DNA of 43,179 nucleotides, taken from the IMG/VR virus record IMGVR_UViG_3300010373_000019, positions 1 through 43,179 of that record. One strand, 5' to 3'. Origin of the DNA: a virus. Position numbers and translations under genes: made by a program. Below are positions 1-43,179 of the stretch, in pieces; position 1 is the stretch's first letter, and each line of letters starts with the position of its first letter. Below the pieces are notes generated by a model. That model was not told the DNA's origin, made no database searches, and saw only the letters and a program-made list of their open reading frames with translations.

Positions 1-81
1 GAGGACTGGGATGTTGAAGATGCTCCTACCATGTTCAATGTTGATAGTAGGACGTATCAAGGATATGGGAGATTTAAATAA
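1..81 (+). CDS. Tail accessory factor gp4-like, 3' end (duplicate of the end of 42415-43137)
   Basis: This is the last 26 codons of the gp4-like head-tail connector gene, cut by the window edge. It is identical to the end of the complete copy at 42415-43137 and is present twice only because the contig ends overlap. Its stop TAA overlaps the ATG of the next gene (TAATG), so the two tail genes are translationally coupled. Confidence 0.9.
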   Translation, partial: EDWDVEDAPTMFNVDSRTYQGYGRFK

Positions 82-123
82 TGGCACAAGCAAAGGCCAG
101 TCAAGTTCCCATTCGCATCCCCC
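1..123. repeat. Left copy of the 123-bp terminal overlap
   Basis: These 123 bases are identical to 43057-43179. The repeat begins inside the gp4-like tail gene and ends inside the gp10-like gene, with no gene boundary or special sequence at its edges. This is what joining the ends of a circular or circularly permuted assembly gives. A physical direct terminal repeat is possible but less likely with a P22-like packaging set. Confidence 0.95.
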
Positions 124-1517
124 TTGTCATCTCTCCGGAGAATAGGGATACCAGCACCGCTAAGGATGCTCGACTTGTAAACTGTTATGTTGAAGTGGAT
201 CATGATAGGAATGTAAATCTCTTCCGTCGCCCCGGTATGAAGCAATGGGGAGTCCCGCCTCTTACAACCGCAGCCGGGATGGGAGCATACTGGTGGAATG
301 GCTCCGTCTATTCCATCTTTGCTGGCAAGCTGTACAAGAACTTGGCACAGGTAGCAACTGGACTTGATACTACAGGTGGTGTATATTCCTTCAGCAGTAT
401 CATGGGAAGTGATCCGAAGCTGGTAATGCAAAATGGTATAGCCGCATATGCGTATGATGATACAGCCCTACTTACAGGACCTCTCCATACTATTGATGCA
501 AATTATCCGCAGTACACTTGCAAGGGGATTGCCTATCTGGATGGTTATACCTTTGTCTTGCAGCATTTCTTTGGGACACAGATAACTCCCGCTGTAATCT
601 GGGGCTCAGTTGTTAATCATGTGGATGGCGCAACCGATTGGGATCCACTCGATTTTATTACAGCACAGATGACTCCTGATAGTGGCGTATACCTAGCAAA
701 GCAGCTTGTCTATGTGGTGTGCTTGAAAGAATGGAGTACTGAATTCTTCTATGATGCAGGGAATGCAACAGGTAGTCCTCTTGCGGCTGCGATGAACCTC
801 CGACTCTCCTATGGTTGTGCAACACAGGATAGCGTACAAACAATTGCGGATGTTCTCTTCTGGGTTAGTAACAACCGAGAGGCTAGCAATCAAGTAGTGA
901 TGGTTGATAAGGCGCAACTGCAAGTTATCAGTACACCGGAGATCGATCGACTCCTCCGAGACGTGGACCTCTCGGCTGTATATAGTTGGCACGTTAAGAT
1001 TGATGGACATTCATTCTATGTTCTGACATTCAAGAATAATAACCTGACAATTGCCTATGATATAAATCAGAATAGGTGGGATCAGTGGACGGATAATAAT
1101 GGTAACTATGTCCCCATTGTGTGTAGCACAAGGAATCAGGCAGGGCAGACCATCCTGCAGCATGAGACGAATGGTGCACTATATTATAGCAGCACAGATT
1201 ATCTTGATGATAATGGCGTAATGATTCCAATTACTTGTATTACTCCCCGTTGGGATGGCGGCACAAGTAGGAGGAAGCAAGCATCTATGCTCAACTTTGT
1301 AGGGGATGTATCTCCCGGCTGCCTAATGTCCGTACAAGTTTCCGATGATGATTATATGTCATGGAGCCAACCTCGTATGGTTGACTTCAGCCAGAGGTTT
1401 CCTAATCTCATGAAGTGTGGAACCTTTAGGAGGAGGGCATGGAAGTTTCAGGTTAATAACAATCTTCCCTGGCGGATGAGTGCAATGGAATTGCAATTTG
1501 ATATTGGTACTCTTTAA
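81..1517 (+). CDS. P22 gp10-like packaged-DNA stabilisation / tail protein
   Basis: The 478-residue product matches P22 gp10 (about 470 residues) in length and in its opening (IPLVISPENRDTSTAKDARL, then LVNCYVE). It has the Gly/Trp/Tyr-rich beta-sheet character of the family. In P22, gp10 sits below the gp4 ring, closes the portal channel after packaging and helps hold the tailspike. The gene directly follows the gp4-like gene (TAATG overlap, GGAGA 9 nt upstream), the P22 order. It ends in another TAATG overlap with the tail fibre gene. The family assignment rests on order, length and recalled motif similarity. Confidence 0.85.
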   Translation: MAQAKASQVPIRIPLVISPENRDTSTAKDARLVNCYVEVDHDRNVNLFRRPGMKQWGVPPLTTAAGMGAYWWNGSVYSIFAGKLYKNLAQVATGLDTTGGVYSFSSIMGSDPKLVMQNGIAAYAYDDTALLTGPLHTIDANYPQYTCKGIAYLDGYTFVLQHFFGTQITPAVIWGSVVNHVDGATDWDPLDFITAQMTPDSGVYLAKQLVYVVCLKEWSTEFFYDAGNATGSPLAAAMNLRLSYGCATQDSVQTIADVLFWVSNNREASNQVVMVDKAQLQVISTPEIDRLLRDVDLSAVYSWHVKIDGHSFYVLTFKNNNLTIAYDINQNRWDQWTDNNGNYVPIVCSTRNQAGQTILQHETNGALYYSSTDYLDDNGVMIPITCITPRWDGGTSRRKQASMLNFVGDVSPGCLMSVQVSDDDYMSWSQPRMVDFSQRFPNLMKCGTFRRRAWKFQVNNNLPWRMSAMELQFDIGTL

Positions 1518-2944
1518 TGGTACAGACCGTAGACCAGAATCTTCCACCTGTCCCCAGTGCAATGAACATTGTGGGGAATGAGGTTGTATCTCAGCCGTGG
1601 CAGCAATGGTTTGTTAATCTTAGGGATAAGGTTAATATCATTAATGCACTGGTAGTTTCTATCTCAGGCGCATCTACCCCTATTGGTGCATTTAATGCTC
1701 TTTCTCCTCTAACGACAAACGGTGATCTACTTACTTATAATACCGGCAATAATATTCGGTTAGGCATAGGTACAAATGGGCAGATCCTTTCAGTGGTGAG
1801 TGGACTTCCTGCTTGGGTTAATCCCTCTGCAAGTAGTAGCCCTCTTACTACAAAGGGTGACGTGTATGGATATAATACAGCGCCGGCTAGAATCCCAGTG
1901 GGTGCAGATACCTATGTCCTAACTGCTGATAGCACTAATGCTCTTGGAGTTAGTTGGAAACCTGCAGGAACTCCCACCCTGCCAGTTACTACAAAGGGCG
2001 ATCTTCTAGGTTTCAATACAGCGGCTGCTAGGGTGCCTGTTGGTACGGATGGTTATATCCTCACAGCAGATAGCACGCAGGCTCTTGGATTGAAGTGGGC
2101 AGCTGCGCCTGCTAGTAGTCCTCTTACTACGAAAGGCGATCTATATGGTTTCACAACCACTAATGCACGCGTTGCCGTTGGTGCAGATGGGCAACTACTA
2201 ACTGCGGACAGTACTCAATCCGCAGGAGTTGCATGGAAAACACTAGCTAGTTCCAATACGTATATAGTACCGACCTTTGCTAATGTTTCCTCCTTGCTAC
2301 ACTTTAATGGTACAAACGGTTCAACCACGTTCACCGATCAAGTTGCGGGGAATACTTGGGTTGCCAATAATGCAACCATCAGTACTGCACAATCTTTGTT
2401 TGGTGGTGCGTCTGGATATTTCAGCGGTGGCAGCAATGCGTCCATTCATCTCCCCACTAATTCTGGTTTCAATGTAGGTTCTGGAAACTTCACAATAGAA
2501 TTTGCCGTCTATTATATAGGACTGCCTCAAGCTGCGATGCACTTCTTTCAGACACGTGACGGTGACGTGTACGCCGGGATAAGTATTCAAGGCAACGCCA
2601 CTGCCAATAGTAATCTCTACCTTTCATTGTCCAGCACTGGTACTAGCTTTGATATCTTAAGCAACGTACAAATAGGTTTAGTGCCTTCTGCTAAGTTTAC
2701 TAGATTCCTCATTCAAAGGTCTGGCGGGTGGATTTATGTATATCAGGATGGATATCTTAATTATCTGTCATATATAGGAGCCGCCTCCCTTTACTATAAT
2801 AGTTCGGATACTATTATTCTTGGGGGTAACTACACAGGAACTTCTAGATCTTTGAATGGCTACATTGATGAATTTAGGTTTACGAAAGGACAAGCGCTTG
2901 CACAACAATATTTGCTCTCGGCAGGTGAATTCCCCAATTCGTAA
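1517..2944 (+). CDS. Tail fibre/appendage protein with four repeats and a LamG-like lectin domain
   Basis: The 475-residue protein has three parts. Residues 1-60 are a short attachment region containing VVSQPWQQWFVNLRDKV, a common podovirus fibre start. Residues about 62-245 are four tandem repeats of about 46 residues with the pattern LTTKGDLYGFNTA..R.PVGADGY.LTADST.ALG..W. Residues about 255-475 look like a LamG/concanavalin-type jellyroll, from LLHFNGTNGSTTFTD to YIDEFRFTKGQAL, the usual last strand of this fold. It probably binds host surface glycans. No own strong ribosome site is seen; the TAATG overlap suggests coupling to the gp10-like gene. Confidence 0.8.
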   Translation: MVQTVDQNLPPVPSAMNIVGNEVVSQPWQQWFVNLRDKVNIINALVVSISGASTPIGAFNALSPLTTNGDLLTYNTGNNIRLGIGTNGQILSVVSGLPAWVNPSASSSPLTTKGDVYGYNTAPARIPVGADTYVLTADSTNALGVSWKPAGTPTLPVTTKGDLLGFNTAAARVPVGTDGYILTADSTQALGLKWAAAPASSPLTTKGDLYGFTTTNARVAVGADGQLLTADSTQSAGVAWKTLASSNTYIVPTFANVSSLLHFNGTNGSTTFTDQVAGNTWVANNATISTAQSLFGGASGYFSGGSNASIHLPTNSGFNVGSGNFTIEFAVYYIGLPQAAMHFFQTRDGDVYAGISIQGNATANSNLYLSLSSTGTSFDILSNVQIGLVPSAKFTRFLIQRSGGWIYVYQDGYLNYLSYIGAASLYYNSSDTIILGGNYTGTSRSLNGYIDEFRFTKGQALAQQYLLSAGEFPNS

Positions 2945-2961
2945 CTTTGTAGGAATCCATT

Positions 2962-3234
2962 ATGAATCCAAGTTGGCACGATGTTGTCCTCATAGCAGGG
3001 GCTGTCATCACACTCCTTCTCGGTGTTATCATTGCAATGATTGGAGCTTATACAAAAGGACTTGCTAGTAGGGTAGATAGTTTGGAAAAACGTCACACCA
3101 ATTTGAATAACCTTGTACTTTCTCAATATCATAATAAGGATGATATTCGAGAACTTCTTGGGGATATTAAGGGAAAGATTGACGCATTACATAATAGGTT
3201 TGATTTGATTCTACTTCAACATAAGGACTCGTAA
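2962..3234 (+). CDS. Small membrane-anchored coiled-coil protein
   Basis: The 90-residue protein has one strong membrane segment (about residues 8-30, VVLIAGAVITLLLGVIIAMI). A charged heptad-like helix follows (SRVDSLEKRHTNLNNLVLSQY...). I do not recognise the family. Its place after the tail fibre gene, beside another one-span protein, suggests a virion-associated or inner-membrane role such as DNA ejection or lysis control, but that is inference. The start follows TAGGAAT by 8 nt. Confidence 0.65.
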   Translation: MNPSWHDVVLIAGAVITLLLGVIIAMIGAYTKGLASRVDSLEKRHTNLNNLVLSQYHNKDDIRELLGDIKGKIDALHNRFDLILLQHKDS

Positions 3235-3235
3235 T

Positions 3236-3574
3236 GTGGAAATTTTACCTGACGAAATAAGGGAATACAAGGATGTAGGTGAGCGCCTTATTTCTGCTCT
3301 TGATAAGTACTCAGATATGAATGGAGCCATGTCCAATACTGCGGAAGTTAAGATTAATGCGGGAGGGCTAGGTGTCTTGTTGGTAACTGGCTTTGCTGCA
3401 TTCATGTGCGGTTTATGCCTGGCTATGATGTTTATTGTATTTAGGCAGGAAAAGAAAATTGATAATATGCAAGACTACTTGAATGTTATTTATCAATATG
3501 CGCCACAATTAAAATCTGGAGAAAACCATGTCAGTGATAATCATCATAACACCTCCCAAGAAACCAACGGCTAG
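3236..3574 (+). CDS. Small single-span membrane protein, GTG start
   Basis: The 112-residue product has a hydrophilic N-terminus, one long hydrophobic segment at about residues 42-68 (GGLGVLLVTGFAAFMCGLCL onward) and a polar tail. The reading frame opens with GTG at 3236; an ATG two bases earlier is in a frame that stops after a few codons. AAGGA lies about 8 nt upstream. It may work with the neighbouring membrane protein. No family recognised. Confidence 0.6.
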   Translation: MEILPDEIREYKDVGERLISALDKYSDMNGAMSNTAEVKINAGGLGVLLVTGFAAFMCGLCLAMMFIVFRQEKKIDNMQDYLNVIYQYAPQLKSGENHVSDNHHNTSQETNG

Positions 3575-3689
3575 CAGGGTTATGTCTTTTGGAAAAGTTA
3601 CCTCTGAAATGCTTAGTGGAATCTTTAACAAGGTACAGCAGAAGTTTTCACCAACTTTGGTGATTCAAGATGACGCAGCTAAGAAGTAA
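3528..3689 (+). CDS. Small basic hypothetical protein (53 aa)
   Basis: An ATG with a good ribosome site (GGAG, 6 nt spacing) opens a 53-codon frame starting MSVIIIITPPKKPTASRVMS. It overlaps the end of the preceding gene and the start of the next one in other frames, which is typical of compact phage operons. It fills the otherwise empty gap 3575-3669. Function unknown. Confidence 0.6.
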   Translation: MSVIIIITPPKKPTASRVMSFGKVTSEMLSGIFNKVQQKFSPTLVIQDDAAKK

Positions 3690-4146
3690 GGCTGCTCCCA
3701 CTCAAGAGGATATCTTCAGGTTGCAGGAGTGGGGAGCTAAGTTCCCGCAGGCAGAGATGCCTGTGAAGCATCACTTCTCGGAAGGGACTTATACCAGGGA
3801 GATATTTATGCCAGCAGGTACGCTGGTAGTTGGAAAGGAACATGCAACCCGACATACGAATATTGTGGTGAAAGGAATCTGCACTGTGTGGACGGTACAC
3901 GGTAAACATCTTTATGATGCAACCAATCATCCAATTTCCTTCGAGAGTATGGCGGGAGTGAAGAAAGTCCTCTACATGCATACGGATGTTATCTGGATGA
4001 CCGTGCATCCTAATCCTACGAATGAACGAGATCAGGCAATTCTTGAGAGGTTCTTTATCAAACCAGCGGAGCAAGGTCAATTGTTTCCGGAACTTGATAA
4101 GGAACTACTAGTGAAGGATATTTTATTTCTGGAGACATTGCCATGA
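3670..4146 (+). CDS. Cupin-like phage protein
   Basis: The 158-residue protein has a beta-rich core resembling a single cupin barrel: TYTREIFMPAGTLVVGKEHA, then RHTNIVVKGICTVWTVHGKH, then a VLYMHTDVIWMTVHPNP strand pair. His residues H62, H66 and H76 region could bind a metal. Such small cupin-like proteins recur in podovirus tail/ejection operons with unknown function. The gene ends in an ATGA overlap with the next gene. Confidence 0.6.
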   Translation: MTQLRSKAAPTQEDIFRLQEWGAKFPQAEMPVKHHFSEGTYTREIFMPAGTLVVGKEHATRHTNIVVKGICTVWTVHGKHLYDATNHPISFESMAGVKKVLYMHTDVIWMTVHPNPTNERDQAILERFFIKPAEQGQLFPELDKELLVKDILFLETLP

Positions 4147-4727
4147 CTTGGGGTATGATTGGTGCAGCTGGTGTGAGTCTTGTTGGCGGTATGTTGATGA
4201 ATAGTGGTGGGGATAGCAGCAGTGGAGGTGGTAGTAGTAGCCCATCTACATATGATCCGTATGCACAGTATCGCCCCGCCGCTGCGCAGAAACTGAATAC
4301 ATTAATGAATGATCCCAATAGTATTCAGAACCTTCCAGAGTATCAAGCGCAGATGCAGGCAGCTAGCAGGACAATGGCAGCGCAGGGATATACGGGAAGT
4401 GGCAATGCCCTTGTAGCTGCTGCGAATGCAGGTGGTCAGGCATATCAGCAGGCCTTTAATAATCTGGCTATGTTGAGCGGCGCCGGTCAGTCTCCTGCAT
4501 ATGGGGCAGGTATGGCAACGCAGCAGGCCAATTACCAGCAAGGACAGAATAATCAAATGTGGGGGCAGATTGGACAGATGGTTGGAACTGGTATTAATTC
4601 ATTTAATAATAGTTCTAGTAATCTTCCTCCAGTTGATGTAGGTACATATTCCCCCAGTGTTGGTGCCCCCGATACTTCTTTTAATGTACCCGCGTATTCC
4701 CCCCAAGTGCAAGACGCATCTTTTTAA
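4143..4727 (+). CDS. Putative internal virion (ejection) protein, Gly/Gln/Ser-rich
   Basis: The 194-residue protein begins with a short glycine-rich hydrophobic segment (MTWGMIGAAGVSLVGGMLM) and a Ser/Gly linker. An Ala/Gln-rich helical middle and a Pro/Ser tail follow. This composition, directly before two further Gln/Ala-rich genes, fits the first of three ejection proteins (position of P22 gp14/gp7). No sequence motif proves this. Start chosen by the ATGA overlap with the cupin-like gene. Confidence 0.6.
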   Translation: MTWGMIGAAGVSLVGGMLMNSGGDSSSGGGSSSPSTYDPYAQYRPAAAQKLNTLMNDPNSIQNLPEYQAQMQAASRTMAAQGYTGSGNALVAAANAGGQAYQQAFNNLAMLSGAGQSPAYGAGMATQQANYQQGQNNQMWGQIGQMVGTGINSFNNSSSNLPPVDVGTYSPSVGAPDTSFNVPAYSPQVQDASF

Positions 4728-4739
4728 GAGGATAGTACA

Positions 4740-5951
4740 ATGGATCTCAATGCAGGTCTCATGGCGCTTGCCAACTTTGGTACGGGATACCAACAGGGGC
4801 AGAGGAACGCAGTCTCGGATCAGATGCAGAAGATTGGCCTGGCGAACGCCATTCAGCAGCAGCAACAGAATCAGCAGAACCTCAATTATCAGAGGCTTGA
4901 ATCTGATAATATGATGAAGGCCTTTCTGCCTAAGATTGCGGGACCTGCTCAGCCGGGGAAGCCTGATAATGGAAGCACTCAACCAAATAACCAAGCCCCT
5001 GGACAGACTAATGAACCTCAATTCGGCACCCCTGACTGGTTCATGCAGCAGGGGAAATTCGCCGCTAGTATCGGTGATATGACTCATGCAACGGAGATGG
5101 CAACTAATGCCACTAATGCCACTCTTGCTCAATATTCACAGGCACAGAAGGCATCAGCCATTCAAACCGCCGAATTGAAGAGGCAAGCTGAATCATATAA
5201 GAATGTTGCAAATATTCTGGGTGATCCTACTATTAATAGCTCGGCAAATCCTGCACAGGAGTTTCATCAGCGGCTGCTAGCTGTGTTGAACGATCCTAAT
5301 GTTTCTCCAGAGGAGAAGAGGAATCTTCAGGGGTTGCAGTATTCTCCTCAGATTGTGGATAAACTTGGACAGACTGGTGTGAGTGCAGCGCAGAAGGCGG
5401 AGATGGCACTGCGGCAAGCTCAATTTAGTGCAACGGAACAGCAAAGGCATGTGCAGAATAATCTAGCGCAGCAGAGATTACTTGCTGAACAGGCACACTG
5501 GGTTGCACAGGAGAGAGATAAGACTGCCAATGCTAAAATTGGTAAGGGTGGGCAGGCCGTTACAAGTGCAGAGCATTTGATGGCTACCCCCATTGTGCAG
5601 CAGATTATGGGTTCTTCCTTTGACCCCAATGATCCTAATAGTAACCTTGCTATTGATACCATTGCTAGTCGAGCTAAGCAGATGGTTAATAGGCCTGGAA
5701 GTAATCTTAATTTTAGCCAGGCTCTCTCCATTGCCGCACAGGCTGCAAAGCAGAAGGGGGAATTTAAGACCACTACTGTTCCTGCTCATCATATCTTGGG
5801 AATGGATTTTGGTAGCAAGGAAACTACTAAATTTGATACTCAAGAAGGCACGCAAGAAAATCCAATTCCTCTCGAAGGTCTTACATCGGGTGATTTGCAG
5901 AAGGGTAAGTGGTATGTGAAAGATGGTAAGGTAGAACAGTATAATCCGTGA
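4740..5951 (+). CDS. Putative DNA-ejection / internal virion protein
   Basis: The 403-residue, Gln/Ala/Asn-rich helical protein contains a run of glutamines near residue 40 and long helices at about residues 215-265. It has no membrane segment or catalytic motif that I can see. Its place between the small ejection candidate and the giant 1860-residue protein mirrors P22 gp20, which enters the host with the DNA. AAGAGGA stands 8 nt before the ATG. Confidence 0.6.
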   Translation: MDLNAGLMALANFGTGYQQGQRNAVSDQMQKIGLANAIQQQQQNQQNLNYQRLESDNMMKAFLPKIAGPAQPGKPDNGSTQPNNQAPGQTNEPQFGTPDWFMQQGKFAASIGDMTHATEMATNATNATLAQYSQAQKASAIQTAELKRQAESYKNVANILGDPTINSSANPAQEFHQRLLAVLNDPNVSPEEKRNLQGLQYSPQIVDKLGQTGVSAAQKAEMALRQAQFSATEQQRHVQNNLAQQRLLAEQAHWVAQERDKTANAKIGKGGQAVTSAEHLMATPIVQQIMGSSFDPNDPNSNLAIDTIASRAKQMVNRPGSNLNFSQALSIAAQAAKQKGEFKTTTVPAHHILGMDFGSKETTKFDTQEGTQENPIPLEGLTSGDLQKGKWYVKDGKVEQYNP

Positions 5952-5963
5952 TGTTAATTGATT

Positions 5964-5986
5964 GAGTGTAAAAATTTTTTACACTC
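5964..5986. repeat. Dispersed 23-bp palindrome, copy 1
   Basis: Perfect-arm copy GAGTGTAAA-N5-TTTACACTC, 13 bases after the stop of the ejection gene and 15 bases before the ATG of the giant gene. In RNA it would fold as a 9-bp stem with a 5-nt loop just upstream of the ribosome site. Confidence 0.9.
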
Positions 5987-6001
5987 CATAGTGAGGTTTG
6001 T

Positions 6002-9000
6002 ATGGATTCTATCTTTGACAGTGTTGGGCAGTCTTCCACTTCTAGCGACCCTGTGGTTACGCCACCCTCTCAAGGTGATGTTAATTCCTTGTTACAACAA
6101 GCTACTGCGATGGCCAACCAAGGTGGGCCTGGCGCAAACGTAGCTGCTGCGGATAAGTGGTTGCAGGAGCAGATGACTAAGGAAGGTGCGCAGCCCAATG
6201 GCAAGCAGCCCAGCATCTTTGATGGAATGCCGGCAGGTAAACTTAAGGAGGCATCTGATGTAACACATAAGGAAACTTCAAACACTTCTGATGCATTCAA
6301 ACCTGATAGTGGCTTGGCTACCTTTGGGAAGAGTTTCCTTGCAGGAGTGCAGACCTCAATACTTGATCCTGTTGCAAGATTACAGTCACAGGTATTTAAT
6401 TACTTGTCTCACCCGGAAGCACTCCAGACCATTGATGCGGGAAAAATTACTCCACAGCAAAAAGAAGCAGCCAAGTTGATTGGTGCTGATGTGGGAGATA
6501 ACTGGGGCAAGATTCTTAAAATGTCTCCGGAGGACCTTGAGAAATTTAGGAGTTCCTCCGAGGAAGCATTTGGGTTTAATCAAGATGAACAGAAGGCAAG
6601 GGATGCTGCCATCGCTGCTGGTAAGGAATACTCCGGTCCTATGGAGGGATTGTTGCAGCATAGCGCTCTGAAGGACCTCCTGGGATATGTTTATAATCCA
6701 AATGAATCCAATACCAAACTTTATCAGAAAGTAAATGAGGTGGTTAAGCTACAGGATATGGTAACTAATCCCAGTAAGTATGATCCTAAGCAAGTTGTAG
6801 CAGCGCAGAAGATTCTCACTGCCTACAAAACTCAATCTGCCGAAGGTCTTGGTACAAAAGTTAAGGAAGGTCTAAAAGGGGCTATCCAGAATCCTCTTGG
6901 TACTCTCAATGCCCTCCTTGCTGATCCGGAGTTGGCACTGGCGCCGGAACTTAAACTGGGGCAGGCTGGATATGCAGCTAAGATTGCAGAGGGTACGGAG
7001 GTGGCTGCAAAGGCAACTCAAGCAGCAGAGCTTGCCAGTAAGATCAAAGGAGTGGCCTCTGCTATGCCTGATATTGCCGAAGCAGCTGGGCAGGCTGCAA
7101 AGGGATATGAAGAGACCGCTAAGACTGCAATGGAGGGGGCAAATAATGTCGCATTGAAGAAGTATGCCACTAGCGTTGCTAGTAGTGGTGTCGCTGGTTC
7201 TGGTATCAATACTGGCATATCTGCTATGCAACAGAAGGAGGAGCAGGGCTATGTGCAGAGGGGTTCTCTACCATCCGCTGCTATTCAAGGTGCTGCCATT
7301 GGTGCAGGTCTGTCTTCACTGGGTGGTAGGGATAATGTACGAGCGGAATTTGAAAAGCACATTCAGGAAAGTGGTACTAGGGAAGCTGGGAATAATAATC
7401 CGCAAACGGATACGCATGGAAACCCTGCTACACAGAATGAGGGGAAGAAACCCGGTGAACCTCTTTCCCCAGATACTCCCATTAATAAAAGTGGCACAGT
7501 TCCATATTATGGAGGTGTAGATTCTAATGGCAAAGTAATCCATCTTGATAAGAATACTCCTGATGTTGTGCAGTATAAGGATCGTTCTGGTAAGCAGGTT
7601 AATATTCCTGTGAAGAAAACTGTTGCCTATCATGAGGCAACAGAGTATCCTCTCATGCACATGGAAGGGCCAATTGAATCTGACACTCTTGCTAAGCTGA
7701 AGGAGAAGATCGCTGGGCAAGGTACACTCTCCAAGGAAGTTGAGGGGAAATTAGTAAAGGGTGAATCCCTCTCCTATCCAGAGGCACATGAGATTGCCAC
7801 GTGGGCTGAAAATAATATGGTTCATCAGTTGTATGACGTTGACCCGAAGGTATATCAGAAGGGACTGAAACCGTATATTAAGGATGTAGGGAATGCAGCG
7901 GAGAAGGCTCCTGCTAGTAGTATTCCAGAAACATTGGATACCAAACCCTATGATGACATGAATCATCCGGAGAATCTCAAAGGACGTGGTAAGCGACCTG
8001 TCGTAGATGCAATCAAAGGAGGTGCTAAGACTGCCGCTGTTCTAGGTGGAGGTGCCGCTGCTGGTGCCTACCTATCTGATAAGGATCAGAAAGGTAAGGG
8101 TGCCCTTGGTGGCAGTCTTGCCATGTTCCTAGGTAAACTGGCTAGGACGCATGACTTCGCTGCACAGGAATTGGCGGAAGGAATGGAACGAGCGGGTAAG
8201 ACACCGGAGGAAATCCATCAGCAGACTGGTATGTTCAAGAGTATAAATGGGCAATGGCTGCATGAGATTTCTGATCTAGGAATGGACTTTGATAGGGCTA
8301 AGCTGGCAGAGACAGAGAAAACTGGCAAGGCAGTCCCACTCTTTGATGTACTTAAGCATCCTGAATTGGAGAAGGCGTATGGGCATATATTAGGAAGGGT
8401 GAAGGTACGACAGCAGAGTATGGAAGGACTGGGCGGTTACTACAATCCGCATGATAAAGTCTTGACTCTGAATGATCCAAAGTATCTAGATAAGCTAGCT
8501 AAGAGACACAAGGATGAAGGACTCAAGCCGGAATCCATCTTCGCCCACGAAACTCAACATGCCATTCAGCATGCGGAAGGACTTCCTACTGGAGATTCTC
8601 CCCAGAGGCACTTGAGGAACCTTGAAATTAATAAGCAATTCATGGAGGATAATCTTTCTGAATATCAGAATGTAGTTAGTAAGTTGAGGGATATGGGGAA
8701 GCATTCACTTGCTGATTCCTATATGGTGAAGGCTAATGAACTGAGGAAGGACATTAGCAGTAGGTATACTCCTCGTGCAATGCAGGAGGAAGCGCAGAGG
8801 CGCTATAGGGCTAGCGCAGGGGAACAGGAGGCATTCAATGTTCAGGATCGCTTCAATATGACTCCAGAGGAAAGGGCTAAGTCCTTCCCTCCTAGTACGA
8901 TGACTCTTCCTTATGAGGATCAAAATGTAAGGTATAATTCGGAGTCTTTTCATGTGCTACCTAATATTTCTTCTCTAAAAGATAATTATACCAAGCCTCT

Positions 9001-11584
9001 ATCTGCCTATTCAGATACCATGTATCATGATACAGGAATGGATGATTTATTTTATATAGTCCCAAAAGGAAGGTCTACAACTAATGTGGGTGATCTTTAT
9101 GTTTCAAATTCACCTGACCTTGCCACAGGCCAACATGGAAGATCTGGAGTAATGGTACAGTTTGATGCAAGTAAGTTAAAGGGTCAAATCAATAAAGAAA
9201 AACCTACTTGGGAATATTCGTGGGATCGGGGGCAAGGTGAATTTATTACTCGACATATGAGGGGTATTGATTATAGGAATGCTGTAAAGGGATTTACTAT
9301 CCAACCTGATGCTAGAATCTCCAAAGTACAAAGAATGCAATTACATAATTTAGAAGTAGATTTGTTAAGGGAGGGATGGAAGAAGATCGAGAATGGTGAT
9401 GGTTCTACTACGTATCAAAAACCTTCAGTAGGAACACCAACGTCCCAGCAAGGTTTCGTAACCTTCGATCAAGCAAAGAGGCTTGCCCTCTTGGCTAGCG
9501 GTGGCCTTGCTGGATATGCAATGGCCAGCGACCAGCATAAGTTGGCTGGGGCTATTAAGGGTAGTTTGGCTGGACTTATCCTTGGCAATGCAACCTGGAA
9601 GGGTACGCAGAATCTCATTGCTAGATTGAAGGAGGCCGACACACAACCTCGTGTTTCTAGTGTTCTGGATGGTCTGGAAGCAAGTAGGCAGATTGCCAAC
9701 CGTCATCTCTTTGCCACCTCTCAAGCTATCCGTTCAACTGTTCCTGACCCAGTTAGGAGAACTGCTATTGCGCATTGGTTGGAGGGAGATCGTACTATTA
9801 CACTCTCATCGGAGGAAAAGAAAGCAGCCCTCCAGACTCGTCTTGAGTTTGATTCCCTCCTAAGTCAGGCGCAGCAACTTGGGATTATTAAGCAGGGCCT
9901 TGCTGATTATGTAACTCATATCTACTCGAAAGATCCTGTTACCCAGTCTCTCTTGGAACAATATAAGGCTAGCAATGTTAAACAATCCACTAAGTATGGC
10001 TTGCAGAGGAAAGGACCTCCTACACTTAAAGCTGCCCTGAAGGCTGGTTTGAAGGTAACCACAGATATCTCTGATATCTTGGATCACTATGGAGAGGATT
10101 TGAATACTGCCATTCATAGTAAGATTGCCATTAATGCCTTGAAGAAGATGGATGATGGGAAGGGTACACCTCTTGTTATTGGAGCAGCTAAGGCTCCTGG
10201 GCATTATGTTACTAACGATCATCCCGCACTTCGAGGTTTGAAGATTCATCCAGCTATCGCAACGGAAATGTCGCATGTGTTTGATGTGTATAGGCCCGGG
10301 ATTGTAGCAGGTTCTTATGATGCCCTGAATAATGCGGTCCGACGTGTTAAACTGTCCTTCTCCCTATTCCATGCAAAGAACCTTGCAGATGTTGCAATGG
10401 GCATGAAATCTAATCCCCTCGCTAATCTTGCTGATGTTGGCAAAAGTGCAGTGGGAAAGAGCAGGGCACATGAGATGATTAAGAATCCTGTGCCTGGGGA
10501 TGTGATAGATCAGATGATTAAGGGAGGAGCAGTTGGTGAATTCTCCCCTCGACCCTCGGGGAATATGGATGAGGGGAGGCCTATGGAAGCTACTCTCGAT
10601 GCCATTGGAGATAGCCTGGATAAGATTTTTCCTGGCCTTGGCAAGTTAACTGAACCGGTAAAGACGCTAGATCAGGCTACGCAGAAGTTACTGTGGAAGA
10701 ATGTTTGGACTGGTCTTAAGGCATCAGCAATTGAGGCAAAGTTTAATACCCTCAAGAAGAACTGGGCTGCGGAGGTTAGCAAGAATCCACAGGCAAAGAT
10801 GCCTAGTGATGATAATCTTTGGAAAGTTGCATCCTCTTTTGGCAACAATACATTTGGTGGATTGAACTGGAGAAGGATTGCAAATGAGGTGAAGAATAAG
10901 TATCTTCGGGAATTAACGATGAGCAGCTTTGCTCCTCCTGGAAGGAGGAAGCTAGGAGTATTGATGCTTGCTCCTGATTTTACTGCGTCCACAATGAGGC
11001 ATATCATTAAGATGTATGGTGAGGGGACCGGTATTAAGGGAGTTTTTTCACCACGAACACTTGCTGATCTGCATAGGCAATGGTTCATTAAGAGTGCCCT
11101 CTACTATATGGTAGTAGGAAATGCCATGAACTATGCCCTCTCTGGTCACTTCATGTGGGATAATAAAGACCCCTTCATGATTGATATGGGTGACGGAAGG
11201 AAGATGCAATGGTCAAAGGTACTCACCGATCCATTTAGGATTGCGATGCACCCTGGGCAGGAGGCAGTCAATAAATTGAATCCTCTTGTACAGGAGGGAT
11301 TGGATCAAGCCCTTAATACTCAATACCTCTCCGCAGGTGGACATGCACCGAGGATGGAAGGAATGCCTGCTCACCTTGCTCACGCAGCACAGTTGTTTGA
11401 TCCTATTCAATCTAGCCAGATTGGTCAGGCTGGTTGGTCCTCTCTCATCTACGGGACTGCTGGTACTCCTGTATATGGTGAGACGGATAAGATGCGGCAG
11501 GAGAGGAAGGAACAAGGGATTGAAAAGAGGCGACAGGAAAGGAGAAATCATCCTCGTCGGTCAGGTTGGAAAACTCACTATTAA
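6002..11584 (+). CDS. Giant polyvalent internal virion protein with HETQH metallopeptidase-like and ART-like regions
   Basis: The 1860-residue protein is the largest in the genome and stands where P22 gp16 would be. Two glycine-rich hydrophobic segments (about 670-710 and 1160-1195) resemble those of large polyvalent phage proteins. Residues 849-853 are HETQH within IFAHETQHAIQHAEGLP, a zincin-like site. Residues about 977-1140, from YHDTGMDDLFYIVPKGR through GDLYVSNSPDLATG to GEFITRH, look like an ADP-ribosyltransferase-type barrel; the DNA there is more AT-rich than its flanks. The last third (about 1430-1810, with DPFRIAMHPGQEAVNKLNPL) resembles the LPD38-type region. It is probably ejected into the host with the DNA. 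Domain names are from pattern memory. Confidence 0.75.
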   Translation: MDSIFDSVGQSSTSSDPVVTPPSQGDVNSLLQQATAMANQGGPGANVAAADKWLQEQMTKEGAQPNGKQPSIFDGMPAGKLKEASDVTHKETSNTSDAFKPDSGLATFGKSFLAGVQTSILDPVARLQSQVFNYLSHPEALQTIDAGKITPQQKEAAKLIGADVGDNWGKILKMSPEDLEKFRSSSEEAFGFNQDEQKARDAAIAAGKEYSGPMEGLLQHSALKDLLGYVYNPNESNTKLYQKVNEVVKLQDMVTNPSKYDPKQVVAAQKILTAYKTQSAEGLGTKVKEGLKGAIQNPLGTLNALLADPELALAPELKLGQAGYAAKIAEGTEVAAKATQAAELASKIKGVASAMPDIAEAAGQAAKGYEETAKTAMEGANNVALKKYATSVASSGVAGSGINTGISAMQQKEEQGYVQRGSLPSAAIQGAAIGAGLSSLGGRDNVRAEFEKHIQESGTREAGNNNPQTDTHGNPATQNEGKKPGEPLSPDTPINKSGTVPYYGGVDSNGKVIHLDKNTPDVVQYKDRSGKQVNIPVKKTVAYHEATEYPLMHMEGPIESDTLAKLKEKIAGQGTLSKEVEGKLVKGESLSYPEAHEIATWAENNMVHQLYDVDPKVYQKGLKPYIKDVGNAAEKAPASSIPETLDTKPYDDMNHPENLKGRGKRPVVDAIKGGAKTAAVLGGGAAAGAYLSDKDQKGKGALGGSLAMFLGKLARTHDFAAQELAEGMERAGKTPEEIHQQTGMFKSINGQWLHEISDLGMDFDRAKLAETEKTGKAVPLFDVLKHPELEKAYGHILGRVKVRQQSMEGLGGYYNPHDKVLTLNDPKYLDKLAKRHKDEGLKPESIFAHETQHAIQHAEGLPTGDSPQRHLRNLEINKQFMEDNLSEYQNVVSKLRDMGKHSLADSYMVKANELRKDISSRYTPRAMQEEAQRRYRASAGEQEAFNVQDRFNMTPEERAKSFPPSTMTLPYEDQNVRYNSESFHVLPNISSLKDNYTKPLSAYSDTMYHDTGMDDLFYIVPKGRSTTNVGDLYVSNSPDLATGQHGRSGVMVQFDASKLKGQINKEKPTWEYSWDRGQGEFITRHMRGIDYRNAVKGFTIQPDARISKVQRMQLHNLEVDLLREGWKKIENGDGSTTYQKPSVGTPTSQQGFVTFDQAKRLALLASGGLAGYAMASDQHKLAGAIKGSLAGLILGNATWKGTQNLIARLKEADTQPRVSSVLDGLEASRQIANRHLFATSQAIRSTVPDPVRRTAIAHWLEGDRTITLSSEEKKAALQTRLEFDSLLSQAQQLGIIKQGLADYVTHIYSKDPVTQSLLEQYKASNVKQSTKYGLQRKGPPTLKAALKAGLKVTTDISDILDHYGEDLNTAIHSKIAINALKKMDDGKGTPLVIGAAKAPGHYVTNDHPALRGLKIHPAIATEMSHVFDVYRPGIVAGSYDALNNAVRRVKLSFSLFHAKNLADVAMGMKSNPLANLADVGKSAVGKSRAHEMIKNPVPGDVIDQMIKGGAVGEFSPRPSGNMDEGRPMEATLDAIGDSLDKIFPGLGKLTEPVKTLDQATQKLLWKNVWTGLKASAIEAKFNTLKKNWAAEVSKNPQAKMPSDDNLWKVASSFGNNTFGGLNWRRIANEVKNKYLRELTMSSFAPPGRRKLGVLMLAPDFTASTMRHIIKMYGEGTGIKGVFSPRTLADLHRQWFIKSALYYMVVGNAMNYALSGHFMWDNKDPFMIDMGDGRKMQWSKVLTDPFRIAMHPGQEAVNKLNPLVQEGLDQALNTQYLSAGGHAPRMEGMPAHLAHAAQLFDPIQSSQIGQAGWSSLIYGTAGTPVYGETDKMRQERKEQGIEKRRQERRNHPRRSGWKTHY

Positions 11585-11595
11585 TAGAGGTCATT

Positions 11596-12012
11596 ATGGG
11601 CAGTTCAGATTACTTACTTCTCGGTGATTGGAATGTTCAGTGCTACCAGTGCGGCAGGAAGGTGAAAGCCAGTAAGACGGTGAGGAATTGGCAAGGTTAT
11701 CGAGTTCACCCGGAACATAATGAACCTCGGCAGACTCAAGACTTTGTGAGGGGAGTTCCTGATAATCAGATTCCACCATGGGTTCAGCCTTGGCCAACTC
11801 CCATCTATACTTATGTGAATAGTGTTATTGGGTATGGGAATGGAGTGACTACGCAGTTTCAGTTAGGAGACGGTCTATACTCTACCACTGTTACTGGTGT
11901 AAATGTGGATGGCACAAGTGTTAGTTGGACGGATAATGGAAAGGGACTTATTACAATAATGGTCCCAAGTAAGGGGCAAGTGGTGCAAGCATCTGGTACG
12001 GAGACTGTGTGA
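11596..12012 (+). CDS. Conserved phage structural protein with CxxCG zinc-ribbon-like start
   Basis: The 138-residue product starts MGSSDYLLLGDWNVQCYQCG and carries the pattern RQTQDFVRGVPDNQ, which I recognise from a widespread uncharacterised phage protein next to tail or lysis genes. The C-terminal 80 residues are beta-rich. I chose the ATG at 11596 because GAGG precedes it by 5 nt; a longer frame from 11566 would overlap the giant gene and has no ribosome site. Only one CxxC pair is visible, with nearby His residues. Confidence 0.7.
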   Translation: MGSSDYLLLGDWNVQCYQCGRKVKASKTVRNWQGYRVHPEHNEPRQTQDFVRGVPDNQIPPWVQPWPTPIYTYVNSVIGYGNGVTTQFQLGDGLYSTTVTGVNVDGTSVSWTDNGKGLITIMVPSKGQVVQASGTETV

Positions 12013-12227
12013 TGGAACTTATTGAGAATTGGAAGAAGTGCCTGAAACTCTACTCAGTTAGGTTTCATATCGTTGGGTTAGTCTTATCAGGAATAAGTAC
12101 CGCATTGGCACTTGTATATGGCGCCGCTGATAGCATCCAACATAGTCTATTGCATACGTGGGAAACTTACCTCATCTTCTTCATCATTTTCCTTGGCGCG
12201 TTCATTGGAAGGCTCATTAAACAATGA
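12012..12227 (+). CDS. Putative holin
   Basis: The 71-residue protein has two hydrophobic helices (about 20-38, VGLVLSGISTALALVYGA, and 52-66, YLIFFIIFLGAFIGRLI). It ends in a basic tail (RLIKQ), as in class II holins. It is coupled to the preceding gene by TGATG and to the lysozyme by ATGA. The position immediately before endolysin and spanins makes it the likely timing pore. Confidence 0.75.
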   Translation: MELIENWKKCLKLYSVRFHIVGLVLSGISTALALVYGAADSIQHSLLHTWETYLIFFIIFLGAFIGRLIKQ

Positions 12228-12700
12228 AACCAAATTGGAAGAAACTTGCAATATCGGGAGGCGGCGCTGGTTTACTCCTTGCTTCCCTTGCGGGATATTA
12301 TGAAGGTACTAGGTATGTTCCATATCAAGACCCAGCATCTCCTCTTATTTGGAATAATTGTCAGGGGAATACACATGGGGTTGATCCTAAGAAGGTTATG
12401 ACTCCAGAGGAATGTGATGGTGTTGATAGAGGGAATCAAGAAGCAGCCTTTACATCTCTTCATAGATTGGTTAAATATCCTCTTACAAGGAATCAAGCGG
12501 TATCCTTTGCTGACTTTATTTATAATGCAGGGGAAGGGAAATTTGCCGCTTCTAGTATGCTGAAGGATATAAATAATGGAGATGTGAAGGATGGATGTGC
12601 TCAGCTGCTGAGGTGGGTTTATGCAAATGGAAAGAAATTACCTGGTCTAGTAGCTAGAAGGCAGGCAGAATATACGATATGTATAACGGAGGAGAAATGA
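12224..12700 (+). CDS. Endolysin, GH24 lysozyme family, SAR-type N-terminus
   Basis: The 158-residue protein starts with a weakly hydrophobic Gly/Ala-rich segment (about residues 9-25, ISGGGAGLLLASLAGYY). This fits a signal-arrest-release anchor. It is followed at once by YEGTRYVPYQDP. Glu27 and Asp36, eight residues apart, match the catalytic Glu and Asp of phage lysozymes. The third position is probably the Thr in NCQGNTHG, behind a small insertion. LTRNQAVSFADFIYNAGEG is the typical family middle. It cleaves peptidoglycan from the periplasm. Confidence 0.88.
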   Translation: MKPNWKKLAISGGGAGLLLASLAGYYEGTRYVPYQDPASPLIWNNCQGNTHGVDPKKVMTPEECDGVDRGNQEAAFTSLHRLVKYPLTRNQAVSFADFIYNAGEGKFAASSMLKDINNGDVKDGCAQLLRWVYANGKKLPGLVARRQAEYTICITEEK

Positions 12701-13197
12701 CTTTACCTAGTCTTCGTGATTCTCTATATCTCTTGGCAGAACTTATCCTCTGCATATTGCTTGCATTAGTTTGGGGATTGATACAACATAGGAGAGGAGT
12801 TGATTGGCAACTACAGCAGGATAAGAATGCTGTTGTCCTTGTGAATAAGATATCTCCTATGATTACGGAGAAGGTGGTAAGGGAATATATACCAAAGATA
12901 GAGTATATAAAGGGTCAGACGGTTTCTATCATTAAGAAGGTACCAGTCTATGTTACAGAAGAAGATAATTTTCATGCTACTATCAACAACGGCTTTGTCA
13001 GCATGTGGAACGCAACAAATAAAATGCAACTTCCCAGTTCCCCCGGAGCAGATTATGAAAAATCCTCCTACGTTGTCCTCTCAGACATTGCAGCCGAGCA
13101 CGCAAGGGAAGCAGCCATCTGTACAGAAACAGAGCGGCAACGGGACGCCTTGAAGGATTGGATACTCTCCCAGCAGAAATTATATAATAACAAGTAA
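12697..13197 (+). CDS. i-spanin (Rz-like)
   Basis: The 166-residue protein has an N-terminal membrane helix (AELILCILLALVWGLI), a charged periplasmic helix and a C-terminal region (ETERQRDALKDWILSQQ) typical of Rz inner-membrane spanins. The ATG at 12697 follows GGAGGAGAA and overlaps the endolysin stop. A second frame inside it encodes the lipoprotein partner. Together they would fuse inner and outer membranes at lysis. Confidence 0.8.
   Translation: MTLPSLRDSLYLLAELILCILLALVWGLIQHRRGVDWQLQQDKNAVVLVNKISPMITEKVVREYIPKIEYIKGQTVSIIKKVPVYVTEEDNFHATINNGFVSMWNATNKMQLPSSPGADYEKSSYVVLSDIAAEHAREAAICTETERQRDALKDWILSQQKLYNNK
12950..13153 (+). CDS. o-spanin lipoprotein (Rz1-like), nested in Rz
   Basis: This 67-residue frame lies wholly inside the i-spanin gene in the +1 frame. 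It has a lipoprotein signal (MLQKKIIFMLLSTTALSAC) with lipobox LSAC and lipidated Cys19. A short Pro/Gln/Ser-rich mature part follows, exactly the Rz1 design. A GAAGG stretch precedes the ATG. It implies an outer membrane, hence a Gram-negative host. Confidence 0.82.
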   Translation: MLQKKIIFMLLSTTALSACGTQQIKCNFPVPPEQIMKNPPTLSSQTLQPSTQGKQPSVQKQSGNGTP

Positions 13198-13200
13198 AAG

Positions 13201-13227
13201 AAAGCCCCCAATCAAGGGGGCTTTTTA
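13201..13227. terminator. Bidirectional intrinsic terminator between convergent blocks
   Basis: A perfect 9-bp stem (AAAGCCCCC/GGGGGCTTT) with a 6-nt loop is followed by T5 on the plus strand; TTTCTTTT follows it on the minus strand. It lies 3 bases after the i-spanin stop and about 26 bases beyond the stop of the convergent ATPase gene, so it can end both transcription blocks. Confidence 0.92.
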
Positions 13228-13231
13228 TATG

Positions 13232-13254
13232 GAGTGTAAAAAATATTTACACTC
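13232..13254. repeat. Dispersed 23-bp palindrome, copy 2
   Basis: Perfect-arm copy (GAGTGTAAA-N5-TTTACACTC) between the convergent blocks. It overlaps the TGA of the minus-strand ATPase gene by two bases. No gene starts next to it on either strand, which argues against a simple promoter or translational-control role for every copy. Confidence 0.9.
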
Positions 13255-14467
13255 ATTTCTCTTTCTCTCCTATCCATTCATACGTCTTATCTTGGGCATT
13301 TGGCAGGAGTTTGACTCGGACCACCCCTGCTTGTCGGAGGGTCTCTTCAATGGCGGTCATTGTTGCGGCATCTACATCCCGGTAGAAACGACGCAATACC
13401 ATCGTCCTTGTTGTAATTCCGACTTTCTCAATATAACTCCTGATTGCCTCCGTTGCGTCACTGTTTTTATTCCTACCAAATCCCCCAAAGGTCTTGTGCA
13501 TGTTAACCTCAGCACCTTGGAGGAGGGATAATGCACGGTCGAAATCCTTCCCCTTTATAACTAGGTCATCTCCTCGGGAGGCACTACAGATTAGGAGGAG
13601 CTTGCGCAGGTGAGTTGCCCTTCTCTCATTGTAGCCAGCAAACCTCGGATCGTCTACTGCATTGATTCCCTGATCGGAGAGGTTACTTTGCTCGGTATAC
13701 CATCGCACATACTTCTCTTTGGCGTCCCTATCCATTCTAATCTCCCCAGAGAGTTTGCTTATCCTCTCAAGATCACGGGCAAGCATCTCTTGGAGTTCCT
13801 CCTCCCTCTTGGTCATTGTATGCTCGGGGACTATCTTCCTTTTCTTCTCCTCTACTATGAAGATGATTCGACTGGTGAAACCACCACCGACTGCCTCATG
13901 AGGAATCATGCTTTGAATCCAATCTGGTGCGGTACCACCAACAAGATTAAGACACAGTCCATGAAGGGTATCTTTACCTCTACCGACCGTTTCGTATTCC
14001 CAATCATCCTTACTGTCATACCAGTCGGTAAGGTTACTGAGGTACGCAATATCACCCTGGCCCAAGAAAACGGAAAGTTCCTCGGAAAATGCAGTGACAG
14101 CACAATGATACTTGACTTTACCATCGGTTGGGTCCTGGAAGTTTACACTAGCTCGCTTCATGGCGAGGATCATTGCTTGCCTGCCGGAACTACTCTCGGG
14201 GGTTACCGTTACACCTGGGACTTGCTTCAAGAGATCCTTTGCGATACCAATGGAGACACCTTTCCTTGTTCGGCCACTCGGTCCGATCAGGACAACATAG
14301 ATATTGGGATAAATTACTTGTCCAAGACCCCATTTCAAATATACCCTTCTTTGTAGGGCTCCTGCAATGACGCTAAGGCCGCACCAAGTATGATAGGAAA
14401 GGGGGGATTCGCTATTCTCGGTATATTCAAGATATGCATCTAGCCAATTAGTGAGTTCCCGTGCCAT
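13253..14467 (-). CDS. DUF3987-like P-loop ATPase, putative replicative helicase
   Basis: The 404-residue protein has SYHTWCGLSVIAGALQRRVY, then a variant Walker A GPSGRTRKGVS (about 61-71). An acidic strand (VTAFSEELSVFL) may serve as Walker B, and LVGGTAPDWIQSMIPHEAVG resembles sensor 1 plus an arginine-finger region. This layout is that of the DUF3987-type ATPases that replace a helicase in many small phages. It is the last gene of the replication operon and overlaps the zinc-finger gene's stop, so it is probably coupled to it. Helicase activity is inferred from family and context. Confidence 0.7.
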   Translation of the reverse strand: MARELTNWLDAYLEYTENSESPLSYHTWCGLSVIAGALQRRVYLKWGLGQVIYPNIYVVLIGPSGRTRKGVSIGIAKDLLKQVPGVTVTPESSSGRQAMILAMKRASVNFQDPTDGKVKYHCAVTAFSEELSVFLGQGDIAYLSNLTDWYDSKDDWEYETVGRGKDTLHGLCLNLVGGTAPDWIQSMIPHEAVGGGFTSRIIFIVEEKKRKIVPEHTMTKREEELQEMLARDLERISKLSGEIRMDRDAKEKYVRWYTEQSNLSDQGINAVDDPRFAGYNERRATHLRKLLLICSASRGDDLVIKGKDFDRALSLLQGAEVNMHKTFGGFGRNKNSDATEAIRSYIEKVGITTRTMVLRRFYRDVDAATMTAIEETLRQAGVVRVKLLPNAQDKTYEWIGEKEK

Positions 14468-14843
14468 AAGTATCCAGTATGTAACGATTACAGATAATGG
14501 CTACCTTCTTACATGTGTCTACGTCAAACATCCCGATATGACATGATGATATTGGAATATCTAATTGTTCAGCCAGCCAAACATAACAGCTGCCTCTCTT
14601 TTTTCCATACCTTTTCCAAAGGGGATCAAATGCGGCGTGCGCAGACATTTTTGCTTTTCTTAATTCTGCATTTGCAAGCCTTCCTAAAGGATTTGGAGTT
14701 CCTTCATGGCAACCTACAAAGGCATCACACTCATCACAAAAATAAAATTGCTTTTTAAAAAGATCCGGTCTATGAGGATATATAACTTTCCCAGTTACAA
14801 GTTTAGCTTGATTTCCACAATAATCACAGTTAACTATTTTCAT
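14448..14843 (-). CDS. Zinc-finger protein, DUF3268-like
   Basis: The 131-residue product has CDYCG near residue 6 and FYFCDECDAFVGCHEGT at about 35-50. The patterns VIYPHRPDLFKKQFYFC and PLGRLANAELRKAKMSAHAA are the signature of DUF3268, a phage family with a four-cysteine zinc site. Its role is unknown; it usually sits next to replication genes, as here. I chose the second of two close ATGs because AGGA stands 6 nt before it. Confidence 0.75.
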   Translation of the reverse strand: MKIVNCDYCGNQAKLVTGKVIYPHRPDLFKKQFYFCDECDAFVGCHEGTPNPLGRLANAELRKAKMSAHAAFDPLWKRYGKKRGSCYVWLAEQLDIPISSCHIGMFDVDTCKKVAIICNRYILDTYGTGTH

Positions 14844-16365
14844 GACCATTCCTTTCTTTCAGCATACTAAGGATGGTTGCATGGTCAGTTAGGTCTCTCA
14901 TACCCTCTTTGTTATGTGTTTTATGGAAACTGCCCCAGTTCAAACCAACCTTCGCATCGGTGGCAATTTTGAATTCATTACCATTGTAACAGAGGGTAGG
15001 ACTGGTGTAGGTATTTACTTTATCAATAATTATTTTATACTTCTCTGGATCGGTAATCACATCGACAGGGACTTGCATGAGGATACTATCATGGACTTGG
15101 GCAAGGAGGTCAATGTCGAACTTCCTGGTGAGGAGTTCATCGTGATAGATCTTTACCATCCCTTGATTGAGGGAATCTACTACGGTGGACTGGGGAAGCA
15201 TACTGTAGGCACTTTTCCACAGGTCACTTCCCCACTCACCCATGAAGAGGACCTTTCGTCCGAAGCAATTGGTTAAGGTACGATCTTTCTGGAGTTGACG
15301 CTGCACAGTCTGGTAGTATAGACGAATACCAGGGTAGATTGAGTGGTAGAGTTCAATGATCCTCTTGGCTTCCTTAATTTCAATCTCATTCAGGAGGGCG
15401 AATTGATTGAATCCCTCATCGTAGTTGAGACCGTGATTGGACTTCTTCCCACATTGCCGAAGGGACATGCCCTTGATCCAACCGTTTGTGTAGTATTTCT
15501 GGAGGAGAGAATCCTCCATACGAAGATTATGGATTACACTGGAGTTAGTGGAGTGACCAATGGTCTCACTGTCATGTTTGATGATTTCCTTAGGCACATC
15601 GAACATCAAGGAAGCAGTGTGCACATGCACGTCTACTCCATCCTTGATGGCTTGAATCATGTTGGCATCATTGGCGAGGTAGGCAACTACTACCCATTCC
15701 GCCTGCCTCTTATCAAATTCAATAAGGACTTTTCCCTTGTCAGCGACTAGAAACTTCTTGAATTCCTGGGGGAGATTCTGGTAATTCATACCAGTTCCCA
15801 TGATAGTCTGACTGCTGCTGAGGCGGCCGAACTTAGTTCCCCGTGGATTATATGAGCCCCGTAGTCGACCATCCTCATCGAACTTCATGTTGAGGTAGGT
15901 GTTATATAACTTCTGGAGACCTCGTACTTCCTGAACCAACTTAGCCTCACGCATTCCGTGATACTTGGCAGTACCCCTAGCAAGGCGCTTCATAGCATTG
16001 TCATCGGTTGTTATCTGTTTGGTTTTTGGCTTGAGAATTGGCGGTAGCCCTTTTTCTACATAGAAGTATTGGCTGACCTGTTTGGAACTATTCACGTTAA
16101 GGGGATGGCCACACAGTTCATCGAGTTTACCTTGTTTCTCTGCTGCACTGCGCAGGACGTCCTCTCGTGTCTGCGCCAACAACTCATGGTTGACCTTCAT
16201 TCCCTTTGTCTGGAGGTAAGTCAAGACAGGAAACAGTGCGATGGTCATATTGTATGTGGCATCATATCCTTGTTCATGGATAGCAGACCAGAATTTATTG
16301 TGAATTTCCACCATACACGCACTATCAAGGGCAGAGTATCGAAGGAAGGTTTCATCCATTTTCAT
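14830..16365 (-). CDS. Family A DNA polymerase, Exo III motif plus polymerase domain (split gene, part 2)
   Basis: The 511-residue protein opens with the Exo III motif (YSALDSACMVEI, residues 9-20) of a 3'-5' exonuclease whose other motifs are on the protein encoded at 17312-18316. Polymerase motif A is around EFDKRQAEWVVVAYLAND, motif B is RQCGKKSNHGLNY and motif C is QVHDSILM. Motif B has His where E. coli Pol I has Phe762. Motif C reads HDS rather than the usual HDE. GGAGG precedes the ATG by 7 nt, so this half is translated well on its own. It should replicate the phage genome together with its partner. Confidence 0.92.
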   Translation of the reverse strand: MKMDETFLRYSALDSACMVEIHNKFWSAIHEQGYDATYNMTIALFPVLTYLQTKGMKVNHELLAQTREDVLRSAAEKQGKLDELCGHPLNVNSSKQVSQYFYVEKGLPPILKPKTKQITTDDNAMKRLARGTAKYHGMREAKLVQEVRGLQKLYNTYLNMKFDEDGRLRGSYNPRGTKFGRLSSSQTIMGTGMNYQNLPQEFKKFLVADKGKVLIEFDKRQAEWVVVAYLANDANMIQAIKDGVDVHVHTASLMFDVPKEIIKHDSETIGHSTNSSVIHNLRMEDSLLQKYYTNGWIKGMSLRQCGKKSNHGLNYDEGFNQFALLNEIEIKEAKRIIELYHSIYPGIRLYYQTVQRQLQKDRTLTNCFGRKVLFMGEWGSDLWKSAYSMLPQSTVVDSLNQGMVKIYHDELLTRKFDIDLLAQVHDSILMQVPVDVITDPEKYKIIIDKVNTYTSPTLCYNGNEFKIATDAKVGLNWGSFHKTHNKEGMRDLTDHATILSMLKERNGHENS

Positions 16366-16580
16366 TCTATTCCTCCTTCTTCTCGGAGTGGGCAGAGGGA
16401 GTGCATTCTCTCAAGGAGTTGCAATCCCTTTGCAAAACAATCATCATTATCATAGAAGGGAAACTTCTCTATTAGGAGTTCTCCGTATTCAAATATTCTG
16501 AAGGAGAAGTAATGTGTGGGACTATGATGCTCAATTATTACCAGTTCTCTTGTGTGAGGTATTATATCGAGCATGGTCAT
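16362..16580 (-). CDS. Small hypothetical protein inside the split polymerase locus
   Basis: The 72-residue frame starts MTMLDIIPHTRELVIIEHHS; GAGG is 7 nt upstream. A longer frame from 16604 would overlap the previous gene without a ribosome site. Its TGA overlaps the ATG of the polymerase gene. The N-terminal half is beta-rich and aromatic (HSPTHYFSFRIFEYGELL). No family recognised. Confidence 0.55.
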   Translation of the reverse strand: MTMLDIIPHTRELVIIEHHSPTHYFSFRIFEYGELLIEKFPFYDNDDCFAKGLQLLERMHSLCPLREEGGIE

Positions 16581-16582
16581 GA

Positions 16583-16759
16583 TTAATCCTCGCAGTTTTT
16601 GCAACGGCGATTATCAAGGAGTTCCTCTAAGGCTGCGCTGGCTTCTTCCATGGTATCATAGGGACCATGTTCCGTTTTCATGTATAGGAAATACCAACCA
16701 TTACGGTAGGCCTCATCCTTGTTGAGGAACTCCCTCTCGTAGACAGTTAGGGATCGCAT
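16583..16759 (-). CDS. Small hypothetical protein (58 aa) with C-terminal CxxC
   Basis: The frame starts MRSLTVYEREFLNKDEAYRN after a strong GGAGG (7 nt spacing). It ends in NRRCKNCED, a single CxxC. The middle (GPYDTMEEASAALEELL) looks helical. It is the second of three genes lying between the two polymerase halves. Function unknown. Confidence 0.55.
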   Translation of the reverse strand: MRSLTVYEREFLNKDEAYRNGWYFLYMKTEHGPYDTMEEASAALEELLDNRRCKNCED

Positions 16760-16761
16760 TA

Positions 16762-17310
16762 TTAGTCCTCCCATGGAGTAACTGCTGCTGAGGATACATA
16801 CAAATCATTATCCTTAAGATCCTTATCAAACTTAAACCACCTAAAAATACGAATGCGCCGTTCTTTATCTTTCACATTAAGTTTTTGGCAGAGATGGGTA
16901 GCTGCCACGGAAGCATAGTATAGATAAATATCCTTAAAGAGAATTATGTTTGTCTCTCCATTTCGGAAGGCCCTCCAAATACTTCCAGCTATTCCCTCTT
17001 CTGCATAACGTTCGGTAGGTTGCCCATCCGTGCTATATAGACAGTCTGTCCAACCTGTATTTACTAGGAATATTTCATATCCTTTCATAATAATTTCAGT
17101 GTCACCAACAAATACTAGGTAATCATCGTCACTAGTGGTTTTACTGGGACGCTCTATGTGACGACTGCCAGTAGGAACAATCAGGCTAGTTGGGATGCTT
17201 AGTAGATCTGAAATAGCCTTAATTCTTTCACCAGTAATATCATAAGACAATGGCTTAATGTTATCGAAATCATCCATGCTAGCAGGCTTTTCTTTTTCCC
17301 AGATGCTCAT
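16762..17310 (-). CDS. Nucleotidyltransferase-like protein inside the split polymerase locus
   Basis: The 182-residue protein carries PTGSRHIERPSKTTSDDDYL (about residues 46-65). This fits the Pol-beta-type nucleotidyltransferase pattern of a GS turn followed by an Asp-x-Asp metal site. A second acidic strand and a C-terminal helical part (CQKLNVKDKERRIRIFRWF) follow, as in phage nucleotidyltransferase-like proteins. Substrate unknown: nucleic-acid modification, a toxin-like activity or a non-enzymatic role are all possible. No LAGLIDADG, HNH or GIY-YIG motif is seen, so it is not an obvious homing endonuclease. Confidence 0.55.
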   Translation of the reverse strand: MSIWEKEKPASMDDFDNIKPLSYDITGERIKAISDLLSIPTSLIVPTGSRHIERPSKTTSDDDYLVFVGDTEIIMKGYEIFLVNTGWTDCLYSTDGQPTERYAEEGIAGSIWRAFRNGETNIILFKDIYLYYASVAATHLCQKLNVKDKERRIRIFRWFKFDKDLKDNDLYVSSAAVTPWED

Positions 17311-17311
17311 G

Positions 17312-18316
17312 TTAATCTTCTCCCTTGATGGATTTGAATTTCACGGTATCTTTCCAGTAAGGTTGACTGCCACAGTAGATACTGCCGAGAAAACCTAGAC
17401 TCTTAGGTAGTTCAGGATACATGATGGAATGGCCAACCATGGTGTCATGGATTTCACCTCTTGTCACGACACCATTGTGGGTGAGGAGAAATGGAATATC
17501 GAACATACCATTCTGCACTACTTTTATACTCTTTTCATTCCCCAAGACTCTCTGAATAGCTCGCCAGATTTGCATTTCCTCATCTATTGTCCATTTGTCT
17601 ACAATGGGGATGACACAGGCCAGCTCGGGGCTGCTGGCGAAACTAATGCAACTTACCTCGTAATTTAGAACTTCAATGTCGAAACCTACGAGGGGTTCAT
17701 TCTCGTAGAAACGTAGCCAATCTAGTGCATCTCCACAGCTTTGGTGGGAGTATACAAGGCTACGATCGGGATACCTAAACTCAGGGAATTGACTTTCCTC
17801 TTTTGCTTTCTTCATATCAGTGGCAATCAAGTAGCGGTATGTGTACATACCACGGATTGCTTGGCTGGGATGGAAGGTGGGGATTACCTTCTTGCCTTCA
17901 ATCAATTTACTTTCAAAAACATAACCACGATACATGGAGAGGTGAGTTAAGCTACACAGAGCAGCGAAGGAAGCTGGGCCAAGGGCAATGATGATGTTGG
18001 GATTAATGTCAATTAACTCATCTCGCAGGGATTCAACATACTGATATCCAGCATCGGTAAATACCCCCTTATCCTCATCCACAAACTTGTTGCGATAGAT
18101 TACCTTCTCTTTAATGAGGTTGGTGATGTAGCATTCCCCACGGATAATGCCTGCATTGTGCAGGCACTGTTCGAGGATCAGGCCAGCTGGCCCGGAGAAG
18201 GGGCGCATGGCATTCATATCATAGCCACTGCTGAAATCACCAACAATGGCTATCTTGCTACCCTTCTTACCGTTAGCAGGAACTAGCTTGGTATTTCCTG
18301 TCTCTGGGTAGAACAT
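17312..18316 (-). CDS. UDG-like domain fused to 3'-5' exonuclease Exo I and II (split polymerase, part 1)
   Basis: The 334-residue protein has a uracil-DNA-glycosylase-superfamily region at about 20-185 (IAIVGDFSSGYDMNAMRPFS, NIIIALGPASFAAL, VIPTFHPSQAIR). A DEDD exonuclease start follows. Exo I is GFDIEVLNYEVSCIS with its Asp-x-Glu, and Exo II is VVQNGMFDIPFLL. It ends shortly after PYWKDTVKFK, just where Exo III should follow; Exo III opens the protein encoded at 14830-16365. Whether the UDG-like part is active is open: SPO1-type phage polymerases also carry such a domain. ATG at 18316 follows GAGGTG. Confidence 0.82.
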   Translation of the reverse strand: MFYPETGNTKLVPANGKKGSKIAIVGDFSSGYDMNAMRPFSGPAGLILEQCLHNAGIIRGECYITNLIKEKVIYRNKFVDEDKGVFTDAGYQYVESLRDELIDINPNIIIALGPASFAALCSLTHLSMYRGYVFESKLIEGKKVIPTFHPSQAIRGMYTYRYLIATDMKKAKEESQFPEFRYPDRSLVYSHQSCGDALDWLRFYENEPLVGFDIEVLNYEVSCISFASSPELACVIPIVDKWTIDEEMQIWRAIQRVLGNEKSIKVVQNGMFDIPFLLTHNGVVTRGEIHDTMVGHSIMYPELPKSLGFLGSIYCGSQPYWKDTVKFKSIKGED

Positions 18317-18324
18317 CACTCACC

Positions 18325-19641
18325 TCACTTTTGCTTTGCATCCTCTTCGACTTTCAGGAGGAAGCGGTTCTTGTATTCTGGGTTCTTATCAATGCCGGTT
18401 GGATTCATTCCCTCTAGGTAAGCTGCTCGCAGTGTTGCGCCACTGCCGGCAAATGGAACAAGGATGTTACCACCTGGAGGACAGAATGTTTGGCAGAGAT
18501 TTCGCATCATACTTACTGGACGCTGCGCAGGGTGATAGGCATCTTGATCGTTGCTGTACTGGAAGGTATTAGTACGTCCCTTGATGTAGATCAGAGGGAA
18601 TCCCTTCCTGCATACGAGGAATGGTTCGTAGGCGCGAGTTAGGACGTCTGGGTTCATTGACTTACTTCCGTTGTTCTTCAACCAAACGGCGGGGGTAATG
18701 TCAACCTTCCAGCCTGCTTCTTCCATTACTTCGAGGATGTCGATATACCAACGCATATTGAACCACCAGATCATGGTACAATTATCACCAGCTACCCGAT
18801 ATAGCTTGGGAAGGATATCATCAAGGAATTTGCGATACTTATTGGGTGGAACATCAATATAGGAAGCATACTTCAACTTCTTCTCGATACTATCGGAAGG
18901 ATTATTCTCACTACTTCCAGATTCGAGGTTGATACCATAAGGAGGGTCACATTCGATGAAGTTGATCTTACTATTATCTTTGAGGGAATCAAGGTAGGGG
19001 AAGATATCACTGATGATGTAGTCATCCTTGGCCCTCTTGAGGACAAAGGTTTCGGGAGATTCTTTACCTCCTGACCTATCTATTTCCTTCTGCACTCGTT
19101 CTTGCTGACGCTTGGCAAGCTCCTGGATGATTACCTCCTCCTCTGCCTTTTTGAGTACCTTCATTGCATCATCGGCAGTTTTACAATTTCCTAGTTCGGG
19201 AAGGATGTCTATGGCGCCTGCTAATCGGAGATTATTACTGACCGTCATGGCAGACTTACCGAGTAGTTCGGCTGTCTTTCTACCTGACCAATTGATGTCT
19301 TTCTCTGCGTAGAGATCATGGATTTTTGCAGTGAGTTTGGCCTTCTCCTGCCAAGTCATATCCTGTCGATGGATGTTCTCGAATAGTTCAACTTCTCTGG
19401 CGTCGATTTCATCTTCTGTGTGGCGTATGATGGCAGGAATGTCGGAGAGGCCAAGTTGCTTACTTGCAGTGTAACGGCGTCCTCCGGCAAGGAGGGTCAT
19501 ATCTTCGGAGAGACATATTGGTTGGATAACACCCTTCTCTTTGATGGATTCCATGAGTCCTTCGAGGTCTCCCATGTCCTCACGAAAGCGGGTGCCGAAG
19601 TTGATGGCATCCAGCTTGACTTTCTTCATGGTGTATTTCAT
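18325..19641 (-). CDS. ParB-domain / DNA methyltransferase fusion
   Basis: The 438-residue protein starts with a ParB/Noc-like N-terminal domain (about 1-115) containing LLAGGRRYTASKQLG and ELFENIHRQDM, the CTP/nuclease-fold boxes of the family. A helix-turn-helix follows (NWSGRKTAELLGKSAMTVSN). From about 220 comes a methyltransferase: ECDPPYG (motif IV) precedes FAGSGATLRAAYL (motif I), the beta-class order for N6-adenine or N4-cytosine enzymes. Phages use such enzymes to protect DNA from host restriction. The AAGGAA ribosome site supports the ATG at 19641. Confidence 0.88.
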   Translation of the reverse strand: MKYTMKKVKLDAINFGTRFREDMGDLEGLMESIKEKGVIQPICLSEDMTLLAGGRRYTASKQLGLSDIPAIIRHTEDEIDAREVELFENIHRQDMTWQEKAKLTAKIHDLYAEKDINWSGRKTAELLGKSAMTVSNNLRLAGAIDILPELGNCKTADDAMKVLKKAEEEVIIQELAKRQQERVQKEIDRSGGKESPETFVLKRAKDDYIISDIFPYLDSLKDNSKINFIECDPPYGINLESGSSENNPSDSIEKKLKYASYIDVPPNKYRKFLDDILPKLYRVAGDNCTMIWWFNMRWYIDILEVMEEAGWKVDITPAVWLKNNGSKSMNPDVLTRAYEPFLVCRKGFPLIYIKGRTNTFQYSNDQDAYHPAQRPVSMMRNLCQTFCPPGGNILVPFAGSGATLRAAYLEGMNPTGIDKNPEYKNRFLLKVEEDAKQK

Positions 19642-19871
19642 TGACCAAGTTCCTTCATCAGTGCTGCTAGTTCTTCGGGAGAGAGATTTGCAAGGAGTTT
19701 CTCGGCTGCACTCATTTTTGGTTTAGCTTGCCTCTCTTTTGCCTTAGCTACTTTTGCCTTCGCAGCAGGCCGTTCAATCTCCCTCCGGCGGTGAATGTTG
19801 ATGAGGTGCTCCCTCAATTCCTCATCACTCATTTCATCCATCGGTTTTACTAGGGTGAGTATTTGGGACAT
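19638..19871 (-). CDS. Small helical protein, Lys/Ala-rich
   Basis: The 77-residue protein (start MSQILTLVKPMDEMSDEELR) has a strong AGAGGA site 6 nt before the ATG; a longer frame upstream would run through the terminator at 19891-19922. It has a basic Ala/Lys-rich centre and a C-terminal EKLLANLSPEELAALMKELG helix resembling the ends of the proteins at 23905 and 29540. Its stop overlaps the ParB-methyltransferase start. Confidence 0.6.
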   Translation of the reverse strand: MSQILTLVKPMDEMSDEELREHLINIHRRREIERPAAKAKVAKAKERQAKPKMSAAEKLLANLSPEELAALMKELGQ

Positions 19872-19890
19872 TTCTCTTTCCTCTAGATAG

Positions 19891-19922
19891 AAAAAATCCC
19901 ACCCCGGTGTATTGGGGTGGGA
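19891..19922 (-). terminator. Intrinsic terminator inside the replication block
   Basis: On the minus strand a perfect 9-bp stem (TCCCACCCC/GGGGTGGGA) with an 8-nt loop is followed by T6. It lies 12 bases after the stop of the DUF669-like gene and only about 20 bases before the next start. No promoter is visible in that gap, so the methyltransferase and polymerase genes must rely on read-through or antitermination. Confidence 0.88.
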
Positions 19923-19934
19923 AATTTCACTCAA

Positions 19935-20408
19935 TTAACCCCTCTTGCGGATAGGGGGCTTACCACGGCCAGCTACATTCTCACTCGGGATGCGAGGGAT
20001 ACGAATGTTATTGAATACCATGTCGCTATCTCCGCGAGGCTCAGTCAATCCTACCTCAGTCACCGCAGATTGGCCAACAAGTTCCATAGCCAAATTCTCC
20101 GCATCGAAACCATTGCGGTAAGATTCCTCCGGTACATTAAAATGATGGAGGAAGCGCTTCAACATCAAGAGCTTAAAGGCACCATTTTCGTCACCCTCGT
20201 AGGGGAGGGTAATGTAGTGGGTGATGTTTGGAGCATTCAGTTCCAAGTCAGTGAAGCCCAAGGTGGCCTTGTACATTGGCGCACCAGGATGCTTACTATT
20301 CTCACCCGTCTGGGTGAGCTCACACCCAGTGATCTGGAGTTCGTATCGACCGATGGAAACTGGCGCCTGCTCTTTCACATCATCGAAGTTTGCTGCAATG
20401 TAAGTCAT
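19935..20408 (-). CDS. Putative ssDNA-binding protein, DUF669-like
   Basis: The 157-residue protein (start MTYIAANFDDVKEQAPVSIG) has the layout of DUF669 phage proteins. An N-terminal beta-rich part (GRYELQITGCELTQTGENSK) is followed by an FKLLMLKRFLHHF helix and an AMELVGQSAVTEVGL...NNIRIPRI end. These are candidate single-strand-binding proteins working with Sak4-type annealing ATPases. It ends in a basic tail (GKPPIRKRG), not in an acidic SSB tip. The ATG at 20408 follows GAGAGA; an upstream ATG at 20459 lacks a good site. Confidence 0.6.
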   Translation of the reverse strand: MTYIAANFDDVKEQAPVSIGRYELQITGCELTQTGENSKHPGAPMYKATLGFTDLELNAPNITHYITLPYEGDENGAFKLLMLKRFLHHFNVPEESYRNGFDAENLAMELVGQSAVTEVGLTEPRGDSDMVFNNIRIPRIPSENVAGRGKPPIRKRG

Positions 20409-20477
20409 TTTAGTTTCTCTCAGTTTGGTTAGTTTCGTGCCCCACATTGTTTTCCACATGGTGGGGAGTTATCTACC

Positions 20478-20500
20478 GAGTGTAAAAAATTTTTACACCC
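20478..20500. repeat. Dispersed 23-bp palindrome, copy 3
   Basis: GAGTGTAAA-N5-TTTACACCC, one mismatch in the outer arm. It contains the stop codon of the 49-residue gene and lies 70 bases upstream of the DUF669-like start on the minus strand. Confidence 0.88.
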
Positions 20501-20642
20501 TTCCTGCTTTCCGCCGAATGGTTTGGCGAACATCGTCCAGGAGTTGCTTGGACAATTCTTCTGGAGTTACCGGATCACGGGCAATCTTTTCCTTCCTTTG
20601 CTCGTCTTTCCCGTAATATGGAATACAGGTGCGCTTCTTCAT
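20493..20642 (-). CDS. Small hypothetical protein (49 aa)
   Basis: The frame starts MKKRTCIPYYGKDEQRKEKI and ends in RRKAGRV. Its ATG overlaps the stop of the Sak4-like gene (ATGA), so it is probably coupled. Its TAA is embedded in palindrome copy 3. Charged and helical; function unknown. Confidence 0.6.
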   Translation of the reverse strand: MKKRTCIPYYGKDEQRKEKIARDPVTPEELSKQLLDDVRQTIRRKAGRV

Positions 20643-21448
20643 TTTAGCTTACCTTCTTTCTCAAGTTGGAGGATCAGGCCGAGGCCTTGTTTTCCTTCGA
20701 GGGGTTTGGAGAAATCGAGGGATACATTCTCGTAGGGATCAAGACCTTTGATACTCGTTCGAACGGTTGTGGTGATGCGATCGGGGACTGTCTGCAACTT
20801 ATGGACGATGTTTCCCTTCCCATCATTCTCCGCCTCCGCGACGAAGATATCACTAAAGAGGAGGGGAATCTTGGTTTTAAGGCGACCTGTCATCATCGGT
20901 TGGCGGTAGATTTTCTTGCTCAGGGAGTCTTGCCGCAGTTCAAGATGGCCTGGCATGTAGATTGTCTTGCCCATACTAATCAATGTTCGGCAGACATTGG
21001 TGAAGGTTACCATCTGCGGACCGTAGTCATCCTGCTGCGGCCACTGACCTGCCCTACCATTAATGGAGAGAGTACGATCCATGATAAGATCAAGGAAGGT
21101 GGTGGCACTATCGAAGCCGATGGCATCATAGGGGTCGAAGAAACCATCATTCATCCTCTCGGTAAAGTCCTTTTGCCACTGGAGGAACATGTCACTGTTG
21201 AGTTGGGTTACCTTATCTCCACCTTTGTCCTTACTCAAGGAGGTGACGTTGAGGTTGAGGTTGTCAGCTAGGAATTCCTCATAATCAACGTCGTATCCTC
21301 GTAGGGATAATAGAGCATTGCTGTCGAAGAGATAGGCAAACTTCTTCCCAGGGAGTGTGAGGAACTGGGTTGTTTTCCCACTTCCCGTATCTCCAAGGAC
21401 AAGGATACGGTGAGCGGTTGTTTCATTAGCTTGTTTTGCATTAGGCAT
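20639..21448 (-). CDS. Sak4-like / AAA_24 P-loop ATPase, putative recombinase
   Basis: The 269-residue protein has a Walker A GDTGSGKTT at about 19-27 and a RecA-like core with a likely Walker B around YDAIGFDSATTFLDL. The size and the IYMPGHLELRQD-type strand fit phage AAA_24 proteins, which include the Sak4 single-strand-annealing group. It lies between an SSB-tip protein and a DUF669-like protein, with a Cas4-like nuclease upstream, which together make a plausible recombination and replication-restart module. Confidence 0.75.
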   Translation of the reverse strand: MPNAKQANETTAHRILVLGDTGSGKTTQFLTLPGKKFAYLFDSNALLSLRGYDVDYEEFLADNLNLNVTSLSKDKGGDKVTQLNSDMFLQWQKDFTERMNDGFFDPYDAIGFDSATTFLDLIMDRTLSINGRAGQWPQQDDYGPQMVTFTNVCRTLISMGKTIYMPGHLELRQDSLSKKIYRQPMMTGRLKTKIPLLFSDIFVAEAENDGKGNIVHKLQTVPDRITTTVRTSIKGLDPYENVSLDFSKPLEGKQGLGLILQLEKEGKLK

Positions 21449-21614
21449 AGTATACCTTCTTGGTTACTTCCTGTACTTGGGTGACTATGATTCCGTCATC
21501 CTTTGTATCTAATTGTTCCAACATATCCTTTAGTTGTTTGGAAGTCACATCACCCATGTGAGTGAACTTTATGGAGAATTCCGTTTCTATCTGAGTTACC
21601 TTTTTCTTGTTCAT
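21441..21614 (-). CDS. Small hypothetical protein (57 aa)
   Basis: The frame starts MNKKKVTQIETEFSIKFTHM and ends in TKKVYYA. It overlaps the Sak4-like start by 8 bases and fills an otherwise empty 177-base gap. A possible ribosome site (GAGGA) is 9 nt upstream. The sequence suggests a small alpha/beta fold. Function unknown. Confidence 0.6.
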   Translation of the reverse strand: MNKKKVTQIETEFSIKFTHMGDVTSKQLKDMLEQLDTKDDGIIVTQVQEVTKKVYYA

Positions 21615-21625
21615 TATGATTGTCC

Positions 21626-21931
21626 TCAGAATGGGATTTCTTCATCTTTCCTTCTAATTCTCTGATATTCCTCTAGTTTTGCCTTTAACTCTTTATTTTT
21701 GTTCTGTTCAGCTATCCACCATTCGGCACGTTGCTGACTCTCCTTCTGTAATTCCGAAATCCGTACGGATTTAATATCTTCCAAGGGGATTGCTTCTTCG
21801 ACACTGAAAGAGATTGTTTTTGTATCACCGTTAGTTTCAATTTTCCTGATCTTTTGCAGCGCATTGATGACTTCCGTGAGGTCACCATAACCGCACAGGT
21901 ACTTGGTGTAATCAATCGTGATCTGGTACAT
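21626..21931 (-). CDS. Coiled-coil protein with an SSB-like acidic C-terminal tip
   Basis: The 101-residue protein has a short N-terminal beta/alpha part (MYQITIDYTKYLCGYGDLTE), then a long charged helix (about 58-92). It ends in RRKDEEIPF. The last six residues, DEEIPF, closely match the DDDIPF tip of bacterial SSB, which recruits repair and restart proteins. There is no OB fold, so it is not itself a typical SSB. It lies between the Cas4-like nuclease and the Sak4-like ATPase and overlaps the nuclease stop (TAATG). Confidence 0.65.
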   Translation of the reverse strand: MYQITIDYTKYLCGYGDLTEVINALQKIRKIETNGDTKTISFSVEEAIPLEDIKSVRISELQKESQQRAEWWIAEQNKNKELKAKLEEYQRIRRKDEEIPF

Positions 21932-22932
21932 TACTTGTTTCCTTCTTCAATGAGTTTCTCTAGCTTGAGTACATCGAAGGGTTCCCATCTAGCTTCAATG
22001 TAGCCAGCGGGAGGTTCTTTTAATACACCGGGATCGGAGCATGTGCTACAGATGGGAAGGAATGGGCACTTACTATACTTGCCGTAACATTGATCTTCAT
22101 TGCGACGGAAGTTACCATCCTTCAACACCCTTTCATTCTTCTCCCACTCATGCCTTTCCTCAGTCATTGCGCCAATCCAGCGCCGGGTATCGGTAATCCA
22201 TTCCTCAAGGAGGTACCAGGAGTGGGATACTGGCACAAAACGAAATGCATCATGGACTTTTTTATGGACTAAGGAACAATCTACCCAGACATCTTGCAGG
22301 TCAGGATAATAGAGGGAACCGACCATCTGGTAACCCTTCACCTGACTAGCAGCATTCCAACTTTCTAGGTAATCGGTGTCGAAATTACCATTAATGCGAT
22401 AGAGGGTCGTGGTCTTGTGTTCGAGGACATGTACTCCGTTGTAATCAACTACCTTATCAAGTTTCCCAACATACCATGTGTCACTCAAACCCGGGAAGGG
22501 CATTGCTATTGGTTGCTCAATGCCTAGGACATTACTCTCCGAGAGCATCCTCCCTCGTTGGTCGATGTAGTTGTAGTACATTTCCCCAGCAACTCCAGGT
22601 GTACGAGCACCGAGGTTGGCCGCATCCTCAAGGGAGAGATTGTATTCGTAGTTGTTTTCCTCCCACTCCTTTCGGAACGCTGCAATTGCCAGATCGAGGC
22701 GATCTTCAGGAGTTGCATCGGGGCCGGCTCCCCAGACGGCATCCATCCCAGCATGCCAGCAACTGCCAAATACTAGGGCAGGCGCCTTCCTTGTATCTAC
22801 CCCACCTGTATCATCTGCGCCCATGCTAATTGTCCACCCGAGTATATGTCGGATGAAATACTTGCGTGGACATTCCTTATAGGTGGAGATTTCTGTATTG
22901 TCATGGTATTGTGAGTTCTTTGTGAATGGCAC
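21931..22932 (-). CDS. Cas4-like PD-(D/E)XK exonuclease, putative Fe-S
   Basis: The 333-residue protein has an N-terminal STYKECPRKYFIRHIL helix, the catalytic GKLDKVV (Asp) and VLEHKTTT (Glu-x-Lys) motifs in the middle, and a C-terminal cysteine cluster CYGKYSKCPFLPICSTC. With the Cys of YKECPRKY, this forms the Cas4/AddB-type iron-sulphur cluster. It would resect DNA ends for recombination. The start is GTG at 22932 after GAGGA (7 nt); no ATG fits. Confidence 0.82.
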   Translation of the reverse strand: MPFTKNSQYHDNTEISTYKECPRKYFIRHILGWTISMGADDTGGVDTRKAPALVFGSCWHAGMDAVWGAGPDATPEDRLDLAIAAFRKEWEENNYEYNLSLEDAANLGARTPGVAGEMYYNYIDQRGRMLSESNVLGIEQPIAMPFPGLSDTWYVGKLDKVVDYNGVHVLEHKTTTLYRINGNFDTDYLESWNAASQVKGYQMVGSLYYPDLQDVWVDCSLVHKKVHDAFRFVPVSHSWYLLEEWITDTRRWIGAMTEERHEWEKNERVLKDGNFRRNEDQCYGKYSKCPFLPICSTCSDPGVLKEPPAGYIEARWEPFDVLKLEKLIEEGNK

Positions 22933-22942
22933 TTTAGTTTCC

Positions 22943-23242
22943 TCAATTGTTTGTTGTTACGATTGTTGAGGCTTCATATCTGTCCCCTCGGAAGAGTAGG
23001 AAGTTTACCCTGCCATACCACTCTGCTAGGATGGCCGTCGCAATGCAATTCATGCTAGCGGGGCCACCGATAAGTAGATGATCTTCTTCCGTTGCATCTT
23101 TCAAGCCATCCTTGATGAAAGTGTATGCTTGGGGGATATCCTGCATAGTTGTGTAGGGAATATTAAGAAAGGTTAGTTCACCAAATTCCACTGCAGCACT
23201 ATAGTCATGGCCGCCATCATTAAGGATATACACTTTACTCAT
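22943..23242 (-). CDS. Conserved phage protein, Rossmann-like
   Basis: The 99-residue protein starts MSKVYILNDGGHDYSAAVEF and alternates strands and helices (HLLIGGPASMNCIATAILAE, then VNFLLFRGDRYEAS). The NDGGHDYSAA start recurs in uncharacterised phage early proteins as I recall. No catalytic site can be named. It sits just upstream of the Cas4-like gene. Confidence 0.55.
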   Translation of the reverse strand: MSKVYILNDGGHDYSAAVEFGELTFLNIPYTTMQDIPQAYTFIKDGLKDATEEDHLLIGGPASMNCIATAILAEWYGRVNFLLFRGDRYEASTIVTTNN

Positions 23243-23249
23243 CTTATTT

Positions 23250-23654
23250 TCACTTAGTTGGAGTTAGGGAATTTACACGAGGCCAGTAGAGTTTACCTTC
23301 TCTGTCTTTTACTAAGTAAGATTCTTCATACCTGTAGTAACCTCTGTACCTCAAGGTTGATAAGCTTGTCTTGAGAGTTCGCACTACGGAAGGGTCACTA
23401 GGGTATGTACGGGCCGGAACTATTCCTACCACTGTGCCACTTAGGGTTGTTTTATTTCTATTCTCCCTCCAGGAAACGTGTTGCCCTAGAGAATATCGAC
23501 CTACTCGTTCATCTCTTTCTTTTTGTTCAATCCTCTTCCATTCATTGATGGCATAGGAAAGGGATGGAAGGGAGGAACGGAGGTGGGAGATTTCACTCTC
23601 CAGTCTGCTCAAGTGGTCAGCAAGGGAGGAAATTAACTTATTTACTTTTGTCAT
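23250..23654 (-). CDS. Hypothetical protein with N-terminal coiled coil, no Shine-Dalgarno
   Basis: The 134-residue protein has an N-terminal heptad-like helix (NKLISSLADHLSRLESEISH) and a basic beta-rich C-terminus (SYLVKDREGKLYWPRVNS) like a small barrel. The ATG is preceded by an A/C-rich stretch without any Shine-Dalgarno sequence. The structured segment 23681-23812 lies about 27 bases further upstream. Translation may depend on that structure. Family unknown. Confidence 0.55.
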   Translation of the reverse strand: MTKVNKLISSLADHLSRLESEISHLRSSLPSLSYAINEWKRIEQKERDERVGRYSLGQHVSWRENRNKTTLSGTVVGIVPARTYPSDPSVVRTLKTSLSTLRYRGYYRYEESYLVKDREGKLYWPRVNSLTPTK

Positions 23655-23680
23655 TTTGTTGTTTTGTGTTATTGCAAGGG

Positions 23681-23812
23681 ATTCAAATGCCGGCTGTCTC
23701 TTTGTTACTCCACATTGCTGGATGAAGGCTCAGGGGGATGCAATGTTTTGTAACTGGCGTAGCCCGACAGCTAGGACCTGTCTCACGACACTTTTACCAG
23801 CGGCATTTGAAT
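23681..23812 (-). ncRNA. Structured intergenic segment, candidate non-coding RNA or leader
   Basis: The 250-base gap 23655-23904 holds no good reading frame but several stems. A perfect 12-bp inverted repeat (ATTCAAATGCCG at 23681-23692, its complement at 23801-23812) encloses two hairpins. One is GTTAC/GTAAC plus ACATTGC/GCAATGT (23704-23754). The other is GACAG/CTGTC (23766-23782). GCTGTC at 23693-23698 can pair with GACAGC at 23766-23771 instead, so two folds compete. More stems lie at 23815-23900. The minus strand is chosen from the direction of both flanking genes. Confidence 0.5.
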
Positions 23813-23904
23813 GGCCTCTTTCTTCCTTCCCTCGGCACGTTCCGTCACTAAGGAAGATTCTCCGCTCAACGCAGAAAGGTGAGAGGCCAGCACCTTGCCA
23901 GCTA

Positions 23905-24252
23905 TTAGCCCCTTGCGAGGGCCTTCTGCTTTTCCTTGGCCTTCGCCAACAGGGCGGCGATCATGTCGGCGTCCATCCCTTCAAGGGCAGCAGCAGCGCG
24001 CTCCAGTGGTGACTTCTGGGTACGAGGACCACGAACACCAGGTTGCCACGCATCTGCCAGTGCCTTGATCTCATCACTGGACTTCTCGATATGCTGTCGA
24101 GCGAGGGCCTGGATAGCAATGGTGACGCTGCGGGTTGCAAGGTTGTATACCTGCTCCTCACCGAACTTATTGGTCAGGTGGTGGAGGGAGGTGGGCATAT
24201 CATATTCGAACGAGACTTCCTTACCTTCCTTCGTCTTAGCTTCGATCTGCAT
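23905..24252 (-). CDS. Small helical phage protein, possible paralogue of 29540-29869
   Basis: The 115-residue protein (start MQIEAKTKEGKEVSFEYDMP) contains YNLATRSVTIAIQALARQHI, then WQPGVRGPRTQKSPLERA and a C-terminal Ala/Lys helix. The order helix, GVR-P turn, short C-terminal helix is shared with the protein at 29540-29869 (ELAQRTIVIAWQQRLR, then LGVRKP). Codons are richer in G and C than in neighbouring genes. It is the first gene behind the tandem promoters at 24323-24413, with GAGGA upstream. Function unknown. Confidence 0.6.
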   Translation of the reverse strand: MQIEAKTKEGKEVSFEYDMPTSLHHLTNKFGEEQVYNLATRSVTIAIQALARQHIEKSSDEIKALADAWQPGVRGPRTQKSPLERAAAALEGMDADMIAALLAKAKEKQKALARG

Positions 24253-24322
24253 TGTTGTTTCCTCAGTTTTGATTGATTGTGGGCGATTGGCTGATATGCA
24301 GGTGCCCGTGCTGCATACTTGT

Positions 24323-24351
24323 ATTGTCTTGGGTTAGGATGGGATTGTCAA
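24323..24351 (-). promoter_or_regulatory. Sigma70-type promoter, downstream one of a tandem pair
   Basis: On the minus strand TTGACA (24346-24351), a 17-base spacer and GACAAT (24323-24328) form a fair promoter about 70 bases upstream of the 115-residue gene. The -10 box matches the consensus at four of six positions. Confidence 0.5.
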
Positions 24352-24384
24352 GCGTTTTGTGTGATTGTCTTGTTTCGTGCTGCT

Positions 24385-24413
24385 TTTATACTACTGTTCG
24401 GCGCTGCTGTCAA
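24385..24413 (-). promoter_or_regulatory. Strong sigma70-type promoter, upstream one of a tandem pair
   Basis: On the minus strand TTGACA (24408-24413), a 17-base spacer and TATAAA (24385-24390) are a near-consensus promoter in the 241-base gap 24253-24493, which holds no gene. It would drive the recombination and replication genes from 24252 leftward using host RNA polymerase. Confidence 0.8.
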
Positions 24414-24493
24414 GCCCTTTTCCCTCTCTTTTCACTTCTTTAGGGTTTCTAGTAGTATTATTAGAAGGAGGAATATGAGGAATAAGAGAATTA

Positions 24494-24694
24494 CTAGTAG
24501 GGACATTTGACTCCCTCGGGAAGGATATCAAGTTCCTGGAGATAAGAGAGGAGGTCAGCTGCATAGAGGCGGGCTGACTCTTTGTTGTTTAGTTGGAGAG
24601 AAGTGGAGATACCCCTTACTGCTTTCCTCACATGGGAGATTGATACTTTCTTGTCTCTTTTAACACCAGGGAGTTTTTGTAATATTGTGGGCAT
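24494..24694 (-). CDS. Small basic helical protein (66 aa)
   Basis: The frame starts MPTILQKLPGVKRDKKVSIS and continues with helices rich in Lys, Arg and Leu. GGAG sits 8 nt before the ATG and touches palindrome copy 4. A longer frame from 24748 would read through the palindrome and is less likely. Function unknown. Confidence 0.6.
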   Translation of the reverse strand: MPTILQKLPGVKRDKKVSISHVRKAVRGISTSLQLNNKESARLYAADLLSYLQELDILPEGVKCPY

Positions 24695-24705
24695 TTGTAT
24701 ATCTC

Positions 24706-24728
24706 CACTGTAAAAAATTTTTACACTC
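24706..24728. repeat. Dispersed 23-bp palindrome, copy 4
   Basis: On the minus strand GAGTGTAAA-N5-TTTACAGTG, the one-arm variant shared with copies 6 and 7, with CAGTG on the side of the downstream gene. It starts 3 bases after the stop of the zinc protein gene and abuts the GGAG of the 66-residue gene. Confidence 0.88.
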
Positions 24729-24731
24729 CAT

Positions 24732-25049
24732 TTAACCACTGCTATCAATAGTTTTTATTCTCTTACAGATGGTACATTGGTATTCATTGTAGCACCTAGA
24801 TATATTACGAGTAAATTCCCAATCATGGATGTGACTAGCGTCATTTACGTACCCTATGCCATTGCAGTTATCACAAGAGGCTCGGAAATGGCATCGAGGA
24901 GGATCATTCTGTGGATATTGATTCAGCTGGAGATTCCACTCACCATATCCCTTGCAGTGGGGACATTCATAGAGGAATCCTTTTGGTTGTTCTCTTTTAG
25001 TGTGTCCCAAGAATGCGTTTGGATCATTTGGAGTGAGGTACTTTTCCAT
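24732..25049 (-). CDS. DnaJ-type zinc-finger-like phage protein
   Basis: The 105-residue protein has two CxxCxGxG repeats, ECPHCKGYGEW (about 28-38) and SCDNCNGIGYV (about 58-68), as in the DnaJ cysteine-rich domain. A third pair follows in YQCTICKR, with nearby HIHDW. It ends in KTIDSSG. Similar small proteins are common in podovirus and siphovirus early regions. A role in protein-protein or nucleic-acid contacts is inferred only. Confidence 0.68.
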   Translation of the reverse strand: MEKYLTPNDPNAFLGHTKREQPKGFLYECPHCKGYGEWNLQLNQYPQNDPPRCHFRASCDNCNGIGYVNDASHIHDWEFTRNISRCYNEYQCTICKRIKTIDSSG

Positions 25050-25269
25050 TCTTCTTTTCCTCTGCTATTGTTATCAATTGGAGGGTGGCAACAATGAAGG
25101 AATCAAGGGCAACTCGGCTGCGTTCCCAATCTTGATATTCTCTATCAAGACTGGAGATAGTGCCATTCTTCCTCTTTGCCATGAGGAGTTGGGCACGTGC
25201 ATAGGATTTTGTGTATCTCTGCTGGAGGTATTTGTATCTCTTGTAGAGGGGAGATTGTTTGAAGGTCAT
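25024..25269 (-). CDS. Small basic helical protein (81 aa)
   Basis: The protein starts MTFKQSPLYKRYKYLQQRYT and is a continuous Lys/Arg/Tyr-rich helix for most of its length. AGGTG stands about 7 nt before the ATG, which follows directly on the stop of the DUF1353-like gene. It overlaps the zinc-protein start. No family recognised. Confidence 0.55.
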   Translation of the reverse strand: MTFKQSPLYKRYKYLQQRYTKSYARAQLLMAKRKNGTISSLDREYQDWERSRVALDSFIVATLQLITIAEEKKNGKVPHSK

Positions 25270-25683
25270 CTATTTCACCTGTCTTGCTTTGTACATGTTC
25301 CAGGGTTTACTTCCTCCCAAGCGTACTGCGATGTAGACGAGGTGGCGTTTCCACCACTGCGCTCCGGCTAGTTTCATTGCATCACTTAGGAGGCGGTCAC
25401 AATGCTTTCTTGGAATATTTGTATTTCCTACCCTGAATACCCGACCGCTATTAGCATAGAGCCAGTCGTGGAACACCGCTGGCTCAACGATATTCTTATC
25501 GTCTCGTGGAATTAACAACCATGCAAAGCGGGGGATACTGGCGAGGTCTGTTTGGAATGGGTATATTACAATTACATTGCAATTGAAACGGGAGCTGTAA
25601 TATTCCGCAGCATTAGTTACCTTCCATTTGGTGGAATCTAATATGTGTTGGAGTTCTGGAAGGATTATGAATTTATCAGTCAT
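25270..25683 (-). CDS. DUF1353-family phage protein
   Basis: The 137-residue protein shows the DUF1353 signature: PFQTDLASIPRFAWLLIP, then PAVFHDWLYANSG, then RKHCDRLLSDAMKLAG and a C-terminal VYIAVRLGG. Asp and His in the first two motifs could form a metal or catalytic site. The family occurs widely in phages and its biochemical role is not established. A strong GGAGG precedes the ATG. Confidence 0.8.
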   Translation of the reverse strand: MTDKFIILPELQHILDSTKWKVTNAAEYYSSRFNCNVIVIYPFQTDLASIPRFAWLLIPRDDKNIVEPAVFHDWLYANSGRVFRVGNTNIPRKHCDRLLSDAMKLAGAQWWKRHLVYIAVRLGGSKPWNMYKARQVK

Positions 25684-25722
25684 TGTTTGATTCCTCCTTC
25701 ATAGCAGCGTCGATGGCTTCAT

Positions 25723-26133
25723 CTATTGTATCGGCTTCTGATCTCCAAACTTGCGGTGGTGGTAGTTGGCGAGGATGGCACGCATGACAGTTTTTCTGTA
25801 TCCGACAAGGCCGGGGAAGTTGTCGTTTGCCTTGGCGCATTCAATTGCCACATCCACATCCTCCTCACTCGGCCCCTCGGCCAGCTTGGCTAGGTGGGCG
25901 TCGATGGTAGGGATAGCCCAGTACCATTTCCCATCGCGAAGCTGGACGCCCTCAGCCATAGGATGAGGCCGCGCTTCGGATGGTGTGTATTCCCACCATT
26001 CTCGCGATGCAGTCACTACTGATTTGCAGCAACCTTCGAATTGTGCTTGTTCCGGCAGCGGCCATTCCCACCGCCCACTCGATTCGATGTAGCTTGGCTG
26101 CGGGGTTACCTCTTCAAGCGTCATTTTGGTCAT
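25723..26133 (-). CDS. Hypothetical protein with higher G+C codons
   Basis: The 136-residue protein starts MTKMTLEEVTPQPSYIESSG. It has tryptophan-rich stretches (GRWEWPLPEQ, KWYWAIP) and a C-terminal helical part (EDVDVAIECAKAND). Third positions look richer in G and C than in the flanking small genes, as in 26130-26441, hinting that the pair was acquired together. Its start overlaps the stop of that gene. Function unknown. Confidence 0.55.
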   Translation of the reverse strand: MTKMTLEEVTPQPSYIESSGRWEWPLPEQAQFEGCCKSVVTASREWWEYTPSEARPHPMAEGVQLRDGKWYWAIPTIDAHLAKLAEGPSEEDVDVAIECAKANDNFPGLVGYRKTVMRAILANYHHRKFGDQKPIQ

Positions 26134-26441
26134 ACATCACCGCCAATGCGGGCCATGGCCGGACGTGCAGCATCGATTTTCGCGAGGATCGCTCTTCCGG
26201 TATCGCTGAATTGCAAACGATCCTGCAACTGATGCCCTCGAACATCCATCGTGATCAGCGCATTCAAGGCTTCAACAAGTGTCTTGCTATCAACGATCAG
26301 CTCGGCCACGGCTGCACGGGCTTTCTGGAAATCCGCTTCATCGAAGCTGTTCCAGTCGTTATCCATTCGTGCCATGACGGCTGTGTCATCCATCACCGCC
26401 AGCACATCCACATTAGGCGAGTTCATGACTTGCTCATTCAT
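26130..26441 (-). CDS. Hypothetical helical protein with higher G+C codons
   Basis: The 103-residue protein starts MNEQVMNSPNVDVLAVMDDT. It is acidic in front and Ala-rich helical behind (FQKARAAVAELIVDSKTLVE). It overlaps the following gene by 4 bases. Codon composition resembles its neighbour rather than the surrounding phage genes. No family recognised. Confidence 0.55.
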   Translation of the reverse strand: MNEQVMNSPNVDVLAVMDDTAVMARMDNDWNSFDEADFQKARAAVAELIVDSKTLVEALNALITMDVRGHQLQDRLQFSDTGRAILAKIDAARPAMARIGGDV

Positions 26442-26464
26442 TTCATTCTCTCAACTATCAATTT

Positions 26465-26492
26465 GCTACTAATTGGGGTAGTAATTAGTAGC
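26465..26492. repeat. 10-bp inverted repeat just after the tRNA-like element
   Basis: GCTACTAATT (26465-26474) and its exact complement (26483-26492) flank an 8-base loop. It begins 5 bases beyond the CCA end of the tRNA-like element on the minus strand. No T run follows, so it is not a standard terminator; an operator or a processing hairpin fits better. Confidence 0.7.
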
Positions 26493-26497
26493 TAATG

Positions 26498-26571
26498 TGG
26501 CGCAGGGTGTTGGAGTCAAACCAACTATCATGCCAACATTAGGCAAGGTAGGATCGTCCTACTAACCCTGC
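26498..26571 (-). tRNA. tRNA-like element with encoded CCA, non-canonical loops
   Basis: The 74-base minus-strand sequence folds as a cloverleaf. It has a perfect 7-bp acceptor stem (GCAGGGT/ACCCTGC), U8-A9, a D-arm-like stem (GTAG/CTAC, extendable to 6 bp), a 4-bp anticodon-type stem (TGCC/GGCA) with loop TAATGTT, a 4-base variable loop, and a 5-bp T stem (GTTGG/CCAAC) with loop TTTGACT. It ends in G plus CCA. Oddities: no G18-G19 in the D loop, T instead of C56, and A instead of U33. Nominal anticodon ATG (His). It may be a decayed or divergent tRNA, or a tRNA mimic. It sits 11 bases after a small gene in the same direction. Confidence 0.5.
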
Positions 26572-26582
26572 AAAATAAGTCA

Positions 26583-26711
26583 TTAGGAAAGTACCTTCAA
26601 CGCCCATGCTGTGATCCAGCAAACTGAGGTGAAGATGGCTCCGATGGAGAATCCCCAAATGAAAGCGGCATTCTCCACCCGGTCAACATAATCCTCTATC
26701 TCACTGTCCAT
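26583..26711 (-). CDS. Small membrane protein (42 aa)
   Basis: A perfect GGAGG 6 nt before the ATG opens a 42-codon frame. It starts MDSEIEDYVDRVENAAFIWG and ends in a hydrophobic helix (GFSIGAIFTSVCWITAWALK). It overlaps the end of the 90-residue gene by 11 bases. An acidic cytoplasmic head and a single span suggest a small membrane-acting early protein, for example one that blocks superinfection. That is inference. Confidence 0.65.
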   Translation of the reverse strand: MDSEIEDYVDRVENAAFIWGFSIGAIFTSVCWITAWALKVLS

Positions 26712-26973
26712 CTTGTACCTCCAGGATAGTCATTGTGTCGGTATGGGTAAGGAGGTGAAGGAGGCAATCCTCTTGTGTGAGGATTACTTCCTGTCCCTCT
26801 GTTAGGAATCTCCGAGAAGAGAGGAGGGAAGTGGCAATCTTGAGCCAGTTTCCCTCCTTTATTGAGAGGTCAGGTCTCGTTTGCACCAGTGCCAGTTTTA
26901 CCAACACGTAGGCGGTGCTGCCGAAGTAATGACGTGGGACGAGAACTTGGAAGTTTTCAATGTTTGTTTTCAT
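26701..26973 (-). CDS. Hypothetical early protein (90 aa)
   Basis: The protein starts MKTNIENFQVLVPRHYFGST and is mixed alpha/beta with a hydrophobic middle (AYVLVKLALVQ). No Shine-Dalgarno sequence precedes the ATG. A promoter at 27003-27031 would give a leader of only about 20 bases. No family recognised. Confidence 0.55.
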   Translation of the reverse strand: MKTNIENFQVLVPRHYFGSTAYVLVKLALVQTRPDLSIKEGNWLKIATSLLSSRRFLTEGQEVILTQEDCLLHLLTHTDTMTILEVQDGQ

Positions 26974-27002
26974 TGTGTTCTTGTTGTGGTGTTTGTGCAG
27001 CT

Positions 27003-27031
27003 AGACTAGCACATTTTTTGAGAAATGTCAA
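27003..27031 (-). promoter_or_regulatory. Sigma70-type promoter with extended -10
   Basis: On the minus strand TTGACA (27026-27031), a 17-base spacer and TAGTCT (27003-27008) preceded by TGC form a plausible promoter for the 90-residue gene and those behind it. It overlaps the stop of the preceding gene by a few bases. The -10 hexamer itself is poor; the TG extension compensates. Confidence 0.6.
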
Positions 27032-27381
27032 GACCTTACAATCATCTCCTCGGTTTCTTTCCATCGAATCAGGTTCTCCAGCTGTTCGATGGTATTGAAT
27101 GGGTTAGCATTTTCCCCATCTAGGGAGGTTCCCCAATAGAGGGCGTTGCCGGAGATGGGTTGCCAATATCCTCGTGTATTCCATATCCAGAACACACCAT
27201 CCTTCTTTGCTGTTCCGTCGAGGAGGCCAATGTCATTGACGAAGAGGTAGTCTCCTTCCTCATTAACTCGGCAAGTATCGTACCATTCATACTTGAGGTG
27301 AGGTTTCATCCCATCGTAGGTACCATCGTAGTCGATTTCGGTGATGCGCTTTTCCTTGGGGATGATTTTGTACATTTTCAT
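27028..27381 (-). CDS. Hypothetical early protein (117 aa)
   Basis: The protein starts MKMYKIIPKEKRITEIDYDG and is rich in Trp, Tyr and Gly in the middle (GVFWIWNTRGYWQPISG), suggesting a compact beta fold. AGGAG stands 7 nt before the chosen ATG; the earlier frame start at 27399 has no ribosome site. Function unknown. Confidence 0.55.
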   Translation of the reverse strand: MKMYKIIPKEKRITEIDYDGTYDGMKPHLKYEWYDTCRVNEEGDYLFVNDIGLLDGTAKKDGVFWIWNTRGYWQPISGNALYWGTSLDGENANPFNTIEQLENLIRWKETEEMIVRS

Positions 27382-27395
27382 TTTCTGTCTCCTGG

Positions 27396-27713
27396 TCAAG
27401 AGATGAAATAGTTACAGACGGAGTTCATTTCCTCTTCCTTTCCATCTGGATAGGTGAGGACTGCGGTGCCATTTTTCGTATGGATTCCTGCGCCTATTTC
27501 ACGCAGGATGGCATTGAGGCGGCTCTTTGTTGTTCTGGTGTTGTAACCTTGCATGCAGATCCCCGCCCTTCCGAATCCTATGCTGGCAATTAAGTGGCCA
27601 TAGAGGTAAATGTGGGTGCAATCCTCATCTTGTATTACTGCGGTATTGTCTTTTTTCCAATTTTTTCTCTCTCTTATTGCCTTAAGCATTTCCTGTTCGA
27701 TTTTCCTGGTCAT
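27396..27713 (-). CDS. Conserved phage protein (105 aa)
   Basis: The protein (start MTRKIEQEMLKAIRERKNWK) has a helical front followed by the pattern DNTAVIQDEDCTHIYLYGHL, then CMQGYNTRTTKSRLNAIL. I recall this pattern from uncharacterised proteins of many phages. GAGGAA precedes the ATG at 27713; an upstream in-frame ATG at 27776 lacks a site. Biochemical role unknown. Confidence 0.62.
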   Translation of the reverse strand: MTRKIEQEMLKAIRERKNWKKDNTAVIQDEDCTHIYLYGHLIASIGFGRAGICMQGYNTRTTKSRLNAILREIGAGIHTKNGTAVLTYPDGKEEEMNSVCNYFIS

Positions 27714-27824
27714 TTCCTCGGACTCCTGATTGGGCACTGTTCTGGGTTGGGTAGTTGACAGGGTGGGGCCTTCCAATCCTTTGGGGGATTCATAGGAAGG
27801 CGGTTGAAAAGGGACTTTCTTTGT

Positions 27825-28031
27825 TTACTTGTGCGTTTTGTTTTCACCGATTGCTACTCCTAGTCTGTTGTATTCATTGTTGATGAGGCGATCATGGGCA
27901 ACTATACCAATTGCCTTCCAGCGTAGCCTTATCCTCTTTTGCTCCTCTTCATTGCCGAATGCATGGGCGGTTGTCCATACATCGTAGATAGCTAGGGCAG
28001 TCTGAATCCTACTCGGATCGCATTGGTTCAT
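27825..28031 (-). CDS. Small helical protein (68 aa)
   Basis: The protein starts MNQCDPSRIQTALAIYDVWT and is helical, with a basic middle (EEEQKRIRLRWKAIG). A GAGGTG site lies upstream; palindrome copy 5 begins about 25 bases before the ATG. Function unknown. Confidence 0.55.
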   Translation of the reverse strand: MNQCDPSRIQTALAIYDVWTTAHAFGNEEEQKRIRLRWKAIGIVAHDRLINNEYNRLGVAIGENKTHK

Positions 28032-28055
28032 CTTCTCACCTCTTTTGTATTGAAT

Positions 28056-28078
28056 GAGTGTAAATAATTTTTACACTC
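28056..28078. repeat. Dispersed 23-bp palindrome, copy 5
   Basis: Perfect-arm copy GAGTGTAAA-N5-TTTACACTC in the 64-base gap between two minus-strand genes, 17 bases after one stop and 24 bases before the next ATG. Confidence 0.9.
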
Positions 28079-28095
28079 ATTTTACTCCACCTCCG

Positions 28096-28578
28096 TTAGG
28101 AGAATAGTACCTTGTTAAGATATTCATATCGGTTTGTTTCCTCCCCTGTTAGCTCAGCCCCGCTATCTTGCTTATCCATCAACCCTTGTAACTCTGCCAT
28201 GAGTCCCTTCATGTCAATTGTTACTTCCTTTGTTGCAAGATGTGGCTGGGTAGCCTCACTGACGCTCGGCTGGGCTAATTTGGGTGGGGAGATGCCTAGC
28301 TGTGCGTTTCTCAACAACACTTGTGTGAATTTCTTCCTACTCGATGTGGACTTCCCTGCACCATATGGAGCCATCCTATTCGCATACTGGAAACCATCCT
28401 CCTCTCCTTTGATGATCTTACTCTCTCTGGCCAGTTGAATGAGGGAAGAGAGGACCAGTGAGGTTAGGGACGCGAAGGACTTACCAGCTGGGTCAATCTC
28501 GGCCGCCTCGATGCAATCGAGAATACCCAGGCAATCCTTCGGATTCACCCTGATTTGAACAATCATGCCACCTTTCAT
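28096..28578 (-). CDS. Hypothetical early protein, possible DNA-binding (160 aa)
   Basis: The protein starts MKGGMIVQIRVNPKDCLGIL. A beta strand is followed by helices (KSFASLTSLVLSSLIQLARE), reminiscent of a small ribbon-helix-helix-like unit. A long polar middle and a C-terminal helix (MKGLMAELQGLMDKQD) follow. Regulation of transcription is possible but unproven. GAGG precedes the first ATG; MIVQ four codons later is an alternative start. Confidence 0.5.
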   Translation of the reverse strand: MKGGMIVQIRVNPKDCLGILDCIEAAEIDPAGKSFASLTSLVLSSLIQLARESKIIKGEEDGFQYANRMAPYGAGKSTSSRKKFTQVLLRNAQLGISPPKLAQPSVSEATQPHLATKEVTIDMKGLMAELQGLMDKQDSGAELTGEETNRYEYLNKVLFS

Positions 28579-28593
28579 AATAACCTCTCTATC

Positions 28594-28764
28594 TCAAAAA
28601 TACTTCACACAAGCCATATTATATAGATCCTTCCAAGTTGCCACTTTGTCCCTTTCTAAAAGTGCATAACAGTGGCCATCCGGAAATACGTATGTGAATA
28701 CTAGCCCTGTTCCATAAAGAAACATCTGGTGAACTGTTATCCTTATCTTATGCCTCACTAGCAT
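28594..28764 (-). CDS. Small hypothetical protein (56 aa)
   Basis: A strong GGAGG (7 nt spacing) opens the frame MLVRHKIRITVHQMFLYGTG, ending in NMACVKYF. Strand-rich with aromatic residues. It fills the gap between two early genes. Function unknown. Confidence 0.62.
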   Translation of the reverse strand: MLVRHKIRITVHQMFLYGTGLVFTYVFPDGHCYALLERDKVATWKDLYNMACVKYF

Positions 28765-28766
28765 AA

Positions 28767-29000
28767 TTATTCCTCCACCTCATCGAGTGTCAGTGTTTCT
28801 ACGAAATGGTGCCTCATCTCCGCACACTCATAATCCATGAGGGCGATGGGGAGGAGGGTGAAGTCAGCTGCGCTGCCTTTCTGCCTCACTAGGCTATCCG
28901 AAAGGGACTGCACTGCCGACATGGGTATGCCATGCACCTCCGACAAGAGTTGCAGGTAATTCTGCCTATCTATGTAACCATGTTGATTATAGATGGTCAT
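28767..29000 (-). CDS. Small hypothetical protein (77 aa)
   Basis: The protein starts MTIYNQHGYIDRQNYLQLLS and ends acidic (ETLTLDEVEE). GGGAGGAA directly upstream selects the ATG at 29000 over one 12 bases earlier. It is the first gene downstream of the putative origin/promoter region, so probably an immediate-early product. Function unknown. Confidence 0.6.
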   Translation of the reverse strand: MTIYNQHGYIDRQNYLQLLSEVHGIPMSAVQSLSDSLVRQKGSAADFTLLPIALMDYECAEMRHHFVETLTLDEVEE

Positions 29001-29166
29001 ATTTCCTCCCATGCATGGATAGTCGCTATCGCTCGTTGTGCTACCTGCACAATTGGGTAGCCTCGCAAGCTCGGCTGTTTGTGGTGTTACTTGTCTGGTT
29101 GCGTTGCTAGGTTAACGCACTCTCTGAGGGAGTGCTGCTCGACTGCCGACGTAGCGTAACACAGTG

Positions 29167-29446
29167 TACAACATGTTGCAAGTAGTATGTTGTATGTATT
29201 CTATTTTGTTGTAGTGTTTTGTAGTATGTTTTTGTATGTGACAATTGTAGTAGTGTAAGTACCGAATGTAGTAATGTATGTGTGTAAGTGATTTTGTCGG
29301 TATAGTGTGTAGCTCTGTATTCTTAACTCAAGTTTTATGTTTAAAAAATTTTTTTTTAACAAATGAAGAGTACGGGGGGTACACCCTATACCGACAAATT
29401 TGTGTACACACATACATACATACATTCATACATACAACATGTTGTA
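29167..29446. other. Candidate replication origin / early control region
   Basis: The 539-base gap 29001-29539 carries no convincing gene. Within it a 13-bp inverted repeat (TTTGTCGGTATAG at 29293-29305, complement at 29386-29398) flanks an AT-rich core with long A and T runs (29339-29360). Outside these arms lie two copies of TACAACATGTTGTA (29433-29446 perfect palindrome; 29167-29180 with one change). The plus strand is strongly G/T-rich at 29180-29300. Short TACA/CATA repeats fill 29403-29440. Paired protein sites around an easily melted core are typical of origins; an operator region is the alternative. Confidence 0.5.
29334..29362 (-). promoter_or_regulatory. Possible minus-strand promoter in the AT-rich core
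   Basis: TTGTTA (29357-29362) and CATAAA (29334-29339), 17 bases apart, match the consensus at about four of six positions each. It would read toward the gene at 29000. A/T-rich sequence gives such matches easily, so confidence is modest. Confidence 0.4.
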
Positions 29447-29492
29447 CTTTTTCTTAACAGTTCGTTCATATTCCCCCAAAACCAAGACAAAG

Positions 29493-29530
29493 AAAGACAC
29501 CCCACCCGGTTATCTGAGTGAGGTGTCTTT
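29493..29530. terminator. Bidirectional intrinsic terminator
   Basis: A 9-bp stem (AAAGACACC/GGTGTCTTT) with extra CAC/GTG pairing inside is followed by T runs on both strands (T6 on plus, TTTCTTT on minus). It stands 10 bases after the stop of the minus-strand gene 29540-29869 and separates that gene from the early genes downstream. Confidence 0.78.
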
Positions 29531-29539
29531 TTTACCTCA

Positions 29540-29869
29540 TCACTTGCCCAGCTTCGCCGCAGCCAACTTCATGAAGTGCTCCAGCTGCTCGGGTGTGAAC
29601 TTCTCGATCAGAGTGACCGGATTGACCTCGCTGGGCTTCCTCACCCCCAACTTGAAATCACGTGCCTTGATCGTCAACTCCGCAGGAGGTGCAACATCAC
29701 TGTTGCGCAAACGCTGTTGCCAGGCGATCACAATCGTCCTCTGTGCCAATTCCTGCATCTCTCGGTCACTCATCCCAGACCAGTCAATGGTCAGATTGCA
29801 AGCGTGCTTTCCGTCGGTGAGCTTGTTGTTCGTGCTGACTTTCGTTTCGTTCAGTTTTTCAGTAGACAT
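29540..29869 (-). CDS. Small helical phage protein, first gene of the minus block
   Basis: The 109-residue protein (start MSTEKLNETKVSTNNKLTDG) contains ELAQRTIVIAWQQRLRNSD, then ARDFKLGVRKPSEVNPVTLI and a C-terminal FTPEQLEHFMKLAAAKLGK helix. Its layout resembles the protein at 23905-24252, and its codons are similarly richer in G and C than the phage average. AGGAG lies 8 nt before the ATG. It is a stand-alone unit between the operator-like region and a terminator, as expected for an early regulator or host-takeover protein. Identity unknown. Confidence 0.6.
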   Translation of the reverse strand: MSTEKLNETKVSTNNKLTDGKHACNLTIDWSGMSDREMQELAQRTIVIAWQQRLRNSDVAPPAELTIKARDFKLGVRKPSEVNPVTLIEKFTPEQLEHFMKLAAAKLGK

Positions 29870-29952
29870 GCTGTGCACTCCTGGTTGTGTGCTTGTGATG
29901 TTGTGTGCCCCCCTGAAGTGGGGCGATTGAATGATCTCATAGTTATCCTGAA

Positions 29953-30080
29953 TCTCAACTGAATAAAGAAATGAGACCATCCTCCATCTCAAACAATTTT
30001 CTGAATGAGATGACTGCAACAATGCATTGCAGTACAACACAGCGTAGCTATGCAACTCCGAATCTCATATGTATGTGAGA
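29953..30080. promoter_or_regulatory. Operator-like repeat array TCTCA...TGAGA
   Basis: Two inverted repeats TCTCA-N14-TGAGA (29953-29976 and 29987-30010) start exactly 34 bases apart. The second extends to CATCTCA...TGAGATG. A third, TCTCA-N8-TGAGA, is at 30063-30080. Single half sites (TCTCAT) occur at 29935, 30098 and 30191. They fill the divergent gap 29870-30325, between the first minus gene and the plus-strand promoter, as repressor or activator sites would. Confidence 0.6.
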
Positions 30081-30228
30081 ACACCATTGCAATCAATTCT
30101 CATTTCCGGAAGAGAGTCGAGAGGGGGAAAACCGCGCGCGCTGCGAAAAGCATAAAGGCAATTTTCTACGCACCATAAATTTGAAACCCCTCTCATTTTT
30201 TTCTATTCATGTTATTGTTGGATTGATG

Positions 30229-30251
30229 GAGTGTAAAAAATATTTACAGTG
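30229..30251. repeat. Dispersed 23-bp palindrome, copy 6
   Basis: GAGTGTAAA-N5-TTTACAGTG, variant right arm. It lies 21 bases upstream of the -35 box of the main plus-strand promoter. It is the only copy next to a clear sigma70 promoter. Confidence 0.88.
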
Positions 30252-30272
30252 CTTGTTTCAATAGAAGTGGAT

Positions 30273-30301
30273 TTGACAATAGCAGCACAGTGCGGTATGC
30301 T
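30273..30301 (+). promoter_or_regulatory. Sigma70-type promoter for the plus-strand structural block
   Basis: Consensus TTGACA (30273-30278), a 17-base spacer and TATGCT (30296-30301). A start near 30308 would give a short leader to the ATG at 30326. The operator-like repeats and palindrome copy 6 lie just upstream. Confidence 0.82.
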
Positions 30302-30325
30302 CGCGCCAATAGAGGAGTTTCCGAA

Positions 30326-30529
30326 ATGTCCACCTTGTCTCGCCGTGATTCTTTGTTGTCTCTCCTCTCATCTGAGCAGCGCGCCTCTCTCCTCGGCGTC
30401 CAAGCTGCTCTCGTGAGTAATCCCCTCTATCTTGAACACGCTGCGGAGAATGCTAATGAGGAATGTCTACAAAGGTTATCAGGTGAGCAAGATGGCAATG
30501 CCGAAGGGACATATGGAGAGTCTCAATAA
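30326..30529 (+). CDS. Small protein, first gene of the structural block (67 aa)
   Basis: The protein starts MSTLSRRDSLLSLLSSEQRA and is helical with Ser/Leu-rich front and acidic end. GAGGAG stands 8 nt before the ATG at 30326; an in-frame ATG at 30290 lies upstream of the expected transcript start. It may regulate or assist packaging. No family recognised. Confidence 0.6.
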   Translation: MSTLSRRDSLLSLLSSEQRASLLGVQAALVSNPLYLEHAAENANEECLQRLSGEQDGNAEGTYGESQ

Positions 30530-30644
30530 GGCATTCTCACAGATGCATGGTCCTCGTCCCGAGAGGGAGATTAGGAAACCTCCAGCAGCAGAGAAGCTCC
30601 CTCGCCTTCCCAAGCGACCTGGTATTAACAGAGGTATCAAGTAA
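30456..30644 (+). CDS. Small basic protein before terminase (62 aa)
   Basis: The frame starts MRNVYKGYQVSKMAMPKGHM and is rich in Lys, Arg and Pro toward the end (KLPRLPKRPGINRGIK). GGAG is 7 nt before the ATG. It overlaps the preceding gene in another frame and ends in TAATG with the terminase gene. Possibly DNA- or RNA-binding by charge; otherwise unknown. Confidence 0.55.
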   Translation: MRNVYKGYQVSKMAMPKGHMESLNKAFSQMHGPRPEREIRKPPAAEKLPRLPKRPGINRGIK

Positions 30645-31192
30645 TGAATGCAATGGTTCAAGAAGAACTACCGGAGGGTGGAGAGGAAAAGACTGGCTGG
30701 GTGATGAAGTCCCTCCAACCCAAGCATAAACAAATTTGCAGTCTCCTTGCGCAAGGCATTCCCCGCCAGACAATTGCTCAGATTGCTGGTGTCACCCCTG
30801 AATACATCAGCATGCTTAGCGGGCAGAAGTTGATGCAGGACTACATCAAGGAACTTGCCAAAGTAGCCGACCTGCAACTAGAGGCAATGTTCGTGCAGAG
30901 TGTGGAGGCCATCGGCGACACTCTTGCTAACGGAAATCATGCAGAAAAGATGAAGGCTGCCCGTCTACAGATGGAAGCAACCCGCCGCATTGGTAGTAAG
31001 AGCGTAGAGCCCGAAAAATTAATTGATACAAACAATCGTCTTGCCAAGCTGGCCGAGCGTCTCCTCTACCTGCAAGGCAACATTCAAACTTCCGATATCA
31101 TAACTGCCGAGGTAATCTCCCATGAAGAAGTACAAGAAGGTCCAGCATGGCAAGGGTCCCATCAACCAGCACAAGAGGATGGCAATGGGTGA
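30644..31192 (+). CDS. Putative terminase small subunit
   Basis: The 182-residue protein has an N-terminal helix-turn-helix (ICSLLAQGIPRQTIAQIAGV, then TPEYISML) and long central helices (about 75-155), as in small terminases that select DNA for packaging. It is not adjacent to the large subunit, which lies 2.7 kb downstream after four tail genes. A regulatory HTH protein is the main alternative. GAGG lies 9 nt before the ATG. Confidence 0.65.
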   Translation: MNAMVQEELPEGGEEKTGWVMKSLQPKHKQICSLLAQGIPRQTIAQIAGVTPEYISMLSGQKLMQDYIKELAKVADLQLEAMFVQSVEAIGDTLANGNHAEKMKAARLQMEATRRIGSKSVEPEKLIDTNNRLAKLAERLLYLQGNIQTSDIITAEVISHEEVQEGPAWQGSHQPAQEDGNG

Positions 31193-31256
31193 GAAGATTA
31201 CCGGCACCAGCGAGCGTAACGACAAGCCCTCGTACAATAAGAAGAATCGGAAGTGA
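31122..31256 (+). CDS. Small lysine-rich protein (44 aa)
   Basis: The frame starts MKKYKKVQHGKGPINQHKRM and ends in SYNKKNRK. It overlaps the end of the terminase small-subunit gene in another frame, and its TGA overlaps the GTG of the next gene. Its strong basic charge and Gly/Lys/Asn-rich end recall the protein at 40918-41112. Function unknown. Confidence 0.55.
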   Translation: MKKYKKVQHGKGPINQHKRMAMGEKITGTSERNDKPSYNKKNRK

Positions 31257-31573
31257 ACCAACTAATCTTTACCGCCAAGGCAGTTGGCGAGCAGCAGCCT
31301 TATATTGTGAACTTCTCTGATAGGTTACAGTTCGGGGAAGTAATCAATGGCGCCGCTGTTGTTATCTCAGTATTCTCCGGTACCGATGCTAACCCCAGTG
31401 CCCTTCTTGTCGGCACCCCCACATATGATACGAATGGCAATGTCACTCAGGTCCTAACTGGTGGAGTTGCCGGTGTTCTATACAATGTTGTCTATACGGT
31501 TACAGGTACCAGCAGCCACAACTATGTTAAGGTAGGACAACTTGCAGTAATCTCGAATAGTGATCCATTCTAA
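31253..31573 (+). CDS. Putative fibre-tail adaptor-like protein
   Basis: The 106-residue beta-rich protein has a GTG start coupled to the previous stop. It ends with GVAGVLYNVVYTVTGTSSHN and a VGQLAV strand. This layout (two strands, gap, then GG-x-G-x-x-Y-x-V) is that of phage fibre-tail adaptor proteins. Its first gene position before larger tail proteins supports this. Structural role likely, exact partner unknown. Confidence 0.55.
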   Translation: MNQLIFTAKAVGEQQPYIVNFSDRLQFGEVINGAAVVISVFSGTDANPSALLVGTPTYDTNGNVTQVLTGGVAGVLYNVVYTVTGTSSHNYVKVGQLAVISNSDPF

Positions 31574-31576
31574 CCT

Positions 31577-32287
31577 ATGCTAAACTTTGTTAGAGGTAGT
31601 AAGTATAGGGCTGAAACAATCAGCATTGTCCTGTCCTTCTCTGACGTCATGCTGCCTGGGGATACCATCACAGGCATCCCAGTAATAACTCCAACAGTTG
31701 CAACCGGTAGTGATCCAACCCCATCGGATATTCTCTATGAAGGAGTTACTATTATAAATGGAATTGCCATAGAGCAAAGATTCCGTCTAGGTGTCGTTGG
31801 TACAATCTACCAGATTAATTTTTCCATCAGCACAGTTGCCGGGGATACATTTGATAAAGAATGTTATCTTGCCATCCTCCCCGATGATGACCAAGCTGTT
31901 CCTAATTATCTCCCCATCTTTGAAACCTCCACCCTATATCCATACTACCTTTCAGAAAATCTTCATGCATCTTTATTGTGGATAGGAGGTAAACTCCTAG
32001 GAATCTACACAATTGATTCCATGAAATCATCCCTTTCTATATTCCAAGCCTCTCTATATGGGACACGCACTCAGTACACAATACCCAACGAAGGTCTCAC
32101 AAATGCTATCGGTTGGATAAACGGCTTTCTCTCAGGCACTCCTATAACCTATACAGTCACTGCTGATTCTATTACAAACGGTATTGCATGGATATCTGGG
32201 GCCTTGTATGGTACATCTGTCTCATATAGAGTCCCCAATGAAAACCTTCAATCCGTTATTGCTTGGACCTCTGGAAGCATTATATGA
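31577..32287 (+). CDS. Tail protein with adaptor-like front and three short repeats
   Basis: The 236-residue protein's first 110 residues resemble the preceding protein (DVMLPGDTITGIPVITPTVA, then VGTIYQINFSISTVAGDTF). From about residue 135 come repeats of about 29 residues, each with the pattern N...AI.WI.G.L.GT...Y.V, for example NEGLTNAIGWINGFLSGTPI. It ends in an ATGA overlap with the next gene. Likely part of the tail or an appendage. Confidence 0.6.
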   Translation: MLNFVRGSKYRAETISIVLSFSDVMLPGDTITGIPVITPTVATGSDPTPSDILYEGVTIINGIAIEQRFRLGVVGTIYQINFSISTVAGDTFDKECYLAILPDDDQAVPNYLPIFETSTLYPYYLSENLHASLLWIGGKLLGIYTIDSMKSSLSIFQASLYGTRTQYTIPNEGLTNAIGWINGFLSGTPITYTVTADSITNGIAWISGALYGTSVSYRVPNENLQSVIAWTSGSII

Positions 32288-33234
32288 ATGGACCAATAGT
32301 TAAATTTGCCGGCCGTTTCCGCATCACTGTCACTGGTGGTGATGGAACCATCAAACAAGATACTGGTTGGTTTGATAATCTAATAACCAATCAAGGTCTT
32401 GATATGATAGGAAATGCTTCCATCATAGGAGGTCTCAGCGGTATACCTAAGATTGTAACGGGTGTTTGTGGTGTAGGCACTAGTAGCGCTACTCCCGCGT
32501 TTACGGATACCGTACTTGGGGCACAACTAGCCACACACAATGCTTTTAATGGCACAGGTAATTTCGCATCCACTACATATGTCCCAGGGCCTCCTGCATA
32601 CTGGTCTGGCCTAGTTGTATATAACTGGTCGCAAGGTGCTGTTGTAGGTAACTTAACGGAGGTGGGAGTTGGTCTAATTCCTAATAGCTCCACTACCCTT
32701 TATACATTCAGTAGAGCACTCATTCTGGATGGTAGTGGTAATCCCACCACTCTCCCTGTAATTGCGTCTGATACTCTGTCGGTAACCTACGAACTCCGTA
32801 TGTATCTTGACTTAACAGATCATACATACTCAATAACAATTGGAGGGACTGGCTATTCAGGTACATATAGAATGGCAACTGTGAGTGCTCCTACTGGTTA
32901 TTATAATAATGAGATTGATTATAATTTCTTTTCACCTCCTAATGTTGTTTCCTATGGTACAGGTGCCCTTGTCCCAGTAACATCTACACCAACTACTACT
33001 CTCTCCACGACATCCTCCGGCAGTGTTAGCCTCGTAACTCCTTATGCGGTAGGTACTTATTTTGCTTCTTTTGCTGGAACCATTCCAGCTAATACCGGCA
33101 TAGCTATTAATGTAGCTCTCATCTTATTCTACACAAATATGGGATCGTGGCAATTCTCTGTATCTCCTACATGGAATCGCGCCACCTACCAGCAGATAAC
33201 TGTTAATTTTAATGTCTCCTGGGCACGTTACTAG
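32284..33234 (+). CDS. Putative tail/appendage protein (316 aa)
   Basis: The protein starts MNGPIVKFAGRFRITVTGGD and is beta-rich, with Ser/Thr/Gly-rich stretches (PTTTLSTTSSGSVS) and a strand-rich end. FDNLITNQGLDMIG near residue 40 is a motif I recall from phage tail proteins that bind a ligand or form trimers. ATGA overlap with the upstream gene fixes the start. Assigned to the virion by context. Confidence 0.6.
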   Translation: MNGPIVKFAGRFRITVTGGDGTIKQDTGWFDNLITNQGLDMIGNASIIGGLSGIPKIVTGVCGVGTSSATPAFTDTVLGAQLATHNAFNGTGNFASTTYVPGPPAYWSGLVVYNWSQGAVVGNLTEVGVGLIPNSSTTLYTFSRALILDGSGNPTTLPVIASDTLSVTYELRMYLDLTDHTYSITIGGTGYSGTYRMATVSAPTGYYNNEIDYNFFSPPNVVSYGTGALVPVTSTPTTTLSTTSSGSVSLVTPYAVGTYFASFAGTIPANTGIAINVALILFYTNMGSWQFSVSPTWNRATYQQITVNFNVSWARY

Positions 33235-33235
33235 T

Positions 33236-33856
33236 ATGATTCCTAATAACTCCCTTGCATTTCCTGCTAGAATATCATCTTTCAAGTCTCCTAAGAATCT
33301 TCCCACTTCCCCTATCTTAGATTATTCTATAGGAGGAGTTGGTATAAGTGACCCGTCGAAAGGGCTAAATTATCAAACATGGACAGGAACTGTTATAAAT
33401 CCAGGAATCTCCACCTCATACATCCAGATCTCATCTCCAAATACTCCCGCAACAACAATCCTCTCATCTCCAACAATAACATGGATGCGCCTCTCCTTTG
33501 ATCAGAATATGCATCCATTTCTTTCCTTCGTAGATCAGAATGGGCCGGCATATTATTGGTTTGACCCGACCATCCCGGGTAATATTATTGTAAGGATGGC
33601 TGCAACCGTTCAGACTCCCAACTGCGTGATGGATGATACAAATGCCTTTGCAACTCGTCTTAATACAAATGATATTATCCTTTCTTATTTGAATAATAAT
33701 AACTTATGTTATCGGCAACTTAGGGATAGATTCTCCACTGAGTATGTTCTACTTGTGAATGTCCCTAGTTTGGTAGTAGCTCCATCCCTTACGAAGACCG
33801 GAATGAATCTCCTCAACCGATTGCAATTTGAGATTGATGGAGCCCTCTACGCATGA
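33236..33856 (+). CDS. Putative tail protein (206 aa)
   Basis: The protein starts MIPNNSLAFPARISSFKSPK and is beta-rich. The stretch DIILSYLNNNNLCYRQLRDR, then FSTEYVLL, is a pattern I recall from podovirus tail proteins. No clear ribosome site precedes the ATG, which follows the previous stop by one base, so coupling is likely. It ends in an ATGA overlap with the large terminase. Confidence 0.58.
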   Translation: MIPNNSLAFPARISSFKSPKNLPTSPILDYSIGGVGISDPSKGLNYQTWTGTVINPGISTSYIQISSPNTPATTILSSPTITWMRLSFDQNMHPFLSFVDQNGPAYYWFDPTIPGNIIVRMAATVQTPNCVMDDTNAFATRLNTNDIILSYLNNNNLCYRQLRDRFSTEYVLLVNVPSLVVAPSLTKTGMNLLNRLQFEIDGALYA

Positions 33857-35349
33857 ATATAACAGGGCCGCTCATTGAGAGTTTCGCGGGAACCTTTCTT
33901 AGCCCTCGCTATGATAGTCCTATGCCAACTCCACCCTTCCATAGGGAGGTATGGGAACTCTACGCTAGTGACATTCCCTCCTGTTATGCAATTGCGCCAC
34001 GTGACCACGCGAAATCAACTGGCTTCACATTTGATTACATCTTATGTGAAGTGCTGTTTAGGAGAAGTGACTATGTTCTCCTCATTGGTAGCACAGAGGA
34101 TAAGGCAGCCGAGCAACTAAGTAATATCAATGAGGAACTCCATGAGAACATTGATCTGCGAGAAGAATTTGGCATTGTAGGTTTTGAGACGGAGCAAAAG
34201 ACAGAGGTAATTGCAATCTGCGAAGATGGCCACCGCTTCCGTATCCTAGCAAGAGGTGCAGAGCAGAAGATTCGAGGTGCCATGTGGAAGGGTAAACGCC
34301 CTAACCTAATCGTCTGTGATGACATGGAAGATGATGAGCAGGTTGAGAGTGTAGAACGGAGAAAGAAGTTCCGCAGGTGGTTCTTTCGAGCAGCGAAACA
34401 ATCCCTCAGCAAGACTGGCCGCATCCGTGTTCATGGTACCATCTTGCATGAAGATAGCCTCCTCATGCGACTCCATAAGAATAAGACTTGGAAGGGACTC
34501 TTCTACAAGGCACATCAGGGATATGATGACTTCACTAATATTCTGTGGCCCCAGAGATGGACAGAGGCTCAGCTGAGGGAAAAGCGGCGGGAGTTCGAGG
34601 AAGATGGTGATGCAACTGGCTATGCACAGGAGTTCCTCAATGACCCGCATGATCGCAGTGATTCCTACCTAAAGAAAGAACAATTCAAAGGAATGACGGA
34701 GGATGATAAGGAGAGGGACAAACTCTTCTATGCTGGTTGCGATTTTGCTGTAAGTAAGCTAGATCATGCTAATCGCACCTCCTTCACAGTTGGGGGACTA
34801 GACCTCGATGGGATCACTAGCATAGTTGACGAGAGGGTAGATAGGTGGGATAGCGGTGAATGGATCGCAGAAATGTTCTATATACAGAAGCAATGGAATA
34901 TTGATCTATGGTTCATGGAAGGTGGCGTTATATGGAACAGTGTCTCTCCCATTATTTTTCGAGAGATGAATGGACGCACTAGGAGTAATGATCTGAAGGT
35001 ACTTCTAGGTGATGGAGATATTTACCTCAATATAGAAGTCATCAATCCTGTGAAGGATAAAGGTATAAGGGGTAGGGCATTCCAGCGAAGAATGAAAGCC
35101 GGTATGGTCCACTTTGATAAAGAGACAAGTTGGTATGGTGCATATGAAGAGGAATGTCTGAGATTCACCGGAGTCGCTCAAGCCCGACTAGACGACCAAT
35201 TCGACAGCACAGCAACTCTCTTTTTAGGCATAGATAAACTCGGCAGCCTAGAAGAAGAGGACCTAGAAGAATCTGATGAAATAGAAGAGGAAGAACGAGA
35301 ATACTACAAAACAACTGTAGGATATCGTAACTCTCAGACTGGTTATTGA
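33853..35349 (+). CDS. terL: Terminase large subunit
   Basis: The 498-residue protein has a deviant Walker A (APRDHAKSTGF, about 48-58), Walker B with the coupling acidic residues (LIVCDDMEDDE, about 154-164) and an ATPase coupling stretch RIRVHGTILHEDSL. The C-terminal nuclease has YAGCDFAVSK (first Asp) and a final LDDQFDSTATL (metal Asp). It packages DNA into procapsids using ATP and cuts concatemers. The end is very acidic (EEEDLEESDEIEEEEREYY). It overlaps the previous gene by ATGA. Confidence 0.9.
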   Translation: MNITGPLIESFAGTFLSPRYDSPMPTPPFHREVWELYASDIPSCYAIAPRDHAKSTGFTFDYILCEVLFRRSDYVLLIGSTEDKAAEQLSNINEELHENIDLREEFGIVGFETEQKTEVIAICEDGHRFRILARGAEQKIRGAMWKGKRPNLIVCDDMEDDEQVESVERRKKFRRWFFRAAKQSLSKTGRIRVHGTILHEDSLLMRLHKNKTWKGLFYKAHQGYDDFTNILWPQRWTEAQLREKRREFEEDGDATGYAQEFLNDPHDRSDSYLKKEQFKGMTEDDKERDKLFYAGCDFAVSKLDHANRTSFTVGGLDLDGITSIVDERVDRWDSGEWIAEMFYIQKQWNIDLWFMEGGVIWNSVSPIIFREMNGRTRSNDLKVLLGDGDIYLNIEVINPVKDKGIRGRAFQRRMKAGMVHFDKETSWYGAYEEECLRFTGVAQARLDDQFDSTATLFLGIDKLGSLEEEDLEESDEIEEEEREYYKTTVGYRNSQTGY

Positions 35350-35353
35350 CTCC

Positions 35354-35376
35354 GAGTGTAAAAATTATTTACAGTG
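35354..35376. repeat. Dispersed 23-bp palindrome, copy 7
   Basis: GAGTGTAAA-N5-TTTACAGTG, variant right arm, 4 bases after the large-terminase stop and 25 bases before the portal ATG. Confidence 0.88.
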
Positions 35377-35401
35377 AGATTTCTCTACTCAAGGAACAAA
35401 A

Positions 35402-37513
35402 ATGCTCAACCTAGATAATAAAATTGAAATCTCACAGGAGACCATAGATAGTCCCAATCTCTGTGACCTCCTCTCTGAGGAGGACCTCAAGAAGGTTGGT
35501 GAGTGGGTCTGGGATAATTACGAAAGTGATGAGAGGTCAATGGAGCCGTGGCGACGTAGGATGAGTGCGGCCCTTGACCTTGCTACCCAAATACAGAAGG
35601 ATAAGAACTTCCCCTGGCCAGGTTGCAGCAATATTACCTTTCCCCTCGTTACTATTGCTGCTCTCCAATTCCATAGTCGCGCCTATCCCGCCATCCTAGA
35701 TGGTCCAGACATTGTACAATGTCGAGTTATTGGCCCTGATCCTGATGGCAGTAAGTCTCAGAAAGCACAAAAGGTAAGTGACTACATGAGTTGGCAACTC
35801 ATGGAAGAGGATCAATGCTGGGAACCTGATCTTGATCGAACCCTCTTAATTGTTCCAATAGTGGGGACGTGCTGGAAGAAAACCTATGTAAGTGGTGAGA
35901 AGGGTCACAATGTAAGTGAACTTGTCTTACCCCAAGACTTGGTAATCAACTACTGGGCTAAGAACGTAGAGGATAGTTGTAAGACCCATAAATTATACTT
36001 CGACCACAATAAGATTCACAGCCGTATTGTTAGTGGTACCTTTCGTGATGTGCGAGAGTGTGAGTGGTATAAGGGGGATGCTCCTCGTCCTAATAACTCA
36101 GCTGAGCAGGTTGAGCGGGACAATAGGATGGGTCTCAACCCTCCCGCACAGGCAGATAGCCGTACTCCTTTTATTCTCCTTGAGCAGCACTGTTGGCTTG
36201 ACCTTGATGATGATGGTTATGCAGAACCTTGCATAGTAACCATTGAGGCAGACACCCATGAGGTGTTGAGGATTGTCTATGGGTTTAATCGTGAAGAGGA
36301 TATCATCCGGCATGAAGGCAAGGATATCATCCGCATCAATTCCGTAAATTACTTCACAAAGGTTCCATTTATCCCCAATCCAGATGGCAGTATCCTTGAC
36401 ATTGGTTTTGGTGTTCTTCTTGGCCCTCTCAATGAAAGTGTGAATAGTGCCATCAATCAACTCTTTGATGCAGGCACAATGGCCAACACTGCTGGAGGGT
36501 TCCTCGGCAGGGGAGCTAAGATCCGAGGTGGTGTTTATAACTTCTCTCCATTTGAATGGAACCGAGTGGATTCTACTGGAGATGACCTGCGGAAGAGTAT
36601 TATTCCCCTCCCTGTCCGTGAGCCAAGCAATGTAATGTTCCAATTGCTATCCCTCCTAATCAACTATACAGAGAAAGTGAGTGGCGCAGTTGATGTTGCA
36701 ACAGGAGGTAATCCCGGGCAGAATACTCCCAGCACTACAATGCAGGAAATGGTGACACAGGGGCAGAAGGTCTATGCTGCTATCTTTAAGAGAATTTGGC
36801 GCTCTCTAAAACAGGAGTTCCGGAAACTTTACTATCTCAACGGCCTATATCTCCCACAAACGGGTGTGATGTTCGCTGGCAGCACAGATAACATTAGTGG
36901 GGCAGATTTCCTTGGTGATGGTAGTGGTATCGTACCTGTTGCTGATCCCAATGTAATGTCTGACCAGCAGAGGTTCCTCCAAGCACAAGCCCTTATGAAT
37001 GTTGGCCGTGGTAATCCTCTCTATAATCAGGATGCTATTAATACTCGTTATCTGAAGGCTCTGAAGATCCACGACATTCCCACCCTTTACTATGGCGAAC
37101 AAGCCCTAATGAGTGGCAAGGTTCCACCGCCTCGTCCGACTGAGAAGGTCCAGGTAGAGATGCTCAAGGCACAGGTTCAGATGAAGAATCTGGAATGGAA
37201 GAAGCTCCAGTATATGAGTTCCCTCTATGAGCAGCGCCGCCTTAATGAGGCCAAGATAGTTGAATTATATGCCCAAGCAGCACTACTAGAGAAGCAAGCA
37301 GGAGGTGTAGAAGCTGCAAATAATATTGCAGCCTTCCAGGCAAAGATAGGCGCCCTTAAACTAATGCAAGATGGCATCAATAATCAAATAAATGCAATGG
37401 GAGAAGAAGGTGGACAGCAAGACACAGGAACGACTGAGCAAGGTGGAGCAGGAGCTATTCAAGGAATGGAAGGACCACCCAGTAACCAATCTCTTGTTCC
37501 AATGGGCCAGTGA
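35402..37513 (+). CDS. Portal protein
   Basis: The 703-residue protein is close in size to P22 gp1 (about 725). It has the typical start (WRRRMSAALDLATQIQKDKN, then FPWPGCSNITFPLVT), a central wing/stem region (FGVLLGPLNESVNSAINQLF) and a long C-terminal helical, Gln/Glu-rich barrel region (about 580-660). It forms the dodecameric ring through which DNA is packaged and ejected. It lies directly after the large terminase. The CDS ends with the next gene already begun in another frame. Confidence 0.9.
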   Translation: MLNLDNKIEISQETIDSPNLCDLLSEEDLKKVGEWVWDNYESDERSMEPWRRRMSAALDLATQIQKDKNFPWPGCSNITFPLVTIAALQFHSRAYPAILDGPDIVQCRVIGPDPDGSKSQKAQKVSDYMSWQLMEEDQCWEPDLDRTLLIVPIVGTCWKKTYVSGEKGHNVSELVLPQDLVINYWAKNVEDSCKTHKLYFDHNKIHSRIVSGTFRDVRECEWYKGDAPRPNNSAEQVERDNRMGLNPPAQADSRTPFILLEQHCWLDLDDDGYAEPCIVTIEADTHEVLRIVYGFNREEDIIRHEGKDIIRINSVNYFTKVPFIPNPDGSILDIGFGVLLGPLNESVNSAINQLFDAGTMANTAGGFLGRGAKIRGGVYNFSPFEWNRVDSTGDDLRKSIIPLPVREPSNVMFQLLSLLINYTEKVSGAVDVATGGNPGQNTPSTTMQEMVTQGQKVYAAIFKRIWRSLKQEFRKLYYLNGLYLPQTGVMFAGSTDNISGADFLGDGSGIVPVADPNVMSDQQRFLQAQALMNVGRGNPLYNQDAINTRYLKALKIHDIPTLYYGEQALMSGKVPPPRPTEKVQVEMLKAQVQMKNLEWKKLQYMSSLYEQRRLNEAKIVELYAQAALLEKQAGGVEAANNIAAFQAKIGALKLMQDGINNQINAMGEEGGQQDTGTTEQGGAGAIQGMEGPPSNQSLVPMGQ

Positions 37514-37667
37514 TAAGAGGGAGGAGTTGAAGGACGCTTGGGCAGGGGGTGCCTTCATGGGGCCATCCATTGAGGAATGTACAATTAGGAACGCAGCCGC
37601 ACAAGGTGCAGCAAGTATCCTGAATGATATCCTGAACATCAGTTATGAGGAATTCAATAATGATTAA
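37392..37667 (+). CDS. Small head-region protein overlapping the portal 3' end
   Basis: The 91-residue frame begins MQWEKKVDSKTQERLSKVEQ and shares about 120 bases with the portal gene in another frame. The part beyond the portal stop (DAWAGGAFMGPSIEECTIRN, AAAQGAASILNDILNISYEEF) resembles small helical proteins that follow portal genes in other phages. The exact start is uncertain within the overlap. It overlaps the GroES-like gene by 8 bases. Confidence 0.62.
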   Translation: MQWEKKVDSKTQERLSKVEQELFKEWKDHPVTNLLFQWASDKREELKDAWAGGAFMGPSIEECTIRNAAAQGAASILNDILNISYEEFNND

Positions 37668-37980
37668 TGGTAGTGGTCTCATCCCAAGGGGCAGGGCAGT
37701 TCTCATCAAGCCCTATGAACCGGCAAAGAAGGCAGGCCTCATTGTTATCCCAGAATCCGCTAGTGTCAATATGCAATCCGTGGAACAAAGGGCAATTGTG
37801 GTTGCAGTAGGTTCTTCATGTTGGATTGACGAGAAGGAACCTCGTGCTAATCCTGGCGATCATGTCCTAGTGAGTGCCTATGCCGGTTATATGGCAAAGG
37901 GCCCTAGTGATAATGAGCAGTATAGGTTTGTAAACGACCGAGATATCTTTGCAGTAATTGAAGGAGGCAGCCATGAGTGA
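37660..37980 (+). CDS. GroES-like co-chaperonin
   Basis: The 106-residue protein matches the Cpn10 layout. It has LIPRGRAVLIKPYEPAKKAG (opening strand), then LIVIPESASVNMQSVEQRAI, which corresponds to the mobile-loop region, then VVAVG, NPGDHVLVSAYAG and a closing DIFAVIEGG. GroES-type proteins cap GroEL. T4 gp31 does this for coat folding. Its place between portal and scaffold suggests it helps fold the capsid protein with host GroEL. AGGA stands 9 nt before the ATG at 37660. Confidence 0.8.
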   Translation: MINGSGLIPRGRAVLIKPYEPAKKAGLIVIPESASVNMQSVEQRAIVVAVGSSCWIDEKEPRANPGDHVLVSAYAGYMAKGPSDNEQYRFVNDRDIFAVIEGGSHE

Positions 37981-38851
37981 GCAGGTTGAAAACCAAGAAG
38001 TTGAGCAGGAAGAGATTGACGAAGCTACTGAAAGCGAAGCCCGGGAGATGGGATGGGTTCCTCTTGAAGAGTTCCACGGCAACAAAGAAAAGTGGACTCC
38101 TGCAACCGAATGGGTTGAGAGGGGCAAGAATATTCTTCCCATCTTGCGGGAGAATAATAAGCGCCTCAAGAAAGACCTCTTGACACGGGATGAAAAGATT
38201 GCTAATCTTGAACGTGCAATCACCGACAGTCAAAAAGCCGTTTCTGCCCTACAGAAAACCTATGCTGAGAATACAAAGAGGGAAGTAGAGAATGCGAAGA
38301 GGGAACTTCGTGAGCAGATTAAATTAGCCCGGGATGTTGGCGACACAGATACGGAATTGGAACTACAGGATAAGTTGAGCGACCTCCGGCAATCGGAGGC
38401 TAACGCGAAGAAGGAAGAGGAAACACCTCCACAGACAGATCAGGATTGGCGCAAGCAATACCCTGAACTTGCGAAGTGGCAAACTGAGAACTCCTGGTAT
38501 GGTGATTTCTCCAATGCTGAAAATCGCAAACGTACTCGTACCATCAACCGTATCATGGAAGATATGAGGGATGATGGGGATACCAGTAGTGGTACGGAGT
38601 TCCTCAACAAAGCCCTATCTGCACTGGAGGAAAAAGAAGAGAGCACACAGACTACTGCAAAGAAGGTTGCCAACCGTGTTGAAGGTGGAACATCCTCTCG
38701 CAGCAGTAGTAGTGGTAGGGCCTTCGACCGACTCCCCAAGGAAGCAAAAGAGATTGCAAAGGAACAGGCAGAGGACTTTGTTGGCCCTGGCAAAATGTTC
38801 AAGACCAATAAGGAATGGGAAGATTACTATGCAGTGCAGTATGGAGAATAA
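37973..38851 (+). CDS. Scaffold protein
   Basis: The 292-residue protein starts MSEQVENQEVEQEEIDEATE and is very charged and helical throughout. A long coiled coil spans about residues 60-150 and a Ser-rich hinge lies near 245 (TSSRSSSSGRAF). The C-terminus (NKEWEDYYAVQYGE) may bind coat. Size, charge and place between portal and coat match P22 gp8 (303 residues). A strong AAGGAGG precedes the ATG. Confidence 0.82.
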   Translation: MSEQVENQEVEQEEIDEATESEAREMGWVPLEEFHGNKEKWTPATEWVERGKNILPILRENNKRLKKDLLTRDEKIANLERAITDSQKAVSALQKTYAENTKREVENAKRELREQIKLARDVGDTDTELELQDKLSDLRQSEANAKKEEETPPQTDQDWRKQYPELAKWQTENSWYGDFSNAENRKRTRTINRIMEDMRDDGDTSSGTEFLNKALSALEEKEESTQTTAKKVANRVEGGTSSRSSSSGRAFDRLPKEAKEIAKEQAEDFVGPGKMFKTNKEWEDYYAVQYGE

Positions 38852-38853
38852 CA

Positions 38854-39369
38854 ATGGCCATTGATAAGAACAATCCTGCGAATGATAAGAAAGATGGTGG
38901 TCTCCAACTGCCTAAGGGTTATCGCCCCATGTCTGTTGGGCAGCGCCGTTTGGAGGTTCCACCCATCGATGGCTATCACCTTCATTGGTTCCGAGGCTCC
39001 TCTGCCAATCTCATCCGTGCCCAGCAGGCTGGATATGAGTTCGTAGATAAGGATGAAGTATCCCTCAATGATTTCGATATCGCTGGAGGTGGCGATGGCA
39101 GTAAGGGTACTGATCTAGGTACCCGTGTATCCGTCATCAGTGGCGACGATGTAGGTCAGGAAGGTCAAGCAGGTAGGTTGTACCTAATGAAGTGCAGGCA
39201 AGAACTATATGAATATGCGCAAGGACTCCTTGCCAAACAGGTCGATCTAACTGCCGAAGCTCTTCGAGGTGGTAATGTTGGCGCAGGTCAAGGTGGTGAG
39301 AACCGCGTTGATACTAGCAAACGCTACCTCAAAGAGATGAAGGCACCTCTCTTGACTCGTAAAAATTGA
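38854..39369 (+). CDS. Putative head-associated protein (171 aa)
   Basis: The protein starts MAIDKNNPANDKKDGGLQLP and has the segment PPIDGYHLHWFRGSSANLIR, then QAGYEFVDKDEV, which I recall from proteins encoded between scaffold and coat in podoviruses. The Gly-rich middle and helical C-terminus give no function. GGAG precedes the ATG at 38854; the in-frame ATG at 38815 lies inside the scaffold gene. Confidence 0.62.
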   Translation: MAIDKNNPANDKKDGGLQLPKGYRPMSVGQRRLEVPPIDGYHLHWFRGSSANLIRAQQAGYEFVDKDEVSLNDFDIAGGGDGSKGTDLGTRVSVISGDDVGQEGQAGRLYLMKCRQELYEYAQGLLAKQVDLTAEALRGGNVGAGQGGENRVDTSKRYLKEMKAPLLTRKN

Positions 39370-39381
39370 TAGGATAACAAA

Positions 39382-39975
39382 ATGGCCAATGCAAATCGTC
39401 CCAGTGGCCTGTCTCCTGTAAAGCATCTCACCGGTGCGCCCTTCAACGGACAGGCTAATATCTATCAGATCGCGGCTGCTGATACCCATGGCTATGCCAT
39501 TGGGGATCCGGTTGTTAGTAGCGGTAGCGGTGATGCCAACGGTGTTCCTGGCATCACCCTCGCAGCTGCAACCGGTGCCATCCGTGGTGTAATCGTAGGT
39601 CTCGGTACCAGTGAATCTGGCATCTTCAATCCCAATAACCTTAACCAGACCATTCGGCCTGCCGCAGCGCAGACGACTGATTGGTATGCCATGGTTGCCG
39701 ACTCTCCTGACCTCTTGTTTGAGGTACAGGAAGTTAGTGGGGGCACTCAGCTTGCCGCTGCTGATATTGCCCTGAATACCAACCTTCTCGTTGGTACTAA
39801 CAATGGCTTCCAATCTGGCTGGCTGCTTGATAATGCCACAAAGGGAACCACCGCAACGTTGCAGGTGCGCCTGATGGGACTCTCCCGTCGTAGTGATAAT
39901 GCCTTCGGAGCCTATGCAAAGTGGCTCGTGAAGATCAATAACCATGAACTGTCTGCCGGTACGGCGGGTCTGTAA
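39382..39975 (+). CDS. Putative capsid accessory (decoration-like) protein
   Basis: The 197-residue protein starts MANANRPSGLSPVKHLTGAP and is rich in Ala, Gly and beta strands (YAIGDPVVSSGSGDANGVPG, then AIRGVIVGLGTSES). Proteins with this start are encoded directly before major capsid genes in many podoviruses and are found in virions. It may decorate or stabilise the shell. AGGATAAC upstream. Confidence 0.65.
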   Translation: MANANRPSGLSPVKHLTGAPFNGQANIYQIAAADTHGYAIGDPVVSSGSGDANGVPGITLAAATGAIRGVIVGLGTSESGIFNPNNLNQTIRPAAAQTTDWYAMVADSPDLLFEVQEVSGGTQLAAADIALNTNLLVGTNNGFQSGWLLDNATKGTTATLQVRLMGLSRRSDNAFGAYAKWLVKINNHELSAGTAGL

Positions 39976-39987
39976 GGAGAATAGAGT

Positions 39988-40905
39988 ATGGCAGGCGTAA
40001 TTAATACTGGTACCCACCCGAAACTCCTCTGGCCCGGCATTCATGCCACTTGGGGACAAATCTATGAGGCTCATCCCAAGGAGTATGAGGACCTCTATGA
40101 GGTGGAGAGTAGCAAGAAGGCCTATGAACAGGATGTTCAGGTTACGGGATTTGGTCTCGCAACTGTGAAGGGACAGGGTGCCCCTGTTCAGTATGACAGT
40201 GAGGAGCAGGGTTTCGTCAGCACCTATACTCACGTTGCATATGCCCTGGGTTACATTGTGACGTATGAGGAGTTGCAGGACAATCTGTATAAGGAAGTAG
40301 CAAGTCGTCGCGCTAAGGCGAATGCCTTCTCGATGAATCAGACCATCGAGACGGTTGCAGCCCTGCCGTATAATGATGCCTTTACGGGAAACTACTATCT
40401 AAATGCAGATGGACAGCCCCTCATCTCCGCCTCGCATGTGCAGGTCTCTGGTGGTACCTTCAGCAACCGGTTGACTCCCGATGCCGACCTGAGCGAAGCT
40501 GCCCTGGAAGATATCAACATTCAGATCATGCAGATGACGATGGATCGGGGCTTGAAGATTGCTGCGATGGGTCAGTCCCTGCACATTGCGCCGAGTGAGT
40601 GGTACAATGCAAACCGCATTATGAAGTCTGTCCTGCAGAATGACACGGCCAATAATGCGATCAATGCTCTCAAGGCAACGAATGCATTCCCGAAGGGGAT
40701 CCAGCTCAACCATTACTTCACCAATCCGCAGGCATGGTTCGTTCGTACTAATGTGCCGAATGGTATGACGATGTTCTGGAGGAACAAGCCGGAGTTTGAA
40801 CAGGATAATGACTTCGATACCAAGAATGCCAAGGCTGCCTGTTATATGCGATTCTCCCTCGGCAACACGGATCCTCGTGGTATTTACGGTAGCAATGGTC
40901 CCTGA
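39988..40905 (+). CDS. Major capsid protein
   Basis: The 305-residue protein has GGAG upstream and lies directly after the scaffold and accessory genes. Features fitting an HK97-fold coat protein are the N-terminal arm (GIHATWGQIYEAHPKEYEDL), a spine-helix region with YIVTYEELQDNLYKEVASRR, and a beta-rich end (MTMFWRNKPEFEQDNDFDTK, then CYMRFSLGNTDPRGIYG). The ending recalls Mu gpT-type coat proteins. Codons are the most regular in the genome, as expected for the most abundant product. Confidence 0.88.
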   Translation: MAGVINTGTHPKLLWPGIHATWGQIYEAHPKEYEDLYEVESSKKAYEQDVQVTGFGLATVKGQGAPVQYDSEEQGFVSTYTHVAYALGYIVTYEELQDNLYKEVASRRAKANAFSMNQTIETVAALPYNDAFTGNYYLNADGQPLISASHVQVSGGTFSNRLTPDADLSEAALEDINIQIMQMTMDRGLKIAAMGQSLHIAPSEWYNANRIMKSVLQNDTANNAINALKATNAFPKGIQLNHYFTNPQAWFVRTNVPNGMTMFWRNKPEFEQDNDFDTKNAKAACYMRFSLGNTDPRGIYGSNGP

Positions 40906-40917
40906 TAGGAGAGTGTG

Positions 40918-41112
40918 ATGGCTACTAAGAAAGGTGGTATCAGGACTACAGGGAGCTATCACGGGAAGAGTAATAAGTTGGGGTATGGAGGCCGAGCTGC
41001 GCAGTTGAAGGCAAAAGGAGTTCCTGGCGGTGTTATTGGCGAACTCGCTCGCCGAGCGCATGCTGCCCCAGGACAGACCAACTACCATGGGAAGCGTGGT
41101 AAGAAGAAGTAA
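40918..41112 (+). CDS. Small basic Gly-rich protein after the coat gene (64 aa)
   Basis: The protein starts MATKKGGIRTTGSYHGKSNK and ends in NYHGKRGKKK. AGGAG precedes the ATG. It could neutralise DNA inside the head or bind the shell. It shares basic, Gly/Asn/Lys-rich character with the protein at 31122-31256. No family recognised. Confidence 0.62.
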   Translation: MATKKGGIRTTGSYHGKSNKLGYGGRAAQLKAKGVPGGVIGELARRAHAAPGQTNYHGKRGKKK

Positions 41113-41119
41113 TAAAATG

Positions 41120-41142
41120 GAGTGTAAAAAATATTTACACTC
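41120..41142. repeat. Dispersed 23-bp palindrome, copy 8
   Basis: Perfect-arm copy GAGTGTAAA-N5-TTTACACTC, 8 bases after the stop of the small basic gene and 74 bases before the next ATG. Another short repeat pair (CACTCCATTC, then GAATGGAG) lies just downstream at 41155-41179. Confidence 0.9.
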
Positions 41143-41216
41143 GGTATAAACGTCCACTCCATTCAAGGAAGAATGGAGCAGGACGCCACCATTGGCGTTA
41201 ATACCGGAGAAATAAA

Positions 41217-41957
41217 ATGTCTGCACCTACTCGCATCACCTCTGGCTTCACCCAAGCTGCATCCTTCCAGCCCCTCGGAAATATTGGGATTCCTGATCCC
41301 TTCTTCTACGCCACCTTTGAGGATGACTTCATCCCGTATGTGGCAGGTTACTATACGGTGACCGCCAGCGGAGGTGCCGTTGCAGCTTACGGTACTCTCC
41401 CCAATGGCCGTGTGGGATTTACCACCGCTGCTACCGCTGCTAGCTTTCCTGAGATCCAGTTGGCCACCGCTAACTTCCAGTATGTTGCCGGGAAGAAGTT
41501 GGCCTTCCTGACTCGCATTCAGCTTACTAATGTTACCACGCAAACTCTTGTCGCAGGTCTCATTACTTCTGGTAATGTTGATCCTACTACCATTACTAAT
41601 GGTATCTACTTTAGTAAGGCTGCAACATCTACCAATCTTGTTCTCAACGTAGTGAATGCCAGCACGGTTATTGGTAGCACCACCATCACCGGTGCCCTGA
41701 CCAATGCTACCGACATTGATCTTGGTTTCATGGTTGATCGCCTGGGGAATATCAAGGCATTTGTGGGGGCAAACCTAGAGGGATTCAAGAGGCAGAATAC
41801 TGCCATCCTTGGCCCCAATGCCGGTATCAGTGCGGCGTCATTGACGGGAGCCATCCCCACAACCGCTATTGCTCCCACCCTTGCAATGGGTAATGGTACT
41901 ACTGCTGCGGCCATTGCAGGCTATGCTGACTTCCTGTTCGCTGCACAGGAGCGCTAA
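41217..41957 (+). CDS. Putative virion structural protein (246 aa)
   Basis: The protein starts MSAPTRITSGFTQAASFQPL and is rich in Ala, Thr and beta strands (FEDDFIPYVAGYYTVTASGG, GRVGFTTAATAASFPEIQLA). It has no charged clusters, as in head fibre, decoration or lectin-like virion proteins. GGAGA lies upstream of the ATG. It begins the segment between coat and gp4-like genes. Identity unknown. Confidence 0.6.
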   Translation: MSAPTRITSGFTQAASFQPLGNIGIPDPFFYATFEDDFIPYVAGYYTVTASGGAVAAYGTLPNGRVGFTTAATAASFPEIQLATANFQYVAGKKLAFLTRIQLTNVTTQTLVAGLITSGNVDPTTITNGIYFSKAATSTNLVLNVVNASTVIGSTTITGALTNATDIDLGFMVDRLGNIKAFVGANLEGFKRQNTAILGPNAGISAASLTGAIPTTAIAPTLAMGNGTTAAAIAGYADFLFAAQER

Positions 41958-41959
41958 TC

Positions 41960-42406
41960 ATGGCTGGTATTAATCCTGCAAATGTAAGTACTCAGGTACT
42001 TCGAGACGGTTATAGGAATTTTGTTATCCGTCTATCTGGGGAAGCTACTGTTGGTACTGATACAGATCAGAGTCCGCTCAGTCTAGTTAATGTTGCAAAT
42101 CTTAATCCTCCATGCACGGCAATCCGTGTAGATAGGGTAAAATTCTCCTTACCCAACGGGTCTCCTCTTGATATTAGTTTATGGTGGGAAGCTACCACTA
42201 ATCAACAATTTTGGGGTATGTCTGGAGGTGATGATAATGATTTCTGGAACTTTGGTGGCTTGACTAATAACGCTGCCCCAGGCGCTACCGGAAATATCTT
42301 ATGGGGGGCTAGTGGTCTCACCGGAAACACTACGGAGGGTAATGTAGTACTTACATTCGCAATAATTGTTGAATGCACGAAGCTCCATGTAAAATATCCC
42401 CTGTGA
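41960..42406 (+). CDS. Putative virion structural protein (148 aa)
   Basis: The protein starts MAGINPANVSTQVLRDGYRN and is beta-rich, with the stretch DISLWWEATTNQQFWGMSGG and a closing VVLTFAIIVECTKLHVKYP. I recall similar short proteins between coat and gp4-like genes in podoviruses. Probably part of the head or head-tail joint. AGGAG upstream. Confidence 0.58.
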   Translation: MAGINPANVSTQVLRDGYRNFVIRLSGEATVGTDTDQSPLSLVNVANLNPPCTAIRVDRVKFSLPNGSPLDISLWWEATTNQQFWGMSGGDDNDFWNFGGLTNNAAPGATGNILWGASGLTGNTTEGNVVLTFAIIVECTKLHVKYPL

Positions 42407-42414
42407 GGTGATGG

Positions 42415-43137
42415 ATGGCCACCAGTGTATCCAACAATGCCTACGGTATCATCTGTGATGCCATGGTAGATGCTGGTCTCCTGCAGAAGGGTGATAGGCC
42501 AGATAGTGATGACCTTGCGGTTAATATGCGCCGTCTTAATGACATCATTAACTTGTGGCAGACGCAGGGACTTAAGTTATTCCTTCAGGAAGAAGTCAAT
42601 GTCCCGTTGACAGTAGGCCAAACTCAATACGTTTTGGGTCCAACAGGTCCGGCAGTGGTAATGGCCCGACCTCCTCGCATTCTCCAAGGATTCATTGTAA
42701 CCACTGGAAGTAATGTGAGGAGGCCTCTTGTCAATATCAGCAGGGATGAATGGGAACGTCTCTCTCAAATTACTGGTAATGACGGGCAGATTAATAGCTT
42801 CATGGTAGACAAGCAGGCAGCACAAACCAACCTTAATCTGTGGCCAGCCCCGGATAGTGTGGAGGTATTGAATACTGCAACATTCCTCATGCAAATCCAA
42901 GCTCCCAATCCTATCTTCCTAACCGATCAGGTGGGATTCCCGCAGGAGTGGAGGATTGCCCTTCGATGGGGACTTGCAGATGATATCTGTACGGGGCAGC
43001 CGGATTCCATCATGAGCAGGTGCGCTCAGAATGCCAAACGCTACCGAGATGCCTTAGAGGACTGGGATGTTGAAGATGCTCCTACCATGTTCAATGTTGA
43101 TAGTAGGACGTATCAAGGATATGGGAGATTTAAATAA
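42415..43137 (+). CDS. P22 gp4-like head-tail connector (tail accessory factor)
   Basis: The 240-residue protein has a helical N-terminal half (NAYGIICDAMVDAGLLQKGD, RRLNDIINLWQTQGLKLFLQ) and a strand-rich middle (NVPLTVGQTQYVLGPTGP). It ends with CAQNAKRYRDALEDWDVED and GYGRFK. This is the pattern of P22 gp4, which binds below the portal after packaging and starts tail assembly (P22 gp4 also cleaves peptidoglycan). The second of two close ATGs is chosen; GAGGTG lies 5 nt upstream. The gene is followed by the gp10-like gene at 81. Confidence 0.85.
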   Translation: MATSVSNNAYGIICDAMVDAGLLQKGDRPDSDDLAVNMRRLNDIINLWQTQGLKLFLQEEVNVPLTVGQTQYVLGPTGPAVVMARPPRILQGFIVTTGSNVRRPLVNISRDEWERLSQITGNDGQINSFMVDKQAAQTNLNLWPAPDSVEVLNTATFLMQIQAPNPIFLTDQVGFPQEWRIALRWGLADDICTGQPDSIMSRCAQNAKRYRDALEDWDVEDAPTMFNVDSRTYQGYGRFK

Positions 43138-43179
43138 TGGCACAAGCAAAGGCCAGTCAAGTTCCCATTCGCATCCCCC
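43057..43179. repeat. Right copy of the 123-bp terminal overlap
   Basis: Identical to 1-123. Joining the two copies restores an unbroken gp4-like to gp10-like gene pair, which shows that the ends belong together. Confidence 0.95.
43137..43179 (+). CDS. gp10-like gene, first codons (duplicate of 81-123)
   Basis: This is the start of the packaged-DNA stabilisation gene, cut at the window end. It is the same gene as 81-1517, seen a second time because of the terminal overlap. Confidence 0.9.
   Translation, partial: MAQAKASQVPIRIP

What the first reader, a model, noticed from the sequence alone, without database searches (positions are those of the whole stretch)
26498..26571. tRNA-like element with CCA but missing the elbow and U33 hallmarks
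The minus-strand segment has a perfect 7-bp acceptor, U8-A9, a 5-bp T arm with a 7-base loop and an encoded CCA end, 74 bases in all. It lacks G18-G19 in the D loop and has T in place of C56, so both partners of the tRNA elbow contact are lost together. Position 33 is A instead of U. This looks like either decay or a tRNA mimic that keeps the acceptor/T-arm minihelix. Such a mimic could act on aminoacylation, CCA enzymes, RNase P or host anticodon nucleases.
Basis: partly seen in the sequence, partly recalled or inferred. Interest (0 to 1): 0.7.

Follow-up and report, generated by a model that had tools for sequence, protein, structure and literature searches.

The report
Phage tRNA relative, probably not decoding
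A small phage carries one complete, unusually stable tRNA-shaped RNA gene whose supposedly lost elbow contact is really a swapped base pair found in many viral tRNAs, but whose anticodon loop is too odd for it to be a normal decoding tRNA.

Summary
The element (minus strand, 26571..26498) is real. It is a full 74-nt cloverleaf, not just an acceptor/T-arm minihelix. No comparable cloverleaf appeared in 150 shuffled windows, and its fold is more stable than 50 related viral tRNAs.

The headline claim, that both elbow partners are lost, is wrong. In the usual numbering the 7-nt D loop reads G14 A15 C16 G18 A19 U20 C21, so G18 and U55 are kept and G19-C56 has become A19-U56. Of 50 well-formed viral tRNAs with U56 that I pulled from IMG/VR, 49 have A19, so this is a Watson-Crick swap. 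A covariance model built from 37 of them scores the element at 51.4 bits (E about 7e-13), in the range of ordinary phage tRNAs. The next window hit scores 11.3.

What stays abnormal is A33 (1 of 463 viral cloverleafs), U37, a 27:43 mismatch, and G14/C21 (0 of 463), which extend the D stem. Discriminator and anticodon match no bacterial identity set that I checked. The gene is absent at the same place in the only close relative.

Best reading: a tRNA-derived, probably non-decoding RNA, closest to tRNA-Gly/Thr. It is either kept as a tRNA-shaped decoy or an early-stage relic. Sequence alone cannot separate the two.

The parts
26498..26571 (-). Whole tRNA-like gene, 74 nt with encoded CCA
   Evidence: covariance model 51.4 bits, E 6.8e-13
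26565..26571 (-). Acceptor stem, 5' strand GCAGGGU (positions 1-7)
   Evidence: Pairs 7/7 with 26502-26508; same acceptor as phage tRNA-Gly(UCC)
26563..26564 (-). U8 A9
26548..26562 (-). D arm GUAG-GACGAUC-CUAC; G18 at 26555, A19 at 26554; G14/C21 and A15/U20 can extend the stem to 6 bp
26530..26546 (-). Anticodon arm UUGCC-UAAUGUU-GGCAU; A33 at 26540, nominal anticodon AUG, U37; 27:43 is a U-U mismatch
26526..26529 (-). Variable loop GAUA (4 nt)
26509..26525 (-). T arm GUUGG-UUUGACU-CCAAC; U56 at 26518
26498..26508 (-). Acceptor 3' strand ACCCUGC, discriminator G73 (26501), CCA
26465..26492 (-). Perfect 10-bp hairpin GCTACTAATT-N8-AATTAGTAGC just downstream of the CCA, no T tract; possible processing or stability element
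26583..26711 (-). Upstream small ORF (42 aa), conserved in the relative L002, where a different gene follows directly
26130..26441 (-). Downstream ORF (103 aa), no relative found

Best explanation
This is a tRNA-derived RNA gene carried as an accessory gene in the phage's minus-strand gene cluster. Its elbow uses A19-U56 in place of G19-C56, so it can still fold into an L. It would be cut from a polycistronic transcript by the host's tRNA-processing enzymes and carries its own CCA. Its anticodon loop (A33, U37) and its lack of any consistent aminoacylation identity make it a poor or non-decoding tRNA. I think it most likely that it is kept for its tRNA shape and acts on tRNA-handling proteins, most plausibly as bait for a host defence nuclease or as a competitor. 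Shown: sequence, predicted fold, membership of the tRNA family, the elbow swap by comparison, the abnormal loop, absence in the relative. Inferred: transcription, maturation, non-decoding, and the decoy role.
For: tRNA lineage: 51.4 bits (E 6.8e-13) with a model built from 37 viral A19-U56 tRNAs, against 11.3 for the next window hit; ordinary phage tRNAs score mostly 40-70 with the same model. Elbow swap: G18-A19 in 49 of 50 viral U56 tRNAs; among 217 viral tRNAs from the same contigs not picked by the pattern, 199 are G19/C56, 10 are A19/U56, and none is G19/U56 or A19/C56. Engineered A19:U56 works in a mitochondrial tRNA-Ser. Non-decoding: A33 in 1 and G14/C21 in 0 of 463 viral cloverleafs; bacterial identity sets for Gly, His, Asp, Asn and Thr are each only partly met or not met (table in PMC9976931). 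Kept structure: 20 of 21 pairs intact; 4.3% of simulated decays with three broken invariants keep this many; MFE -30.1 is below all 50 comparison tRNAs (-28.9 to -13.2). Same strand as both flanking genes, in a 141-nt gap. Phage tRNAs acting against tRNA-cutting defences are documented.
Against: No homologue of the element itself was found: a viral scan with its D-loop and T-loop features gave 0 hits, the single close relative lacks it, and phage and plasmid BLAST gave no significant match. So there is no covariation or conservation for this RNA, and constraint rests on one sequence. The decay simulation gives only weak support (P 0.043). No defence target is known for this host, and the host is unknown.
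Confidence: 0.42

Rival explanations
1. A phage tRNA gene in early decay: it lost use, the D and anticodon loops have drifted, and the stems have not yet broken.
For: Abnormal invariants A14, A21 and U33 plus U37 and the 27:43 mismatch; no homologue and absence in the relative, as expected of a useless accessory gene; nearest tRNA only 46 of 74 identical.
Against: Simulated decay to three broken invariants keeps at most one broken pair in 4.3% of cases; the fold is more stable than all 50 comparison tRNAs; G14 and C21 changed to bases that pair.
Confidence: 0.35
2. A working tRNA with an unusual anticodon loop (nominal anticodon AUG).
For: Full cloverleaf, CCA and elbow swap; U37 occurs in 2 of 50 viral A19-U56 tRNAs and C33 in 13 of 463 viral cloverleafs.
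Against: A33 in 1 of 463 viral cloverleafs; no G-1/C73 for histidine; U73, G3-C70 and C35-C36 missing for glycine; Thr acceptor determinants present but anticodon wrong; unmodified A34 is not usual at this position (general knowledge).
Confidence: 0.1
3. tRNA punctuation: the tRNA shape, with the downstream 10-bp hairpin, serves mainly as a cleavage site (RNase P and 3' enzymes) that splits the polycistronic mRNA between two genes.
For: Lies in a 141-nt gap between two co-directional ORFs, followed 5 nt after the CCA by a perfect 10-bp hairpin; decoding features would be free to drift while acceptor and T arm stay.
Against: The D and anticodon stems are kept as well, which this role would not need; the relative manages without it.
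Confidence: 0.1
4. Chance resemblance to a tRNA.
For: Missed by ARAGORN and by Rfam at gathering thresholds, and no RF00005 match up to E 10.
Against: E about 7e-13 with model R1, 0 cloverleafs in 150 shuffled windows.
Confidence: 0.02

Closest known systems
Phage-encoded tRNAs with an A19-U56 elbow (Thr, Gly, His, Gln and others)
   Same: 74-nt class I cloverleaf, 7-nt D loop with G18-A19, UUUGA T loop, encoded CCA
   Different: Those have A14, A21 and U33 and readable anticodons; here G14, C21, A33
tRNA-Gly(UCC) of phages and bacteria
   Same: Same segment lengths; acceptor GCAGGGU shared with four viral tRNA-Gly(UCC) genes; nearest sequence L205 tRNA-Gly(UCC), 46/74
   Different: Anticodon loop UAAUGUU, G73 not U73, A3-U70 not G3-C70
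Non-proteinogenic tRNA-Gly of Staphylococcus aureus
   Same: A tRNA-Gly relative with altered positions 18-19 that is thought to leave translation (PMC4052509)
   Different: There GG is replaced by UU or CU and the RNA is charged with glycine; here A19 pairs with U56 and the glycine identity is incomplete
Phage tRNAs that rescue from anticodon nucleases (retron-Eco7, PrrC)
   Same: Phage-borne tRNA with an altered anticodon loop (PMC10264068) or used against tRNA-cutting defences (PMC11555353)
   Different: Those are working substitutes for the cleaved tRNA; this one probably cannot decode

Membership tests
tRNA (class I, bacterial/phage) | Cloverleaf with the four standard stems | tested here: met
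   20 of 21 pairs; MFE is the cloverleaf
tRNA (class I, bacterial/phage) | Score in a tRNA covariance model | tested here: inconclusive
   RF00005: no match up to E 10; RF01852 19.7 bits; A19-U56 model R1: 51.4 bits
tRNA (class I, bacterial/phage) | Elbow contacts 18:55 and 19-56 | tested here: met
   G18 with U55 and A19-U56, a Watson-Crick swap seen in 49 of 50 viral U56 tRNAs; by sequence only
tRNA (class I, bacterial/phage) | U8-A14 and A21 core | tested here: not met
   G14 and C21; 0 of 463 viral cloverleafs have this pair
tRNA (class I, bacterial/phage) | U33 and purine 37 | tested here: not met
   A33 and U37
tRNA (class I, bacterial/phage) | Aminoacylation identity set | tested here: not met
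   Gly, His, Asp, Asn, Thr sets compared by eye with the bacterial table of PMC9976931; none complete
tRNA (class I, bacterial/phage) | Expressed, processed and charged | not testable with these tools
   Needs RNA from infected cells
Elbow-less tRNA mimic | No 18/19-55/56 contact possible | tested here: not met
   A19-U56 pair available

The most novel reading that the evidence does not exclude
A phage has turned a tRNA with a swapped elbow into a dedicated non-decoding RNA: an over-stable L-shaped decoy with a re-made D arm and anticodon loop that occupies a host tRNA enzyme or tRNA-cutting defence nuclease.
Probability: 0.25. Interest if true: 0.75.

Novelty: new variant of a known kind. Interest (0 to 1): 0.45.

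Why it matters
It shows that 'missing GG and C56' in phage tRNA-like genes is often a compensated A19-U56 swap, so such genes should not be dismissed as pseudogenes or promoted to elbow-less mimics on that ground. Standard tools missed this gene. If the RNA is made and does not decode, it would be a natural example of a phage tRNA repurposed away from translation, which is testable against tRNA-targeting defence systems.

Tried and rejected
Homologues by the flanking proteins: one relative contig only; one scan found nothing and the other three all hit the same contig. Exact T-arm/acceptor pattern in viral contigs: none. BLAST of the element in phages and plasmids: only short insignificant hits; the best is the T arm of a tRNA-Met in Escherichia phage EC6. 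Window-like D loop plus U56 pattern: none. Histidine tRNA (anticodon AUG): rejected, no G-1/C73. A shifted reading with anticodon GUU (Asn, G73): rejected, the stem would keep only two pairs (from the sequence). CATTAGG direct repeats around the element: judged chance. A19-U56 or an elbow swap in phage tRNAs in the open literature: nothing found, though subscription journals are not covered.

Full report
What is there. The minus strand from 26571 to 26498 reads GCAGGGT TA GTAG GACGATC CTAC C TTGCC TAATGTT GGCAT GATA GTTGG TTTGACT CCAAC ACCCTGC G CCA. These are the segment lengths of a class I tRNA with a 7-nt D loop and a 4-nt variable loop, 74 nt in all. The predicted minimum-energy fold is the cloverleaf (-30.1 kcal/mol, z -4.1), and it is kept when the flanks are included. 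A scan for a cloverleaf with T loop UUYRA and CCA gives this one hit in the window and none in 150 shuffled windows. ARAGORN, Rfam at gathering thresholds and an RF00005 search up to E 10 miss it.

The elbow. Of 102 distinct sequences, 50 have good stems; 49 of these have G18-A19 and one has G18-G19, while 37 sequences with poor stems show GA there 3 times. ARAGORN of the 50 as ordinary tRNAs. Among 217 viral tRNAs on the same contigs that the pattern did not select, 199 are G19/C56, 10 are A19/U56 and none is G19/U56 or A19/C56. So in viral tRNAs U56 goes with A19: the outer elbow pair is swapped as a Watson-Crick pair. The contigs were chosen for holding such a tRNA, so 10 of 217 is not a general frequency. 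In 84,980 bacterial and archaeal genomes a stricter pattern gives only 74 stretches, 68 of them ARAGORN tRNAs, mostly Thr and Gly and many in Mycoplasma, Bacilli and Saccharibacteria. In a human mitochondrial tRNA-Ser, an engineered A19:U56 pair restores aminoacylation lost when G19-C56 is broken (PMC10412605). The window element has G18, A19, U55 and U56 in register. The elbow is therefore swapped, not lost (by sequence; not shown biochemically).

Family membership. A covariance model of 37 of these viral tRNAs scores the element at 51.4 bits, E 6.8e-13, against 11.3 for the next hit in the window. Known phage tRNAs in three contigs and in Escherichia phage EC6 mostly score 40-70, those with long variable arms less. 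The model includes the UUUGA T loop, which favours the element. Its nearest neighbour among 273 tRNAs of 74 nt is a tRNA-Gly(UCC), 46/74; Gly and Thr are the closest isotypes on average. Its acceptor sequence recurs in four viral tRNA-Gly(UCC) genes.

What remains abnormal. A33: position 33 is U in 449, C in 13 and A in 1 of 463 viral cloverleafs. G14 with C21: 0 of 463; together with A15-U20 these can lengthen the D stem to 6 bp with a CGA triloop, the form favoured by the energy model, which would compete with the elbow. U37 is found in only 2 of 50, and 27:43 is U-U. The nominal anticodon is AUG, but G-1 and C73 of histidine are absent. Glycine lacks U73, G3-C70, C35 and C36. Threonine has its acceptor determinants G1-C72, C2-G71, G4-C69 and G5-C68 but not its anticodon (bacterial identity table in PMC9976931). 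Decoding is therefore unlikely, though not excluded.

Decay or use. Random mutation of real tRNAs until three of 19 invariant positions are broken leaves at most one broken stem pair in 4.3% of runs; the element has one. Its fold energy is lower than that of all 50 comparison tRNAs (-28.9 to -13.2). Both point mildly to maintained structure. Against this, nothing like it was found elsewhere: no viral contig has its D-loop/T-loop combination, and the one close relative (IMGVR_UViG_3300038412_000047) has the upstream small ORF followed directly by a different gene and no tRNA-like match anywhere. The element is thus an accessory gene in a variable stretch, on the same strand as its neighbours, in a 141-nt gap, with a perfect 10-bp hairpin after it.

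Mechanism. I hold a maintained, tRNA-shaped, non-decoding RNA slightly more likely than a relic. The most plausible use is competition for, or bait to, a tRNA-handling or tRNA-cutting host protein. Phage tRNAs that counter retron-Eco7 and PrrC are documented (PMC11555353, PMC10264068), but those replace the cut tRNA, which this RNA probably cannot do. Transcription, maturation and the decoy role are inferred.

Limits.

Noticed in passing
L014-L133, L134-L207: Natural A19-U56 elbow swaps account for 49 of 50 viral U56 tRNAs found, but are rare in cellular genomes (74 stretches in 84,980 genomes, mainly Thr and Gly tRNAs of Mycoplasma, Bacilli, Saccharibacteria). I found no description of it in phage tRNAs.
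   Followed up: partly
window 26465-26492, minus strand: Perfect 10-bp hairpin with an 8-nt loop 5 nt after the CCA, no T tract; unique in the window.
   Followed up: partly
window 14830-16365 and 17312-18319, minus strand: Family A DNA polymerase is split over two ORFs about 950 bases apart; the second also carries an N-terminal uracil-DNA glycosylase domain joined to a 3'-5' exonuclease domain. Related phages are also annotated with two or more polymerase ORFs.
   Followed up: partly
window 18325-19641, minus strand: One ORF joins a ParB N-terminal domain to an N6/N4 DNA methylase.
   Followed up: no
window 37645-37980, plus strand: GroES-like co-chaperonin (Cpn10) just after the portal gene, as in two related phages.
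   Followed up: no
window 6002-11584, plus strand: 1860-aa protein with a weak LPD23 (large polyvalent protein) domain near residue 730.
   Followed up: no
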